A stretch of 64,000 nt of DNA from Streptomyces sp. NBS 14/10 (lineage in GTDB: Bacteria > Actinomycetota > Actinomycetes > Streptomycetales > Streptomycetaceae). Below are positions 1-64,000 of the stretch, in pieces. The position numbers and the translations under genes were made by a program. The notes beneath the pieces were generated by a model. That model saw nothing but the letters and a program-made list of their open reading frames with translations, ran no database searches and had not been told where the DNA came from. The first letter of the stretch is position 1. Each line of letters begins with the position of its first letter. The stretch spans positions 310,001 through 374,000 of the forward strand of contig NZ_NCSM01000018.1 of the NCBI RefSeq assembly GCF_002224125.1, given 5' to 3'.

Positions 1-627
1 GCGGTGCCGCCGGGCGAGCGCGCACAGCACATACAGCGGGAGCGAGAAGACCTCCAGCGCCACAAAGAGCGTCAGCAGGTCGTTGGCGGCGGGGAAGATG
101 AGCATGCCGCCCACCGCGAAGAGCAGCAGCGGAAAGACCTCAGTGGTGGTGAACCCCGCCTTGACCGCGGCCTTTTCGGCGTCTCCGCCCGGGACGGCGG
201 CCGCCTGCGCGGCGAAGGAGTCGACGCGATTGCCGTGGGCCGCCGGGTCGAGCCGCCGCTCGGCGAAGGTGAAGACCGCGACCAGCGCGACGAGGAGGAT
301 CGTGCCCTCCAGGAAGAGCGCGGGTCCGTCGACCGCGATGGCCCCCATGGCCGCGATGCGCGCCTTGCTCGTGCCGTAGTCCCCGGCCGCGAGGCCCAGG
401 ACGGCGGCGAAGGCCGCGGCCAGGGCGACCACGGAGACGAAGAGCTGGGCGGCGTAGCGGTGGCGGCGCGGCAGCAGGGCCTCGATCAGCACCCCGACGA
501 TCGCGGCGCCGAGGACGATCAGGGTGGGCGCCAGCTGGCCGTACTCGATATGCGGCGTGGGGATCTTGTCGGGGGGCGACACCGCCGCTGTCGTCCACAG
601 GCTGTGGACAGTGGCCGCATGGCTCAC
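1..627 (-). CDS. nuoN: NADH-quinone oxidoreductase subunit N (5' part, runs off window)
   Basis: Membrane antiporter-like subunit of respiratory complex I. Only the first 209 codons lie in the window; the gene continues past base 1. The visible protein has hydrophobic segments separated by an Ala/Gly-rich loop and a PLYVLCAL stretch near the cut edge, as in NuoN. The GTG start at 627 overlaps the nuoM stop as GTGA, so translation is probably coupled. It is the last gene in nuo order (A to N), which fits its place after nuoM. Identity rests on position and hydrophobic pattern. Confidence 0.9.
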   Translation of the reverse strand, partial: MSHAATVHSLWTTAAVSPPDKIPTPHIEYGQLAPTLIVLGAAIVGVLIEALLPRRHRYAAQLFVSVVALAAAFAAVLGLAAGDYGTSKARIAAMGAIAVDGPALFLEGTILLVALVAVFTFAERRLDPAAHGNRVDSFAAQAAAVPGGDAEKAAVKAGFTTTEVFPLLLFAVGGMLIFPAANDLLTLFVALEVFSLPLYVLCALARRHR

Positions 628-2273
628 TTGGCACCTCCGGAAGCACGGTCGTGCATCGGGCTGTAGCTGAACCAGCCCGCGTCAGTGACGGGGTGATCGG
701 GCTTGGGATCCTTCTTGTCCACCACGGACAGCGTGTGATCGACAGCCGGGTTGACGATGTCGGTCAGCGGCTTCGGGTAGACGCCGAGGAAGATCAGCAG
801 CGCGATCAGCGGCGCCACCACCACCAGCTCGCGCACCTTCAGATCGGGCATGCCCCGCACCTCGGCCTTCACCGGGCCGGTCATGGTGCGCTGGTACAGC
901 ACCAGGACGTACAGCGCGGCCAGCACGATGCCGACGGTCGCGATGATGCCGAGCGCCGGATAGCGGCTGAACGTGCCGACCAGGACGAGGAATTCGCTGA
1001 TGAACGGCGCCAGGCCGGGCAGCGACAGGGTGGCCAGACCGCCGATCAGGAAGGTGCCGGCGAGCACCGGGGCGACTTTCTGCACCCCGCCGTAGTCGGC
1101 GATGAGCCTCGATCCGCGGCGGGTGATCAGGAATCCGGCCACCAGCATCAGCGCCGCGGTCGAGATGCCGTGGTTGACCATGTACAGGGTGGCTCCGCCC
1201 TGGCCCTGCGTCGTCATGGCGAAGATGCCGAGGATGATGAAGCCGAAGTGGGAGATCGAGGCGTATGCGATCAGCCGCTTGATGTCCCGCTGGCCGATCG
1301 CGAGCAGCGCCCCGTAGATGATGCTGATCAGGGCGAGGACGAGGATCACCGGTGTGGCCCACTTGCTGGCCTCCGGGAAGAGCTGGAGGCAGAAGCGGAG
1401 CATCGCGAAGGTGCCGACCTTGTCGACCACCGCGGTGATCAGCACGGCGACGGGGGAGGTGGCCTCCCCCATCGCGTTGGGCAGCCAGGTGTGCAGCGGC
1501 CACAGCGGCGCCTTCACGGCGAAGGCGAAGAAGAAGCCGAGGAACAACAGCCGCTCGGTGCCGGTCGCGATGTCCAGGGTGCCCGCGGCCCGGGCGTCGG
1601 TGATCTGCTGCAGCGAGAAGGTGCCGGTGCCCAGGTCGTCGGCGGTGACCACGTACAGGCCGACCACCGCGGCCAGCATGATCAGGCCGCCCGCCAGGTT
1701 GTAGAGCAGGAACTTGACGGCGGCGTACGAGCGCTGGGTGGCCGACTCCTCCTCGGACCGCCCTCCCGCCCGGTCCCCGAAGCCGCCGATGAGGAAGTAC
1801 ATCGGGATCAGCATGGCTTCGAAGAAGATGTAGAAGAGGAAGACGTCGGTGGCCTCGAAGGAGATCACCACCATCGCCTCGACCATGAGGATCAGCGCGA
1901 AGAAGCCCTGGGTGGGCCGCCAGCGGCGGTTGGGGCTGGCCTCTTCCAGCGGGTCGGCGTCATGCCACCCGGCCAGGATGATGAAGGGGATGAGGACCGC
2001 GGTCAGCGCGATCAGCGCGACCGCGATGCCGTCCACCCCCAACTCGTACCGCACGCCGAAGTCCTTGATCCAGGCATGGGACTCGGTGAGCTGGAAGTGG
2101 CCGCCGTCCGGGTCGAAGCGCACCAGCACGATCGCCGCCAGGACGAGCGTGGCCAGCGAGAAGCCCAGCGCGACCCACTTGGCGGCGGCGCGCTTGGCGG
2201 CGGGCACGGCGGCGGTGGCGACCGCGCCCAGCGCGGGCACCGCGGCCGTGACCGTCAGCAGGGGAAATGACAT
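624..2273 (-). CDS. nuoM: NADH-quinone oxidoreductase subunit M
   Basis: Proton-pumping membrane subunit of complex I (549 aa, normal for actinobacteria). About 14 hydrophobic helices are visible. The antiporter signature includes VKAPLWPLHTWLPNAMGEA and a downstream KRLIAYASISH segment, both carrying the conserved Lys/His residues of the channel. The C-terminal tail (DKKDPKPDHP and onward) is soluble. ATG start at 2273; the stop overlaps the nuoN GTG, and nuoL ends 3 bp upstream. Part of the continuous nuo operon read right to left. Confidence 0.96.
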   Translation of the reverse strand: MSFPLLTVTAAVPALGAVATAAVPAAKRAAAKWVALGFSLATLVLAAIVLVRFDPDGGHFQLTESHAWIKDFGVRYELGVDGIAVALIALTAVLIPFIILAGWHDADPLEEASPNRRWRPTQGFFALILMVEAMVVISFEATDVFLFYIFFEAMLIPMYFLIGGFGDRAGGRSEEESATQRSYAAVKFLLYNLAGGLIMLAAVVGLYVVTADDLGTGTFSLQQITDARAAGTLDIATGTERLLFLGFFFAFAVKAPLWPLHTWLPNAMGEATSPVAVLITAVVDKVGTFAMLRFCLQLFPEASKWATPVILVLALISIIYGALLAIGQRDIKRLIAYASISHFGFIILGIFAMTTQGQGGATLYMVNHGISTAALMLVAGFLITRRGSRLIADYGGVQKVAPVLAGTFLIGGLATLSLPGLAPFISEFLVLVGTFSRYPALGIIATVGIVLAALYVLVLYQRTMTGPVKAEVRGMPDLKVRELVVVAPLIALLIFLGVYPKPLTDIVNPAVDHTLSVVDKKDPKPDHPVTDAGWFSYSPMHDRASGGAK

Positions 2274-2276
2274 GAC

Positions 2277-4172
2277 TCAGACCGCCCTCATCAGCAGGGT
2301 CGCGGCGATGAGCACCGCCGTACCGCCGAACATCGAGACCGCGTACGTACGGGCGTAGCCGTTCTGGAGCTTGCGCAGCCGCCCGGAGAGGCCGCCGACC
2401 GAGGCCGCGGTGCCGTTGACCACGCCGTCGACCAGCTTGTGGTCCACATAGACCAGTCCGCGGGTCAGATACTCACCGGGCTTGACGAGGGCGACATGGT
2501 TGAAGTCGTCCTGCAGCAGGTCGCGCCGGGCGGCCCGGGTGAGCAGGCTGCCGCGCGGTGCGGTGCGCGGAACGGGCCGGCGCCCGTACTGCGCCCAGGC
2601 GATCGCGACGCCGATCAGCAGGACGACCATGGTCCCGGCGGTGACGGTGGCGGCGCTGAGCGGGGAGTCCCCGTGGCTGTGGCTGGTGACGGGCTCCAGC
2701 CACTTCAGGAACGCGTCGTTGAGGCTGAACAGCCCGCCGGCGAACACCGATCCGAAGGCGAGCACGATCATCGGAATGGTCATGGACTTCGGCGACTCGT
2801 GGGGGTGTGGCTCATTGCCCTGCTCGTCGGGTTCCCAGCGCTTCTCGCCGAAGAAGGTCAGCAGCATCACGCGGGTCATGTAGTACGCGGTGATGGCGGC
2901 GCCGAGCAGCGTCGCGCCACCCAGGATCCAGCCCTCCGTACCGCCCTTGGCGAAGGCCGCCTCGATGATCTTGTCCTTGGACCAGAAGCCGGAAAGCCCC
3001 GGGAAGCCGATGATCGCGAGATAGCCGAGCCCGAAGGTCACGAAGGTGACCGGCATGTACTTCCGCAGGCCGCCGTACTTGCGCATGTCGACCTCGTCGT
3101 TCATGCCGTGCATGACCGAGCCGGCGCCGAGGAAGAGCCCCGCCTTGAAGAAGCCGTGGGTGACCAGGTGCATGATCGCGAAGACATAGCCGATCGGGCC
3201 GAGCCCGGCGGCCAGGATCATGTAGCCGATCTGCGACATGGTCGAGCCCGCCAGGGCCTTCTTGATGTCGTCCTTCGCGCAACCGACGATCGCACCGAAG
3301 AGCAGCGTCACCGCGCCGACGGTGACCACCGCAGTCTGCGCGTCCGGCGCGTTGTTGAAGATCGCGCCCGAGCGGGTGATCAGATAGACGCCCGCGGTCA
3401 CCATGGTGGCCGCGTGGATCAGGGCGGAGACCGGGGTCGGGCCCTCCATGGCGTCCCCGAGCCAGGACTGCAGCGGCACCTGGGCCGACTTGCCGCAGGC
3501 GGCCAGGAGCAGCATCAGCCCGATGGCGGTGAGCTTGCCCTCGCCCGCTTCGGTGGCGTTCGAGAGCACCGGGGCGAAGGCGAACGTCCCGAAGGTCGTG
3601 AACATCAGCATGATGGCGATCGACAGGCCGACGTCGCCGACCCGGTTGACGATGAACGCCTTCTTCGCCGCCGTGGCCGCGCTGGGCTTGTGCTGCCAGA
3701 AGCCGATCAGCAGATACGAGGCGAGGCCGACGCCCTCCCACCCCACGTACAGCAGCAGGTAGTTGTCGGCGAGGACGAGCAGCAGCATCGCCGCGAGGAA
3801 GAGGTTGAGATAGCCGAAGAAGCGGCGGCGGCGCTCGTCGTGCTCCATATAGCCGATCGAGTAGATGTGGATCAGGCCGCCCACACCGGTGATCAGGAGC
3901 ACGAAGGTCATCGACAGCTGGTCGAGCTGGAAGGCGACGTCCGCCCGGAAGCCGCCGACCGGGATCCAGCTGAACAGATGGCTGTGCAGGGCCCGGTCGT
4001 GCTCGTCCCGGCCGAGCATGTCGGCGAAGAGCACCGCCCCGATCACGAAGGAGGCGAGCGCGAGCGCGGTGCCCAGCAAATGGCCCTTGCCGTCCAGCCG
4101 CCGCCCCCCGCACAGCAGCAGGGCCGCGCCGAGCAGCGGGGCCGCGACAAGCAATCCGATGAGGTTCTCCAC
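2277..4172 (-). CDS. nuoL: NADH-quinone oxidoreductase subunit L
   Basis: Distal proton-pumping subunit of complex I (631 aa). It has the helix-rich Mrp-antiporter core with [19 protein letters not shown], a [26 protein letters not shown] block and the [15 protein letters not shown] segment. The C-terminus forms the long lateral helix region plus a last membrane span ([16 protein letters not shown]). Initiation is at GTG 4172, preceded by AGAAGGG. It sits 15 bp after nuoK and 3 bp before nuoM in the operon. Confidence 0.96.
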
Positions 4173-4187
4173 GTGAACGCGACCCTT

Positions 4188-4487
4188 CTAGAGCTTCATC
4201 AGGCTGGCGTCGTCGACCGAGGCCGAATGGCGGGCGCGGAACACCGACACGATGATCGCGAGGCCGACCACGACTTCGGCGGCCGCGACGACCATCGTGA
4301 AGAACGCGATGATCTGGCCGTCGAGATTGCCGTGCATCCGGGAGAAGGTGACGAACGCCAGGTTGCACGCGTTCAGCATCAGCTCGACGCACATGAAGAG
4401 GACGATCGCGTTCCGCCGGATCAGCACCCCGGCCGCGCCGATGGTGAACAACAGGGCGGCCAGGTACAGGTAGTTGACCGGGTTCAC
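4188..4487 (-). CDS. nuoK: NADH-quinone oxidoreductase subunit K
   Basis: Small three-helix membrane subunit of complex I, 99 aa, typical length. It starts [20 protein letters not shown] and carries the conserved glutamate in [15 protein letters not shown]. The GTG start at 4487 overlaps the nuoJ stop (GTGA). The open frame extends far upstream of this start, but that extension is antisense-like shadow of nuoJ in another frame and was discarded. Confidence 0.95.
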
Positions 4488-5431
4488 TTGGCGACCCCCT
4501 TCGAGTCCTCCGGATGGTCGGCGCCGCCCGAACCTGCCGCGCCATTCGCACTGTCGTGGCGGTCGGCGCCCTCGGCGCCCCCGGCGTCCTTCGCGCCCCC
4601 GGGGCGCCCCGCGCCCTTGCCGCCCTTGGCGTCCCGTCCCAGCCAGCGCGCCGAGCGCTGCTCCAGGGCGGCCAGTTGGGCCAGCGCCTTCCCGGAGACG
4701 TCCCGCATCTGGCCGCGGCCGCGCAGCGTCGGGTTGACCGAGAGGTCGGCGGGGGTGCCGTCGGGCAGCAGACCGGGGATGTCCACCGCGTTGTGCCGGG
4801 CGTAGACACCGGGCGCGGGCAGCGGCGGCACCTGTGTGCCGGTGCGCACTCGCCGCTCGGCCTGCTCGCGCTGGCTGAGCGCGCGCTCGGTGCGCTCGCG
4901 GTGGGTCAGCACCATCGCGCCGACCGCCGCGGTGATCAGCAGCGCGCCGGTGATCTCGAAGGCGAAGACGTACTTGGTGAAGATCAGGCGGGCCAGGCCC
5001 TCCACATTGCCGCCGGAGTTGGCCTCGCCCAGGCCCTTGAAGCTCTTCAGCGAGGCATTGCCGATCCCGGCGCACAGCAGGATGCCGAACCCGAGCCCGC
5101 ACAGGGCGGCGAGCCAGCGCTGCCCCTTCAGCGTCTCCTTGAGCGAATCGGCGGCGGTGACGCCGACCAGCATGACGACGAAGAGGAAGAGCATCATGAT
5201 CGCGCCGGTGTAGACGACGATCTGGACGACGCCCAGGAAGTACGCGCCGTTGGCCAGGTAGAAGACCGCCAGAACGATCATGGTGCCCGCCAGGCACAGG
5301 GCGCTGTGCACGGCCTTGCGCATCAGGATCGTGCCCAGGGCGCCGATCACGGCCACGGTGGCGAGGACCCAGAACTGCACCGCCTCGCCGGTGGAGGTGG
5401 TGGAAGCGGCGGCGGCCAGCATGCTGCTCAC
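4484..5431 (-). CDS. nuoJ: NADH-quinone oxidoreductase subunit J
   Basis: Membrane subunit of complex I. The N-terminal ~170 residues hold five helices with the family pattern ([40 protein letters not shown]). At 315 aa it is much longer than the ~180 aa enterobacterial form: the C-terminal ~140 residues are a charged, low-complexity Gly/Ala/Asp-rich cytoplasmic tail, as is common in streptomycetes. Start GTG 5431 (an in-frame ATG follows at codon 4). It is 102 bp downstream of nuoI, the widest gap inside this part of the operon. Confidence 0.95.
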
Positions 5432-5533
5432 GCCCCTCCCCCCCGCTCAGTCTTGGCGCGCTTCAATGCGCGGGCTTCCCTCGTCACTGCTCGCGGCTCC
5501 TCAGTCCAGCCCGCGCAGCGCGCCAAGACACGC

Positions 5534-6145
5534 TCATGCCTGCACCCCCTGCTGCTTCCCTTCAGGGGCGGCCTCAGAGGTGTCCTCGGGCGCGGTCTCG
5601 CCCTTGCTGACCGCCACCTGGCGCTCCGTCCCGGGCGCGGCCTCGGTCACCAGACCTCGGTAGTAGTCCTGCTCGTCCATTCCGGGGTAGATGGCGTGCG
5701 GGGAGTCGACCATGCCCTCCTCCAACCCCGCGAGCAGCTCCTCTTTGGTGTAGATGAGCGATTCGCGGGTCCGGTCGGCGAGCTCGTACTCATTGGTCAT
5801 GGTCAGCGCGCGCGTCGGGCACGCCTCCACGCACAGACCGCACAGAATGCAGCGCAGATAGTTGATCTGATAGACGCGGCCGTAGCGCTCACCCGGGGAG
5901 TAGCGCTCCTCCTCCGTGTTGTCCGCGCCCTCCACATAGATCGCGTCCGCCGGACAGGCCCAGGCGCACAGCTCGCAGCCGACGCACTTCTCCAGCCCGT
6001 CCGGATGGCGGTTGAGCTGGTGGCGTCCGTGGAATCGGGGCGCGGTCGGCTTCTTCTCCTCGGGGTACTGCTCGGTGAGCCGCTTCTTGAACATGGCCTT
6101 GAAGGTCACGCCGAAGCCGGCCACCGGGTTCTGGAAGTCAGACAC
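5534..6145 (-). CDS. nuoI: NADH-quinone oxidoreductase subunit I, 2x[4Fe-4S]
   Basis: Ferredoxin-like peripheral subunit that passes electrons towards NuoB. Two tetranuclear cluster motifs are present, [12 protein letters not shown] and [13 protein letters not shown] chose GTG at 6145 ([12 protein letters not shown]...), giving 203 aa: it has a strong AAGGAGG site 7 bp upstream and lies just inside the nuoH stop. The longer TTG frame from 6193 would overlap nuoH by 56 bp. The C-terminal ~40 residues after the second ferredoxin fold are acidic and variable. Confidence 0.95.
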
Positions 6146-7514
6146 CGTCGGCCTCCTTTCCGTCACTGACAGTGTCGGGCCCGCCACTGACAATCAGCTC
6201 GCGGTCGTGTCGCGGGCGTCGGCGCGGTGCGGGCGGCAGGGTCTGGCCGGGCAGCGGTGGCACCGGGAAGCCGCCCGCCATCGGGTCGAAGGCGGGCTCC
6301 GGGCCGCCCTCGGCCTCCGCCTCGGCCCGCGCTTCCCCATCGCGGCCCTCCCTGTCGCGGAAGATGTCGACGACGAACGACAGCAGCAACAGGACGAGGA
6401 CCGCGCCGCCGACGTACAGCACGATGTCCTGGTAGTCGTAGTTCTCGTTGCGCAGCGCCCGCACGGTCGCGACCAGCATCAGCCAGACCATCGAGACCGG
6501 GATGAGGACCTTCCAGCCCAGCTTCATGAACTGGTCGTAGCGCACTCGCGGCAGCGTGCCGCGGATCCAGACGAAGGCGAACAGCAGCGACAGGACCTTG
6601 CCGACGAACCAGAGCATCGGCCACCAGCCGTGGTTGGCCCCCGCCCAGAAGGTGCTGATCGGCCATGGCGCCCGCCAGCCGCCCAGGAAGAGGGTGACCG
6701 CGACCATCGAGACGGTGACCATGTTGATGTACTCGGCGAGCATGAACATCGCGAACTTGATGGACGAGTACTCGGTGTTGAAGCCGCCGACCAGGTCGCC
6801 CTCGGACTCCGGCATGTCGAAGGGCGCGCGGTTGGTCTCACCGACCATCGCGATGATGTAGATGATGAAGGAGACCGGCAACAGCAGCGCGTACCAGCGG
6901 TCGTGCTGGGAGTTGACGATCTCGGAGGTCGACATCGACCCGGAGTAGAGGAAGACCGCCGCGAAGGACATGCCCATCGCGATCTCGTAGCTGATCATCT
7001 GGGCGCAGGAGCGCAAACCGCCGAGGAGCGGATACGTGGAACCGGACGACCAGCCCGCCAGCACGATGCCGTAGATGCCCACCGAGGCGGTGGCCAGGAT
7101 GTAGAGGATCGCGATCGGCAGGTCGGTCAGCTGCATCGTGGTGCGGTGCCCGAAGATCGAGATCTCGTTGTCGGCCGGGCCGAAGGGGATGACCGCGACC
7201 GCCATGAAGGCGGGGATGGCCGCGACGACCGGCGCCAGGACGTAGACGACCTTGTCCGCGCCCTTGACGACGATGTCTTCCTTCAGCATCAGCTTCACGC
7301 CGTCGGCCAAGGACTGCAGCATGCCCCAGGGGCCGTGCCGGTTCGGGCCGATGCGCAGCTGCATCCAGCCGACGACCTTGCGCTCCATGACGATGGAGAT
7401 CAGCACGGTCACCATCAGGAAGGCGAAGCAGAAAACCGCCTTGATCAGGATCAGCCACCAGGGGTCGCGCCCGAACATCGACAGGTCTTCTGCGGCGAGG
7501 TAGCTCAGGTTCAT
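6138..7514 (-). CDS. nuoH: NADH-quinone oxidoreductase subunit H
   Basis: Membrane subunit at the quinone-binding junction of complex I (458 aa). Conserved blocks include [20 protein letters not shown] and the [15 protein letters not shown] loop, here [20 protein letters not shown]. Eight helices are apparent. A ~70-residue hydrophilic C-terminal tail rich in Pro/Glu/Arg extends beyond the usual length. ATG at 7514 overlaps the nuoG stop (ATGA); the end overlaps the nuoI start. Confidence 0.96.
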
Positions 7515-10006
7515 GAGGTCACCTCCGGTTCGGTCGCAAGAGCGCCGATCTTGACCAGTTCACCGGGGCGCGCGCCCAGGTCGTGGTACGCGCCGCCGCC
7601 CGTCGAGTTCAGCGGCAGCCAGACCACCCGGTCGGGCATCGCCGTCACCGCCAGGGGCAGCTGGAGCGACCCGGCGGGGCCGGTGACCCGTACGGTCTCC
7701 CCGTCGCGCACCCCCGCCTCCTCCGCGGTCGCCTCCGACAGCCGGATGACCGCCGCGTGGCGGGTCGCGGCGAGCGCCGCGTCGCCCTCCTGGAGCCGGC
7801 CCTGGTCCAGCAGCAGCCGGTGGCCCGCGAGCAGCGCCTCGCCCTCGCCGGGGCGGGGCAGCGGACCGCCGGTCTCCATCGGCCCGATGCCGTGGGAGCC
7901 GGGCCAGGTGCCGAGCCGCGTCAGCTCGTCCCGTACGGCCTGGACGTCCGGCAGGTCGAACGGCACATCCATGGCGTCGGCCAGCATGTGCAGCACCCGG
8001 GCGTCCGGAAGGACATGGCGGCGGGTCATCTGGTCGGGCTTGATGGCCGCCTCGAACGGCCGGGCCCGCCCCTCCCAGTTGAGGAAGGTGCCCGCCTTCT
8101 CGACGACCGCCGCGACCGGCAGCACCACATCCGCGTGCGCCGTGACCTCGGTGGGCCGCTGCTCCAGGCTGACCAGGAAGCCGACCGCCTCCAGGGCCTC
8201 GGCGGCCCGCGCCGGGTCGGGCAGATCGGCGATCTCGACACCCGCGACCACCAGCGCACCGAGCTCGCCCTCGGCCGCGGCCTCGACGATCCGGCCGGTG
8301 TCCCGGCCCGCCCGGCCGGGCAGTTCGGCGACGCGCCAGACCTCGGCGGTCTCCTCGCGGGCCCGCGGATCGGCGACCGGGCGCCCGCCGGGCAGCAGAC
8401 CGGGGAGCGCGCCCGCCTCGATGGCGCCCCGCTCCCCCGCCCGGCGCGGAATCCAGACCAGCGTGGCGCCGGTGGCGGCGGCGGCCCGTACGGCGGCGGT
8501 CAGCGCGCCCGGTACGGTCGCAAGCCGCTCACCAGCGACGATCACCGCGCCGTCGAGGCGCAGCGCCTCGGCCGCCCGCTCCCCGTCGGCGTCAAGGCCG
8601 GTGCGGCCCGCGAGCGCGTCCAGCCACTCGGTCTCGGTGCCGGGGGCCGCGGGCAGCAGCGTGCCGCCCGCCTTCGTCAGGCCCCGGGTCGCGTGGGTGG
8701 CCAGTGAGAAGGTGCGCTGGCCGTGCTTGCGGTGGGCCTTGCGCAGCCGCAGGAAGACGCCGGGCGCCTCCTCCTCCGATTCGAAGCCGACCAGGAGGAC
8801 GGCCGGGGCCTTCTCCAGCGCGGCGTACGTCAGGCCGCCGCCGTCCAGGTCGCGGCCCCGGCCCGCCACCTGGGTGGCCAGGAAGTCGGCCTCCTCGGCG
8901 CTGTGCGCCCGGGCCCGGAAGTCGATGTCGTTGGTGTCCAGGGCGACGCGGGCGAACTTCGCGTACGCGTACGCGTCCTCGACGGTGAGCCGGCCGCCGG
9001 TCAGCACGCCCGCGCGGCCGCGGGCCGCGGCCAGGCCGGTGGCCGCCGCCTCCAGCGCCTCGGGCCAGCTCGCCGGCTCCAGTTCGCCCGTCTCCCGGTC
9101 GCGCACCAGCGGGGTGGTGAGCCGGTCGGGGAGCTGCGCGTAGCGGAAGCCGAAGCGCCCCTTGTCGCAGATCCACTCCTCGTTGACCTCGGGGTCGTCC
9201 GCCGCGAGCCGCCGCATGACCTTGCCGCGCCGGTGGTCGGTGCGGGTCGCGCAGCCGCTCGAGCAGTGCTCGCACACACTCGGCGAGGAGACCAGGTCGA
9301 AGGGGCGGGAGCGGAAGCGGTAGGCGGCCGACGTCAGCGCGCCCACCGGGCAGATCTGGATGGTGTTGCCGGAGAAGTACGACTCGAACGGGTCGCCCTC
9401 GCCCGTGCCCACCTGCTGCAGGGCGCCGCGCTCCAGCAGCTCGATCATCGGGTCGCCCGCGACCTGGTTGGAGAACCGGGTGCAGCGCGCGCACAGCACA
9501 CACCGCTCGCGATCCAGCAGCACCTGCGGCGAGATCGGCACCGGCTTGGCGAAGGTGCGCTTATGGCCCTCGAAGCGGCTGTCGGCCTGCCCGGCGGACA
9601 TGGCCTGGTTCTGCAGCGGGCACTCGCCGCCCTTGTCGCAGACCGGGCAGTCCAGCGGGTGGTTGATCAGCAGCAGCTCCATCACACCGCGCTGCGCCTT
9701 CTCGGCCACGGGCGAGGTGAGCTGGGTCTTGACCACCATCCCGTCGGTGCAGGTGATCGTGCAGGAGGCCATCGGCTTGCGCTGACCCTCGACCTCGACG
9801 ATGCACTGGCGACAGGCGCCGGCCGGGTCGAGGAGCGGATGGTCGCAGAAGCGGGGGATCTCGATACCGAGCAGCTCGGCAGCGCGGATCACCAAGGTCC
9901 CCTTGGGGACGGAGATCTCGATTCCGTCGATGGTGACAGAGACCAGATCTTCGCGTGGCACCGCCGCCTCTCCGCCTCCGGAGGGTGCATTGGTGGTCAC
10001 GGTCAT
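7511..10006 (-). CDS. nuoG: NADH-quinone oxidoreductase subunit G
   Basis: Large iron-sulphur subunit of the complex I peripheral arm (831 aa). The N-terminus has a plant-type [2Fe-2S] domain ([11 protein letters not shown], then CTITC), followed by [27 protein letters not shown] and the molybdopterin-type [15 protein letters not shown] cluster region. The rest is a degenerate molybdopterin oxidoreductase domain that carries no cofactor in this family. ATG at 10006 overlaps the nuoF stop; the upstream frame extension is nuoF shadow. Confidence 0.96.
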
Positions 10007-11388
10007 GCGGTCACCCCCAGGTGAGTGGAGCTCGGATCGTCGGACCACACGGTGGACTTGGCGGGGTCGAAGGGGCACCCGCCACCGGTGATGTGCTGCT
10101 CGTACTCCTCCTTGAAGTACTTGAGGGAGGAGAAGATGGGGCTGGCGGCGCCGTCGCCGAGCGCGCAGAACGACTTGCCGTTGATGTTGTCGGCGATGTC
10201 GGCCAGCTTGGCGAGGTCTTCCATACGGCCCTTGCCCGCCTCGATGTCGCGCAACAGCTGAACCAGCCAGTACGTGCCCTCGCGGCAGGGCGTGCACTTG
10301 CCGCAGGACTCATGCGCGTAGAACTCGGTCCAGCGGGTCACCGCGCGCACCACGCAGGTCGTCTCGTCGAAGCACTGCAGCGCCTTGGTGCCGAGCATCG
10401 ACCCGGCGGCGCCCACGCCCTCGTAGTCGAGGGGGACGTCCAGGTGCTCCTCGGTGAGCAGCGGCGTCGAAGAGCCGCCGGGCGTCCAGAACTTCAGCCG
10501 GTGACCGGGCCGCATACCGCCGCTCATGTCCAGCAGCTGCCGCAGGGTGATGCCCAGCGGGCCCTCGTACTGGCCGGGGGCCGCGACATGCCCGGACAGC
10601 GAGTAGAGCGTGAAGCCCGGGGACTTCTCGCTGCCCATCGACCGGAACCATTCCTTGCCCTTGGTGAGGATGGCGGGAACCGACGCGATGGACTCGACGT
10701 TATTGACGACAGTGGGGCACGCGTACAGACCCGCGACCGCCGGGAAGGGAGGCCGGAGCCGCGGCTGGCCGCGCCGCCCTTCCAAGGAGTCCAGCAGCGC
10801 GGTCTCTTCACCGCAGATGTACGCGCCGGCGCCCGCGTGCACGGTGATCTCGAGATCGGGCAGATCGGCCAGCCCCAGCTTCTGCCTGCGCGCGTCGGCC
10901 TTGCCGAGGTAGCCCGCCTCGTACGCCTCGCGTACGGCCTCGTGCAACCGGCGCAGCACGGGCACGACTTCACCGCGCAGATAGATGAAGGCGTGCTGGG
11001 AGCGGATGGCATGACAGGCGATGATCATGCCCTCGATGAGGGAGTGCGGATTGGCGAAGAGGAGGGGGATGTCCTTGCAGGTGCCGGGTTCCGACTCGTC
11101 CGCGTTGACGACCAGGTAGTGCGGCTTGCCGTCGCCCTGCGGGATGAACTGCCACTTCATCCCGGTGGGGAAGCCCGCGCCACCACGGCCGCGCAGCCCC
11201 GAGTCCTTCACCAGCGCGATCACATCGTCGGGTGCCATGGCGAGGGCCCTGCGCATGCCCTCGTACCCGTCGTGGCGCAGATAGGTCTCCATGCTCCAGG
11301 ACTTGGACTCGTCCCAGAACGAGGACAGCACGGGTGCCAGCAGCTTCTCGGGGCTGGACTCGCCCCGCTCGACTGTCACGGTCATCAC
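10003..11388 (-). CDS. nuoF: NADH-quinone oxidoreductase subunit F
   Basis: NADH-oxidising flavoprotein of complex I (461 aa): binds NADH, FMN and one [4Fe-4S] cluster. Visible are the nucleotide site [13 protein letters not shown] (residues 64-76), ESEPGTCKD (FMN loop) and [12 protein letters not shown] near residue 360, with the fourth Cys in [12 protein letters not shown]. Initiation is GTG 11388, with an in-frame ATG directly after it. The start overlaps the nuoE stop and follows a GGAGGGGGA site. Confidence 0.96.
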
Positions 11389-12215
11389 TCCCCCTCCTCT
11401 GTGACCGGACCGGACGGATGGTGCGGGTCGGAGGCCGAGGTCCGCTGCGGCGCGTCATGGGAGCTCGGGTGCGTGGGCGCCTGCTCGTCCGCCGGGTAGT
11501 TCGCGGACCTGGGCGATACGACGCGGCCCGGGGCCGCCTCGCCCTTGGCCAGCCGCAGCCCGACCAGCGAGGCCGGGCCGGCGCTGCCGCTCGCCTCGAC
11601 CGCGCCCGGGCGCGCGTCGGGGAAGCCGGCGAGGATGCGCGCGGTCTCCTTGAAGGTGCACAGCGGAGCGCCGCGGGTCGGCTCGACCGTGCGGCCCGCC
11701 TGCAGGTCGTCGACCATCTGCTTGGCGGAGTCCACGGTCTGGTTGTCGAAGAACTCCCAGTTGACCATCACCACGGGCGCGTAGTCGCAGGCCGCGTTGC
11801 ACTCGATGTGCTCGAGGGTGATCTTGCCGTCGCCGGTGGTCTCTCCGTTGCCGACGCCCAGATGGCGCTGCAGGGCCTCGAAGATCGCGTCGCCGCCCAT
11901 CACCGCGCACAGGGTGTTGGTGCACACCCCCACCTGGTAGTCGCCGGACGGCTTCCGCCGGTACATGGTGTAGAAGGTGGCGACCGCGGTGACCTCGGCG
12001 GTGGTCAGTCCCAGCACCTCGGCGCAGAACCGGACCCCGGTGCGGGTGACATGGCCCTCCTCCGACTGCACCAGGTGCAGCAGCGGCAGCAGCGCGCTGC
12101 GGCTGTCGGGGTAGCGGGCGATCACCTCCTCGGCATCCGCCTCGAGCCGTGCCCGGACCTCGGCCGGGTAGTCGGGGGCGGGGAGCTGCGGCATTCCCAG
12201 CTGGACATCGGTCAT
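11385..12215 (-). CDS. nuoE: NADH-quinone oxidoreductase subunit E
   Basis: [2Fe-2S] subunit of the NADH dehydrogenase module, thioredoxin-like fold. Cluster cysteines are in VGVCTNTLC and ECNAACDYAPV. The 276 aa length exceeds the usual ~165-240 aa because of a disordered C-terminal tail (residues ~200-276) rich in Ala, Pro, Ser and His. ATG 12215 follows a GGGAGA site. A 142-bp gap separates it from nuoD; I see no gene there. Confidence 0.95.
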   Translation of the reverse strand: MTDVQLGMPQLPAPDYPAEVRARLEADAEEVIARYPDSRSALLPLLHLVQSEEGHVTRTGVRFCAEVLGLTTAEVTAVATFYTMYRRKPSGDYQVGVCTNTLCAVMGGDAIFEALQRHLGVGNGETTGDGKITLEHIECNAACDYAPVVMVNWEFFDNQTVDSAKQMVDDLQAGRTVEPTRGAPLCTFKETARILAGFPDARPGAVEASGSAGPASLVGLRLAKGEAAPGRVVSPRSANYPADEQAPTHPSSHDAPQRTSASDPHHPSGPVTEEGE

Positions 12216-12357
12216 AGCGTCTCCCTGTTCCCTTCTCCGCCCGCGCGGCGCAGAGGTGCGGCCTTCGTCGTCGTCTGCGGCCCGGCGTCCCGCCCGTCTC
12301 CCGCCACCGCCCTCAAGCGGCTGCGCTGCGCGCAGATAGCCTTCATGCGTGCGCCGG

Positions 12358-13692
12358 TCACCTATCGACGCCTCCCATCACAGGGTCGATGGACGCCACG
12401 GCGACGATCACGTCGGCGACCTGGCCGCCCTCGCACATCGCCGCCACGGACTGCAGGTTGGTGAAGGACGGGTCGCGGAAGTGCACCCGGAACGGGCGGG
12501 TGCCGCCGTCGCTGACCATGTGCACGCCCAGCTCGCCCTTGGGCGACTCGACGGCCGTGTACGCCTGCCCCGGCGGGACCCGGAACCCCTCGGTCACCAG
12601 CTTGAAGTGGTGGATCAGGGCCTCCATCGAGGTGCCCATGATCTTCTTGATGTGGTCGAGGGAGTTGCCGAGCCCGTCCGGCCCCAGCGCCAGCTGCGCC
12701 GGCCAGGCGACCTTCTTGTCCTCGACCATGACCGGTCCCGGCGCCAGCCGGTCCAGGCACTGCTCGACGATCCCCAGCGACTGGCGCATCTCCTCCAGCC
12801 GGATCAGGAAGCGGCCGTAGGCGTCGCAGGTGTCGGCGGTGGGGACCTCGAAGTCGTAGTTCTCATAGCCGCAGTACGGCTGGGACTTGCGCAGATCGTG
12901 CGGCAGCCCGGTGGCCCGCAGTATCGGGCCGGTGATGCCGAGCGCCATGCAGCCGGCGAGGTCGAGATAGCCGACGTCCTGCAGCCGGGCCTTGAAGATG
13001 GGGTTCCCGGTCGCCAGCTTGTCGTACTCGGGCAGGTTCTTGCGCATCTTCTTCACGAAGTCGCGCACCTGGTCGACCGCCCCGGGCGGCAGATCCTGGG
13101 CGAGCCCGCCGGGCCGGATGTACGCGTGGTTCATCCGCAGGCCGGTGATCAGCTCGAAGATGTCCAGGATCATCTCGCGGTCACGGAAGCCGTAGATCAT
13201 GATGGTGGTCGCGCCGAGCTCCATACCGCCGGTGGCGATCGCCACCAGGTGGGAGGAGAGCCGGTTGAGCTCCATCAGCATGACCCGGATGACCGAGGCC
13301 CGGTCCGGCACCTGGTCCTCGATGCCCAGCAGCTTCTCGACGCCCAGGCAGTACGCGGCCTCGTTGTAGAAGGGCGTCAGATAGTCCATGCGGGTCACGA
13401 AGGTGGTGCCCTGCGTCCAGTTCCGGAATTCGAGGTTCTTCTCGATCCCGGTGTGCAGATAGCCGATGCCGCAGCGGGCCTCGGTGACCGTCTCGCCGTC
13501 GATCTCCAGGATCAGCCGGAGCACGCCGTGGGTGGACGGGTGCTGCGGCCCCATGTTGACGATGATCCGCTCGTCGTCGGCCCGGGACGCGGCGGCCACG
13601 ACCTCGTCCCAGTCACCGCCGGTGACGGTGTAGACGGTGCCTTCGGTCGTCTCGCGCGTGGAGGCGGAGGGGGTTGCGTGGGTGGCAGACAT
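12358..13692 (-). CDS. nuoD: NADH-quinone oxidoreductase subunit D
   Basis: 49-kDa-type subunit that forms the quinone-reaction chamber with NuoB (444 aa). Conserved features are [15 protein letters not shown] (start of the family core), GYLHTGIEK, an [10 protein letters not shown] block, and the terminal DPVMGGVDR. The first ~35 residues are a variable leader. ATG 13692 shares a base with the nuoC stop (TGATG). The core is hydrogenase-like but lacks Ni ligands, as in all NuoD proteins. Confidence 0.96.
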
Positions 13693-14426
13693 CAGCTGTA
13701 CGACCTCCGCTGGTCCGGAGCCGGGATCTGGGCGCCCTTGTACTCGACGGGGATGCCGCCCAGGGGATAGTCCTTGCGCTGCGGGAAGCCCTGCCAGTCG
13801 TCGGGCATCATGATCCGCGTGAGCGCGGGATGTCCGTCGAAGACCAGGCCGAAGAAGTCGTACGCCTCGCGCTCATGCCAGTCGTTGGTCGGATAGACGT
13901 CGACGATCGACGGGAGGTGCGGGTCGCTGTCGGGGACGCTCACCTCCAGCCGGATCAGCCGGTTATGGGTGATCGAGCGCAGGTGGTAGACGGCGTGCAG
14001 CTCACGCCCCTTGTCACCGGGGAAGTGGACGCCGCTGACGCCCGTACACAGCTCGAAGCGGAGCGCCGGGTCGTCGCGCAGGGTCCTGGCCACCGTCGGC
14101 AGATGCTCGCGCGCGATGTGGAAGGTCAGCTCGCCGCGGTCCACGACGGTCTTCTCGATCGCGTTCTCCGGGACCAGCGACTGCTCTTCGAGCGCGCCCT
14201 CGAGTTCGTCGGCGACTTCGTCGAACCAGCCCCCGTACGGCCGGGAGGCCGCGCCGGGCAGCCGCACCGGCCGCACCAGGCCGCCGTAGCCCGAGGTGTC
14301 GCCGCCGTTGTTGGCGCCGAACATGCCGCGCTGGACGCGGATGGGCTCACCCTGGTCGCCGCGGCTGCCGGGCAGGTTCTCGGCGTTGAGGTCCTTGTCG
14401 GGGTTGACCCCATTAGCCTCAGTCAA
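13692..14426 (-). CDS. nuoC: NADH-quinone oxidoreductase subunit C
   Basis: 30-kDa-type peripheral subunit of complex I. The core signature [19 protein letters not shown] and the [16 protein letters not shown]-terminal element are present. Start chosen at TTG 14426, which overlaps the nuoB stop as TTGA and gives 244 aa; no ATG or GTG gives comparable coupling. The first ~70 residues (Gly/Asn-rich) are a low-complexity extension seen in actinobacterial NuoC. Confidence 0.93.
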
Positions 14427-14977
14427 CGCAGCAGCCCCTTCATCTCGATCGTCGGGAGCGCCTTCAGCGCCGCTTCCTCCGCCTCGCGGGCCGCGCGCTC
14501 GCGGTTCACGCCGAGCTTCTCCTCGCGGATCTTCTGGTGCAGCTTGATGATCGCGTCCATGAGCATCTCCGGCCGCGGCGGGCAGCCGGGCAGATAGATG
14601 TCGACCGGGACGATGTGATCGACGCCCTGCACGATCGCGTAGTTGTTGAACATGCCGCCCGAGGAGGCGCACACGCCCATCGAGATGACCCATTTCGGAT
14701 TCGGCATCTGGTCGTAGACCTGCCGCAGCACCGGGGCCATCTTCTGGCTGACGCGCCCGGCCACGATCATCAGATCGGCCTGTCGGGGCGAGCCGCGGAA
14801 GACCTCCATGCCGAAGCGGGCGAGGTCATAGCGGCCGGCGCCGGTGGTCATCATTTCGATGGCGCAGCAGGCGAGCCCGAAGGTGGCCGGGAAGACGGAG
14901 GACTTTCGCGCCAGTCCCGCCGCCTGCTCCACGGTGGTCAGCAGGAAGCCGCTCGGCAGCTTGTCTTCGATACCCAT
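14423..14977 (-). CDS. nuoB: NADH-quinone oxidoreductase subunit B
   Basis: Carries cluster N2, the last Fe-S cluster before quinone (184 aa). Cysteines are in [11 protein letters not shown] (adjacent pair), GVCASSGG and PGCPPRPE. A long hydrophilic C-terminal helix follows. ATG 14977 is preceded by GAGAGGAGAA. Lies 37 bp after nuoA. Confidence 0.96.
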
Positions 14978-15014
14978 GGGACGGTTCTCCTCTCACTCAG
15001 TCCATTCCAGGCCG

Positions 15015-15374
15015 CTAGTCCCACTCCAGGCCGCCGCGTCGCCACACATACGCGTAGGCGACGAAGACGGTGAGCACGAAGAGGAGCATCTCCACGAGCC
15101 CGAACAGCCCCATGGCGTCGAAGGTGACCGCCCAGGGGTAGAGGAAGACGATCTCGATGTCGAAGACGATGAAGAGCATCGCCGTCAGGTAGTACTTGAT
15201 GGGGAAGCGCCCACCGCCGGCCGGATGTGGCGTCGGCTCGATGCCGCATTCATAGGCCTCGAGCTTGGCCCGGTTGTAGCGCTTGGGGCCGATGATCGTG
15301 GCCATCAGGACCGAGAAGATCGCAAAGCCTGCCCCGAGGGCTCCCAGTACGAGGATGGGCGCGTATGCGTTCAC
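15015..15374 (-). CDS. nuoA: NADH-quinone oxidoreductase subunit A (first gene of nuo operon)
   Basis: Three-helix membrane subunit of complex I, 119 aa. YECGIEPTPHPAGGGRFPIKYYL and FDIEIVFLYPWAV are the diagnostic blocks. Start taken as GTG 15374 (VNAYAPILVLG) with a GGGAGCGAGG site; the open frame continues upstream but that part is unconserved and hydrophilic. As promoter-proximal gene it defines the operon leader, which contains a Rex-like operator about 80 bp upstream. Confidence 0.95.
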   Translation of the reverse strand: MNAYAPILVLGALGAGFAIFSVLMATIIGPKRYNRAKLEAYECGIEPTPHPAGGGRFPIKYYLTAMLFIVFDIEIVFLYPWAVTFDAMGLFGLVEMLLFVLTVFVAYAYVWRRGGLEWD

Positions 15375-16091
15375 CGTCCTCGCTCCCTTCAGTCGACGAT
15401 GACTGGTTGGCGGACCACACGGACTGTCTGGACCGCACTCACGAAGATCGCGCACATGTGAGGCAGTTCACAAGCCCGTTTCGCCTGCATCCTATGCCCG
15501 CCGGTATGTGATCTGCGACACGGGGTGCAACAACGTCTTTGTGATCTCCACCACCTGACGAAGGATCATGAAGTCGGATGAGAAGTGATCTTGCACTCGA
15601 AGCATCCGATCGATCACGAGACGTGACATATGGATCCGTCGTCACAGGTGAGCGGCTTGCGCTCTTTACAAGCTATGGTACCTACACGCAAATTTGCGAT
15701 GGGCTTCCCCGTCTGATATGAGGCATCCATCCCGATGAGTGACCCGGCCGTGGACCGCGACGCCATCACCCCACCCCGCCGCTTCTTGATCGCTACTACG
15801 CGCTTTCGTTCACGAGCCGGGTTCGGGAGTGAGGTATCCCACCCCGCGAAAGGTTGTGGATCTCAATTTGATGGGAATCCTTGGTGCGCCAGTCGGGTTG
15901 ATGGTAGGCCGCGCGGGAGCCCGCCAGGGCCGCCAAATGCCGTGCGTATGGGCATGATCGAAAAATTCGGACACGGCGCCCGGACTCCGGAGCAAGATCA
16001 AGAACCCCGGATTCCGAGCGTGTACACGTCAAATGTGGCGCACTCCACTTTTCTTGATCCCGGCCTACGACCCCTGATAGCGGTTGGACCC
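15375..16091. other. 717-bp divergent intergenic region nuoA / NlpC-P60 gene
   Basis: Holds the nuo leader with the Rex-like operator and the long upstream region of the NlpC/P60 gene. It is noticeably more A+T-rich than neighbouring coding DNA (for example around 15660-15720 and 15955-16065). Open frames across it lack coding-like third-position bias, so I annotate no gene. A long untranslated leader for the hydrolase is plausible, but I could not match it to a named riboswitch. Confidence 0.6.
15457..15472 (-). promoter_or_regulatory. Probable Rex operator (ROP) upstream of nuoA
   Basis: On the minus strand the bases read TGTGAACTGCCTCACA. The known Streptomyces Rex operator is TGTGAACNNNTTCACA, so 12 of the 13 specified positions match (one T to C change in the right half). 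Its centre is about 90 bp upstream of the nuoA start. Rex is the NADH/NAD+-sensing repressor of respiratory genes. No rex gene is in this window. Confidence 0.75.
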
Positions 16092-16928
16092 ATGTCCCAG
16101 ACCGCACACATACCCAGCCACCGGAAGCCCCGCCGTGCCGCCTCCTCCACGCGTGCACTCCGCGCCGGGGTCACCGGTGGCTTCCTGACGCTCGCGGTCG
16201 CCGGCGCCGCCGCACCCGCTCTGGCCGCCGAGTCGGCCGCCGCCGAGACGACGCTCGAGATGCCGACCCTCGGCGACACCCTGGCGAGCACCGCGGCGCA
16301 GTCCGCCGACGCCACCCAACAGGCGGCCTCCGACTACCAGCTCCAGGCGCAGCAGGACCAGGCCGCCGCCAAGGCCAAGACCGCGGCGAAGAAGGCCAAG
16401 GTCGAGGCCGACCGCAAGGAGCGCGAGGCCAAGGAGGCGGCGCGCAAGGCCGCCGCCCGCCGCGCGGCCCAGGAGAAGGCCGAGCGGGCGTCCCGCACCG
16501 CCGAGCGCACCAGCCTCTCCACCGCGACGTCCAAGGCCACGTCGAACGCCACGTCCACCGCGACGAAGGCGACCGGCAATGCCGCGACGCTGATCAACTT
16601 CCTGAAGGCCCAGCTGGGCAAGGCGTACGTGCTGGGCTCCAGCGGCCCCTCCTCGTACGACTGCTCCGGCCTGACACAGGCCGCCTTCAACCAGATCGGC
16701 ATCAGCCTGCCGCGCGTGTCGCAGGACCAGTCCAGCCAGGGCACCGCCGTATCGCTGGACAACCTCCAGCCCGGCGACCTGCTCTACTGGGGCGGCCGGG
16801 GCAGCGCGTACCACGTCGGCGTCTACATCGGCGACGGCAAGTTCATCGGCGCCCAGAACCCGAGCACCGGCATCGTCGAGCGCCCGCTGAGCTACGACCC
16901 GCCGACCGGCGCCGTCCGCCTCCTCTAG
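16092..16928 (+). CDS. Secreted NlpC/P60-family peptidoglycan hydrolase
   Basis: Cell-wall endopeptidase, 278 aa from ATG 16092; the frame stays open upstream but the signal peptide starts here. Order: signal peptide (RALRAGVTGGFLTLAVAGAAAPALA, cleaved near residue 45), an Ala/Lys-rich coiled-coil-like linker (about residues 85-150), then a C-terminal NlpC/P60 domain. The catalytic Cys is in SYDCSGLTQAAF, with the GDLLYWGGRGSAYHVGVYIGDG block supplying the His. The family cleaves D-Glu-diamino acid bonds in stem peptides. Monocistronic and divergent from nuo. Confidence 0.9.
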   Translation: MSQTAHIPSHRKPRRAASSTRALRAGVTGGFLTLAVAGAAAPALAAESAAAETTLEMPTLGDTLASTAAQSADATQQAASDYQLQAQQDQAAAKAKTAAKKAKVEADRKEREAKEAARKAAARRAAQEKAERASRTAERTSLSTATSKATSNATSTATKATGNAATLINFLKAQLGKAYVLGSSGPSSYDCSGLTQAAFNQIGISLPRVSQDQSSQGTAVSLDNLQPGDLLYWGGRGSAYHVGVYIGDGKFIGAQNPSTGIVERPLSYDPPTGAVRLL

Positions 16929-17037
16929 GCGCGGAGAGCCCAGAAGCGCGAGCCGAACAAGAGATGGGGCCGCCTTCCCGTACGTCAGTCGGCGTCCGGG
17001 GCGGCGGCCTCATTCCGTACCGGCGTCAGGCATGGGC

Positions 17038-17454
17038 CTATGCGTAGACCTTCTCCACGAACTCGGCGATCTGGGGTTCGGTGAGGTGGTGGGCCAGATC
17101 GGCCTCGCTGATGATGCCGACCAGCCGCTTGTTCTTGTCGATCACCGGCAGCCTGCGGATCTTGTTCTGCTCCATCTCCCGGAGCACATCGCTGACGTCC
17201 GCATCGGCCGGTATCCAGCGCGGTGTGCCCTTGGCCAGCTCCCCCGCCGTCGTCCGGGACGGATCCTTGCCCTGGGCGACACAGCCGACGACGATGTCGC
17301 GGTCGGTCAGGATGCCGCACAGCCGCTCGTTCTCATCGGCGATCGGCAGCGCCCCGACGTTCAGGTCCCGCATCAGCTGAGCCGCGCGGTCCATCGTCTG
17401 GGACTTGGGGATCCACTGCGCGCCCGGGTGCATGATGTCTGCGGCCTTGGTCAT
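17038..17454 (-). CDS. Two-CBS-domain protein
   Basis: 138-aa soluble protein made of a tandem CBS (Bateman) pair: repeat 1 contains MRDLNVGALPIADENERLCGILTDRDIV, and repeat 2 contains MEQNKIRRLPVIDKNKRLVGIISEADL. Such modules bind adenine nucleotides and sense energy state; no catalytic domain is attached. ATG 17454 with GGAGGA upstream. It stands alone, divergent from the VOC gene. The target is unknown. Confidence 0.88.
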   Translation of the reverse strand: MTKAADIMHPGAQWIPKSQTMDRAAQLMRDLNVGALPIADENERLCGILTDRDIVVGCVAQGKDPSRTTAGELAKGTPRWIPADADVSDVLREMEQNKIRRLPVIDKNKRLVGIISEADLAHHLTEPQIAEFVEKVYA

Positions 17455-17761
17455 GGTGTGTCCTCCTGACGGCCCACCGCCGGCGGAACCGACCCGCGGG
17501 CCCGATCCGGTGTCACCGCGGCCGGCGCCACGGCGCCCCCCTCTCTCTCTCCTTCATTGTCACCACCGCTTCGGGCGCCTCGCGACCGGCGCCGAGCACA
17601 ACAAGCCCTCCGGGGCCGCCCCCGGCCCGCCCCGGCCTCCCAGCGGCGGCCTCCGGTGCCCGGTGCCAGACTGAGAACTGCCGGGGCGGCCGCAGCCCCG
17701 CGGCGGCGCGGGATCCGGCCCCGGCGACCCCGGCTCACCAGGATCCGCCGAAGGAGCACAC
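17455..17761. other. 307-bp divergent intergenic region
   Basis: Between the divergent CBS and VOC genes. It contains both ribosome-binding sites (GGAGGA for the CBS gene, AAGGAG for the VOC gene) and a short CT-rich run near 17540. I see no small gene or clear operator. Confidence 0.5.
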
Positions 17762-18547
17762 ATGCTCACCACCGACTACGTCCCCGGCGCCCCCAACTGG
17801 CTCGACCTCGGCACCCCCGACACCGACGCGGCCGCCGCCTTCTACACCGGCCTGTTCGGCTGGACTTCGGAGTCGGCCGGTCCCGATGCGGGCGGCTACG
17901 GCTTCTTCAAGAAGGACCGCGAGACCGTCGCGGCACTCGGCCCGCTCCACGAGGAGGGCGCGCGCCCCGCCTGGACGCCGTACTTCCACACCACCGACGC
18001 CTCGGGCACCGCCGCGCTGGTCGCGGAGGCGGGCGGCACGGTGCGCACCGAACCGTTCGATGTCTTCGACGAGGGGCGGATGGCCCAGTTCACCGACCCC
18101 GGCGGCGCCCGGTTCGCCGTCTGGCAGCCCGGCAAGACCCAGGGCCTCGAAGCGGTCACCGAGCAGGGCACGTTGTGCTGGGTGGAGCTGCACACTCCCG
18201 ACCCGGTCGCCAATATCGCCTTCTACCACACGGTGTTCGCCTGGACCGCCGAGGAGATGTCGTTCTCCGGCGGGACCTACACCGTGCTCTCCACCGCCGG
18301 GCCCGGCGGTGAGGGCTCCTTCGGCGGCATGGCGCCGCTCCAGCAGGGGCACGACGTCCCGCAGTGGCTGCCGTACTTCGAGGTGGCGGACTGCGACCAG
18401 GTCGTCGCCCGGGCCGAAAAGCTGGGCGCGTCGGTGCTGATGCCCGCCACGACGGCCGAGGACATCGGCCGTATGGCCTGGCTGGCCGACCCGGCCGGCG
18501 CGCACTTCGCCGTCATCACGAGCGCCAATCCGGCGACGGCCGCCTGA
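17762..18547 (+). CDS. Tandem VOC (glyoxalase/dioxygenase-fold) protein
   Basis: 261 aa with two vicinal-oxygen-chelate repeats: the first begins PGAPNWLDLGTPDTDAAAAFYTGLFGW, the second CWVELHTPDPVANIAFYHTVFAW. Each repeat ends with a PGGARFAVW- or PAGAHFAVI-type strand. This architecture matches the actinobacterial CFP30B/hydroxylase-like VOC family, whose substrate is generally unknown. ATG 17762 with AAGGAG site. Ends tail-to-tail with the MenJ-like gene, 22 bp apart. Confidence 0.82.
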   Translation: MLTTDYVPGAPNWLDLGTPDTDAAAAFYTGLFGWTSESAGPDAGGYGFFKKDRETVAALGPLHEEGARPAWTPYFHTTDASGTAALVAEAGGTVRTEPFDVFDEGRMAQFTDPGGARFAVWQPGKTQGLEAVTEQGTLCWVELHTPDPVANIAFYHTVFAWTAEEMSFSGGTYTVLSTAGPGGEGSFGGMAPLQQGHDVPQWLPYFEVADCDQVVARAEKLGASVLMPATTAEDIGRMAWLADPAGAHFAVITSANPATAA

Positions 18548-18569
18548 GCGGCTTGAACCGGCGCCCTCG

Positions 18570-19856
18570 CTATGCCTTCGGGGCCACCTTCGCCAGGCCG
18601 TTGATGATGCGGTCCATCGCGTCGCCGCCCGTCGGGTCGGTGAGGTTGGCCATCAGCTTGAGCGTGAACCGCATCAGCATCGGGTGGGTCAGACCGCGCT
18701 GGGCCGCCAGCTTCATGACCGTCGGATTGCTGATCAGCTTCACAAAGGCGCGGCCCAGCGTGTAGTAGCCGCCGTAGGTGTCCTTGATGACCTTCGGATA
18801 GCGCTGGAGGGCCAGTTCGCGGCGGGCGGCGGTGGCCCGGGCGTGGGCCTGGACGATGACGTCCGAGGCGATCCGGCCGGATTCCATCGCATAGGCGATG
18901 CCCTCGCCGTTGAACGGGTTGACCATGCCGCCCGCGTCGCCGACCAGCAGCAGCCCCCGGGTGTAGTGCGGCTGGCGGTTGAAGGCCATGGGGAGGGCGG
19001 CGCCGCGGATCGGGCCCGTCATGTTCTCCGGGGTGTAGCCCCAGTCCTCGGGCATCGAGGCGCACCACGCCTTGAGCACCTCGCGCCAGTCCAACTCCTT
19101 GAAGGACCCGGAGGTGTTGAGCACGCCGAGGCCGACGTTGCTGGTGCCGTCGCCCATGCCGAAGATCCAGCCGTAGCCGGGCAGCAGCCGGTCCTGCGGG
19201 CCGCGGCGGTCCCACAACTCCAGCCAGGACTCCAGGTAGTCGTCGTCGTGGCGGGGCGAGGTGAAGTACGTACGCACCGCCACGCCCATCGGCCGGTCCT
19301 CGCGCCGGTGCAGCCCCATGGCCAGCGAGAGCCGGGTGGAGTTGCCGTCCGCGGCGACCACCAGCGGGGCGTGGAAGGTGACCGGCGTCTTCTCCACGCC
19401 GAGCTTGGCCTGGACGCCGATGACGTTGCCCGTACGGTCGTCGATGACCGGGGCTCCCACGTTGCACCGCTCGTGCAGCCGGGCGCCGGCCTTCTGGGCC
19501 TGCCGCGCCAGCTGCTCGTCGAAGTCGTCGCGCTTGCGGACCAGACCGTAGTCCGGGTACGAGGCCAGCTCCGGCCAGTCGAGCTCGAGACGCACCCCGC
19601 CGCCGATGATCCGCAGGCCCCGGTTGCGCAGCCAGCCCGCCTCCTCGGAGACGTCGATGCCCATGGCGACGAGCTCCTTGGTGGCGCGCGGGGTCAGCCC
19701 GTCGCCGCACACCTTCTCGCGCGGGAACGCCGTCTTCTCCAGCAGCAGCACATCCAGGCCGGCCTTGGCGAGGTAGTACGCCGTGGTGGAGCCGGCGGGC
19801 CCGGCGCCGACGACGATGACATCGGCGGTCCGCTCCGTGGATGCGGTCTCGCTCAC
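18570..19856 (-). CDS. Geranylgeranyl-reductase-family flavoprotein, probable menaquinone (MenJ-like) reductase
   Basis: 428-aa FAD enzyme that saturates isoprenoid chains. It has an N-terminal Rossmann motif VIVVGAGPAGSTTAYYLAKAG, the family-specific CGDGLTPRA segment, and the second FAD motif LLVGDAGGMVNPFNGEGIAYA. The mycobacterial relative MenJ reduces one isoprene unit of menaquinone, and the neighbour here is menG, which supports that role. Chlorophyll- or archaeal-lipid-type substrates are unlikely in this context. Start GTG 19856 (VSETASTER) is preferred over the longer frame from 19943 because conservation begins near it. Confidence 0.8.
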   Translation of the reverse strand: MSETASTERTADVIVVGAGPAGSTTAYYLAKAGLDVLLLEKTAFPREKVCGDGLTPRATKELVAMGIDVSEEAGWLRNRGLRIIGGGVRLELDWPELASYPDYGLVRKRDDFDEQLARQAQKAGARLHERCNVGAPVIDDRTGNVIGVQAKLGVEKTPVTFHAPLVVAADGNSTRLSLAMGLHRREDRPMGVAVRTYFTSPRHDDDYLESWLELWDRRGPQDRLLPGYGWIFGMGDGTSNVGLGVLNTSGSFKELDWREVLKAWCASMPEDWGYTPENMTGPIRGAALPMAFNRQPHYTRGLLLVGDAGGMVNPFNGEGIAYAMESGRIASDVIVQAHARATAARRELALQRYPKVIKDTYGGYYTLGRAFVKLISNPTVMKLAAQRGLTHPMLMRFTLKLMANLTDPTGGDAMDRIINGLAKVAPKA

Positions 19857-20012
19857 GCGGGTCTCCCGAAGGCTCGGTAACGGCGTGCCGGTCGCGCCGG
19901 GCACTGGACGGTTGCAGTCTATGTGGCGTGCTCCGGCGGACACGGAGGGCCACCCCCGGTCAGGTGGTTACGGCCTGACGCCGCGGTGGCTACGGCTTGA
20001 CGGCGCCAATGG

Positions 20013-20720
20013 TTACGGCTTGACGCCCCGGTGGAGCGCCACGATCCCGCCCGTCAGATCGCGCCAGGCGACCTTCGCCCAGCCCGCCTTGCCCAGCCGC
20101 GCGGCCAGCCCGGCCTGGTCGGGCCAGGCCCGGATCGACTCGGCGAGGTAGACGTACGCGTCCGGGCTGCTGCTGACCGCGGTCGCGACCGGCGGCAGGG
20201 CGCGCATCAGGTACTCGGTGTAGACGGTGCGCAGCGGCCGCCAGGTGGGGTGGCTGAACTCGCAGATCACGATGCGCCCGCCGGGCCTGGTCACGCGCAG
20301 CAGCTCGCGCAGCGCGGCCTGGGTGTCCTGGACGTTGCGCAGCCCGAAGGAGATCGTGACGGCGTCGAAGACCCCGTCGGCGAAGGGCAGCCGGGTCGCG
20401 TCGCCCGCCGTGAGCGGCAGCCGCGGATGGCGCCGCTTGCCCTCCCGGAGCATGCCGAGCGAGAAGTCGCAGGGGACGACGTACGCGCCGGCGGCGGCGA
20501 ACGGCAGCGAGGAGGTGCCCGTACCGGCGGCGAGGTCGAGCACGCGCTCACCGGGGCATGCGGCGACGGCCCGCGCCACGGCCTTGCGCCACAGCCGGGC
20601 CTGCCCGAGCGACAGCACGTCGTTGGTGAGGTCGTACTTGGCCGCCACGTCGTCGAACATCGCGGCGACTTCGTGCGGCTGCTTGTCCAGGGATGCTCGG
20701 GTCACGCCCCCATTGTTCAC
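20013..20720 (-). CDS. menG: Demethylmenaquinone methyltransferase
   Basis: Class I SAM methyltransferase of the UbiE/MenG family (235 aa); performs the last menaquinone step. Visible: [28 protein letters not shown], motif [16 protein letters not shown], and [31 protein letters not shown]. Start either GTG 20720 or GTG 20705 (VTRASLDKQ). Lies 156 bp upstream of the MenJ-like gene on the same strand, so they may share a transcript. Confidence 0.92.
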
Positions 20721-20782
20721 CTGGCGCCGGCACGCCCCGCGCGGGGCCCCGCCCGTGTCGCTCCGTGTCGCTCAGCGGCGGT

Positions 20783-21232
20783 TCAGCGGCGGCGGTGCAC
20801 CAGCCGACCGGCCAGCACCGTGGCCACGCACACGCCGTCCGCGTCGAAGGCCGCGAGGTCCGCCCGGCCGGTCTCGACCAGCGCGGACGGGCGCGGCCGG
20901 TCCAGGACGGCGACGCCGCCCCGCCGCGCGGCCGCCAGCAGCTCGGGGTCGGTGACCCGCGCCGCGACGACGGCCGTCGCGCCCAGCCGCAGCAACGCGT
21001 GGATCCGCTCGCGCGGGCTGGGCGCGTCGGGCACCGGCGCGTCGTGGACCAGGCCCGGGCCCAGCGTGCCGGGCCAGTGGCGCACCCGGGCCCGCGGATA
21101 CGCCCGGAGCAGTTCGTCCAGCGGCCCGACCGCGGCGATCCGGTCGCCGTCGACCGCGACGGCGGCGTCACGCAGCGGCGCCGCGTCGTCGGGGGTGAGC
21201 CGGACGAGGGGCGCCGCGTGGAGGGTGAGCAT
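20783..21232 (-). CDS. Imidazolonepropionase-like / amidohydrolase composite-domain protein lacking the barrel
   Basis: 149 aa. The N-terminus looks like the beta-sandwich opening of amidohydrolases (DAAVAVDGDRIAAVGPLDELL...GTLGPGLVHDAP) and the C-terminus like their closing strands (GRADLAAFDADGVCVATVLAGRLV). The metal-binding TIM barrel that normally separates them is missing: there is no HxH, only a single His where it should be. So it is unlikely to be a hydrolase. It sits between menG and mqnC; a structural or accessory role in menaquinone synthesis is only a guess. ATG start. Confidence 0.7.
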   Translation of the reverse strand: MLTLHAAPLVRLTPDDAAPLRDAAVAVDGDRIAAVGPLDELLRAYPRARVRHWPGTLGPGLVHDAPVPDAPSPRERIHALLRLGATAVVAARVTDPELLAAARRGGVAVLDRPRPSALVETGRADLAAFDADGVCVATVLAGRLVHRRR

Positions 21233-21270
21233 CAGAAGTGTCGTATCAGGAGGTTTATCGGCAGACGCAT

Positions 21271-21306
21271 CAAGAGGCGTCTCGAGCGGCGTCTCAAGAG
21301 GCGTCG
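21271..21306. repeat. Triplicated 12-bp repeat across the mqnC stop codon
   Basis: Plus-strand units are CAAGAGGCGTCT, CGAGCGGCGTCT and CAAGAGGCGTCG, head to tail. Read with mqnC they encode D-A-S-stop, D-A-A-R, D-A-S-stop in one frame, so the terminal codons and stop have been copied downstream. Confidence 0.85.
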
Positions 21307-22493
21307 ATCAGCTTGAGCTCCGGGTGGGCGGTACCGCCCTCGATCGCCGTCGACGACAGATGCGAGACGACATGGTCGTCGACCGGGTCGTTCGCCGGGT
21401 CGTCGTGCACGACCAGGTGCTCGTACGTGGTGGCGCGCTGCGCGGGCACCCGCCCCGCCGTACGGATGAGGTGGAGCAGTTCCATCCGGTTGGACCGGTG
21501 CCGGGCGCCCGCCGAGGAGACCACGTTCTCCTCCAGCATCACCGAGCCGAGGTCGTCCGCCCCGTAGTGCAGCGACAGCTGACCGGCCTCCTTGCCGACG
21601 GTCAGCCAGGAACCCTGGATATGGGCCACGTTGTCGAGGAACAGCCGGGCGATCGCGAGCATCCGCAGGTACTCGAAGATGGTCGCCTGCGTCTGCCCCT
21701 TCAGGTGGTTGTTCTCGGGCTGGTAGGTGTACGGGATGAAGGCGCGGAAGCCGCCCGTACGGTCCTGCACATCGCGGATCATGCGGATGTGCTCGATCCG
21801 CTCGGCGTTCGTCTCGCCGGTGCCCATGAGCATCGTGGAGGTGGACTCCACCCCGAGGTTATGGGCGGTCTCCATGATCTCCAGCCAGCGCTCGCCCGAC
21901 TCCTTCAGCGGCGCGATGGCCTTGCGCGGCCGCTCGGGCAGCAGCTCGGCGCCCGCGCCCGCGAAGGAGTCCAGGCCCGCGTCGTGGATGCGGCGGATCG
22001 CCTCCTCGGCCGAGACGCCGGAGATCCGCGCCATGTGCTCGACCTCGGAGGCCCCCAGCGAGTGGATCACCAGCTGCGGGAATTCCTTCTTGATGGCCGA
22101 GAAGTGCTGCTCGTAGTACTCCACCCCGAAGTCCGGGTGGTGACCGCCCTGGAACATGATCTGTGTGCCGCCGAGTTCGACCGTCTCGGCGCAGCGGCGC
22201 AGGATGTCGTCGAGGTCGCGGGTCCAGCCCTTGGCGGTGTCCTTGGGCGCGGCGTAGAAGGCGCAGAACTTGCAGGCCGTCACGCAGACGTTGGTGTAGT
22301 TGATGTTCCGCTCGATGATGTACGTCGCGATGTGCTCGACGCCCGCGTAGCGGCGGCGGCGGGCCGCGTCGGCGGCGGCGCCGAGCGCGTGCAGCGGGGC
22401 GGACCGGTACAGGTCGAGCGCTTCCTCCGGGGTGATACGGCCCCCGGCGGCGGCGCGGTCGAGGACGGCCTGAAGCGATGCGTTCTCGGTCAC
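21294..22493 (-). CDS. mqnC: Cyclic dehypoxanthine futalosine synthase (radical SAM)
   Basis: Converts dehypoxanthine futalosine to its cyclic form in the futalosine menaquinone pathway. The radical-SAM motif is CVTACKFC, followed by the family pattern GGTQIMFQGGHHPDFGVEYYEQ and STSTMLMGTGET. 399 aa, normal length. GTG start 22493. The final codons belong to a 12-bp repeat. Homologous overall to MqnE at 38.7 kb, but the CVTACKFCAFY motif and FQGGHHPD loop assign it to MqnC. Confidence 0.94.
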   Translation of the reverse strand: MTENASLQAVLDRAAAGGRITPEEALDLYRSAPLHALGAAADAARRRRYAGVEHIATYIIERNINYTNVCVTACKFCAFYAAPKDTAKGWTRDLDDILRRCAETVELGGTQIMFQGGHHPDFGVEYYEQHFSAIKKEFPQLVIHSLGASEVEHMARISGVSAEEAIRRIHDAGLDSFAGAGAELLPERPRKAIAPLKESGERWLEIMETAHNLGVESTSTMLMGTGETNAERIEHIRMIRDVQDRTGGFRAFIPYTYQPENNHLKGQTQATIFEYLRMLAIARLFLDNVAHIQGSWLTVGKEAGQLSLHYGADDLGSVMLEENVVSSAGARHRSNRMELLHLIRTAGRVPAQRATTYEHLVVHDDPANDPVDDHVVSHLSSTAIEGGTAHPELKLIDAS

Positions 22494-22589
22494 CGGGGCG
22501 TCCCTTTCGGCGGGTTGCGGACGGACTGCCCCAGCGTACGCCAGCCCTCACGGCCCCACGCCGAGGCCCCACGGCGGCCTGCGTGGTGA

Positions 22590-22659
22590 CTCCGTGGCAG
22601 CTTGTGCGGCGGGCTCCGTAGCGGCTCTGCGGCGGCTCCGTGGCGGCCCTTCAGCGGGG
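22590..22659. repeat. Imperfect ~22-24-bp triplicate repeat
   Basis: Three units beginning CTCCGTGGC / CTCCGTAGC / CTCCGTGGC, each ending in a GCGG-rich tail, lie in the 180-bp gap between the kinase gene and mqnC. Noncoding as far as I can see. Confidence 0.5.
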
Positions 22660-22673
22660 CCGGGGACGGGCGG

Positions 22674-24398
22674 TCAGTTCACCTTGCGCAGGGTGCCGCT
22701 CGGGTTGCCGCCCTCCTCGTCCGCCGTCTCGTAGCGCAGCGAGCCGTTGGAGGCGAGCGTGAACCGTTCATCGGACGAGCCGGTGCTACAGCCCGTCTGC
22801 CTCTCGTCCTTCTTGATCCGCGAGTCGAGGACCAGCCTGGTCGAGGTGGCCGAGACCAGCTTCCAGCTGCTGTCGCAGCGGAGCACCAACAGCTCGACCC
22901 TGCCACTGCCGACCCTGTCCCCCGGCTTTCCCTGGCGGATGGTGATGGTCAGCTCGCCCCCGGGAGCGCCGGAGTCGGTCGTCAGGTCGCCTTTCCAGGT
23001 CCCGAGGAACGCCTTGGGCACCCGCTGGCCGGCACCGTCGCTGTTGTGATCCGTCGCGCTGGGCCCCGGGCTCTTGGTCGCGGAGACGTCGCTGTGGTCC
23101 CCGCCCCCGCCGGTGCCCGGCAGCACATGGAACACGACGGCCGCCGTCGTGGCGGCGGCCAGCGCGCCCGCGATCGACAGCACCAGCGTGCAGCTGAGCG
23201 CCTTGGGCCGCTTCCTGCCCCCGATGGCGGCGGACAGCGCGACCCTGCGTCCCCCGGCCGGCTGTCCGTCGGCCGGCTGCCCCTCTGCGGGGGCGGGCGC
23301 GCCGGGAGCCCGGCCCTGCGCGGCGGCCTGGGCCGGGCCGCCGTACGACGGGTCCGGCGGGCCGAACGCTCCCAGGGGCGTGGCGGGTGGGTGCGCCGAC
23401 GCCGCCGGGGTCCCGGGAGCCGTGGGGATCACCGGGGCGAACGGGGTCCCGGGGGTCGACGGAGCCGCCGGTGTGACCGCGGGGACGGCGGGCGCCGACG
23501 CGTCCAGGTCGAGGAGCTCCACCGCCCGCCGGCTCACCCGCTCGACCAGCGGCCCGGGCAGCCACCCCGGTCGCACCAGGTCCGAGGCGCCCCCGTCCGG
23601 GGCGAGGCGGCTGACGATCCGCTCCGGGGTGGGCCGGGCGGACGGGTCCTTGGCCAGGCAGGCGGCGACCAGGTCCCGCAGCTCCCCGGTCAGCCCGCGG
23701 CCGAGCCGGGCCTCCTCGTGGACCACCTTGTAGAGCAGCGCGGCCGAGCTGTCGCCCGGGAAGGGCGGCTCGCCCGTCGCCGCGTACGCCAGCACGGCGC
23801 CGAGCGAGAAGACGTCGGCCGCCCCGTCCACGCCCTTGCCCAGGATCTGCTCGGGCGCCATATAGCCGGGCGAGCCGATCGAGGCGCCGGTCGAGGTCAG
23901 GGACACCGTGCCCTGCGTGGCCCGCGCTATGCCGAAGTCGATCAGGCGCGGGCCGTCCAGGGCGAGCAGCACGTTGGACGGCTTGACGTCGCGGTGGACC
24001 AGGCCCAGGGCGTGCACGGCGACCAGCGCCTCCGCCAGCCCCGCGCCCAGGGCCCGTACGGACGGCTCGGGCAGCGGCCCCTCGTCGGCGACGGCCTGGC
24101 TCAGGGACGGGCCCGCGACATAGCCCGTGGCCACCCACGGGACGCGCGCGTCCGGATCGGCGTCCAGGACCGGCGCGGTCCACTCCCCGCCGACCCGCCG
24201 CGCGGCCTCCACCTCACGCCGGAACCGGGCGCGGAACTCGTGGTCGAGCGAGAAGTGTGCGTGCACGACCTTCACGGCCACGGTCCGGCCGCCCGCGCTA
24301 CGCCCCACGAAGACCCGGCCCATACCGCCCGAGCCGAGCCGGCCGAGCAGTCGGTATGCGCCGATGACCTGCGGGTCCTCCGCTCCCAGCGGCTCCAT
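22674..24398 (-). CDS. Membrane-anchored Ser/Thr protein kinase (Hanks type)
   Basis: 574 aa from ATG 24398 (GGGGGGAG site; an in-frame ATG at 24452 is possible). Kinase domain about residues 10-270: glycine loop LGSGGMGRVFVGR, VAVKVV lysine, catalytic HRDVKPSN, DFGIA, GSPGYMAPEQ. Then a Pro/Ala-rich linker, one membrane span (CTLVLSIAGALAAATTAAVVF) and an extracellular ~130-residue domain starting after VPKAFLGTWKGDL, with a beta-rich look and two Cys. That outer part resembles the lipocalin-like sensor found on some streptomycete kinases. Lies between mqnC and mqnA on the same strand. Confidence 0.9.
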   Translation of the reverse strand: MEPLGAEDPQVIGAYRLLGRLGSGGMGRVFVGRSAGGRTVAVKVVHAHFSLDHEFRARFRREVEAARRVGGEWTAPVLDADPDARVPWVATGYVAGPSLSQAVADEGPLPEPSVRALGAGLAEALVAVHALGLVHRDVKPSNVLLALDGPRLIDFGIARATQGTVSLTSTGASIGSPGYMAPEQILGKGVDGAADVFSLGAVLAYAATGEPPFPGDSSAALLYKVVHEEARLGRGLTGELRDLVAACLAKDPSARPTPERIVSRLAPDGGASDLVRPGWLPGPLVERVSRRAVELLDLDASAPAVPAVTPAAPSTPGTPFAPVIPTAPGTPAASAHPPATPLGAFGPPDPSYGGPAQAAAQGRAPGAPAPAEGQPADGQPAGGRRVALSAAIGGRKRPKALSCTLVLSIAGALAAATTAAVVFHVLPGTGGGGDHSDVSATKSPGPSATDHNSDGAGQRVPKAFLGTWKGDLTTDSGAPGGELTITIRQGKPGDRVGSGRVELLVLRCDSSWKLVSATSTRLVLDSRIKKDERQTGCSTGSSDERFTLASNGSLRYETADEEGGNPSGTLRKVN

Positions 24399-24552
24399 CC
24401 CGTCGCTCCCCCCTAGCCTGCGCCGCTCCAGCTTAGGTCCTGCCCCGGACATACCGCCGGGAGCGGGACCCGATGCGCACCAAGCCGTTACACCGCTGCC
24501 CAGGGCGGTCGTACGGCCGTTCCAGGGCGGTCAGACAGCCATTTCGCCCGGT

Positions 24553-25777
<1,225 letters not shown>

Positions 25778-25981
25778 ATGGCTACCGGAACCGTCAAGTG
25801 GTTCAACGCCGAGAAGGGCTTCGGCTTCATCGCCCAAGACGGCGGCGGCCCCGATGTCTTCGTTCACTACTCCGCGATCAACGCGTCTGGTTTCCGCTCC
25901 CTGGAGGAGAACCAGGCCGTTACCTTCGACGTCACCCAGGGCCCGAAGGGCCCGCAGGCGGAGAACGTCAGCGCGGCCTGA
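25778..25981 (+). CDS. Cold-shock domain protein
   Basis: 67-aa single-domain CspA-family nucleic-acid chaperone. RNP1 (KGFGFIAQD) and RNP2 (DVFVHYSAI) are intact. ATG 25778 with a strong AAGGAGGG site; the longer open frame upstream is leader. Followed immediately by a perfect terminator hairpin, so it is monocistronic. Confidence 0.97.
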
Positions 25982-25995
25982 TTAAGCAGTACCCA

Positions 25996-26045
25996 AGGAG
26001 CCCCGGCTTCCGCTTCGGCGGGGGCCGGGGCTCCTGCCTTGTTTT
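25996..26045 (+). terminator. Rho-independent terminator of the cold-shock gene
   Basis: AGGAGCCCCGGC at 25996-26007 pairs perfectly with GCCGGGGCTCCT at 26024-26035 (12 bp stem), followed by a T-rich stretch (CTTGTTTTC). Confidence 0.9.
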
Positions 26046-26087
26046 CGACCTTGAAATCTTCCCTATTCACTTAATCCTTTATTCACT

Positions 26088-28076
<1,989 letters not shown>

Positions 28077-28094
28077 GACGACTCCTGACCCCTC

Positions 28095-28116
28095 AGTAAT
28101 GTTACTTCAGAGTAAT
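28095..28116. promoter_or_regulatory. Possible operator: three AGTAA half-sites upstream of the acyl-CoA synthetase
   Basis: AGTAATGTTACT is a 5+5 palindrome with a 2-bp centre (28095-28106), followed by a third AGTAA at 28110-28114. It sits 19-40 bp before the ATG of the ligase gene, where a repressor would overlap the promoter. The regulator is unknown; a TetR gene is 1.4 kb away. Confidence 0.4.
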
Positions 28117-28218
28117 CATCCTTTGATTCCCCCGGGAAGACCTGTGCGAATGCGCCGTGTGGCGGTGCCTGTTTACGGTGATGCCCTCGGGCCGTACACC
28201 GACGAGGGGTAACTGCCC

Positions 28219-28779
28219 ATGGCGATACGCCTCCCCATACGTGTCCCCGTTCGCCGCCCTGTACGTCTCCCAGTGCGCCTTCTGACGACCGCGTCGCTGA
28301 CGGTGGGGCTGTGCGCCGGGCTGCCCGCTCCCCCGGCCTTCGCGGCCTGCGAGGACGCCCCGAACACCGCCGGATCCGTGGACGGTTCGGAGCTGACCTA
28401 CGATCTGCACACCAAGTACACGGCGGAGTGGGACCGGGCGCGCGCCGCCTGGAACGCGCTGGGCAAGGTCGACGTCCGGCCCGACACGGGCACGGCGTAC
28501 GCGGATGTGGACGCGAGCGACGTCGACCGCAGCGACGTCGGCTGGTCCGGTCTGTGGGAGCCCCACGACCTCGGCTCCGACGACATCGTCCTCAACGACC
28601 ACTTCCTGAAGGACTACTCCGCCGAGACCAAGAACGGCGTGGTCACCCACGAACTCGGCCATGCGCTCAGGCTGGGGCACCACACCGACACCGGCGCGGT
28701 CATGTACTGCGACGACACCCGCACCGCCATCACCCCGTCGGCCGACGACATCGCGGCCTACCGGGCCATCTGGGGGTGA
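28219..28779 (+). CDS. Secreted matrixin/snapalysin-like zinc metalloprotease
   Basis: 186 aa. Signal peptide (Arg-rich n-region, LLTTASLTVGLCAGLPAPPAFA, cleavage near residue 42), then a compact metzincin-like domain with the zinc motif HELGHALRLGHH at about residue 142 and a downstream VMYC, where the metzincin Met-turn is expected. The size and motif fit the streptomycete small neutral protease and matrixin families. ATG 28219 with a GAGGGG site. Its stop overlaps the start of the next gene. Confidence 0.85.
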   Translation: MAIRLPIRVPVRRPVRLPVRLLTTASLTVGLCAGLPAPPAFAACEDAPNTAGSVDGSELTYDLHTKYTAEWDRARAAWNALGKVDVRPDTGTAYADVDASDVDRSDVGWSGLWEPHDLGSDDIVLNDHFLKDYSAETKNGVVTHELGHALRLGHHTDTGAVMYCDDTRTAITPSADDIAAYRAIWG

Positions 28780-29450
28780 ACGGCGCCGTGTTCACCGAAC
28801 TTCACCCCACCGGAGCAGCGCGCACGGCGCATCCGAAGCGCGGGGCGCGCGCAGGAGCGCGCACCAAGGCGATCGCGCTCGGCTCGGCCCTCCTGGCCCT
28901 CGGCGGCGGCGCGGCCGCGTGGTTCACCGTCCCGTACGGCACCACCCACTACCACCCCACCTACGCGGTACGGCTCGACACCCCGGAATTCGCCTCCGGT
29001 TGGGCCGACGACGTGTTCATCGGCAAGGTCACGGCGCGCGAGGGACTGCGGCGTACGAACGGCGACCGGCTGCTGTGGACCACCTACCGGGTCGAGGTGC
29101 GCAAAACCCTCAAGGGCAAGGTGAGCGGCAGCGTACGGGTCGCCCAGGAGGGCGGCGACGACCCGCTGCGGCGGGAGCGGATCGTGGTGGGCGAGGCCCC
29201 GTCGCTCGAACCGGGCAGGACCTATGTCCTGGCCACCCGGCTCGCCCCGGACGGCTGGCACACCGCCCCGTCCAACTTCCATCCGGTGGACCTGTCCCCC
29301 GCGGAGGGCGGCTCGGACAGCGGCACCGATATGTCCACGGTGTGGGAGAAGGGCGTCGCGCACCCCACCGCCCAGCGGCATACGCACCCCTCGGCGGTCT
29401 CCCGGGCCAAGGACCCCTCGGCGCTGTACGCCAGGGCCCACATCGGCTGA
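28776..29450 (+). CDS. Membrane-anchored protein with NTR/TIMP-like domain
   Basis: 224 aa. Start GTG 28776 overlaps the protease stop (GTGA), so the two are translationally coupled; GTG 28788 is an alternative. One N-terminal membrane segment (AIALGSALLALGGGAAAWFTV) precedes an extracytoplasmic region with the pattern WADDVFIGKV...YRVEVRKTLKGKVSG...LEPGRTYVLATRLAPDG. That strand order resembles netrin/TIMP-type OB folds, which in animals inhibit metalloproteases. The resemblance is by eye. It has no Cys, so the TIMP disulphides are absent. Function unknown; inhibition or anchoring of the protease is inferred. Confidence 0.55.
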   Translation: MNGAVFTELHPTGAARTAHPKRGARAGARTKAIALGSALLALGGGAAAWFTVPYGTTHYHPTYAVRLDTPEFASGWADDVFIGKVTAREGLRRTNGDRLLWTTYRVEVRKTLKGKVSGSVRVAQEGGDDPLRRERIVVGEAPSLEPGRTYVLATRLAPDGWHTAPSNFHPVDLSPAEGGSDSGTDMSTVWEKGVAHPTAQRHTHPSAVSRAKDPSALYARAHIG

Positions 29451-29490
29451 GCGCCGCCCCTACGCCCCTACGCGCCTACGCCCCTGCCTC

Positions 29491-30240
29491 CTACGCCCCT
29501 ACGTGCTCGCCGGGCGACCAGCCCTCGCCCCGCAGCAGGTTGCCAAGACCCGCCCAGGCGAAGTTCATCAGCGTGGCCGCCGCCTCCTCGGCCGAAGGCC
29601 CTCCGCCCGCCCGGTCGCCCGCCCACTCGGCCAGCGACTCCGCCGCGCCCACCAGCGCGTATGCGAGCCCGGCCGCCTCGCCGCCGGTCATCCGGCCCGT
29701 CCGCGCCGCCCCGCATCCCTTCTCCCGCACGGCCGCCCGGAGCAGATGGGTGACGAACTCGACGATCTCCGCCCGCATCGCGGCGACCTCCCGCGCGAAG
29801 GGATCGCCGTGCGTACGGGCCTGGACGTGCAGCAGCGCCCATCCGTCCGGGTGCTCGGCGGTGTGCGTGAAGAAGCCGTGCAGCCCGCTCCACAGCCGGC
29901 GGTCGGCTTTCGCGTCATGCTCGACGGCGGCCCGTATCGCCGCCACCAGCAAGGCGGCCTCCCGCCGGATGCACGCCGCGAACAGCTCGTCTTTGGAGTT
30001 CAGATACAGATAAACCAGCGGCTTGGAGACCCCCGCCTGCTCGGCGATGTCGTCCATGGAGGCGTTTCTGTAGCCGCGCCGCGCGAAGGTCCGTACGGCC
30101 GCGTCTAGCATCTGCTGCTCGCGCACCGCCCTCGGCATCCGCCTGCTCTTCGTCGCCCCGCCCACGCCGGCCGCCCCCTTCGCCCCTGCCCGCCCGGCAC
30201 CCCTCGGTCGCGGGTCTCCGGGTCGCCTGGCCACCGTCAA
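29491..30240 (-). CDS. TetR-family transcriptional regulator
   Basis: 249 aa. The N-terminal HTH domain follows a ~30-residue basic leader: REQQMLDAAVRTFARRGYRNASMDDIAEQAGVSKPLVYLYLNSKDELF is cut here into its recognisable halves, helix 2-3 (ASMDDIAEQAGVSKPLVY) and the closing YLNSKDELFAAC. The C-terminal ligand domain is Ala-rich. TTG 30240 or GTG 30234 start. It stands alone; the target is unknown, with the fatty acyl-CoA synthetase operator a candidate. Confidence 0.9.
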   Translation of the reverse strand: MTVARRPGDPRPRGAGRAGAKGAAGVGGATKSRRMPRAVREQQMLDAAVRTFARRGYRNASMDDIAEQAGVSKPLVYLYLNSKDELFAACIRREAALLVAAIRAAVEHDAKADRRLWSGLHGFFTHTAEHPDGWALLHVQARTHGDPFAREVAAMRAEIVEFVTHLLRAAVREKGCGAARTGRMTGGEAAGLAYALVGAAESLAEWAGDRAGGGPSAEEAAATLMNFAWAGLGNLLRGEGWSPGEHVGA

Positions 30241-30287
30241 GCCTAAGGCTGCTGAGGACCCCTCACATCAGTTCCGGAAGATCAGGA

Positions 30288-30653
30288 TCATGGTGTCACG
30301 CCCAGGGCCGCCCACAGCGCGACGGCGCCCACGACCGCCAGAGCCGTCATGGCCACCAGGATCCCCGCGACGCACCGGCACACCAGGCGCCGCCGCAGCT
30401 CGTCGTAGCGCGCCGTGTACTCGGCGCGCAGCTCCTCGCAGCGGTCGACGATGCGGCGCAGCATCCGCCGGGAGAGCTCGACGCGCTCCTCGGTGTACAG
30501 CCGGACCACCTCCTCGCGCTGGGCGGCGGTGAGCCAGGCCAGCCGTCCGGCGAACGCCTCGGCCTCCGCCCGGGCGTCGCCGAGCTCGCTCTGGCACAGC
30601 AGATAGCCCTCCAGCCGGGCGATGCCCGACTCGATCTCATAGGGATCGGGCAC
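30288..30653 (-). CDS. Small protein with C-terminal membrane anchor
   Basis: 121 aa, not recognised. Residues ~1-85 are amphipathic, rich in Glu/Arg/Leu and probably helical (EEVVRLYTEERVELSRRMLRR). Residues ~92-117 form one membrane span. It begins (GTG 30653) only 6 bp after ctaD stops, so it is probably co-transcribed with the oxidase subunit. Confidence 0.65.
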   Translation of the reverse strand: MPDPYEIESGIARLEGYLLCQSELGDARAEAEAFAGRLAWLTAAQREEVVRLYTEERVELSRRMLRRIVDRCEELRAEYTARYDELRRRLVCRCVAGILVAMTALAVVGAVALWAALGVTP

Positions 30654-30659
30654 GTGCGC

Positions 30660-32330
30660 CTACGCCCGCTCGCGCTGCAACGACTCGGCGACATCGGGGT
30701 GGTGCAGGTCGAAGGCGGGGGATTCGCTGCGGACCTTGGGGAGGGCGAGGAAGTTGTGCCGCGGCGGCGGGCAGGAGGTCGCCCACTCCAGCGATCTGCC
30801 GTATCCCCAGGGGTCGTCCACGGTCACCTTCTCCCCGTATTTGGCGGTCTTCCAGACGTTGTAGAGGAACGGGAGGGTGGACATGCCGAGCAGAAACGCG
30901 CCGATGGTGGAGATGGTGTTCAGCCCGGTGAATCCGTCCGCGGCCAGATAGTCGGCGTAGCGCCGCGGCATTCCCTTGACGCCGAGCCAGTGCTGGACGA
31001 GGAAGGTGGTGTGAAAACCGGTGAACAGCGTCCAGTAGTGGATTTTCCCGAGCCGTTCGTCCAGCATTTTTCCGGTGAACTTCGGCCACCAGAAGTAGAA
31101 TCCGCCGAACATCGCGAACACCACGGTCCCGAAGACCACGTAATGGAAGTGGGCGACCACGAAATAGCTGTCGCTGACATGGAAGTCGAGGGGTGGCGAG
31201 GCCAGGAGCACCCCGGTGAGCCCGCCGAACAGGAAGGTGACGAGGAATCCGATGGACCACAGCATCGGTGTCTCGAAGGACAGTGACCCTTTCCACATCG
31301 TCCCGACCCAGTTGAAGAACTTCACCCCGGTGGGCACCGCGATGAGAAAGGACATGAAGGAGAAGAACGGCAGCAGCACCGCCCCGGTGACGAACATATG
31401 GTGCGCCCACACCGTGGCGGAAAGACCGGCGATGGAGACGGTCGCGGCGACCAGACCCGCGTAGCCGAATACCGGTTTGCGGCTGAACACCGGGATGATC
31501 TCGGTGATCACCCCGAAGAACGGCAGCGCGATGATATAGACCTCGGGATGGCCGAAGAACCAGAACAGATGCTGCCATAGCACCGCACCACCGTTGGACG
31601 GATCGTAGACCCGCGCCCCGAACTTACGGTCCGCCTCCAGCGCGAAAAGGGCCGCGGCCAGCACCGGGAAAACCATGATCACCAGCACGCTGGTGAGCAG
31701 GACGTTCCAGGTGAAGATCGGCATGCGGAACATCGTCATGCCCGGAGCGCGCATGCAGATGATGGTGGTGATGAAGTTGACCGAGCCGAGGATCGTGCCG
31801 AAGCCGGAGAAGGCCAGACCCATGATCCACATATCGGCGCCCACACCCGGCGAGCGGACCGCGTCCGACAGCGGCGAGTACGCGAACCAGCCGAAGTCGG
31901 CCGCGCCCTGCGGGGTGAGGAACCCGGCCACCGCGATCAGCGAGCCGAACAGGTACAGCCAGTAGGCGAACATGTTCAGCCGCGGGAACGCCACATCCGG
32001 GGCGCCGATCTGCAGCGGCATGATCCAGTTCGCGAAGCCGGCGAACAGCGGTGTGGCGAACATCAGCAGCATGATCGTGCCATGCATGGTGAACGCCTGG
32101 TTGAACTGCTCATTGGAGACGAGCTGGGTACCCGGCCGCGCCAGCTCCGCCCGCATCACCATCGCCAGCAGCCCGGCGAAGAGGAAGAAGACGAAGGACG
32201 TCACCATGTACAAGTTGCCGATCTTCTTGTGATCGGTCGTGGTCAGCCAACTGATGATGACCGTGCCGACTCTGTTCCGGCTCTCCCGCTCGGGCTCCCG
32301 CTGCTCCGCCCGCCTCGCCTCTACCGCCAT
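30660..32330 (-). CDS. ctaD: Cytochrome c oxidase subunit I (solitary copy)
   Basis: 556-aa haem-copper oxidase catalytic subunit with twelve helices. Ligand regions are intact: [14 protein letters not shown] (haem a His), [14 protein letters not shown] (CuB His with cross-linked Tyr), [10 protein letters not shown] (CuB His pair) and [12 protein letters not shown] (haem a3 and a His). Oxidises cytochrome c and reduces O2 in the aa3 enzyme. No ctaC, ctaE or qcr genes are adjacent, unlike the main streptomycete oxidase operon, so this is probably a second copy. Start chosen at 32330. Confidence 0.93.
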
Positions 32331-32399
32331 CGCTCCTCCGCCCGACGCCCTACGCGTCCGACGTTCATAACGCGGCTGGGACGGAAGAGGCGGCTATGA

Positions 32400-34121
<1,722 letters not shown>

Positions 34122-34137
34122 CGGGTCACCGCCACTC

Positions 34138-35229
34138 CTACGGCCGCGCGGGCCCTTGGGAGCGCGGCAGCGGGTCGAGACCGTGCCGGCGCTCGCCGAG
34201 GACCCGCGCGCAGACCTCGGCCTCGTCGGCCGGGCCGAAAGCACCCCCGGAAACGGACGTGGACCTACGGCGGGCCACGGCGGCGTCAGTGTCCTCGGCC
34301 ACCAGATCGGCGTTGATCGCCGCCGCGGCCTGGAACCCGGCCGCCTGCGCGACCGGGACGTTGGCCAGCAGGTCGGTGACGTTCCCCGCCGCCCACACCC
34401 CGGCCACCTCGGTGAGCCCGCTCGCGTCCGACGGCACATACGTCCCGACCCCCATGGGATGCTCCACCGCGCTCAGCCCGAGGCCCGCCAGGACCTCGCC
34501 GCGCGCCACCATCCGCGTCGCCACCACCAGGGCCTCCACCGGCACCCGCCGCCCCGAGGCCAACCGGACCCCGGCCAGCCGGTCCTCCACCACCTCAAGT
34601 CCCGTCACCTCGCCGTCGACCACGGCTATCCCCCGCGCGGCCAGCCGCTCCCACTCGTCCTCGGCCAACTCGGCACCGGTGTGCAGAAACAGCGTCACCC
34701 GATCCGACCACTGCCGGAACAGCAGCGCCTGGTGCACGGAGAGCGGACTGACGGCGAGCACGCCGATGGGCGCGTCGCGGACCTCCCAGCCATGGCAGTA
34801 CGGGCAGTGCAGCACATCCCGCCCCCACCGCTCCCGCAGCCCCGGCACCTCCGGCACCTCGTCCACCAGCCCGGTCGTCACCAGCAGCCGCCGCGCCCGG
34901 AAGCAGCGACCGCTCCCGGCCTCGACGACGAAGCCGCCCGCCACCCGCCGGGCGGAGACCGCCCGATCGGACACGATCTGCCCGCCGTACCCGGCCACCT
35001 CCTCCCGGCCGATCCGCAACAGCTCCAGCGGCGACACCCCGTCGCGCGACAGCAGCCCGTGCGCCCCCGCGGCGGGCGCGTTACGCGGCTCACCGGAGTC
35101 GATCACCACCACGGACCGCCGCGCCCGCGCCAGCGTCAGCGCCCCCGACAGCCCGGCGGCGCCCCCTCCGACCACCACGACATCGAACTCTTCAGAAATC
35201 TTGTCTTCAGAAACCTTGTTCACGCTCAT
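34138..35229 (-). CDS. Thioredoxin-reductase-like FAD/NAD(P) oxidoreductase
   Basis: 363 aa from ATG 35229 (the frame opens further upstream but the flavoprotein core starts here). FAD motif VVVVGGGAAGLSGALTLARA, redox-active dithiol CPYC in DVLHCPYCHGWEVRD, and the terminal FAD motif GVWAAGNVTDLLANVPVA. No thioredoxin gene is adjacent. Relatives include stand-alone TrxR-like enzymes such as those forming disulphides in natural-product pathways, but here it lies tail-to-tail with cholesterol oxidase. Partner unknown. Confidence 0.85.
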   Translation of the reverse strand: MSVNKVSEDKISEEFDVVVVGGGAAGLSGALTLARARRSVVVIDSGEPRNAPAAGAHGLLSRDGVSPLELLRIGREEVAGYGGQIVSDRAVSARRVAGGFVVEAGSGRCFRARRLLVTTGLVDEVPEVPGLRERWGRDVLHCPYCHGWEVRDAPIGVLAVSPLSVHQALLFRQWSDRVTLFLHTGAELAEDEWERLAARGIAVVDGEVTGLEVVEDRLAGVRLASGRRVPVEALVVATRMVARGEVLAGLGLSAVEHPMGVGTYVPSDASGLTEVAGVWAAGNVTDLLANVPVAQAAGFQAAAAINADLVAEDTDAAVARRRSTSVSGGAFGPADEAEVCARVLGERRHGLDPLPRSQGPARP

Positions 35230-35426
35230 GCGCCCACCGTGCGCGACGCGTGCCAGAACGGCCACTTCTCTTGCCAATCCAGCAAAGTTCACCCGAGCAG
35301 CCCAGCAGGCGTGAGCCTCAGGGGGCCTTTACGGTGAAGGAGCAAGCCGCCGAACGCGTGGGGATTCCCGTGGTCAGGGGGGGTGGCGCGTGTCGGCTCC
35401 GTACAGCACCGGAAGGCGATACGGAC

Positions 35427-35783
35427 ATGGCCGCAACATCGGAAACGCCCGTTCTCGACACGCTCGCCGCCATGACGGTCGACTCGATCGACCGCTGCAG
35501 CCTGGACGACCGCACGCTCATCCTCACCCGCCTCGCCGCGCTCGTCGCCATGGACGCACCGGGGATCTCCTACCTCGCCCACGTCGATCCCGCCATCAAG
35601 GCCAACCTGACAGCCGAGCAGTTGCAAGACGTGCTCGTCGCGATCGCCCCCGTCGTGGGCACGGCGCGCGTCATGTCAGCCGCGAGTCACATCACCAAGG
35701 CGCTCGGCTTCACCATCGCGTTGGCCGAGTCCGACGCCGCAGCGATAGCCGAGGCCGACGCCCGGCACCGGAGCAAGTCCTGA
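35427..35783 (+). CDS. Carboxymuconolactone-decarboxylase-like (AhpD-fold) protein
   Basis: 118-aa all-helical protein. Start ATG 35427 with GGAAGG site. The CMD-like core runs ALVAMDAPGISYLAHVD...LTAEQLQDVLVAIAPVVGTARVMSAASHITKALG. The AhpD CxxC catalytic pair is not present, so peroxidase activity is not supported. Ends in a shared terminator with the symporter gene. Confidence 0.78.
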   Translation: MAATSETPVLDTLAAMTVDSIDRCSLDDRTLILTRLAALVAMDAPGISYLAHVDPAIKANLTAEQLQDVLVAIAPVVGTARVMSAASHITKALGFTIALAESDAAAIAEADARHRSKS

Positions 35784-35795
35784 GCGCATACAACG

Positions 35796-35831
35796 CGTCG
35801 CCCCGCTCTCTGCCGAGAGAGCGGGGCGACG
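35796..35831. terminator. Bidirectional terminator
   Basis: CGTCGCCCCGCTCTCT (35796-35811) and AGAGAGCGGGGCGACG (35816-35831) form a perfect 16-bp stem with a GCCG loop between two convergent genes. Confidence 0.9.
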
Positions 35832-35848
35832 TCGGGAACGGGCGGCTG

Positions 35849-37189
35849 CTACGCCGCGGCCGGGACCACCCGGCGGTCGTCGGCCGTGTCCGCGTCGTCC
35901 AGGGGGGACGCGGAGGCGTGCTCGTAGGCGTGGTGGTCGAGGATCTTCTCGCGGGCCGAGACGAGGACCGGGATCAGCGCCTGGCCTGCGACGTTGGTCG
36001 CGGTGCGCATCATGTCCAGGACCGGGTCGATGGCCATGAGGAGGCCGACGCCCTCCAGCGGGAGGCCGAGCGTGGACAGGGTCAGGGTCAGCATGACGGT
36101 CGCGCCGGTGAGGCCGGCCGTGGCGGCCGAGCCGATGACCGAGACGAAGGCGATCAGCAGGTAGTCGCCGAAACCGAGGTGCACATCGAAGATCTGGGCG
36201 ATGAAGATCGCGGCGATGGCCGGGTAGATCGAGGCGCAGCCGTCCATCTTCGTCGTCGACCCGAAGGGCACCGCGAAGGAGGCGTACTCCTTCGGGACGC
36301 CCAGGCGCTCGGTGACCTTCTGGGTGACCGGCATGGTGCCGACCGAGGAGCGGGAGACGAAGGCGAGCTGGATCGCGGGCCAGGCGCCCTTGAAGAAGTG
36401 CAGCGGGTTGACCTTGGCGACCGTGGCCAGCAGCGTCGGGTAGACGCCGAACATCACCAGGGCGCAGCCGACGTAGATGTCGGCGGTGAAGGTGGCGTAC
36501 TTGCCGATGAGGTTCCAGCCGTACTCGGCGATGGCGTAGCCGATGAGGCCGAGGGTGCCCAGCGGGGCGAGGCGGATAACCCACCACAGAGCCTTCTGCA
36601 GCAGCTCCAGGATGGCCTGGCTGAGGGTGAGGATCGGCTGGGCCTTCTCGCCGAGCTGAAGGGCGGCGACGCCCGCGACGGCGGCCATGAAGACGATCTG
36701 CAGGACGTTCAGCTCGGTGAACGGCGTGATGACGTCGGTCGGGATGATGCCGGTAAGGAAGTCCAGCCAGGAGCCCGCGTGGTCGGGCTTGGCGCCGTCC
36801 TGCGGGGTCAGGCCGGTGCCGGAGCCGGGGTTGGTGATGAGACCGATCGTCAGGCCGATGGCGACCGCGATCAGCGAGGTCGCCATGAACCACAGCAGGG
36901 TGCGGGTCGCGAGGCGCGCGGCGTTGTTGACGTTCCGCAGGTTGGTGATCGAGATCAGGATCGCGAAGAAGACCAGCGGGGCGACGGCGAGCTTCAGCAG
37001 CTGGACGAAGATCGAACCGATCTTGTCGAGGGTGGTGACCAGCCAGTCGACGTCACCGCTGCGGGCGACCCAGCCGAGCGCCACGCCGAGCACCAGGCCC
37101 AGCAGGATCTGCGTCCAGAACGGCACCTTGGGCAGGCGTATGGAGGATCTCTGAGACGGCGTCTCGGGGACGGATGACAACGGACACAC
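35849..37189 (-). CDS. Dicarboxylate/amino acid:cation symporter (DAACS family)
   Basis: 446-aa Na+- or H+-coupled importer of the GltP/DctA family. Hydrophobic helices plus the family blocks AFVSRSSVGTMPVTQKV (serine-rich hairpin), PFGSTTKMDGCA (the NMDGT-like motif in variant form) and DPVLDMMRTATNVAGQA (substrate and cation site). Start at GTG 37189, or TTG 37180 which has a better-spaced GGAG. Probably regulated through the small upstream leader peptide. Confidence 0.88.
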   Translation of the reverse strand: MCPLSSVPETPSQRSSIRLPKVPFWTQILLGLVLGVALGWVARSGDVDWLVTTLDKIGSIFVQLLKLAVAPLVFFAILISITNLRNVNNAARLATRTLLWFMATSLIAVAIGLTIGLITNPGSGTGLTPQDGAKPDHAGSWLDFLTGIIPTDVITPFTELNVLQIVFMAAVAGVAALQLGEKAQPILTLSQAILELLQKALWWVIRLAPLGTLGLIGYAIAEYGWNLIGKYATFTADIYVGCALVMFGVYPTLLATVAKVNPLHFFKGAWPAIQLAFVSRSSVGTMPVTQKVTERLGVPKEYASFAVPFGSTTKMDGCASIYPAIAAIFIAQIFDVHLGFGDYLLIAFVSVIGSAATAGLTGATVMLTLTLSTLGLPLEGVGLLMAIDPVLDMMRTATNVAGQALIPVLVSAREKILDHHAYEHASASPLDDADTADDRRVVPAAA

Positions 37190-37301
37190 TCCGAAGGCAG
37201 GGAAAAGCAGGGGAAGGCGGAAAAAGTCAGGGGACGAGGTAGCGGACGGGGGTGAGCCAGGAGTCCGTACGGTCTCCGGCCGCTGGGGCGTTAAGAAGCG
37301 G

Positions 37302-37406
37302 TCAGCGGCGGCGACAGGCTGCTGACCGGCAGCGGCAGAGATCGATGTGCAGGCGCGCCACGAGCGGGACGCTCATGGGAAAGCGGGGCGCGGCTGCGGT
37401 CGTCAT
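37302..37406 (-). CDS. Cys/Arg-rich putative leader peptide upstream of the symporter
   Basis: 34-aa frame, ATG 37406: starts MTTAAAPRFPMSV and ends LVARLHIDLCRCRSAACRRR. The RLHIDLCRCRSAA core is the pattern of the actinobacterial putative leader peptides that precede many metabolic and transport genes and are thought to act by attenuation. No ribosome-binding site is visible; a TAGTGT sequence 8-13 bp upstream suits a leaderless transcript. An internal ATG (37376) gives a 24-aa form. It ends 112 bp before the symporter gene on the same strand. Confidence 0.7.
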   Translation of the reverse strand: MTTAAAPRFPMSVPLVARLHIDLCRCRSAACRRR

Positions 37407-37479
37407 GACAAGAACACTAACACCCGGACTTTGAGTTCCCCATAGCCAAGCTTTTACACACAGGAGTACGAACGAACAA

Positions 37480-37515
37480 CGTCCCGTCTTCCAGCGGGAG
37501 CTGGAAGACGGGACG
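37480..37515 (-). terminator. Strong hairpin terminator
   Basis: CGTCCCGTCTTCCAGC (37480-37495) pairs with GCTGGAAGACGGGACG (37500-37515), 16 bp, GGGA loop. Lies 65 bp past the stop of the DUF4229-like gene. Confidence 0.85.
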
Positions 37516-37579
37516 CCGAAGAGGTGTGAGGAGGGTTACAAGCAGAAGCCGTACGGAAGAGCCGGGGCGGAGGTGCGGC

Positions 37580-37867
37580 TCAGACGCCGTCTTCCTGGCT
37601 CTGGTTCGCCGCGAGCCGCGCCTTGGCGCGGTCCACCCGCTCCGAGACCTGCACCGCCATCTCGTCGCGCTGCTTGCGCAGCAGGACGAAGCTCAGCGGC
37701 GCCGAGACGATCAGGGCCAGCAGCGCGACCCAGAAGAGGTTGGAGCCGCCGAGCCCGGCGGGCACCACCCGGAAGTACACCAGGGCCCACATCACCAGGA
37801 AGGAGCCCGCGAAGATCCCCAGGCGCATGGCGGTGTAGCGGAACGTCGCGCTCGGCTTGAAAGGCAC
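37580..37867 (-). CDS. DUF4229-type small membrane protein
   Basis: 95 aa. Two membrane spans (LGIFAGSFLVMWALVYF and FWVALLALIVSAPLSFVLL) followed by the basic RKQRDEMA and an acidic helical tail. Matches the actinobacterial DUF4229 pattern; function unknown. GTG start 37867. Monocistronic between two terminator-like gaps. Confidence 0.75.
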   Translation of the reverse strand: MPFKPSATFRYTAMRLGIFAGSFLVMWALVYFRVVPAGLGGSNLFWVALLALIVSAPLSFVLLRKQRDEMAVQVSERVDRAKARLAANQSQEDGV

Positions 37868-37909
37868 GGCCGTCTTCTTTCTGCTGGGAAGTCCTGCCCA
37901 TCCAGTGAA

Positions 37910-38611
37910 TCACGGACGCCCCAAGGCCTCCGCGACGACCCTGAGATCCGACACCAGCCCCTGGTAGGCCGCCTCCCGGTCGTCGGCGCGCAGCACGGCG
38001 GAGGGGTGGATGGTGGCGACCACGCACTCCCGCGCCCCCTCCTCGGGGACGGGCAGCAGCATCCCGCGCTGCTTGGTGACCCGGAAGGAGGAACCGAGCA
38101 GCGCCTTCCCGGCCGTCGCGCCCAGCGCCACGATCAGCTCGGGATCGATCAGCGACAGCTCCGCGGTCAGCCACGGCCGGCAGGCGCTGATCTCGCGCAG
38201 GCTCGGCGACTTGTGGATGCGCCGTTTGCCGCGCCCGGGGAGGTGGCCGAACTTGAAGTGCTTGACGGCGTTGGTGATGTACGTCTCGGTGGGGTCGATG
38301 CCCGCCTCGTCCAGCGCCCGTGTCAGCACCTGGCCCGCGGGCCCCACGAACGGGCGCCCCTGCCGGTCCTCCTGGTCGCCGGGCTGCTCCCCGACCAGCA
38401 CGACGCGGGCGCCCGGGTCCCCCGCGCCGAAGACGGTCTGGGTGGCCTCGCGGTGCAGCGGACAGCCGCGGCACCCCGCGGCCGCCTCGCGCAGCGCGGC
38501 GAGGTCGGCGCCGCGCGGCACGAAGGGCTCGGCGGTGTACGCGGCAGACTCGTCAGGGTCTGTGCGCCGCTCGGCGGCGGGCTTCCCGGCGGACCCTCGG
38601 GCGGCGGCCAT
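37910..38611 (-). CDS. udgX: UdgX-type uracil-DNA binding protein (UDG superfamily)
   Basis: 233 aa. Family-4-like Fe-S uracil-DNA glycosylase fold with GEQPGDQED (residues 74-82) and GRPFVGPAGQVL. The decisive feature is the KRRIH loop (residues 129-133): in mycobacterial UdgX this His forms a covalent bond to the abasic site after uracil removal. Fe-S cysteines include CRGC (47, 50) and later single Cys. Recognises uracil in DNA; probably repair or protection. ATG 38611. Confidence 0.88.
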   Translation of the reverse strand: MAAARGSAGKPAAERRTDPDESAAYTAEPFVPRGADLAALREAAAGCRGCPLHREATQTVFGAGDPGARVVLVGEQPGDQEDRQGRPFVGPAGQVLTRALDEAGIDPTETYITNAVKHFKFGHLPGRGKRRIHKSPSLREISACRPWLTAELSLIDPELIVALGATAGKALLGSSFRVTKQRGMLLPVPEEGARECVVATIHPSAVLRADDREAAYQGLVSDLRVVAEALGRP

Positions 38612-38686
38612 GGCGACGCGGGTACCCGCCCCGGCGGCCGTCAGACACCACCGGGCACGGGCGGACGAGGGCGCGGGCCGCTGGCG

Positions 38687-39865
38687 TCAGGCGCGCATGG
38701 GCTGGGGCGCCTCGCGCCGGGCCGGGTCCGGCCCCTCGTACTCGCGGATGATCTCGTAGCGGGTGTTCCGCTCCACCGGGCGGAAGCCCGCGTCCCGGAT
38801 CAGCTCCAGCAGATCGTCCCGGGTCAGCTTGTTCGGCGTGCCGTAGTTGTCGGCATCGTGGGTGATCTTGTACTCGACGACCGAGCCGTCCATGTCGTCC
38901 GCGCCGTGGTTGAGCGCGAGCTGGGCGGTCCGTACGCCGTGCATCACCCAGAAGACCTTCACATGGGGGACGTTGTCGAACAGCAGCCGCGAGACCGCGA
39001 AGGTCTTCAGCGCCTCCGCGCCGGTGGCCATGGTGGTCCTGGCCTGCAGCCGGTTACGGACCTTGCCGTCCTTCATGTCCACGAAGTCGTGCTGGTAGCG
39101 CAGCGGGATGAAGACCTGGAACCCGCCGGTCTCGTCCTGGAGCTCGCGCAGCCGCAGCACATGGTCCACCCGGTGCCGGGGCTCCTCGACATGCCCGTAC
39201 AGCATGGTGCACGGGGTCTTGAGGCCCTTCTCGTGCGCCAGCCGGTGGATGCGCGACCAGTCCTCCCAGTGGGTCTCGTGGTCGACGATGTGCTGCCGGA
39301 CCTCCCAGTCGAAGATCTCCGCGCCGCCGCCGGTGAGCGACTCCAGGCCGGCGTCGATCAGCTCGTCGAGGATTTCCGAGGCCGGCAGCCCGGAGATCTT
39401 CTCGAAGTGGTGGATCTCGGTGGCGGTGAAGGCCTTCAGGGACACCTGCGGAAGGGCTTCTTTGAGCGCCTTCAGCGACCGCGGGTAGTAGCGCCAGGGG
39501 AGGGTGGGGTGCAGACCGTTGACGATGTGCAGCTCGGTGAGGTTCTCGTTCTCCATCGCCTTGGCGAGGCGGACGGCCTCCTCGATGCGCATGGTGTACG
39601 CGTCCTTCTCACCCGGCTTGCGCTGGAAGGAGCAGTACGCACACGAGGCGGTGCACACATTGGTCATGTTGAGGTGGCGGTTGACGTTGAAGTGAACCAC
39701 GTCACCGTTCTTGCGGGTGCGCACCTCATGGGCCAGCCCGCCGAGCCAGGCCAGGTCATCGCTTTCGTACAGCGCGATGCCGTCCTCGCGTGACAGCCGC
39801 TCTCCGGCGCGGACCTTCTCTTCCAGTTCGCGCTTGAGACCCGCATCTTGGATAGACGCAGTCAT
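38687..39865 (-). CDS. mqnE: Aminodeoxyfutalosine synthase (radical SAM)
   Basis: Joins the MqnA product with the SAM-derived adenosyl radical to form aminofutalosine. 392 aa from ATG 39865, with a GGGAGG site. Radical-SAM motif CTASCAYCSF; further blocks ELHIVNGLHPTLPWRYY and MLYGHVEEPRHRVDH. Starts the second menaquinone block, the remaining genes of which lie just upstream on the same strand. Confidence 0.94.
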   Translation of the reverse strand: MTASIQDAGLKRELEEKVRAGERLSREDGIALYESDDLAWLGGLAHEVRTRKNGDVVHFNVNRHLNMTNVCTASCAYCSFQRKPGEKDAYTMRIEEAVRLAKAMENENLTELHIVNGLHPTLPWRYYPRSLKALKEALPQVSLKAFTATEIHHFEKISGLPASEILDELIDAGLESLTGGGAEIFDWEVRQHIVDHETHWEDWSRIHRLAHEKGLKTPCTMLYGHVEEPRHRVDHVLRLRELQDETGGFQVFIPLRYQHDFVDMKDGKVRNRLQARTTMATGAEALKTFAVSRLLFDNVPHVKVFWVMHGVRTAQLALNHGADDMDGSVVEYKITHDADNYGTPNKLTRDDLLELIRDAGFRPVERNTRYEIIREYEGPDPARREAPQPMRA

Positions 39866-39935
39866 GCGGCCGCCTCCCATACGTCTGCAATACGTCTGCT
39901 TATGTAGGCCTTTGCTTTAAGTGGCCTTCCTGAGA

Positions 39936-40397
39936 CTACGCCTTGTCATCGTCGGGCAATTCGCCGACCCGGTTCTCCCACTTCGTGGACAGCACGATCG
40001 TGGTACGCGTACGGGCGACACCCTTGGTCGCGGACAGCCGCCGGATGGTCCGCTCGAGCCCGTCCACGTCCGAGGCGCGCACCTTGAGCATGTACGAGTC
40101 GTCGCCCGCGATGAACCAACAGTCCTCGATCTCGGCCAGCTCGCGCAGCCGCCCCGCCACCTCCTCGTGGTCGACGGCGTCGGAGAGCTGAATGCCGATG
40201 AGGGCGGTCACCCCGAGGCCCAGGGACGCGGCGTCGACGGTCGCGCGGTAGCCGGTGATCACCCCGGCCGCCTCCAGGCGGTTGATCCGGTCCGTGACGC
40301 TGGGTCCGGAAAGGCCGACGAGCCGGCCGAGCTCCGCGTACGACGCCCTCCCGTTCTCCCGCAGGGCCTGGATGAGCTGCCTATCCACCGCGTCCAT
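39936..40397 (-). CDS. Lrp/AsnC-family regulator
   Basis: 153 aa. The N-terminal HTH spans AVDRQLIQALRENGRASYAELGRLVGLSGPSVTDRINRLEAAGVI in its typical pieces (DRQLIQALRENGR, VGLSGPSVTDRINRLE). The C-terminal RAM domain ends VARTRTTIVLSTKWENR. Such proteins sense amino acids. Start ATG 40397 (MDAVDRQ) preferred over ATG 40415. It lies between mqnE and the ubiX gene, on the same strand, and could regulate either. Confidence 0.9.
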   Translation of the reverse strand: MDAVDRQLIQALRENGRASYAELGRLVGLSGPSVTDRINRLEAAGVITGYRATVDAASLGLGVTALIGIQLSDAVDHEEVAGRLRELAEIEDCWFIAGDDSYMLKVRASDVDGLERTIRRLSATKGVARTRTTIVLSTKWENRVGELPDDDKA

Positions 40398-40559
40398 ATG
40401 CCGTGCGCCTTCCATTATTCAGAGATACAGCAAGTTTACACGCATAAACTAAGGTACAGAGGGCATCTCGCCTTCTAGAACCTGAAGGCCCCGCGGCCTG
40501 TGCGGGCGGGCCACGCGGGCGGGCCACTTCGGCGAAGCGCCGTGGCGGTACGGCCCCCG

Positions 40560-41228
40560 CTACTCGTCCCCGGCCCCTCCCCGGAGTTCCCCCTCCCAGC
40601 GGCGGTACAGCTTGTGCGGCACCCCCGCCGCGTCCAGCACCCGCCCCGCCACGAAGTCCACCAGATCCTGGATACGGGTCGCACCCGCGTAGAACGCGGG
40701 CGAGGCGGGCACCACGACCGCGCCCGCCTCGTCCAGCGCGACCAGGTGTCTGAGGGTCTGTCCGCTCAGCGGCGCCTCCCGCACCGCGACCACGAGCGGG
40801 CGCCGCTCCTTGAGGTTGACGCTCGCCGACCGCTGCAGCAGATCCTTGGACAGGCCCAGCGCCACCCCCGCCACACACGCGGTGCTCGCCGGGACGATCA
40901 GCATCCCCTTGACGTCGTAGCTGCCGGAGGACGGGCCCGCGGCCAGGTCCCCGGCCGCCCAATGGCGTACGTCCGCCGTCTGCACCCGCGGTTCGAACGC
41001 GTCGGGCGTGCCGTCCGCGCCGCGCGCCAGCCAGCGGCCGAGGTCCTGGCGCCAGTGCGCGTCCCGGAAGGAGATGCCCGTCTCGTCCAGCAGGGTCAGC
41101 CGCGAGGCCCGGCTGACCACCAGGTCGACGGCCTCCCCCGCGGACAGCAGCGCGCGCAGTACGGAGGCGGCGTACGGCGTCCCGGACGCGCCGGAGACAC
41201 CGACCACCCAGGGCCGGCGCCGGCTCAC
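40560..41228 (-). CDS. ubiX: UbiX-family flavin prenyltransferase
   Basis: Makes prenylated FMN, the cofactor of UbiD-type decarboxylases such as MqnL two genes upstream. 222 aa from GTG 41228 (VSRRRPWVVGVSGASGTPYAASVL). The longer frame from 41300 adds a His/Pro-rich, poorly conserved stretch. Conserved: flavin site VSGASG, DVKGMLIVPASTACVAGVALGLS and PLVVAVREAPLSGQTLRHL. Confidence 0.9.
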   Translation of the reverse strand: MSRRRPWVVGVSGASGTPYAASVLRALLSAGEAVDLVVSRASRLTLLDETGISFRDAHWRQDLGRWLARGADGTPDAFEPRVQTADVRHWAAGDLAAGPSSGSYDVKGMLIVPASTACVAGVALGLSKDLLQRSASVNLKERRPLVVAVREAPLSGQTLRHLVALDEAGAVVVPASPAFYAGATRIQDLVDFVAGRVLDAAGVPHKLYRRWEGELRGGAGDE

Positions 41229-41323
41229 TTCTTCGTGCGGTCCGTACGGCCGCCTGTGCGGCTGTCTGTGCGGCCTGTACGGCTCGTGCGGCGGCTCCAC
41301 ACGACGAGCCTAACCAACGGGCC

Positions 41324-42247
41324 TCATGGGCTCAGTCCCCGCACCAGCAGGTCGAGCAGCGCACAGCAGAACAGCGCGATGCCGACGAAGCCGTTGACGG
41401 TGAAGAAGGCGCGGTTCAGCCGGGACAGATCGGCGGGCCGCACGACCGAGTGCTCGTACCAGAAGGCCGCCGCCACGATCAGCAGACCGAGCCAGAAGAA
41501 GAACCCGGCGTCGGTGGCCAGCCCATACCAGCCCAGCAGCAGCGTGGTGACGACGTGACAGACCCGCGCCCCGTACAGCGCCCCCGCGATGCCGAAGCGG
41601 GCCGGCACCGACTTCACCCCGTGGGCCCGGTCGGCGGCCACGTCCTGGCAGGCGTAGATCAGATCGAAGCCGCCGATCCAGATGCCGACCGCGAGGCCGA
41701 GGATCACCGCGTCCCAGGACCACTCCCCCGTGATCGCGATCCACGCCCCGACCGGGCCCATCGCCTGGGCGAGGCCGAGGATGGCGTGCGGGAAGTTCGT
41801 AAAACGCTTCCCGTACGGATAGACCACCATCGGGACCACCGCAACCGGCGCCAGGGCCAGACACAGCGGGTTCAGCAGCGCGGCCGCGCCGAGGAAGACG
41901 GCGAGCGCGACCAGGGCGCCGATCCAGGCGGAGCGCACCGGCACGGCGCCGGTGACCAGCTCACGCCCCGCGGTGCGCGGATTGCGGGCGTCGATCTCCC
42001 GGTCGATGATCCGGTTGCAGGCCATGGCGAAGGTGCGCAGCCCCACCATGGCGACCGTCACCAGCAGCAGCCGCAGCCAGTGGACCGTGCCGTCCCACAG
42101 CTCCATCGCGGTCAGCGAGGCGATGTAGGCGAAGGGCAGCGCGAAGACCGAGTGCTCGATCATCACCAGCCGCAGAAAGGCGCGGACGCGGCCGGGCGGC
42201 GCGGATTCGGGGCCGAGGATGCCGGGGGTCGCGGAGTCGGCGCTCAT
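41324..42247 (-). CDS. mqnP: UbiA-family prenyltransferase of the futalosine pathway
   Basis: 307-aa membrane enzyme that attaches the polyprenyl chain to the naphthoate precursor. Two Asp-rich motifs: NRIIDREIDARNPRT (first) and YACQDVAADRAHG (second). Eight to nine helices. Start ATG 42247. Clustered with ubiX and mqnL, which places it in menaquinone rather than haem or ubiquinone synthesis. Confidence 0.9.
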   Translation of the reverse strand: MSADSATPGILGPESAPPGRVRAFLRLVMIEHSVFALPFAYIASLTAMELWDGTVHWLRLLLVTVAMVGLRTFAMACNRIIDREIDARNPRTAGRELVTGAVPVRSAWIGALVALAVFLGAAALLNPLCLALAPVAVVPMVVYPYGKRFTNFPHAILGLAQAMGPVGAWIAITGEWSWDAVILGLAVGIWIGGFDLIYACQDVAADRAHGVKSVPARFGIAGALYGARVCHVVTTLLLGWYGLATDAGFFFWLGLLIVAAAFWYEHSVVRPADLSRLNRAFFTVNGFVGIALFCCALLDLLVRGLSP

Positions 42248-42305
42248 CGGGCCACCCCGGCAAGGGGCGCGCCCGCGCCGCCCGCCTCCGTTCTCGCCGC
42301 GCCTG

Positions 42306-43757
42306 TCACAGCCCGTACTCCTTCCATCGCCGTGTCACCCGATCGGCCGTCTCGGGGTCGGACTCGACCATCCGCGGCCAGCCGCCGTCGCGCGTATAGC
42401 CCTCCTCGGGCCACTTCGCCGTGGCGTCGATGCCCGCCTTGCCGCCCCAGAACTGCTGGTACGAGGCGTGGTCGAGATGGTCGACCGGGCCCTCGGCGAC
42501 GGTCAGGTCGCGGGCGTAGTCGGTGTTGCCCAGCGCCCGCCAGGACACCTCGTGCAGATCGTGGACGTCGCAGTCGGCGTCGACCACGACGATCAGCTTG
42601 GTCAGCGACATCATGTGCGCACCCCAGATGGCGTGCATCACCTTCTGTGCGTGTTTCGGGTACTTCTTCTCGATGGAGACGATCGCACAGTTGTGGAAGC
42701 CGCCCGACTCCGGGAGGTGGTAGTCCACGATGTCCGGGATGATGATCTTGAGCAGCGGGAGGAAGAACCGCTCCGTCGCCCGCCCCAGCGGCCCGTCCTC
42801 GGTCGGCGGACGGCCCACCACGATCGACTGGAGCAGCGGGCGCTGCCGCATCGTCACACAGTCGATGGTGAGCGCCGGGAAGGGCTCCTGCGGGGTGTAG
42901 AAGCCGGTGTGGTCGCCGAACGGCCCCTCGGGCAGCATCTTCCCGGGCTCCAGCCAGCCCTCGATGACCACCTCGGCGTGGGCCGGGACCTGAAGGGGCA
43001 CCGTCTTGCAGTCGACCATCTCGACCCGCTTGCCCTGGACGAAGCCCGCGAGGAGGTATTCGTCGATATCGCCGGGCAGCGGGGCCGTCGCGGCGTACGT
43101 CACGGCGGGCGGCGCGCCGAAGGCGATCGCCACCGGCAGCTTCTCGCCGCGCCTGGCGGCCACTTGGTAGTGGTTGCGGCTGTCCTTGTGGATCTGCCAG
43201 TGCATCCCGATGGTGCGGCGATCGTGGCGCTGCAGCCGGTACAGGCCCAGGTTCCGGGCCCCGGTCTCGGGGTGCTTGGTGTGGGTCAGGCCGAGGTTGA
43301 AGAAGGACCCGCCGTCCTCGGGCCAGGTGAACAGCGCGGGCAGCGCCTCCAGGTCGACGTCGTCGCCCGTGAGCACCACCTCCTGCACGGGCGCGTCCTT
43401 CACCTTCTTCGGCGGCACATGCGCCACGGCGCCGAGCTTCCCGAACGCCTCGCGCAGCCCGCCGAAGCCTTGCGGCAGCTCCGGTTTGACCAGCCCGCCG
43501 ATCTTCTCGCCGATCTCGTCGTACGAGGCGAGCCCAAGGGCCTTGAGGAGGCGGCGATCGGTGCCGTAGACGTTCATCGCCAGCGGCATGGCCGAGCCCT
43601 TGACGTTCTCGAAGAGCAGCGCCGGACCGCCTGACTTGTTCACCCGGTCGACGATCTCCCCGATCTCCAGATACGGATCGACTTCGGCCTTGATGCGCCT
43701 GAGGTCTCCCTCGCGGTCAAGCGCCCGCAGAAAGGAGCGAAGATCGTCATAAGCCAT
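42306..43757 (-). CDS. mqnL: UbiD-family menaquinone biosynthesis decarboxylase
   Basis: 483 aa, prenylated-FMN-dependent decarboxylase acting on the prenylated or free 1,4-dihydroxy-6-naphthoate skeleton. Signature EGPFGDHTGFYTP carries the catalytic Glu; other blocks are NLGLYRLQRHDRRTIGMHWQIHKD (Arg of the catalytic triad) and PESGGFHNCAIVSI. ATG 43757. Head of the mqnL-mqnP-ubiX run. Confidence 0.91.
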   Translation of the reverse strand: MAYDDLRSFLRALDREGDLRRIKAEVDPYLEIGEIVDRVNKSGGPALLFENVKGSAMPLAMNVYGTDRRLLKALGLASYDEIGEKIGGLVKPELPQGFGGLREAFGKLGAVAHVPPKKVKDAPVQEVVLTGDDVDLEALPALFTWPEDGGSFFNLGLTHTKHPETGARNLGLYRLQRHDRRTIGMHWQIHKDSRNHYQVAARRGEKLPVAIAFGAPPAVTYAATAPLPGDIDEYLLAGFVQGKRVEMVDCKTVPLQVPAHAEVVIEGWLEPGKMLPEGPFGDHTGFYTPQEPFPALTIDCVTMRQRPLLQSIVVGRPPTEDGPLGRATERFFLPLLKIIIPDIVDYHLPESGGFHNCAIVSIEKKYPKHAQKVMHAIWGAHMMSLTKLIVVVDADCDVHDLHEVSWRALGNTDYARDLTVAEGPVDHLDHASYQQFWGGKAGIDATAKWPEEGYTRDGGWPRMVESDPETADRVTRRWKEYGL

Positions 43758-43841
43758 GCGTTCCAGTATCCGGTACGGACTACCCTGGAGCCGTCATGGG
43801 GCCACGTGCGGCCCACCATCGTTCCCCGGGGACCGGCCATC

Positions 43842-44249
43842 ATGCTCAGGTATCTGCCCTTCCTGCTCATCCTGGCGCTGTGGATCTACGCCTTCATCGA
43901 CTGCCTCAACACCCCCGAAGAGGAAGTGCGCCACCTGCCCAAGGTGGTCTGGGTGATCATCGTGCTGCTCTTCGGCGAGGTGCTGATCGGCCCGATCGCC
44001 TGGCTGGTGGCGGGCAAGAACCGGACCGCGGTCGCGGGCGGGGGCGCGGGCGGCGGCAGCCGTTCCGCGGCCGGGCCACAGCAGCAGTGGGTGGCCCCGG
44101 ACGACAACCCCGAATTCCTCAAGTCCCTCCGCGAGGAGAACAAGAAGGACGACGAGGAACTCCTCAAGGACTGGGAGGCGGACCTGCGCCGCCGCGAGGA
44201 GGAGCTGCGCCGCAAGAACGAGGAAGGTTCGGGGGACGCGAAGGAGTAA
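43842..44249 (+). CDS. PLDc_N-type two-span membrane protein
   Basis: 135 aa from ATG 43842. Two spans (LRYLPFLLILALWIYAFIDC and VVWVIIVLLFGEVLIGPIAWLV) match the phospholipase-D-N/nuclease-N small membrane family, followed by a Gly-rich linker and a highly charged, probably coiled-coil C-terminus (DLRRREEELRRKNEE). No catalytic domain. Divergent from mqnL. Function unknown. Confidence 0.75.
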   Translation: MLRYLPFLLILALWIYAFIDCLNTPEEEVRHLPKVVWVIIVLLFGEVLIGPIAWLVAGKNRTAVAGGGAGGGSRSAAGPQQQWVAPDDNPEFLKSLREENKKDDEELLKDWEADLRRREEELRRKNEEGSGDAKE

Positions 44250-44263
44250 ACCTCCAGGGCGAG

Positions 44264-44305
44264 GCGCAGGGGCGTACGGGCTGGTGGGCCCGTACGCCCC
44301 TGCGC
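44264..44305. terminator. Bidirectional terminator
   Basis: GCGCAGGGGCGTACGGGC (44264-44281) pairs perfectly with GCCCGTACGCCCCTGCGC (44288-44305), 18 bp, between convergent genes. Confidence 0.9.
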
Positions 44306-44348
44306 GTCTCAGCGGGCCGGGTGGTGTGCTCTTTGTGTCACGCCGTCG

Positions 44349-45479
44349 CTACGGGCGCTTGTCCGGCTTGTCCACGACCGCCCGGTCCAGGATCGCGGCG
44401 GTGCCGGCGACCTGCCCGGCCTTGTGGCCGCCACCGTCCTTGAGCGCGACGCTGCGCTCGCCCAGGTACTCGCCCGTCTTCTGGTTGAAGATCAGCTCCT
44501 CGCGGATGGCGGAGCGGCCGGAGTCGACCCGCGCGACGGCGACCCCGTGCCGCCCGGCGGCGTCCACGGCGTCGGGCACGACGACCACACCGGGGATCTG
44601 CGCCGCCGCGCGGCAGAGCGTGACGCTCACCTTCGGCGGCATCAGCGATTCGCGGATGAGGTCGCCGACGAGCACGAACGCGTCCTGGTCCAGCGACCGC
44701 TCAGGGTCCCGGGTCTGCTCCACCGTGGCGTAGATCCACTTCCGCATCGCGCCGGGATCGGTGGGGAGGGTCTGGAGATGGCGGTAGCTGGTCGACCTGT
44801 CGTAGCCAGGCTTGCCCGGGGCGGGTTCGAGGTCCAGGGGCTGGACCTTGTTGTCCGGCCGGCCGGGCTCGCGCAGCAGCCCGTTGCGGGAGCCGTCCAC
44901 CGACAGCCAGACCTCGCGGCGGTGCGGCGGGGCGAGCTTGGGGGGACTGCCGTTCACCTGGGTCTCGAAGGCCACCTTGCTGTCGATGTACACGTACTGG
45001 TCGTCGCGGATGCCCCCGCCGCCCTTCCACTCCGCCGCCGACGACGCCGACGACTTCTCCGCCACGGTCGCGATGCGGCCCAGCACTTCGGTCGCGTCGT
45101 CCTCGGTGTCCCCGTTGACGCGCGGCGCGAAGGCGTACGTGGCCGTGCCGTCTGGGCCGACCCGCAGGCCGTCGGCGTCGTCCGCTCCCGTCACCGCGAG
45201 CCCGCCGGCCACGGCGAGCGATGCGGGAGGCGACGTCTCGGCGAAGTCGCGGACGGCCTCCCGGCGCGGCAGCCGGTTGACGGCGGCGTCGCGGCGGGCA
45301 GCGCGCCGGGCGTTGCGTACGGTGTTGGTGGCGATGCCCAGCAGCGAGGGCGGCAGCTGCCGCCTTCCGGGTCGATCCCCCCGCACAGCCGCGAGGGTGT
45401 GTGGCAGTGAGATGTCCGGTGGAGCTGTTGCCGGTGAAGGCGATGGCGCTACGGTGCAGTTCTGGCCGCGCATCTTCAT
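44349..45479 (-). pseudogene. CU044_5270-type protein fused to an ECF sigma-factor fragment
   Basis: The 3' two-thirds encodes a CU044_5270-family protein (GTATYAFAPRVNG, IRDDQYVYIDSKVAF, REVWLSVDGSRNGLLREPG, then GEYLGERSVAL). In this family an ECF sigma gene normally precedes it as a separate cistron. Here the same frame upstream reads PPSLLGIATNTVRNARRAARRDAAVNRLPRREAV, an ECF sigma region-2 tail (about 45230-45350), with region 4 missing. So the two genes were joined by an in-frame deletion. ATG 45479 is an arbitrary upstream limit. Whether the fused protein is made is unknown. Confidence 0.65.
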
Positions 45480-45869
45480 ACCGCGTCGGCCTGCCAACAG
45501 AGCAGGGAGCGGACTCCACGGCTCCCACGATCCAAACGCCCCGCGCCCGGGAAGCGGCGTGGACACGCGGCGGAGCCGCATATCGATGCAGCCTGCCCCG
45601 GCCGGGTCCGCACCGGCCCGGAAAGCGTCCGGCAGGGCGGCCTCCACCGCGCCAGACCCTTCCCCAAGCTCTTCGAGCAGGGGATACCCCATGTCCAGCC
45701 GCGTCGACAGCAGCAGGAACCGAACACGATCGGCACCGACCGCACCACGCGGCCACAACCGGCTCACCCACGGGACTCCAACCCCCGTCAGCACACCAAC
45801 ACGAGCCAACCACCCGACGTCGCCCCGGAACACCCAGGACGACCCAGGAAACCCAAGCCGATCAGCGAC
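45480..45869. other. ~400 bp of foreign-looking DNA interrupting the ECF sigma remnant
   Basis: Separates the two sigma-factor pieces. Minus-strand translation (for example LDMGYPLLEELGEGSGAVEAA) does not match a sigma factor or anything I recognise; plus-strand frames also give nothing. No terminal inverted repeats or target duplication were found by eye. Confidence 0.5.
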
Positions 45870-45982
45870 GCTTCGAGGAAGGTCAGGGACGCCATGTCCT
45901 CCGCCGTCGACCAGTCCCCCGTCAGACGGTAGGCGTGGTTGTCGACCCCGTCTCTGATACGGGCTCGAAGATTCTTCTCCAC
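45870..45982 (-). pseudogene. N-terminal fragment of an ECF sigma factor
   Basis: A 64-codon frame (stop at 45788) starts RARIRDGVDNHAYRLTGDWSTAEDMASLTFLEAS. The HAYRLTGDWSTAED...SLTFLEA pattern is region 2 of streptomycete SigE-type ECF factors, but the ~15-residue stretch between RIRDG and HAYRL is deleted, and homology stops after LEAS. The continuation resumes 0.5 kb away in the fused frame. Confidence 0.7.
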
Positions 45983-46007
45983 GACGGGGGACTGTCCGAA
46001 CGACGAG

Positions 46008-46043
46008 GGCCGGTTCCCGTGACCTAAGTCACGCGAACCGGCC
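46008..46043 (-). terminator. Terminator downstream of ccsB
   Basis: GGCCGGTTCCCGTGAC (46008-46023) pairs with GTCACGCGAACCGGCC (46028-46043) with one mismatch and a CTAA loop, 48 bp past the ccsB stop. Confidence 0.8.
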
Positions 46044-46090
46044 CCGCGGGCGGCAGTGGTTCAGTCTCCGACGGTTCAGACGTCGCCGGT

Positions 46091-47173
46091 TCAGACGTCG
46101 GCGTAGGAGTGCTTGCCGCTGATGAAGATGTTCACGCCGTAGTAGTTGAAGAGGTAGCAGCCGAACGCGATCAGCGCGAGGTAGGCGGCCTTGCGGCCCT
46201 TCCAGCCGGCGGTGGCGCGGGCGTGCAGATAGGTGGCGTAGGCGACCCAGGTGATGAAGGACCAGACCTCCTTGGGGTCCCAGCCCCAGTAGCGGCCCCA
46301 GGCGGCCTCGGCCCAGATCGCGCCCGCGATGATCGTGAAGGTCCACAGCGGGAAGATCGTGGCGTTGATGCGGTACGCGAACTTGTCGAGGCTGCCGGCC
46401 GCGGGCAGCCGCTCCAGGACGGACGCGAAGCGGCCGGGCTCCGCACCCTTGGCCAGCTTCTCCTCGTACCGGTCGCGGAAGAGGTAGAGCAGCGTGGCGA
46501 CGGCGCCGAGGTAGAGGCAGGCGCCGGAGATGATCGCGCAGCTGACGTGGATCCACAGCCAGTACGAGTGGAGGGCGGGAACCAACTGGGCGCTGGCGGT
46601 GTACAAGACAGAGACAGCGAGACCGAGGTCGAGGAGGACCGTGGTGACCAGGGGGAGCCCGATCCAGCGCACGTTCTTCTTCAGCGCGAGCAGGGTGAGA
46701 TACGCGCCGACCGCGACCATGGCGAAGGTCGTGGAGAACTCGTACATGTTGCCCCAGGGGGCGCGCTGTACGGACAGGGCGCGGGTGAGCACGGCGCCGA
46801 CGTGCATCAGGAAGGCGAGCACGGTGAGGCCGACGGCGATCCGGCCGTACAGATCGCCCTGTTCGGTGCCGCCCGCGGCGCCCGGCCCGTCGGGGACGTC
46901 ACGGGTGCCCGCGGCGGAGCGGGTGACGATCTTGGGGCGTTCGAGCACGGCGGTGCCGCCACCCTGGGCGACCCGCACGGTGACCTTGGCGGGGGCTGAG
47001 GCGGCAGAGCCTGTGGTGATGGCGGCGGCGGTGCGGCCGACGGCGCTGCGACTGCCGAACACCCACTCGGCGATATGGGCGAGGAAGGCGAGGGTGTAGA
47101 CCGCCATGGCCGAATAGATCAGCACATTGCTGAATTGGGCCAGGCTCTCGTTGGTTTCGGCAGCGAGGTTCAC
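46091..47173 (-). CDS. ccsB: Cytochrome c maturation protein CcsB/ResC (haem delivery)
   Basis: 360-aa membrane protein of system II cytochrome c biogenesis; presents haem for attachment to apocytochrome c. The haem-binding WWD-type motif is WGRYWGWDPKEVWSFITW, with conserved periplasmic His residues near HSYWLWIHV and in the N-terminal helices. GTG 47173 overlaps the resB stop (GTGA). A long Ala/Thr/Val-rich loop follows the first helix. Confidence 0.92.
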   Translation of the reverse strand: MNLAAETNESLAQFSNVLIYSAMAVYTLAFLAHIAEWVFGSRSAVGRTAAAITTGSAASAPAKVTVRVAQGGGTAVLERPKIVTRSAAGTRDVPDGPGAAGGTEQGDLYGRIAVGLTVLAFLMHVGAVLTRALSVQRAPWGNMYEFSTTFAMVAVGAYLTLLALKKNVRWIGLPLVTTVLLDLGLAVSVLYTASAQLVPALHSYWLWIHVSCAIISGACLYLGAVATLLYLFRDRYEEKLAKGAEPGRFASVLERLPAAGSLDKFAYRINATIFPLWTFTIIAGAIWAEAAWGRYWGWDPKEVWSFITWVAYATYLHARATAGWKGRKAAYLALIAFGCYLFNYYGVNIFISGKHSYADV

Positions 47174-48921
47174 GCGCGCGCTCCTTCGGCAGGATCTGCG
47201 GGTTGTGCGGTGTCGATATCCGGATTCGGCTCCGGCTCCGGCGCGGGCGGGGCCTCGGACTGCAGGGCCACGGCGAGGTCGGCGAGTTCTTCGGGAAGCT
47301 TGGCGGACTCGCTGCGGCCGAGCCCCGCCATCTCGACGACGGTGACGCCGTCGGCTCCGGTCACCGCGCGGACCCACACCCGGCGGCGCTGGATGAACAG
47401 GGAGGCGGCGAGACCGATCAGGGCGGCGACGGCGCCCACGAGCGCGTAGCCGGTGCCCGGCTGGTGGGAGATCTGGAAGGTGGCCCAGGTCTTGATGCCC
47501 TCGAACTTGAGGGTCCCGGCCCCGTTCGGCAGCTTCATGGTGTCGCCCACCTTGAGCGCCTTCGCGAAGGCCGACCCGTCGGACTCCTTGAACTGCTTCA
47601 TCCGCGAAGTGTCGAGCTGGTAGACGTTCTGCGGGATCCCGGCGTCCACGCCCAGGCTGCCGCGGTACGCGGTCAGGATGAGCGCCGGATTGTCCAGCGC
47701 CGGGAACTGGGAGAACATCGTGCCCGTGTTGAGGTCGAGGGTCGGCACGAACTGACCCTGGAAGCCGATCTGGTCCTTCTTGTTGTTCTTGTCGCGGTAG
47801 TCCGGGACCTTGATCACTACGTTCTCGGTGAGGTTGACCCCGTCGATCGGCAGCGAGGCCACCGCCCCGCGGAACGCGACCTTGCCCTGCCCGTCGCGCA
47901 CCGTGACGATCGGGGCATACCCGTGGCCAAGCAGATAGACCTTGGAACCCGCGATCTCCAGGGGCTCATTGACCTTGATCGAGGTCTTGTGCTCCTTGCC
48001 GTCCGCCCCCTCCCAGTAGGTGACATCGGCGCGGAAGGTGCGGGGGGTGCGCTTCTGGGGGCCGCTGCGCTCATAGGTCGCCGTGAAGCGGTCCAGTTGG
48101 AAGCCGAAGGGAGCGAGGTCGTTCTTGTCGAAGAGGGTGCCGGACTTGAAGTCGTCGTACTGCGTCAGATTGTTCGCGAAGCCGTCGCCCTCGACGATCA
48201 ACTTGCCGCCCTCGGCCTTGTACAGCTGCCCCACGGCGAAGGCCACCAGCATCACGATCAGCGCGATATGGAACAGGAGGTTGCCCGCCTCGCGCAGATA
48301 GCCCTTCTCGGAGGCCACCGCGCCACCGACCGTATGGGTCCGGAAGCGGCGCCGCTTCATGATCCGCTGGGCGGTCTCCAGCACCCGCTCCGGCTCGGCC
48401 TCGGTCCGCCAGGTGGTGTACGCGGGCAGCCGGGTCAGCCGGCGCGGGGCGCCCGGCGGACGGCTGCGCAGCTGGCCGATGAACTGCCAGGTGCGCGGGA
48501 CGATACAGCCGATCAGCGAGACGAACAGGAGGATGTAGATCGCGGAGAACCACACCGAGCTGTAGACGTGGAAGAGCCCCAGCTTCTCGTAGACCGGCGC
48601 GAGCGTTTCATGCCGCTGCTTGAAGTTCTCCACCTTGACCGGGTCGATACCCGTCTGCGGGACCAAGGAGCCGGGGATCGCACCGAGCGACAGCAGGAAG
48701 AGCAGCAGCAGCGCCACCCGCATCGAGGTCAGCTGCCGCCAGAACCACCGGACCCAGCCGATCGGCCCCATCGAGGGGACGCTGATCTCCTCGGCGGGGG
48801 CCGTGGACAGCTGCGCCCCCGCCGCGCCGAGGTCGCGCTCGTCGGCGGATGCGGCGGCCTCGGCGCCCTTGCCGGGGGGTTCGCTGCTGCCGGTGGCGGT
48901 GTCGGTATCGGTGGTGGACAT
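47170..48921 (-). CDS. resB: Cytochrome c biogenesis protein ResB/Ccs1
   Basis: 583 aa, partner of CcsB in the haem-ligation complex. A cytoplasmic Ala/Glu-rich N-terminus (~55 residues) precedes helices at MRVALLLLFLLSLGAIPGSLVPQ, VWFSAIYILLFVSLIGCIVPR and LLFHIALIVMLVAFAVGQL. A large extracytoplasmic domain (~residues 230-500) and a final span follow. The conserved His sits in HIALIVML. ATG 48921, 3 bp after ccdA. Confidence 0.92.
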   Translation of the reverse strand: MSTTDTDTATGSSEPPGKGAEAAASADERDLGAAGAQLSTAPAEEISVPSMGPIGWVRWFWRQLTSMRVALLLLFLLSLGAIPGSLVPQTGIDPVKVENFKQRHETLAPVYEKLGLFHVYSSVWFSAIYILLFVSLIGCIVPRTWQFIGQLRSRPPGAPRRLTRLPAYTTWRTEAEPERVLETAQRIMKRRRFRTHTVGGAVASEKGYLREAGNLLFHIALIVMLVAFAVGQLYKAEGGKLIVEGDGFANNLTQYDDFKSGTLFDKNDLAPFGFQLDRFTATYERSGPQKRTPRTFRADVTYWEGADGKEHKTSIKVNEPLEIAGSKVYLLGHGYAPIVTVRDGQGKVAFRGAVASLPIDGVNLTENVVIKVPDYRDKNNKKDQIGFQGQFVPTLDLNTGTMFSQFPALDNPALILTAYRGSLGVDAGIPQNVYQLDTSRMKQFKESDGSAFAKALKVGDTMKLPNGAGTLKFEGIKTWATFQISHQPGTGYALVGAVAALIGLAASLFIQRRRVWVRAVTGADGVTVVEMAGLGRSESAKLPEELADLAVALQSEAPPAPEPEPNPDIDTAQPADPAEGARA

Positions 48922-48924
48922 CGA

Positions 48925-49692
48925 TCAGATCCCAACGTTGAAGCGCAGGGCCCAGGCCTGCATGTCGCCCATCATGCTGTCCCAGACACCTGTGAGGATC
49001 AGCACCCCGAGGGCGACCAGCATGCCGCCGCCGATCCGCATCACCCAGACGTAGTGCCGCTTGACCCAGCCGAACGCGCCGAGAGCGCGCCGGTAAGCGA
49101 TGGCCACCGCGATGAACGGCAGCCCGAGACCGAGGCAGTACGCGGCCATCAGCAGGGCCCCGCGCCCGGCGCTCGCCTCATTGAGCGCCAGGGCGTTGAC
49201 GGCGCTGAGCGTGGGGCCCAGGCAGGGGGTCCAGCCCACCCCGAACAGGGCACCCAGCACTGGCGCGCCCACCAGGCCCATCCCGGGCTTCATATGAAAG
49301 CGGAACTCCCGTTGCCCGAAGCCCCTCAGCAGCCCCATGAAGACGAGCCCCATGACGATCGTGACGACCCCGAGCACCTTGGAGATCGTCTCCTTGTGCT
49401 CCTGCAGCGTCATGCCGAAGAAGCCGAAGAGCGCTCCGCCGGAGACCAGGACGGCAGTGAAGCCGAGTACGAAGAGGGATGCGCCGGCCAGCATCCGGCC
49501 GCGCTTGGCCTCGCCCAGATCCGTACCGGTGACACCGGTCACATACGACATATAGCCGGGCACCAGCGGCAGGACACAGGGAGAGAAGAAGGAGACCAGG
49601 CCGCCGAAGACAGCGACCGGCAGCGCCACCAGCAGCGCCCCGGTCAGGACGGTCTCATTGGCGCCGGGGACGGCCGCGGCCAGAATGCTCAC
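48925..49692 (-). CDS. ccdA: CcdA-type thiol-disulphide transporter
   Basis: 255-aa six-helix protein that moves electrons across the membrane to extracytoplasmic thioredoxins. The two redox cysteines are in FFSPCVLPLVPGY and GWTPCLGPTL, at equivalent positions of the two internal repeats. GTG 49692. Its electron acceptor is probably the TlpA-like lipoprotein encoded immediately upstream, keeping apocytochrome haem-site cysteines reduced. Confidence 0.93.
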   Translation of the reverse strand: MSILAAAVPGANETVLTGALLVALPVAVFGGLVSFFSPCVLPLVPGYMSYVTGVTGTDLGEAKRGRMLAGASLFVLGFTAVLVSGGALFGFFGMTLQEHKETISKVLGVVTIVMGLVFMGLLRGFGQREFRFHMKPGMGLVGAPVLGALFGVGWTPCLGPTLSAVNALALNEASAGRGALLMAAYCLGLGLPFIAVAIAYRRALGAFGWVKRHYVWVMRIGGGMLVALGVLILTGVWDSMMGDMQAWALRFNVGI

Positions 49693-49696
49693 GGCG

Positions 49697-50314
49697 TCAC
49701 TTCTCCTCGATCAGCGGCTTGAGCATCTCGCGCAGGCTCTCCTCGCTGAGCGGGGTGAGCGCGCGCGCCGCGATCCGGCCTTCCCGGTCCAGGACGATGG
49801 TCGTGGGGATGGCCTGAGGATTGAGGCTGCCCTTGGGGAAGCGCAGCATGAGCTTGCCGATCGGGTCGTACAGGCTCGGATAGCCGACCTTGAATTCCTT
49901 CTCGAACTGAATCGCGTTGGCGGGGTCCGGGTCACGGGTGTTGATCCCCACGAACTGCACCCCGTCCGCCTCGGTGTCCTTCGCGACCTTGACGAGGTTG
50001 GGCGCCTCGGCCCGGCACGGCGTGCACCACGAGCCCCAGACGTTGACCACGACGATCTTGCCCTTGTAGTCGGCGAGATCGAGTTTGTCGCCGTCGAGGG
50101 TCTTACCGGTCAGCTCGGGGGCGTGCTTGCGGTCGCTCTTGGCGACGGTGTCCACGCCGCCCTTGCCCTGGATGAACTTCGTGTCGCTGGAGCCGCCCGA
50201 GGTGCCGCCCGCTCCACAGGCGGACAGGGTCAGCGCGGCTACCGCGGCGCCGGTGGCCAGCACGGTTGCGCGAGGGCGGATCGCGAGGCGCCGAGGGGCG
50301 CGGCGGGCACTCAT
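49697..50314 (-). CDS. TlpA/ResA-like thioredoxin lipoprotein
   Basis: 205 aa. Lipoprotein signal with lipobox LSAC (Cys at ~33), then a thioredoxin-fold domain with active site WGSWCTPCRAEAPNLV and cis-Pro AIPTTIVLD. The family reduces apocytochrome c disulphides outside the membrane (ResA role). ATG 50314. First gene of the tlpA-ccdA-resB-ccsB maturation operon. Confidence 0.92.
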   Translation of the reverse strand: MSARRAPRRLAIRPRATVLATGAAVAALTLSACGAGGTSGGSSDTKFIQGKGGVDTVAKSDRKHAPELTGKTLDGDKLDLADYKGKIVVVNVWGSWCTPCRAEAPNLVKVAKDTEADGVQFVGINTRDPDPANAIQFEKEFKVGYPSLYDPIGKLMLRFPKGSLNPQAIPTTIVLDREGRIAARALTPLSEESLREMLKPLIEEK

Positions 50315-50374
50315 GTGAAAAGTTTCGCATGCGCCTTTCGCGGATCTTCGGCACCCCCCTCGGCACCGTCCCGG

Positions 50375-51571
50375 TCAGGCGGCGGCGCTCCACTGCTGGC
50401 CCACGCCGAACCCCTGCAGATGCGCGAGGACCTTGGGGTCCTGGGCGTCCATCCAGTCCGTGAGCTGCCGGAAGGACACCAGCCGGACGTCCTTGTGCTT
50501 TTCGTCGGCGATGTGCTTGATCGCCGCCTCGACGGCGTCCATGTAAATGCCGCCGTTCCACTTTTCGAAGTGATTGCCGATGAAGAAGGGGGCGCGGTTG
50601 CTCTCGTAGGCCCGCTGGAATCCGGAGATGTACGACTGGGTCGCCTGCTGGCGCCAACCCGGGTAGTTGGCCGGCGGGGCATTCGTCGAATTCCGGGACT
50701 GGTTGGCCAGGATGTTGTAGTCCATCGACAGGACCTCGAAGGAATGCCCGGGGAACGGTATTTGCTGCAGCGGGAAGTCCCAGATGCCCAGCTTCTTCGT
50801 CGGCCACACCTGACGCCCGCCGGGCGAGCTCGCGTCATAGCGCCAGCCGAGCTCCTTGGCGGTCGGCAGCAGGTTGTCCTGGCCGAGCAGACACGGGGTG
50901 CGGCCGCCGACGAGCTCCTTGCTGTAGTCGAAGGGCAGCGGGTCGAGGTCCTTGAAGCCGGTGTTCGTCCGCCACTTTGTGACAAACGACACAGCCTGGT
51001 CGATCTCCGACCGCCACTGGGCGGGCGTCCAGTTGCCGACCGAGCCGCTTCCGGCGCAGAAGTGGCCGTTGAAGTGAGTGCCTATCTCATGGCCCTCCAG
51101 CCATGCCTCGCGCACGTTCTGCAGAGTCATCCGGACGTGGTCGTCGGTGAGATAGCCGATGTCGGAGGCGCCGACCGGGTTGTTCGGCGGCTGGTACAGC
51201 CTCTTCTTCGACTCCGGCAGGCAGTAGATACCGGAGAGGAAGAAGGTCATCGCCGCGCCGTGGTCCTTGGCGAGCTTGCGGAAGCGCGGGAAGAGACCGT
51301 TGCCGACCTCCCCCGCCCCGTCCCAGGAGAAGACCACGAACTGCGGCGGCTTCTGGCCCGGCTCCAGCCGCTCCGGCGCGGACGGCTGGTTCGGCTGCTT
51401 CCCGGTGTGCGCCGTGGAGCCGTCGCCGATCGGCTTCGGCCGCGCCTGCGTCGTCCTGCCCGGCTTGGGGGTGAATCCGGATCCCGACGACGAGGAGCAG
51501 CCGGCGACGGCCAGCGACGCCGCCGCCCCTGCTCCCAGACCGAGCATCCCCCTCCGGCTGATCTCCCGCAT
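50375..51571 (-). CDS. Polysaccharide-deacetylase-like Tat lipoprotein
   Basis: 398 aa. Signal REISRRGMLGLGAGAAASLAVAGC combines a twin-arginine motif with a lipobox. The NodB-like barrel is suggested by VVFSWDGAGEVG (in place of the canonical TFDDG) and GHEIGTHFNGHF, which supplies the His-x-x-x-His metal ligands. One of the usual metal Asp pair is altered (WDG), so activity is uncertain. Substrate unknown. Lies between the cytochrome maturation operon and the phosphatase gene. Confidence 0.75.
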   Translation of the reverse strand: MREISRRGMLGLGAGAAASLAVAGCSSSSGSGFTPKPGRTTQARPKPIGDGSTAHTGKQPNQPSAPERLEPGQKPPQFVVFSWDGAGEVGNGLFPRFRKLAKDHGAAMTFFLSGIYCLPESKKRLYQPPNNPVGASDIGYLTDDHVRMTLQNVREAWLEGHEIGTHFNGHFCAGSGSVGNWTPAQWRSEIDQAVSFVTKWRTNTGFKDLDPLPFDYSKELVGGRTPCLLGQDNLLPTAKELGWRYDASSPGGRQVWPTKKLGIWDFPLQQIPFPGHSFEVLSMDYNILANQSRNSTNAPPANYPGWRQQATQSYISGFQRAYESNRAPFFIGNHFEKWNGGIYMDAVEAAIKHIADEKHKDVRLVSFRQLTDWMDAQDPKVLAHLQGFGVGQQWSAAA

Positions 51572-51738
51572 CGTGTCCTCAATTCGCTCTCGCCGTAACC
51601 GGCGTCCGGAGTCCGCCAGGTCATGCGGACGCCCGTTGAGATGGCGATGCGAATACCGAGGTTCCGAATCAGCGCCACCGAATCGAAACGTCGACGCGCT
51701 GTTTCCGTTCCATTACATATCGGCCGTGAACACGCCGG

Positions 51739-52455
51739 TCATGCGCCGTAGCCCTTGGAGGCCCCCTTCACGGGCCTGGCGCCCGCGAGCAGATGCGCCG
51801 GGACCAGATCGCGCGCCGGCTCGCTGTAACCGACCGAGACGATGTTGTCGCCGCGGTAGGTGAAGCTGGTGAGGCTGGCCAGGGTGCACTGCCGCTTCCG
51901 CGGGTCGTGCCACAGCCGCCGCCGCTCCACGAAGCTGCGCACGATCCAGATCGGCAGCTGATGGCTGACGCAGACCGCCTCGTGCCCGCGCGCGGCGTCC
52001 CGCGCCACCCCGACGGCCGCCATCATCCGCACGACCTGGTCGATGTAGGGCTCGCCCCAGGAGGGGCGAAAGGGGTTGGTCAGATACTTCCAGTTGGCCG
52101 GCCGGCGCAGCGCGCCGTCGCCCACGCCGAACGTCTTCCCCTGGAAGACGTTCGCCGCCTCGATCAGCCGCCGGTCGGTGCCCACATCCAGACCGTGCGC
52201 CTTGGCGATCGGCGCCGCCGTCTCCTGCGCCCGCTCCAGCGGCGAGGCCACGACATGGGTGATGTCACGCTCGGCCAGGTGCTCGGCGACCCGGTCGGCC
52301 ATCTGCCGGCCGAGGTCCGAGAGGTGGTAGCCGGGCAGCCGCCCGTACAGCACACCCGTGGGGTTCTCCACCTCGCCGTGGCGCATCACATGCACGACGG
52401 TGATCTCGTTGTCGCTGTTTGTCATGTTTGTCATAGGGGTTATAGGGCCCATCAT
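51739..52455 (-). CDS. Histidine phosphatase family protein
   Basis: 238-aa phosphoglycerate-mutase-like enzyme. RHG catalytic motif [15 protein letters not shown], then [14 protein letters not shown] and second catalytic His in [10 protein letters not shown]. The substrate is not predictable from sequence. ATG 52455 overlaps the hemL stop (ATGA), indicating translational coupling; in-frame ATGs at codons 8 and 11 are alternatives. Confidence 0.88.
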
Positions 52456-53759
52456 TCAGTCGCCTCGGCGGCGGCCCGCGCCGCCCCCGGCAAAGCCTCC
52501 GCCACCCGCTCCAGCGCCCGCTCGTCGTGCGTCGTGGACAGGAACCACGACTCGAAGGCGGACGGCGGAAGGTAGACGCCCTGGGACAGCATCGAGTGGA
52601 AGAAGGCCGTGAACCGGTACGCCTGCTGCGCCCTGGCCTTCTCGTAGTCGGTGACCTCGTCCCCGGTGAAGAACACCGAGAACATGTTTCCGGCGGCCTG
52701 CACCCGGTGCTCGACCCCCTCCTTGGCCAGCGCCTCCGTCACCAGCGCCCGCAGCCGCGCGGACGCCGCGTCCACCGCCGCGTACGCCGCCTCGTCCAGC
52801 AGCCGCAGCTGCGCCAGGCCCGCCGCGGTCGCGATCGGGTTCCCGGACAGGGTGCCCGCCTGGTAGACCGGGCCGGCCGGGGCGAGCCGCGCCATGACGT
52901 CGGCGCGCCCGCCGAACGCCGCGGCCGGGAAGCCGCCGCCCATGACCTTGCCGAAGGTCATCAGGTCGGGCTCCACACCGTCGATCCCGTACCAGCCGGC
53001 CTTCGAGACCCGGAAGCCGGTCATGACCTCGTCGGAGATGTACAGCGCGCCGTGCTCGGCGCACAGCTCCTTCAGCCCCGCGTTGAACCCCGGCAGCGGC
53101 GGCACCACGCCCATGTTGCCCGGCGACGCCTCGGTGATCACACACGCGATGTCGTCCGGGTGCGCGGCGAAGGCCGCCCGTACCGCGTCCAGGTCGTTGT
53201 ACGGCAGCACCACGGTCTCCCCGGCCTGCGCGCCCGTCACCCCCGGCGTGTCCGGCAGCCCGAAGGTGGCCACCCCGGACCCGGCCGCGGCGAGCAGCGC
53301 GTCCACATGCCCGTGGTAGCAGCCCGCGAACTTGATCACCTTCGCCCGCCCGGTGAACCCGCGCGCCAGCCGGATCGCCGACATCGTCGCCTCGGTCCCC
53401 GAGGAGACCAGGCGCACCTGGTCCACGGGCCCGACCCGCGCCACGATCTCCTCGGCGAGCGCGACCTCCCCCTCCCCCGGCGTCCCGAACGAGGTCCCCC
53501 GCACCACGGCCGCCTGCACCGCCGCCGTCACCTCGGGGTGCGCATGGCCGAGGATCATCGGTCCCCACGAGCAGACGAGGTCGACGTACTCCCGTCCGTC
53601 GGCATCGGTGAGGTACGGACCGGTACCGGACACCATGAAGCGGGGCGTACCACCCACGGCGCGGAACGCCCGCACCGGAGAATTCACGCCGCCAGGCGTC
53701 ACGACGGCCGCGCGGTCGAAAAGCGTCTGCGAAACTGGTGCTGCGTACGGATAGCTCAC
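52452..53759 (-). CDS. hemL: Glutamate-1-semialdehyde 2,1-aminomutase
   Basis: PLP enzyme of the C5 pathway, forms 5-aminolevulinate for haem. 435 aa from GTG 53759 ([17 protein letters not shown]); an ATG three codons earlier is also possible. PLP Lys in [18 protein letters not shown]; other marks [15 protein letters not shown]-type [11 protein letters not shown] and [11 protein letters not shown]. No clear ribosome-binding site is seen, so the mRNA may be leaderless. Typical last conserved gene before the accessory region. Confidence 0.95.
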
Positions 53760-54007
53760 GCATGCCATGTTGTCAGAGGCTGACTAAGAACTGCCGCCGG
53801 GCGTTTCACACGACTGGCGCGGGGGAGGTCTCTGACACGATGATCGGGTTGCGCGGCAGGTGCCGCGAGTGGTCGGGTGGAGATATGCATCGCGGTGGCG
53901 AACTGGGTGAAGGGACCGACGATCGAGGTCCCGAGCGCGCCCGCCCTGGACGCCATAGGCGCCGCGCGGACGACGCAAGCGGCGCACGCAGAAGCGGGAG
54001 CGGGCGT

Positions 54008-54442
54008 ATGGGGGTGACGTACAAGTACTTCGGCGCGCCCGACGGCGCGACCGCGGCCCGGGTCCCCATCTCCATGCGCCCCGAGGAGCTCGGCGGCGAC
54101 GAGCTCGGCCATGGCATGTTCACCAAGATCAAGCCGGAGACGGTGGCCGCGATGGTCCTCACCGGCATCGAAGGCGTCCCCCTCCACAAGGTGCCCCCGC
54201 TCGAACTCGTCGTCCTCCACCCCGACTACGCCGTCGTCAAGCTCCCCATGACCGCCGTCGACCCGCTCCGCGGCGTCGGCGAGGAGGCCGTCGGCGCCGC
54301 CGCCTTCATCTGGTCCACCGTCCCCGACCGCGGCGGCCCCCGCGACGCCTTCACGGTCTACCGGCTGCTGCACGAATGGCAGGACTTCAGCCATCGGCTG
54401 CATGAGGCGGGGCATCAGCCGTACTGCTTGGTGTGGCCCTGA
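54008..54442 (+). CDS. Conserved hypothetical protein
   Basis: 144 aa from ATG 54008 with a GGGAG site. Soluble, with the string VTYKYFGAPDGATAARVPISMRPEELGGDELGHGMF and a C-terminal HEWQDFSHRLHEAGHQPYCLVW. I do not recognise a domain. It is divergent from hemL and its last 28 bp overlap the end of the convergent MFS gene. Confidence 0.7.
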   Translation: MGVTYKYFGAPDGATAARVPISMRPEELGGDELGHGMFTKIKPETVAAMVLTGIEGVPLHKVPPLELVVLHPDYAVVKLPMTAVDPLRGVGEEAVGAAAFIWSTVPDRGGPRDAFTVYRLLHEWQDFSHRLHEAGHQPYCLVWP

Positions 54443-55680
54443 CCTTGCCCGGCCTCGTCCGGAACCGCCGCGGCCGGCGTGGGTTCCTCCGGCAGTCTCC
54501 GCAACAGGACGCCGTACCCGATCCCCGTCAAGGTCCCCACGACCGCGCACAACCCCCACAGCCACTCCGGGCCGAAGTGGTCGATGACGGTGCCGGACAT
54601 GAGCGGGGCGATCAGGGCGGCGGCCGACCACGCCAGGGTGTTCATGCCTTGGTAGCGTCCACGCCCCTGAGCGGGTGAGAGCCGGACGAGGAGCACGCTC
54701 TGCGTCGGCGTGGAGCCGATCTCGGCGAGCGTCCACACGCAGACGGTGAGCGCGAAGACGCCGACCGACCCGGCGAAGGCGGTGAGTCCGAAACCGTACC
54801 CCGCGAGGAGCGAGCAGACGATCATCAATGCGCGCGGATCGCGGTGCTCGATGAAGCGCGTGACCGGGATCTGCAGGACAACGATCAGGACGCCGTTGAC
54901 GGCGATGACCAGGCCGTAGTCGGCGGGCGTGAACCCGGCGCGGCCCATGGCGACCGGGAGTCCGACGTTGCCCTGCAGGAAGAGAACGGCGATGACGAAG
55001 GACAGTCCGACAGCGGCCATGTACCGCCCGTCCCGCAGCACGGTCCCGAGGCTGACTCCGCCCTCTGTCTGTTCGGCCTTGGGCATGGGCCGGGACTCGG
55101 GCACCTTGAGGAGGACGACGACCGCGCACGCCAGCGTCATCCCCGCCTCGATGAGGAACCCGGCGAGATAGCTGGACTCGGCGATGAACCCAGCGGCCAT
55201 TGAGGCGAAGGCGAAGCCGAGGTTGACGGCCCAGAAGTGCAGCGAGAAAGCCCGCACCCGGTCCTGGGGCCTGACGATGTCGGCGATCATCGCCTGCATG
55301 GCGGGCCGGGAGGCGTTGGAGGCCATGCCGACGAGGAAGGCGACGGCGGCGATGGCCACGGGGCCGCGCATGAAGCCGAGCAGCGCGATGGAGCCGGCGG
55401 TGGCGGACTGGGCGATGAGAAGGGTGGGCCGCCTGCCGAGCCGGTCGGCCATCACCCCACTCCCCAGCGCGGACACGACTCCGCCGAGCCCGTGCAGGGA
55501 GACGACGAGACCGGCGTACGAAGCCGAATACCCGCGGTCGAGCGTGAGGTAGAGGGCCATGAACGTGGCGACGAAGGCGCCGAGCCGGTTCACGAGGGTG
55601 CTGGTCCACAGCCACCAGAACTCCCGGGGCAGACCGGAGACGGTTTCCCGGGCGACGCGTCTCAGGGCGGCGAGTGGCAT
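54415..55680 (-). CDS. MFS transporter, probable drug/product exporter
   Basis: 421 aa, 12 hydrophobic helices from ATG 55680 (GGGGGA site). The loop 2-3 signature GSGVMADRLGRRPTLL is typical of MFS proteins. It follows the carbamoyltransferase gene by 78 bp on the same strand, so it is the likely export or self-resistance gene and the left border of the biosynthetic cluster. Substrate unknown. Confidence 0.82.
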   Translation of the reverse strand: MPLAALRRVARETVSGLPREFWWLWTSTLVNRLGAFVATFMALYLTLDRGYSASYAGLVVSLHGLGGVVSALGSGVMADRLGRRPTLLIAQSATAGSIALLGFMRGPVAIAAVAFLVGMASNASRPAMQAMIADIVRPQDRVRAFSLHFWAVNLGFAFASMAAGFIAESSYLAGFLIEAGMTLACAVVVLLKVPESRPMPKAEQTEGGVSLGTVLRDGRYMAAVGLSFVIAVLFLQGNVGLPVAMGRAGFTPADYGLVIAVNGVLIVVLQIPVTRFIEHRDPRALMIVCSLLAGYGFGLTAFAGSVGVFALTVCVWTLAEIGSTPTQSVLLVRLSPAQGRGRYQGMNTLAWSAAALIAPLMSGTVIDHFGPEWLWGLCAVVGTLTGIGYGVLLRRLPEEPTPAAAVPDEAGQGQGHTKQYG

Positions 55681-55758
55681 GAGTCCCCCAGGATCAGGCG
55701 GGTACGTAAGCGGCTCAAGCGGTGAGTGCAACGCGCCCGGACGTTACTTGATGTGACG

Positions 55759-56715
55759 CTAGGTCAGGCACCAATCGAGTACGGCCATCGCACTGGCCAG
55801 CTTCATCTGCGCCTGGTCCCAGGCCAGCGACCGGGGCCCGTCGAGCACTCCACTCGTGACTTCCTCGCCCCGGCGGGCCGGCAAGTCGTGCATGAAGAAG
55901 GCATCCGGCCACCGCGCCATCAGACGCTCGTCGACGGCGAACGGCGTGAATGCCGTCCGCCAGTCCGGATCACTCTTGCTGGTCCCGGTGGTCTGCCATT
56001 GAGTCGTGTAGACGACGTCCACGTCGCCGTCGATATCGTCGACCCGGTGCACCTCGACGACCTTGCTGCCCCACTCCTTCGCCGTCTGCTGGGCTCGAAC
56101 GAGGACCGCGGGGTCGAGCCCGTACCCGGCGGGCGTCGCCAGGGTCAGGGCGGCTCCGGGGACCAGTGCCAGGCCGTGCGCAAGGGCCGCGGCCGTGTTG
56201 TTCCCCTCGCCGAAATAGACGAGATGGAGCCCCCGCAGCGAACCGAAGCGATGGGAGAGGAGGGCGATGTCCGTGAGACCCTGGGTCGGGTGTTCTTCGC
56301 GCACCATCGCGTTGATGACGGGTATCGAGGCTGCGTCGGCGAGCTCGCGCAGATCACCCTCACCGACAGAACTCCGCACGACCAGGGCGTCGAGCATTCC
56401 CCCCAGGATGCGGCCGGTGTCCGACAGCGACTCACCCGTGGCGAGTTGCAGGTCGTTCGGCCCGTAGGCAATGACGGTACCGCCGAGCCGTATCGCACCG
56501 CTGGTGAAAGCCGTCCGGGTACGCGTCGAGGTGTGGCTGAACAGCGTGCCCACCACAAGATCCTGCAGAGGGCGCTCCTGGGGGCGTCTGTTCTCGTACC
56601 AGGCGCAGGAGCGACGGACGAGCGTCTGCAACTCCTCAGGTGTCAGGTCGTGCAGGGAGATGAGGCTGCGCGCAGGGCGCAGCCCGTCAGCCCGAGCGGC
56701 AGTGTGGTCAGTCAT
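55759..56715 (-). CDS. Atypical ornithine-carbamoyltransferase-family enzyme
   Basis: 318 aa from ATG 56715 (GGAGGCGA site). The carbamoyl-phosphate motif STRTR (63-67) and HPTQ (142-145) are intact, so the carbamoyl donor site is preserved. The amino-acid side differs from true OTC: the SMG loop is replaced by QWQTTGTS (239-246) and HCLP by HDLP (276-279). It therefore probably carbamoylates another amine. Viomycin- and zwittermicin-type pathways use such homologues to form ureido groups. Next to an SbnA homologue, diaminopropionate or a derivative is the obvious candidate. Confidence 0.82.
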   Translation of the reverse strand: MTDHTAARADGLRPARSLISLHDLTPEELQTLVRRSCAWYENRRPQERPLQDLVVGTLFSHTSTRTRTAFTSGAIRLGGTVIAYGPNDLQLATGESLSDTGRILGGMLDALVVRSSVGEGDLRELADAASIPVINAMVREEHPTQGLTDIALLSHRFGSLRGLHLVYFGEGNNTAAALAHGLALVPGAALTLATPAGYGLDPAVLVRAQQTAKEWGSKVVEVHRVDDIDGDVDVVYTTQWQTTGTSKSDPDWRTAFTPFAVDERLMARWPDAFFMHDLPARRGEEVTSGVLDGPRSLAWDQAQMKLASAMAVLDWCLT

Positions 56716-56797
56716 CGCTTCGCCTCCGCTTTCTTCGATGTCCGGCTCCGGCCGAGAACTCCGTGTCGGCCACCATGCCGCCGCCACGTCGGGGCGG

Positions 56798-57793
56798 TCA
56801 TGAACCCGCCTCCGCGCCGACCAGGGGCTCGCCGTCTTCGGCCGATGTCCCGGCGAGCAGGCCCTCGGACGTTGCCACGCCGTAGACCAGGTCGATGTAC
56901 CGGTCTCCTCGGTCGGGGAAGAGGGTGACGACGGAGGATTCGGGGCCTAGGGAGGGGATTATTTTCCGGATGGCTGCGATGACCGATCCGGAGGACCCGC
57001 CGGCGAAAATCGCCTCTTTGGACAACAAGTCATGGCAGGCCTCGATCGATTCCTCGTCCGTCACCTCGACGACACGGTCGACCAGGCTCTCGTCGAGCAG
57101 CTCAGGCACCCGGCTCGAGCCGATCCCGGGAAGTCGGCGCGGTCCGGGAGGATTGCCGAACACCACCGATCCGACGGCATCCACGGCGATCACCTGGAGC
57201 CCGACGTAGCATTCCTTCAGCCGGCGTGCCAGGCCGTTCAACGTGCCGGTTGTGCTCACCGCGACCACCAGACAGTCAGGGTCGCCCGGCAGGTCCTCGG
57301 CTATTTCCTCCGCGGTGCTCCGGTAATGCGCTTCAGGCCCCAGGGAGTTGGCGTACTGGTTGATCCAGACTGCCGCGGGATCGGCGGCCAGTATGTCTTT
57401 CACCCGCGCGATACGCGCGGGCAGATAGCTTCCTCCGGCTGCCGCACCATCGACCATCTCAACTTGCGCACCGTAGCTTTTCAAAATCGCGTGGTTGCTG
57501 GATGTGATGTGCGGATCGACCACGAGAGTGAGCCGCAGGCCGTGGATCCGGGACATCATGGCCAGTGCGACACCGAAATTTCCGGAAGTACTCTCGACGA
57601 TATGCGCCCCGGGATGAAACAGGCCGTCACGCATGCCGGTCTCGATGATGTGCCGCGCGGTACGGTCCTTGACACTTCCCGCAGGATTGAGCATTTCGAG
57701 TTTGGCGAATACCTGCGGTCCCGTCGGGAAGAGGCGTCTCAAGTGGACCATCGGGGTGCTGCCGATACAGTCCACAATAGAGTCATGCAGCAA
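56798..57793 (-). CDS. SbnA-type 2,3-diaminopropionate synthase component (PLP)
   Basis: 331 aa, cysteine-synthase fold. Staphylococcal SbnA joins O-phospho-serine and glutamate into a precursor that SbnB oxidises to L-2,3-diaminopropionate. The sequence follows SbnA rather than CysK: PMVHLRRLFP, NPAGSVKDRTARHIIE (PLP Lys42), ESTSGNFGVALAMM, WINQYANSL, PGIGSSRVPELL, FAGGSSGSVIAAI and LFPDRGDRYIDLVY. Initiation is TTG 57793 after GAGGGGGA; no in-frame ATG lies nearby. No SbnB partner is in the window. Codon third positions look less G/C-biased than in neighbouring housekeeping genes. Confidence 0.88.
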   Translation of the reverse strand: MLHDSIVDCIGSTPMVHLRRLFPTGPQVFAKLEMLNPAGSVKDRTARHIIETGMRDGLFHPGAHIVESTSGNFGVALAMMSRIHGLRLTLVVDPHITSSNHAILKSYGAQVEMVDGAAAGGSYLPARIARVKDILAADPAAVWINQYANSLGPEAHYRSTAEEIAEDLPGDPDCLVVAVSTTGTLNGLARRLKECYVGLQVIAVDAVGSVVFGNPPGPRRLPGIGSSRVPELLDESLVDRVVEVTDEESIEACHDLLSKEAIFAGGSSGSVIAAIRKIIPSLGPESSVVTLFPDRGDRYIDLVYGVATSEGLLAGTSAEDGEPLVGAEAGS

Positions 57794-57870
57794 GAATCCC
57801 CCTCAGCTAATTCCTTGCCCGTCCGATTTTTCGGCGGTTTCCCACTCACCCCGAACCCATTCACCCCGAG

Positions 57871-59091
57871 TCAGGCGTACTTGACCTCCACCTGGGAAAG
57901 GTATGCCTCTGCGACGGCCAGTGAGGCATTGAATTCATCGGCCCAGGAGATGGCATGGCCGAGGCGGTCGCCGTTGTCGACCACTCCGTTGTTCTGCATG
58001 GGTCCCGAGGTGAAGGTGGCGCGGAGGATTCCGGCAGGCAGTTCGGGCGGGGGCGTCACGGACGTGATCAGTCCGGTGCGCCGGGGCGTCAGATAGAGGC
58101 TTGTCGCATAGCCGCCGCGGACGTCGCCGACCGGTTCGCCGGGGGGAAGGCCCAGATACAGACGCGTATACAAGTCGACGACATCATCCCCGATGGTGAC
58201 CCGCATCAGCTCACGGATCTGGTCGCCGCCCAGCCTCGGATTGATCTCGATCAGTGCCGGCACGCCATCGACGATCTTGAACTCGACATGGGCGGCTCCC
58301 CGGCGGTGTCCCACCGCGGCGAGCCAGTCGACGACCACCCGCACGATGCGAGCGTCCTCCTCGGCCGTCCCGAAATGGTAGGGAAACATGGCCCCGAGCT
58401 CGACCCGGAAGGGGAGCTCGGCCATCAACTTCTTGGTGAATCCGAGAAACCGCCAGCCGTCGGTGCGGTCGTCCCATATCAGCTCGGCCGTGAATTCCGG
58501 TCCGTCGATGAACTCTTCCACCAGGGCGTACTGTGCGCGGCGGTAGCCGCGGGCGTTGACCTGGTGGGCGGCGATGGTACGCAGAGCCGCGCGGTACTCG
58601 TCGTCGGACGAACAGACCCGGACCCCGGCGCTGCCGGCGTCGTCCACAGGTTTCACCACACACGGGTACTCGAGTGGGGAGATATCGCCCGGCTCGTCCA
58701 GCGACACCCGTACGGCCGCCACGGAGCGCCCAATGCCCTTCGTCAAGCTGCGGGAACGGTCCTTGAAGTGGCAGTTCAGCAAGCCGTCCACCGGGGCGTG
58801 CGGCAGGCCGAGCCGCTCCGCGAGCACGGCTGTCTGCACCAGCCGGTAGTCGTCGAACGCGATCACGGCGTCCGGCGCGTGGTCGGTGAAGAAATGCATG
58901 AGCTTCACCAGGTCATGGGTGTCCACCACGCTGTAGGCATCGGCAATGCTGACCGGATTCGGAGAGAACTTCGCATACTCCGACGGATCGCGGGCGACGA
59001 AATGAGTTCGATAACCCTTTTCCTTGGTGAGCCGCATGCCTTCGGGGCCGTAGTCCAACATGTTGCTCTCGATAAAAAAGGCGGTCTTCAC
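57871..59091 (-). CDS. ATP-grasp amino acid/peptide ligase
   Basis: 406 aa, GTG 59091. ATP-grasp features: YPCVVKPVDDAGSAGVRVC (ATP Lys and glycine loop), ALVEEFIDGPEFTAELIW, and metal-ligand ALIEINPRLGGDQIREL. The layout resembles stand-alone L-amino acid ligases (BacD/DdaF type) that form amide bonds through acyl phosphates. It lies between the P450 and the SbnA gene, so it may ligate diaminopropionate or its carbamoyl derivative. The substrate pair cannot be read from sequence. Confidence 0.85.
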   Translation of the reverse strand: MKTAFFIESNMLDYGPEGMRLTKEKGYRTHFVARDPSEYAKFSPNPVSIADAYSVVDTHDLVKLMHFFTDHAPDAVIAFDDYRLVQTAVLAERLGLPHAPVDGLLNCHFKDRSRSLTKGIGRSVAAVRVSLDEPGDISPLEYPCVVKPVDDAGSAGVRVCSSDDEYRAALRTIAAHQVNARGYRRAQYALVEEFIDGPEFTAELIWDDRTDGWRFLGFTKKLMAELPFRVELGAMFPYHFGTAEEDARIVRVVVDWLAAVGHRRGAAHVEFKIVDGVPALIEINPRLGGDQIRELMRVTIGDDVVDLYTRLYLGLPPGEPVGDVRGGYATSLYLTPRRTGLITSVTPPPELPAGILRATFTSGPMQNNGVVDNGDRLGHAISWADEFNASLAVAEAYLSQVEVKYA

Positions 59092-59270
59092 CTGGAGTCC
59101 CCAATTTCGGATACTTCGCGTTCGAAAATCAGATGACTTGCTTACTGGAGCTCAGACGCGGGCGACACCCACGGGGTATTCGTGAGGCTCCGACAGTAAC
59201 ACTTCAAGTCCGTTTGCGGTATAGGCTCGGAATTTGTCGCCGCCGGGTATGGCGGGCGATTATGGCTCAT
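59092..59270 (-). promoter_or_regulatory. 179-bp gap inside the cluster, possible internal promoter
   Basis: The widest gap among the left-transcribed cluster genes and relatively A+T-rich. No hairpin strong enough for a terminator was seen. An internal promoter for the ATP-grasp-SbnA-carbamoyltransferase part is possible. Confidence 0.3.
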
Positions 59271-60458
59271 TCATCGGGGGACGAGGCGCACGGCGGCGTG
59301 CGCCGGTCCGTTCACCGCGATCGACCGCAATGGCTGCGCCTCTCCGGCCGGTTCGATGACGGCGACCAGCTCCGCAAGTGTCTCCAGGAGCATCCGCATC
59401 TGATGGCGGGCCATGGTGCTCCCGATACAGACGTGCTCTCCCGTGCCCAGGGCCAGATGGCGGTTGGGCTGCCGGCCGAGGTCGAACCGCTCGGGTTCCG
59501 GGAACACCGACTCGTCCCGGTTGGCCGAGGGGATCCACAGCACAACCCGGTCCCCGGCGGCGATGCGCCGGCCGTGGACGACCGTGTCCGCCGTGGCCGT
59601 CCGCATGCTGTGCGTGGCGCTGCTCGTCCACCGCAGCACCTCCTCCGCCGCGGTCCTGACGAGTTCGCCGTCCCGCTCCCGTACGAGCCGCTGCCACGCC
59701 TGCGGATGTGCGGCGAGGGCGAGGATCCCCGAGGCCATCGACAGACCCGCGTTCTCCGCGGCTCCGACCAGGTTCTCGCAGCTCAGCAAGATCTCGGTCT
59801 CCGTCAACAGCTCGCCCTGCACCTCGTTGTCGACCAACATGCCCATCGCGTCGTCCGCGGGCTTCTCCATCCGCGCGTACATCATGTCGATGAAACAGCG
59901 CATCAGCTCCAGGTGGCTGGTGAGGGGTTTGCCGGACTCGAACGCCTCCGTGGTCCAGGTCAGCAGCCGCTCGCGGTCCTCCGGCGCCACACCGAGCAGC
60001 CTGCCGATGTTGTGGCTGGAGAGCCGGGCTCCGATGTCGTGGACCACATCGCAGCTGCCCGACTCGACAGCGCGCGTCACCACCGAGCGGATCTCGGCGC
60101 GCATCTCGCCCGCCAGGGAACGGGCGCACCGTTCGCTGAACCGGTCGGCCACCTGCCCGCGCAGGGCACGGTGCCTGGGCGGATCGGTCAGGGCCATGGT
60201 CAGACCGCTGCCGGGGTCCTCCCCCAGATCCATCGGCCGCAGCAGGACGCCCTGCGCCGAGCTGAAGACGGCCGGGTTCTGGTACACCTCCCGTATGTCG
60301 TCGTACCGGGTGAGCGACCAGAAGCCCGGCAAATCCCCCGGTTCGTGCCAGTGGACCGGGGCGTGCTGTCTCATCCAGCGCCACAGCCGGTGCACCTCGC
60401 CGGAGGCGTGCAGCTCCGGGTCGACGACGTCGGCAGGGGTGAAGGTGATGTCGGTCAT
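59271..60458 (-). CDS. Cytochrome P450 with non-canonical I-helix
   Basis: 395 aa. Haem-binding LALGTGEHVCIGSTMAR with ligand Cys344, and ExxR in AEEVLRW (Glu273/Arg276), are intact. In the I-helix, VGAAENAGLS (231-240) replaces the usual AGxET; the proton-relay Thr is Asn236 and the next position Ala237. ATG 60458 overlaps the NRPS stop (ATGA), so it is probably made together with the NRPS and may act on its carrier-bound amino acid or on the finished product. Confidence 0.9.
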   Translation of the reverse strand: MTDITFTPADVVDPELHASGEVHRLWRWMRQHAPVHWHEPGDLPGFWSLTRYDDIREVYQNPAVFSSAQGVLLRPMDLGEDPGSGLTMALTDPPRHRALRGQVADRFSERCARSLAGEMRAEIRSVVTRAVESGSCDVVHDIGARLSSHNIGRLLGVAPEDRERLLTWTTEAFESGKPLTSHLELMRCFIDMMYARMEKPADDAMGMLVDNEVQGELLTETEILLSCENLVGAAENAGLSMASGILALAAHPQAWQRLVRERDGELVRTAAEEVLRWTSSATHSMRTATADTVVHGRRIAAGDRVVLWIPSANRDESVFPEPERFDLGRQPNRHLALGTGEHVCIGSTMARHQMRMLLETLAELVAVIEPAGEAQPLRSIAVNGPAHAAVRLVPR

Positions 60459-63400
60459 GACGCAGCTCCCGCGGCGATCAGGGCAAGACGGTCATGGAAA
60501 CCCTCGAGCAGCTTCAGCGCGGTGGCCTCGGCGACGGCGTCACGCCGGAACGAGAGCACCACGTCGAGCGCGCCGGCGCCGTTTTCGTCCGGCCACACCT
60601 CGAGGTGCAGCTCCAGGGGAAGGGCGGCGTACGGCTGGCGCAGATACGCGGCGACGACACCGGGCAGATCGAGCCGGGGCGGAGCGTTGTCCTGGAGGGC
60701 GAAAAGGGACTGGAACACCGGGGGCCGGCCGGGCGTCGTCGTCCCCACTCCCTGCGCTCCCTGCGCGACGGCCGTGAAGGGGACATCGCTACGGCTGAAG
60801 GCCCGGTGGACCAGTCTGCCGGTCTCCCGGATACCGTCCTCGCCACCGCCCACCGCGGCGCCGCGCAGGCGGACCGGCACCATGTTGATCAGGCAGCCGA
60901 TGGCCGGCTCCAGCTCCGGTACGGTGCGATCGGCGACGGGCACGCCCACCGCGAAGTCCCGCTGCCCGCATGCCTCGGCCATGATGTCCGCCCAGGCCGA
61001 CAGGAGCACCACGAACCGGCTCACGCCGAGTGCGGCGCCCCGTGCGTCGAGGCGCGCCGTCACGGCCGCGGGAACGGACACGTCCAGGTGTCCCGTCCCG
61101 GTCGCCCCGGGGCCGAGGCCGGGGCCGGGCCCTTCGGGCCAGCGGACCTCGGGTACGTCCCGGAACTCCTCCCGGACCCGCTCCGTCCGCCCCGCCAAGT
61201 CCGTCACGGCGATCGCCGCCGTCGTCAGCCGGGCCCGCTCGGCCAGCGTGGGCGGGGCGGTTCGCGGCTCACGTCCGGCATAGGCGTCGGACAGGTCGCG
61301 CGCCAGGACGGACTCCGACCGGCCGTCGAAGCCGATGTGGTGGACCACCAGCCCGAACAGCCAGCCCCGCGTCCCGGTCACCGGCACCAGCGCGGTGCGC
61401 CACAGGTCGGCGTCCTGGGGTTCCAAGGGCTCCGCGAAGAGCCGCCGCAGCGCGCCGACCGCCTCGTCGACGGTCGGCCGGGCGTCCAGCAGCTCCAGGG
61501 GCGGGGCACAGATGTCGGTGACCTCGGCATGAGGCCGGGGATCCACCCGGAAGGCCGTGCGCAGCACCTGGTGCCGCTCGTGGACGGCGGCGACGGCCGC
61601 CTCCAGGGCATCCTGGTCGAGCCGGCCGTGCAGCTGCCACGTCATCAGGCAGTATCCGGACCGGTCTTGCGGCGCCGTCAGATGGCGGGTGAGGAACACC
61701 AGCTCCATGGGGGTCAGCGGGATGTCACCGGTCGGCGGCGGTACGGCGTCCATGCCCCGCGCCGACCGCAGCCACGATCCGAGGCGTTCGGCCGACGCGT
61801 GCTCGTACAGGATCGACAGCGGAACCGGCCGCCCCGCCCGCTTGCCGATCCGGGTGCAGGCACGGGCGGCCTGCAGCGAGGAGCCTCCCAGCTCGAAGAA
61901 GGACGTGTCCGGTGGCACCGCCCGGCTGCCCAGCACGGCCGCGAACGCCTCGGCCACCAGGCGGACGAGCGTGTCGCCGATGGGGCCGTGGTGGCTCTCG
62001 ACGGGCGCCTTGGGCACGCTCGCCAGCAGGGCCCGGTCGTCCAGCTTGCCGCTGCCGGTCAGCGGGAAGGAGTCGACGAAGGCGACGTCGACGGGGCGCT
62101 GGTAGGCGGGCAGGTGGCGGGCGAGGATCGCCGGTGTGTCCGGCGGCGCGCCGCCACCGGTCCGGTCCGGCACGCAGAAAGCCACCAGTTCGAAGGCGCC
62201 GCCGAGTTCATTCCACCGGGGGACCACCCGGCAGTCGGCGACGTACGGGACCAGGCGCTCGATCTGCCGCTCCACCTCGGCCGGTTCGACGCGGTTGCCC
62301 CGGATCTTCACCTGCCGGTCGATCCGCCCGTGGAACTCGACGGTCCCGTTCTCGTCCCGGGCGCCCAGGTCCCCGGTGCGGTACAGCCGGACCCGCTCGC
62401 CGTCGATGTCGACTTCCCGGAACTTCTCGGCGGTCAGGGCCGGTTCACCGAGGTAGCCGTGGGCCAGGCCGTCGCCCGCGACGCAGATCTCCCCCGGCTC
62501 CCCGGCCGCGCAGCGGCGGCTGCCCTGGAGGACGAAAACGGAGGTGCCGGGCACCGGCCGCCCCAGCGGGATGCCACCGGAGCGGGCGCAGTCCGCGGCG
62601 GTGACGCGGTGCGTGGTGGTGAACACCGTGCTCTCGACCGGGCCATAGCCGTTGATCAGGGCCGTGTCGGGGAACCGGTCGAGGAAGCGGCCGACGTGCC
62701 GCACGGACAGGCGTTCCCCGCCGATCATGACCTGGGACAGGCCGCTCAGCGCCGTCAGGTCCTCATCGACCATCAGGTTGAACAGGCTGCTGGTCAGCCA
62801 CACCGTGTTCACCCCGTGGTCGGAGACCATCGCGCGCAGGGCCTCGGCCGTCAGGAACGGCTCGCCGGTCAGGACGCAGGTGCCGCCGTGGTACAGCGCG
62901 GCCCAGAGTTCGAGGGAGAAGGCGTCCCACGGCAGCGCCGCCGCGAGGGGAATGACCGTATCCCGGTCGAAACGCGCGAAGGTACCTGCCCGGAAGAGCC
63001 GTGCCGTCGCCCGGTGCGGGGTGATCACTCCTTTGGGCCGTCCGGTGGTGCCCGAGGTGAAGAACACACAGCACGCGTCGGAGCCCCGTACCGCCACCGC
63101 GGCGCGGGCGGGGCCCTCCCCCGTACCGTCCTCGGCCGGTGTCCACAGCGGCGCGGGCAGCTCCGCCACCGCACCCGGCCGGGCGACGACGAGCGGCGGC
63201 CGGAGCTGTTCGACCACCGCGTCCAGACGGGTCTGCGGCCAGTCGGGATCGAGCAGCGCGTATGCGGCGCCGAGTTTGAGAACGGCCAGCAGCGTGGCGA
63301 CCAGGTCGACGGAGCGGGGCAGCAGGATCGGTACGAGATGACCCTGCTCAACACCGGCGGCGGACAGCCGGCCGGCTATCCGCTCGGCGCGGGCATCCAG

Positions 63401-63547
63401 TTCACCGTACGAAACCCGGACGTCCCGGGCGATCAGGGCTGTGTGCCGCGGCTGAGCGCGCGCCTGTGCGGCGAAGACGTCATGCAGTCCTTCTCCTGGT
63501 GATTCCCCAGCGACTTCTGCAGCCCACGCGGCATTCGACCGCAACAC
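60455..63547 (-). CDS. Nonribosomal peptide synthetase, A-T-C
   Basis: 1030 aa, GTG 63547 with AAGGGAG site. Adenylation domain ~20-510: FFTSGTTGRPKGV (161-173), NGYGPVESTVFTT, YRTGDLG, GRIDRQVKIRGNRVEPAEVE and PLTGSGKLD. The WDAF segment keeps the Asp that binds an alpha-amino group, so an amino acid substrate is expected. Carrier domain FFELGGSSLQAAR (Ser557). Condensation domain ~610-1020: HQVLRTAF and intact HHIGFDG (736-742). No thioesterase, epimerase or N-terminal C domain, so it acts as an initiating unit or in trans. I do not assign the substrate. Confidence 0.92.
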   Translation of the reverse strand: MLRSNAAWAAEVAGESPGEGLHDVFAAQARAQPRHTALIARDVRVSYGELDARAERIAGRLSAAGVEQGHLVPILLPRSVDLVATLLAVLKLGAAYALLDPDWPQTRLDAVVEQLRPPLVVARPGAVAELPAPLWTPAEDGTGEGPARAAVAVRGSDACCVFFTSGTTGRPKGVITPHRATARLFRAGTFARFDRDTVIPLAAALPWDAFSLELWAALYHGGTCVLTGEPFLTAEALRAMVSDHGVNTVWLTSSLFNLMVDEDLTALSGLSQVMIGGERLSVRHVGRFLDRFPDTALINGYGPVESTVFTTTHRVTAADCARSGGIPLGRPVPGTSVFVLQGSRRCAAGEPGEICVAGDGLAHGYLGEPALTAEKFREVDIDGERVRLYRTGDLGARDENGTVEFHGRIDRQVKIRGNRVEPAEVERQIERLVPYVADCRVVPRWNELGGAFELVAFCVPDRTGGGAPPDTPAILARHLPAYQRPVDVAFVDSFPLTGSGKLDDRALLASVPKAPVESHHGPIGDTLVRLVAEAFAAVLGSRAVPPDTSFFELGGSSLQAARACTRIGKRAGRPVPLSILYEHASAERLGSWLRSARGMDAVPPPTGDIPLTPMELVFLTRHLTAPQDRSGYCLMTWQLHGRLDQDALEAAVAAVHERHQVLRTAFRVDPRPHAEVTDICAPPLELLDARPTVDEAVGALRRLFAEPLEPQDADLWRTALVPVTGTRGWLFGLVVHHIGFDGRSESVLARDLSDAYAGREPRTAPPTLAERARLTTAAIAVTDLAGRTERVREEFRDVPEVRWPEGPGPGLGPGATGTGHLDVSVPAAVTARLDARGAALGVSRFVVLLSAWADIMAEACGQRDFAVGVPVADRTVPELEPAIGCLINMVPVRLRGAAVGGGEDGIRETGRLVHRAFSRSDVPFTAVAQGAQGVGTTTPGRPPVFQSLFALQDNAPPRLDLPGVVAAYLRQPYAALPLELHLEVWPDENGAGALDVVLSFRRDAVAEATALKLLEGFHDRLALIAAGAAS

Positions 63548-63884
63548 GTCGACTCCCTTCGCGATCCCGGACGACGAGGGTTTGCGAGCACACCATCAGG
63601 CGCGTACGACGGTGCCATGTCTGATCGTTTCCTGCCAGCCTCAATTTCTTTTCATAAAAGGGGTTGAGCCTGACTTCGTCATGAATGTGACCGCCGCCGA
63701 TCTCTCGTTCCGGGACGGCGAACTGTGCCATGATCGCAGGGGGTCCGAGAAACCCGACCCCGGCTACTGTCGACGACCGTTTTCATTTCACGCGACATCA
63801 GCGCGAGATCAGCGCTGCATCAGCGCGGCACCAGCGCTGCATCAGACGGGATATCCGTTTCCAACCGCATGATGGGGGACCTTG
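63548..63884. promoter_or_regulatory. Divergent NRPS / PKS promoter region
   Basis: 337 bp separating the two core genes. It is A+T-richer near 63620-63700. The PKS-proximal half holds a five-unit direct-repeat array. A TATCCG sequence (63853-63858) just after the last repeat could be the -10 box of the PKS promoter. No small gene was seen. Confidence 0.6.
63797..63848 (+). repeat. Five direct repeats with exact 11-bp period (SARP-like operator)
   Basis: ATCAGCGC starts at 63797, 63808 and 63819, ACCAGCGC at 63830 and ATCAGACG at 63841. Heptamers separated by 4 bp, one helical turn apart, just upstream of a promoter is the known binding geometry of Streptomyces antibiotic regulatory proteins. 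The regulator gene itself is not in the window. Confidence 0.7.
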
Positions 63885-64000
63885 TGACGAGTCGGGATCG
63901 CTCCTTGGACATCGCGGTCATCGGTATGGCAGCGCGGCTACCCGGGCCCCGTGGAATCGACGACTGGTGGGATTCCCAGCTCCGCGGGAACGTGCACAGC
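63885..64000 (+). CDS. Polyketide synthase, start of ketosynthase domain (runs off window)
   Basis: Only ~38 codons are visible: after a short leader (TSRDRSL) comes DIAVIGMAARLPGPRGIDDWW, the unmistakable N-terminal strand of a modular beta-ketoacyl synthase. GTG 63885 is preferred because GGGGGA lies 4 bp upstream; in-frame ATGs at 63870 and 63873 are alternatives without a site. Transcribed away from the NRPS. Further domains are beyond the right edge. Confidence 0.88.

Follow-up and report, generated by a model that had tools for sequence, protein, structure and literature searches.

Enzymes of the SbnA family condense O-phosphoserine with glutamate en route to 2,3-diaminopropionate (Dap), and the staphyloferrin B pathway pairs SbnA with SbnB. 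In the biosynthesis of viomycin, capreomycin and zwittermicin A, Dap carbamoyltransferases (DPTCases) share a (T/S)RWQTTG loop, the Arg of which has been proposed from models to anchor the substrate carboxylate, according to the part of that study used here (PMC4581275). A second review prints the loop motifs of DPTCases and DBTCases swapped (PMC6022934). Here we describe a gene cluster of Streptomyces sp. NBS 14/10, located at the right end of a 64,000-nt stretch of DNA (hereafter the window), in which relatives of SbnA, of the DPTCases and of L-amino acid ligases such as BL00235 and BacD/YwfE are encoded side by side.

An initial annotation had read six left-transcribed genes and a divergently starting PKS gene as the edge of a hybrid NRPS-PKS cluster. 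Profile searches found all six genes in place with the domains assigned to them, and following contig G000:C38 rightward beyond the 132 nt of PKS gene in the window revealed a complete KS-AT-ACP gene. With KS-AT-ACP, A-T and A-T-C modules in one locus, the hybrid character is borne out. The window and the contig to its right together hold a cluster of nine genes and 15.4 kb (364415–379775 of G000:C38). Each of the nine genes has an open reading frame, and the TetR gene is followed by genes for a histidine kinase and an AbgT protein. The P450 and NRPS genes share 4 nt at the end of the latter. The likely MFS and carbamoyltransferase starts are slightly inside the longest ORFs: the former matches the start used in relatives' ORFs, and the latter is the ATG after GGAGGCGAAGCG, preceded by GGAGG. 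A literature search over titles and abstract starts recognized no paper describing this cluster.

Table 1. Features of the cluster and its right flank (positions count from the first letter of the window; entries beyond 64,000 were read on the adjoining contig)
Feature	Position	Strand	Evidence or remark
MFS exporter	54415..55680	-	PF07690 8e-47, 160 bits; likely ATG start 55680, longest ORF to 55731
Carbamoyltransferase, DPTCase-like	55759..56715	-	PF02729/PF00185; motifs TQWQTTG and HDLPARRG; tree; longest ORF to 56787
36-nt remnant of deleted SbnB-like gene	56748..56783	-	blastn against S. colonosanans L015
SbnA homologue, PLP enzyme	56798..57793	-	TIGR03945 390 bits; 5d84 match
ATP-grasp ligase, L-amino-acid-ligase type (predicted)	57871..59091	-	PF13535; predicted model; 3vot fold match
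Cytochrome P450	59271..60458	-	PF00067 2e-20; heme segment LALGTGEHVCIG
NRPS, A-T-C	60455..63547	-	Domain profiles; pocket DALWMGGVFK; C motif HHIGFDG
PKS, KS-AT-ACP, gene start	63869..64000	+	Gene ends outside window at 66877
A-T gene	67053-69041		Outside window, right of PKS
Thioesterase gene	69038-69775		Outside window, right of A-T
TetR gene	ORF 69938-71026, likely start 70436		Outside window, right of thioesterase

In Streptomyces milbemycinicus, eight of the nine cluster genes recur together with hemL and two of its neighbours, in the same order and at 93%–99% protein identity, the ninth falling outside the fetched locus. This same-order recurrence makes a chance grouping unlikely, and the complete PKS and the conserved cluster rule out that the six genes are unrelated leftovers. 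S. colonosanans has orthologues of all nine (80%–95%), rearranged across two contigs. Moreover, a second type of cluster in Streptomyces sp. MUM 203J and S. fulvoviolaceus encodes an ATP-grasp ligase, an SbnA and a TQWQTTG carbamoyltransferase at 77%–84% identity to those of the window, and SbnB-like proteins at 79%–83% to that of S. colonosanans. Their assembly lines are unlike that of the window: S. fulvoviolaceus has A-T-C-A-T-TE, with a Cys-like code in the second A domain and a prolyl oligopeptidase, whereas MUM 203J has an aldolase, an aminotransferase and extra ATP-grasps. The cassette is hence shared with an otherwise different cluster type.

The SbnA homologue scores 390.2 bits against TIGR03945, above the curated cut-off of 349.95, and matches S. 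aureus SbnA (5d84) with an E value of 3.5e-101. As in the staphyloferrin B pathway, its PLP lysine segment is conserved, and so is the Tyr at which 5d84 and 5d86 differ. Unlike in that pathway, SbnB has been lost from the window cluster, and the SbnB-like proteins of the cassette relatives are divergent (207–216 bits, below the family cut-off of 326.9). An SbnB homologue, anticipated as support for the cluster, is thus missing. In S. colonosanans the SbnB-like gene sits between those for SbnA and the carbamoyltransferase; in the window and S. milbemycinicus only a 36-nt scar remains there, which matches positions 8485–8520 of L015 at 30 of 36 positions, and the window aligns with L014 gap-free through the scar. 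Two deletions mark the site. Elsewhere in the genome, contig C82 encodes an SbnB of 419 bits, above the family cut-off, and contig C62 a shortened copy of 298 bits, below it. The pathway is presumably fed by SbnB in trans.

The carbamoyltransferase, with OTCace_N and OTCace domains of 121 and 112 bits, was aptly labelled atypical: it scores below the cut-offs of the ornithine carbamoyltransferase (OTC) models (TIGR00658, 234 vs 281 bits), and the ornithine motifs DxxxSMG and HCLP are replaced by TQWQTTG and HDLP. These features and a normal OTC elsewhere in the genome, with DVWVSMG and HCLP, led us to reject a role as a canonical OTC or in arginine metabolism; that OTC gene adjoins one resembling arginine deiminase by eye. 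The carbamoyl-phosphate motifs SxRTR and HPxQ are present as STRTR and HPTQ, HDLP is found in the window and 30 of the 31 other aligned rows, and the tree places the enzyme inside the DPTCase clade. Its suggested kinship with viomycin- and zwittermicin-type enzymes holds, given that it groups with enzymes bearing published DPTCase motifs and that, among 20 neighbourhoods fetched for its relatives, 15 contain an SbnA. Judged by the motifs in the part of PMC4581275 used here, it is like the DPTCases in STRTR, HPTQ, HDLP, the WQTTG loop, the SbnA neighbour and a clade with full-motif relatives; this comparison is with published motifs, the aligned rows comprising relatives other than the enzymes of the viomycin, capreomycin and zwittermicin clusters. 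It is unlike them in having Gln for the loop Arg at residue 263 and Arg for the His after HDLPA, an Arg being gained at 305. Because its loop departs from (T/S)RWQTTG, we file the enzyme as DPTCase-like and not as a member.

The Gln occurs in all five enzymes linked to this particular ATP-grasp/SbnA pair. The remaining rows, 29/29 and 27/27, all have Arg and represent 51 distinct relatives. The five form a single clade in the tree, so the Arg-to-Gln change counts as one event, and it could represent drift or a change compensated by the Arg gained at 305. Twenty neighbourhoods (L120–L139) gave no match to the window's ATP-grasp ligase at 1e-4. A strict rule tying ATP-grasp to Gln was dropped, as the Dap cluster L189 has an Arg-type enzyme beside a remote ATP-grasp (29% over 170 aa).

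The ligase has an ATP-grasp_4 domain (73 bits) and retains the ATP-grasp catalytic residues. Its predicted model (pLDDT 90.4) superimposes on BL00235 (PDB 3vot) with a TM-score of 0.82 and on BacD/YwfE with 0.79, and the protein is thus predicted to have an L-amino-acid-ligase-like fold. It differs from these ligases in sequence, with 21% and 16% identity, respectively, and an LAL_C2 C-terminal domain at 24.7 bits, below the Pfam cut-off of 29.4.

All domains of the cluster are present, and most active-site motifs are intact. The NRPS scores 234, 37.5 and 103 bits for AMP-binding, PP-binding and Condensation, respectively, and its C-domain motif is intact. The substrates of both A domains can be read tentatively from specificity codes; at the carbamoyltransferase loci, the A2 code was not shared by any compared A-domain segment outside S. 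milbemycinicus. The P450 (PF00067, 73.5 bits) has Leu in place of the usual Phe in its heme segment, LALGTGEHVCIG, because of which a regular expression for the usual heme pattern found no match.

Taken as a whole, the locus is best explained, with a probability of roughly 0.6, as a nine-gene hybrid NRPS-PKS cluster in which SbnA, the ligase and the carbamoyltransferase would supply an assembly line. SbnA, by family membership, would condense O-phosphoserine with glutamate, and SbnB in trans, probably the C82 copy, would free Dap. The ligase, given its predicted fold, may couple Dap to a second amino acid, after which the carbamoyltransferase would carbamoylate the beta-amine to yield a ureidoalanine unit. 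With the Arg proposed to anchor the carboxylate gone, a Dap amide seems a likelier acceptor than free Dap; this is the weakest step of the scheme. Going by their domains, A1 would load valine or a similar residue and A2 an unusual one, maybe the ureido unit; the C domain would couple the two, and KS-AT-ACP would add one unreduced two-carbon unit. The P450 could oxidize an intermediate, either free or bound to a carrier; the thioesterase may serve editing or release, and the MFS protein export. The product is probably a small molecule that combines an amino acid bearing a carbamoyl group with valine, or a residue like it, and a two-carbon unit. We also advance, as a tentative and rather doubtful extension, that the genes for the ATP-grasp ligase, SbnA, SbnB-like protein and TQWQTTG carbamoyltransferase form a portable four-gene cassette. 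In it Dap would be ligated first and the Dap amide carbamoylated second, giving a ureido-dipeptide; the cassette would be combined with two assembly lines, and the window lineage would use a borrowed SbnB.

The order of these steps might be different. Less probably, an ordinary DPTCase pathway operates, in which free Dap is carbamoylated and the ligase acts later on free ureidoalanine; the two substitutions would then merely place the carboxylate-binding Arg in the HDLP segment instead of the 240s loop. The Arg lost at 263 and that gained at 305 both adjoin substrate motifs, and the remaining motif set is that of a DPTCase; however, this reading needs a hypothetical compensating geometry. Moreover, residue 305 is Phe in the genome's own OTC and Arg in L107, a relative that retains Arg263, and thus may not be a substrate residue. 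A self-resistance OTC would have a precedent in argK, which protects the phaseolotoxin producer according to the part of PMC3466206 used here, but the alteration of both ornithine motifs, the normal OTC and the grouping with SbnA-linked carbamoyltransferases make such a role hardly credible.

The lost SbnB gene raises the question of whether the cluster still works. Decay, with no product made since SbnB went, would agree with the two deletions and with codon changes between the window and S. milbemycinicus, which gave w 0.36 (0.29–0.43) for eight pooled cluster genes vs 0.195 for three flanking genes. We nevertheless consider it unlikely, since all frames are open, active-site motifs are mostly retained and the upper bound of the pooled w is far below 1. 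For the cassette, w is 0.33 (95% interval 0.22–0.49); taken singly, the carbamoyltransferase (0.585, 0.24–1.60) and MFS (0.63, 0.33–1.18) genes have intervals that include 1. Codon changes thus still appear constrained after the loss, and the cluster is apparently working. Less probable still is that the loss is functional, with N-(1-amino-1-carboxyl-2-ethyl)glutamate or a derivative as the building block and no Dap made. Both sister clusters lack SbnB while their SbnA remains constrained (w 0.195), yet the SbnB-like gene persists in the three relatives that share these carbamoyltransferase residues, SbnA commonly occurs with no SbnB match inside about 10 kb (6 of 15 SbnA-bearing neighbourhoods of carbamoyltransferase relatives), and the above-cut-off SbnB exists in trans.

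With nine genes, the cluster is compact and tractable, and its product is probably a ureido-containing NRPS-PKS compound. It offers a test case for how a carbamoyltransferase evolves its acceptor choice, with one clade, two substitutions beside substrate motifs and many unchanged relatives. A biosynthetic cluster without its precursor gene, seemingly still under constraint, would mean cross-talk between clusters in one genome. Carbamoyltransferase relatives were not found in the viral contigs scanned; a plasmid collection contained 323 records with relatives of the ATP-grasp ligase, every one below 60% identity.

NRPS or NRPS-PKS gene clusters with a 2,3-diaminopropionate carbamoyltransferase (DPTCase) are of an already known kind. 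As far as we have seen, the new features of the present cluster are a cassette of ATP-grasp ligase, SbnA, SbnB-like protein and carbamoyltransferase, the altered substrate motif of the carbamoyltransferase, and the loss of SbnB. Within the literature covered, which lay mostly outside subscription journals and included PMC4581275, PMC6022934 and PMC12400406, no recognisable description of this cluster was found.

Domain searches of the window (G000:C38:310001-374000 of the 12.1-Mb, 127-contig source genome) revealed all six left-transcribed genes of the initial annotation, which had described them correctly. Gene calls were followed to the contig end using a simple GC3-based script, which yields approximate starts. 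The PKS gene to the right of the window encodes a KS-AT-ACP protein of 1002 aa that contains TACSSSL, EAHGTGT, KASIGH, GHSSG and GGDSL, with no reductive domain found among its Pfam matches. It is followed by a 662-aa A-T protein and a 245-aa thioesterase with the motif GHSMG, beyond which lie a TetR gene and then seemingly unrelated histidine kinase, AbgT and AsnC genes. A motif-based reading of the adenylation pockets gave DALWMGGVFK for A1, the domain of the A-T-C NRPS, and DSALIAEVWK for A2, and both are unchanged in S. milbemycinicus and S. colonosanans. The A1 code resembles valine codes, and we know of no match to the A2 code.

The ATP-grasp protein was used to scan 84,980 species, one genome each, which yielded 66 loci. 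Four are full-length at 78%–95% identity, from S. milbemycinicus (L014), S. colonosanans (L015), Streptomyces sp. MUM 203J (L016) and S. fulvoviolaceus (L017); the best segments of the other 62 reach at most 39%. In a second set of genomes, searched at E <= 1e-70, the source genome was the only hit among 392 genomes of the genus and among 100 related genomes, a set partly overlapping the 392. Three clusters are of the window's type, those of the window, S. milbemycinicus and S. colonosanans. L014 runs in the window's gene order from the A-T gene, cut by the locus end, through the MFS gene to hemL and its neighbours, with the thioesterase gene expected beyond the locus end; genes of the window region share 96%–99% DNA identity with S. 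milbemycinicus. In S. colonosanans, contig C84 carries the PKS (82%), A-T (80%), A-T-C (80%), P450 (87%) and thioesterase (81%) genes, and a second contig carries the MFS, ATP-grasp, SbnA and carbamoyltransferase genes (89%–95%). Since its P450 gene is followed by a putative serine deaminase gene, judged from the first residues, and its MFS gene precedes the ATP-grasp gene, this cluster is rearranged relative to that of the window; its two parts may or may not touch at the contig ends.

In L015, the genes for SbnA and the carbamoyltransferase are separated by an OCD/mu-crystallin gene (PF02423, 101 bits), whose SbnB-like product scores 214.7 bits against TIGR03944, below the cut-off of 326.9. 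Compared with L015, the window junction comprises, in order, 264 nt at 90%, 36 nt at 30/36 and 103 nt at 91%, and L015 positions 7408-8484 and 8521-8741 are absent. Across this junction L014 aligns gap-free with the window (401 nt, 94%); therefore, the deletion scar is common to both and most simply predates their split. SbnA lacking a nearby SbnB is not rare: no SbnB match (1e-12, within about 10 kb) occurs in 6 of 15 SbnA-containing neighbourhoods of carbamoyltransferase relatives. The source genome has two further SbnA/SbnB sets, on contigs C62 (L111, L115) and C82 (L110, L116). The C82 SbnB lies above the cut-off (419 bits), and that of C62 below it (298 bits; 319 aa), being by eye about 40 residues shorter internally. 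Two SbnB proteins above the cut-off are encoded by the S. milbemycinicus genome.

The codon-constraint ratio w was calculated between the window and L014 from Nei-Gojobori-type counts, with bootstrap intervals for pooled values. Pooled w was 0.329 (0.22-0.49) for the ATP-grasp, SbnA and carbamoyltransferase genes, 0.356 (0.29-0.43) for eight cluster genes and 0.195 (0.12-0.30) for three flanking genes. The cluster thus appears to be still constrained after SbnB loss, provided that the deletion predates the window/L014 split.

Codon-constraint ratios of the cluster genes, window versus L014
Gene	w	Interval	Other alignment
SbnA	0.195		
ATP-grasp	0.397		
Carbamoyltransferase	0.585	includes 1	
MFS	0.630	includes 1	0.464
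P450	0.420	up to 0.97	
A-T-C NRPS	0.407		
PKS	0.236		
A-T	0.377		

In both MUM 203J and S. fulvoviolaceus, one contig holds the ATP-grasp/SbnA pair and, at a distance of about 15-25 kb, the SbnB-like and carbamoyltransferase genes, in a cluster whose assembly line is unlike the window's. The same four-gene cassette therefore seems to serve two cluster types. The NRPS at L160 is A-T-C-A-T-TE with a Cys-like second A code. This second type also encodes a prolyl oligopeptidase, HAD proteins, a class II aldolase, an aminotransferase, an FAD enzyme, a saccharopine-dehydrogenase-like protein and additional ATP-grasps.

Location of the second cluster type
Species	Loci	Contig
MUM 203J	L016 with L159	NZ_JADWYO010000004.1
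S. fulvoviolaceus	L017 with L160	NZ_JOEY01000086.1

At E <= 1e-60, 60 of 295 genomes in the genus, counting the source genome, contain carbamoyltransferase relatives; at E <= 1e-80, such relatives are present in 72 of 391 genomes and 4 of 10 genera of the order. The genus search gave loci for the 29 best-scoring places outside the source genome; the 20-kb surroundings of 20 were examined. Of these, 15 contain SbnA, 10 have an SbnB-like match and 10 have NRPS matches, and the window's ATP-grasp was found in none. In PMC4581275, enzymes of this kind are named DPTCases, with the motifs (T/S)RWQTTG and HDLP; the loop Arg was proposed from models to anchor the substrate carboxylate, and the HDLP Asp to bind the alpha-amine. 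A later review swaps the loop motifs of DPTCase and DBTCase (PMC6022934). In contrast to the DPTCase motif so described, the loop of the window enzyme reads TQWQTTG.

Among 34 aligned rows, four positions (137, 174, 263 and 305, numbered on the 342-aa ORF; minus 24 for the 318-aa protein) set the five cassette enzymes apart from at least 90% of the others. Position 263 is Q in the cassette enzymes and R in 29/29 others; position 305 is R in the former and H in 28/29 others. All 27 further rows (22 new) from the order-wide search have R at 263 and H at 305, the rows read in both searches being the best-scoring places. In a tree of the 34 rows plus the source genome's own OTC (35 different rows), the five cassette enzymes form one clade (100/100); thus, the Q/R change represents one evolutionary event.

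The AlphaFold model of the ATP-grasp ligase (pLDDT 90.4, pTM 0.90) has, among the 50 Foldseek matches listed, its highest query TM scores with L-amino acid ligases (3vot, 0.82; BacD, 0.79; YwfE, 0.79), the first match of this predicted model by E-value being 4dim, a phosphoribosylglycinamide synthetase (TM 0.70). Across 11 aligned sequences, residues K147, E192, E270, E282, N284 and R286 do not vary. The data directly show the cluster's genes, domains and motifs, their conservation, the deletion and the codon constraint; we infer every substrate and the reaction order of the pathway, and predict only likely parts of the product. Based on the single substitution event and the published proposed role of the Arg, we propose that the ligase would act before the carbamoyltransferase. 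However, L189 (G625:C49:102001-122000) shows that a 2,3-diaminopropionate cluster can combine a remote ATP-grasp with the retained Arg. This locus, from another genus of the family, encodes SbnB, SbnA, an NRPS, an Arg-keeping DPTCase-type enzyme, the remote ATP-grasp and an MFS protein, a parts list similar to that of the window cluster, and also an ORF resembling aspartate decarboxylase by eye.

At L184 (G493:C2), tblastn with hemL of the window gave a match within about 1.5 kb of a DPTCase relative, an arrangement resembling the position of the window cluster next to hemL; the match may reflect any class III aminotransferase, or chance. L136, L137 and L139 are NRPS clusters that include a DPTCase relative and lack any match to SbnA within about 10 kb. 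They have repeated A-domain codes, DLPKVAEVGK in L136 and L139 and DLPKIAEVGK in L137, which are near the Asn code, and these A domains could select ureidoalanine.
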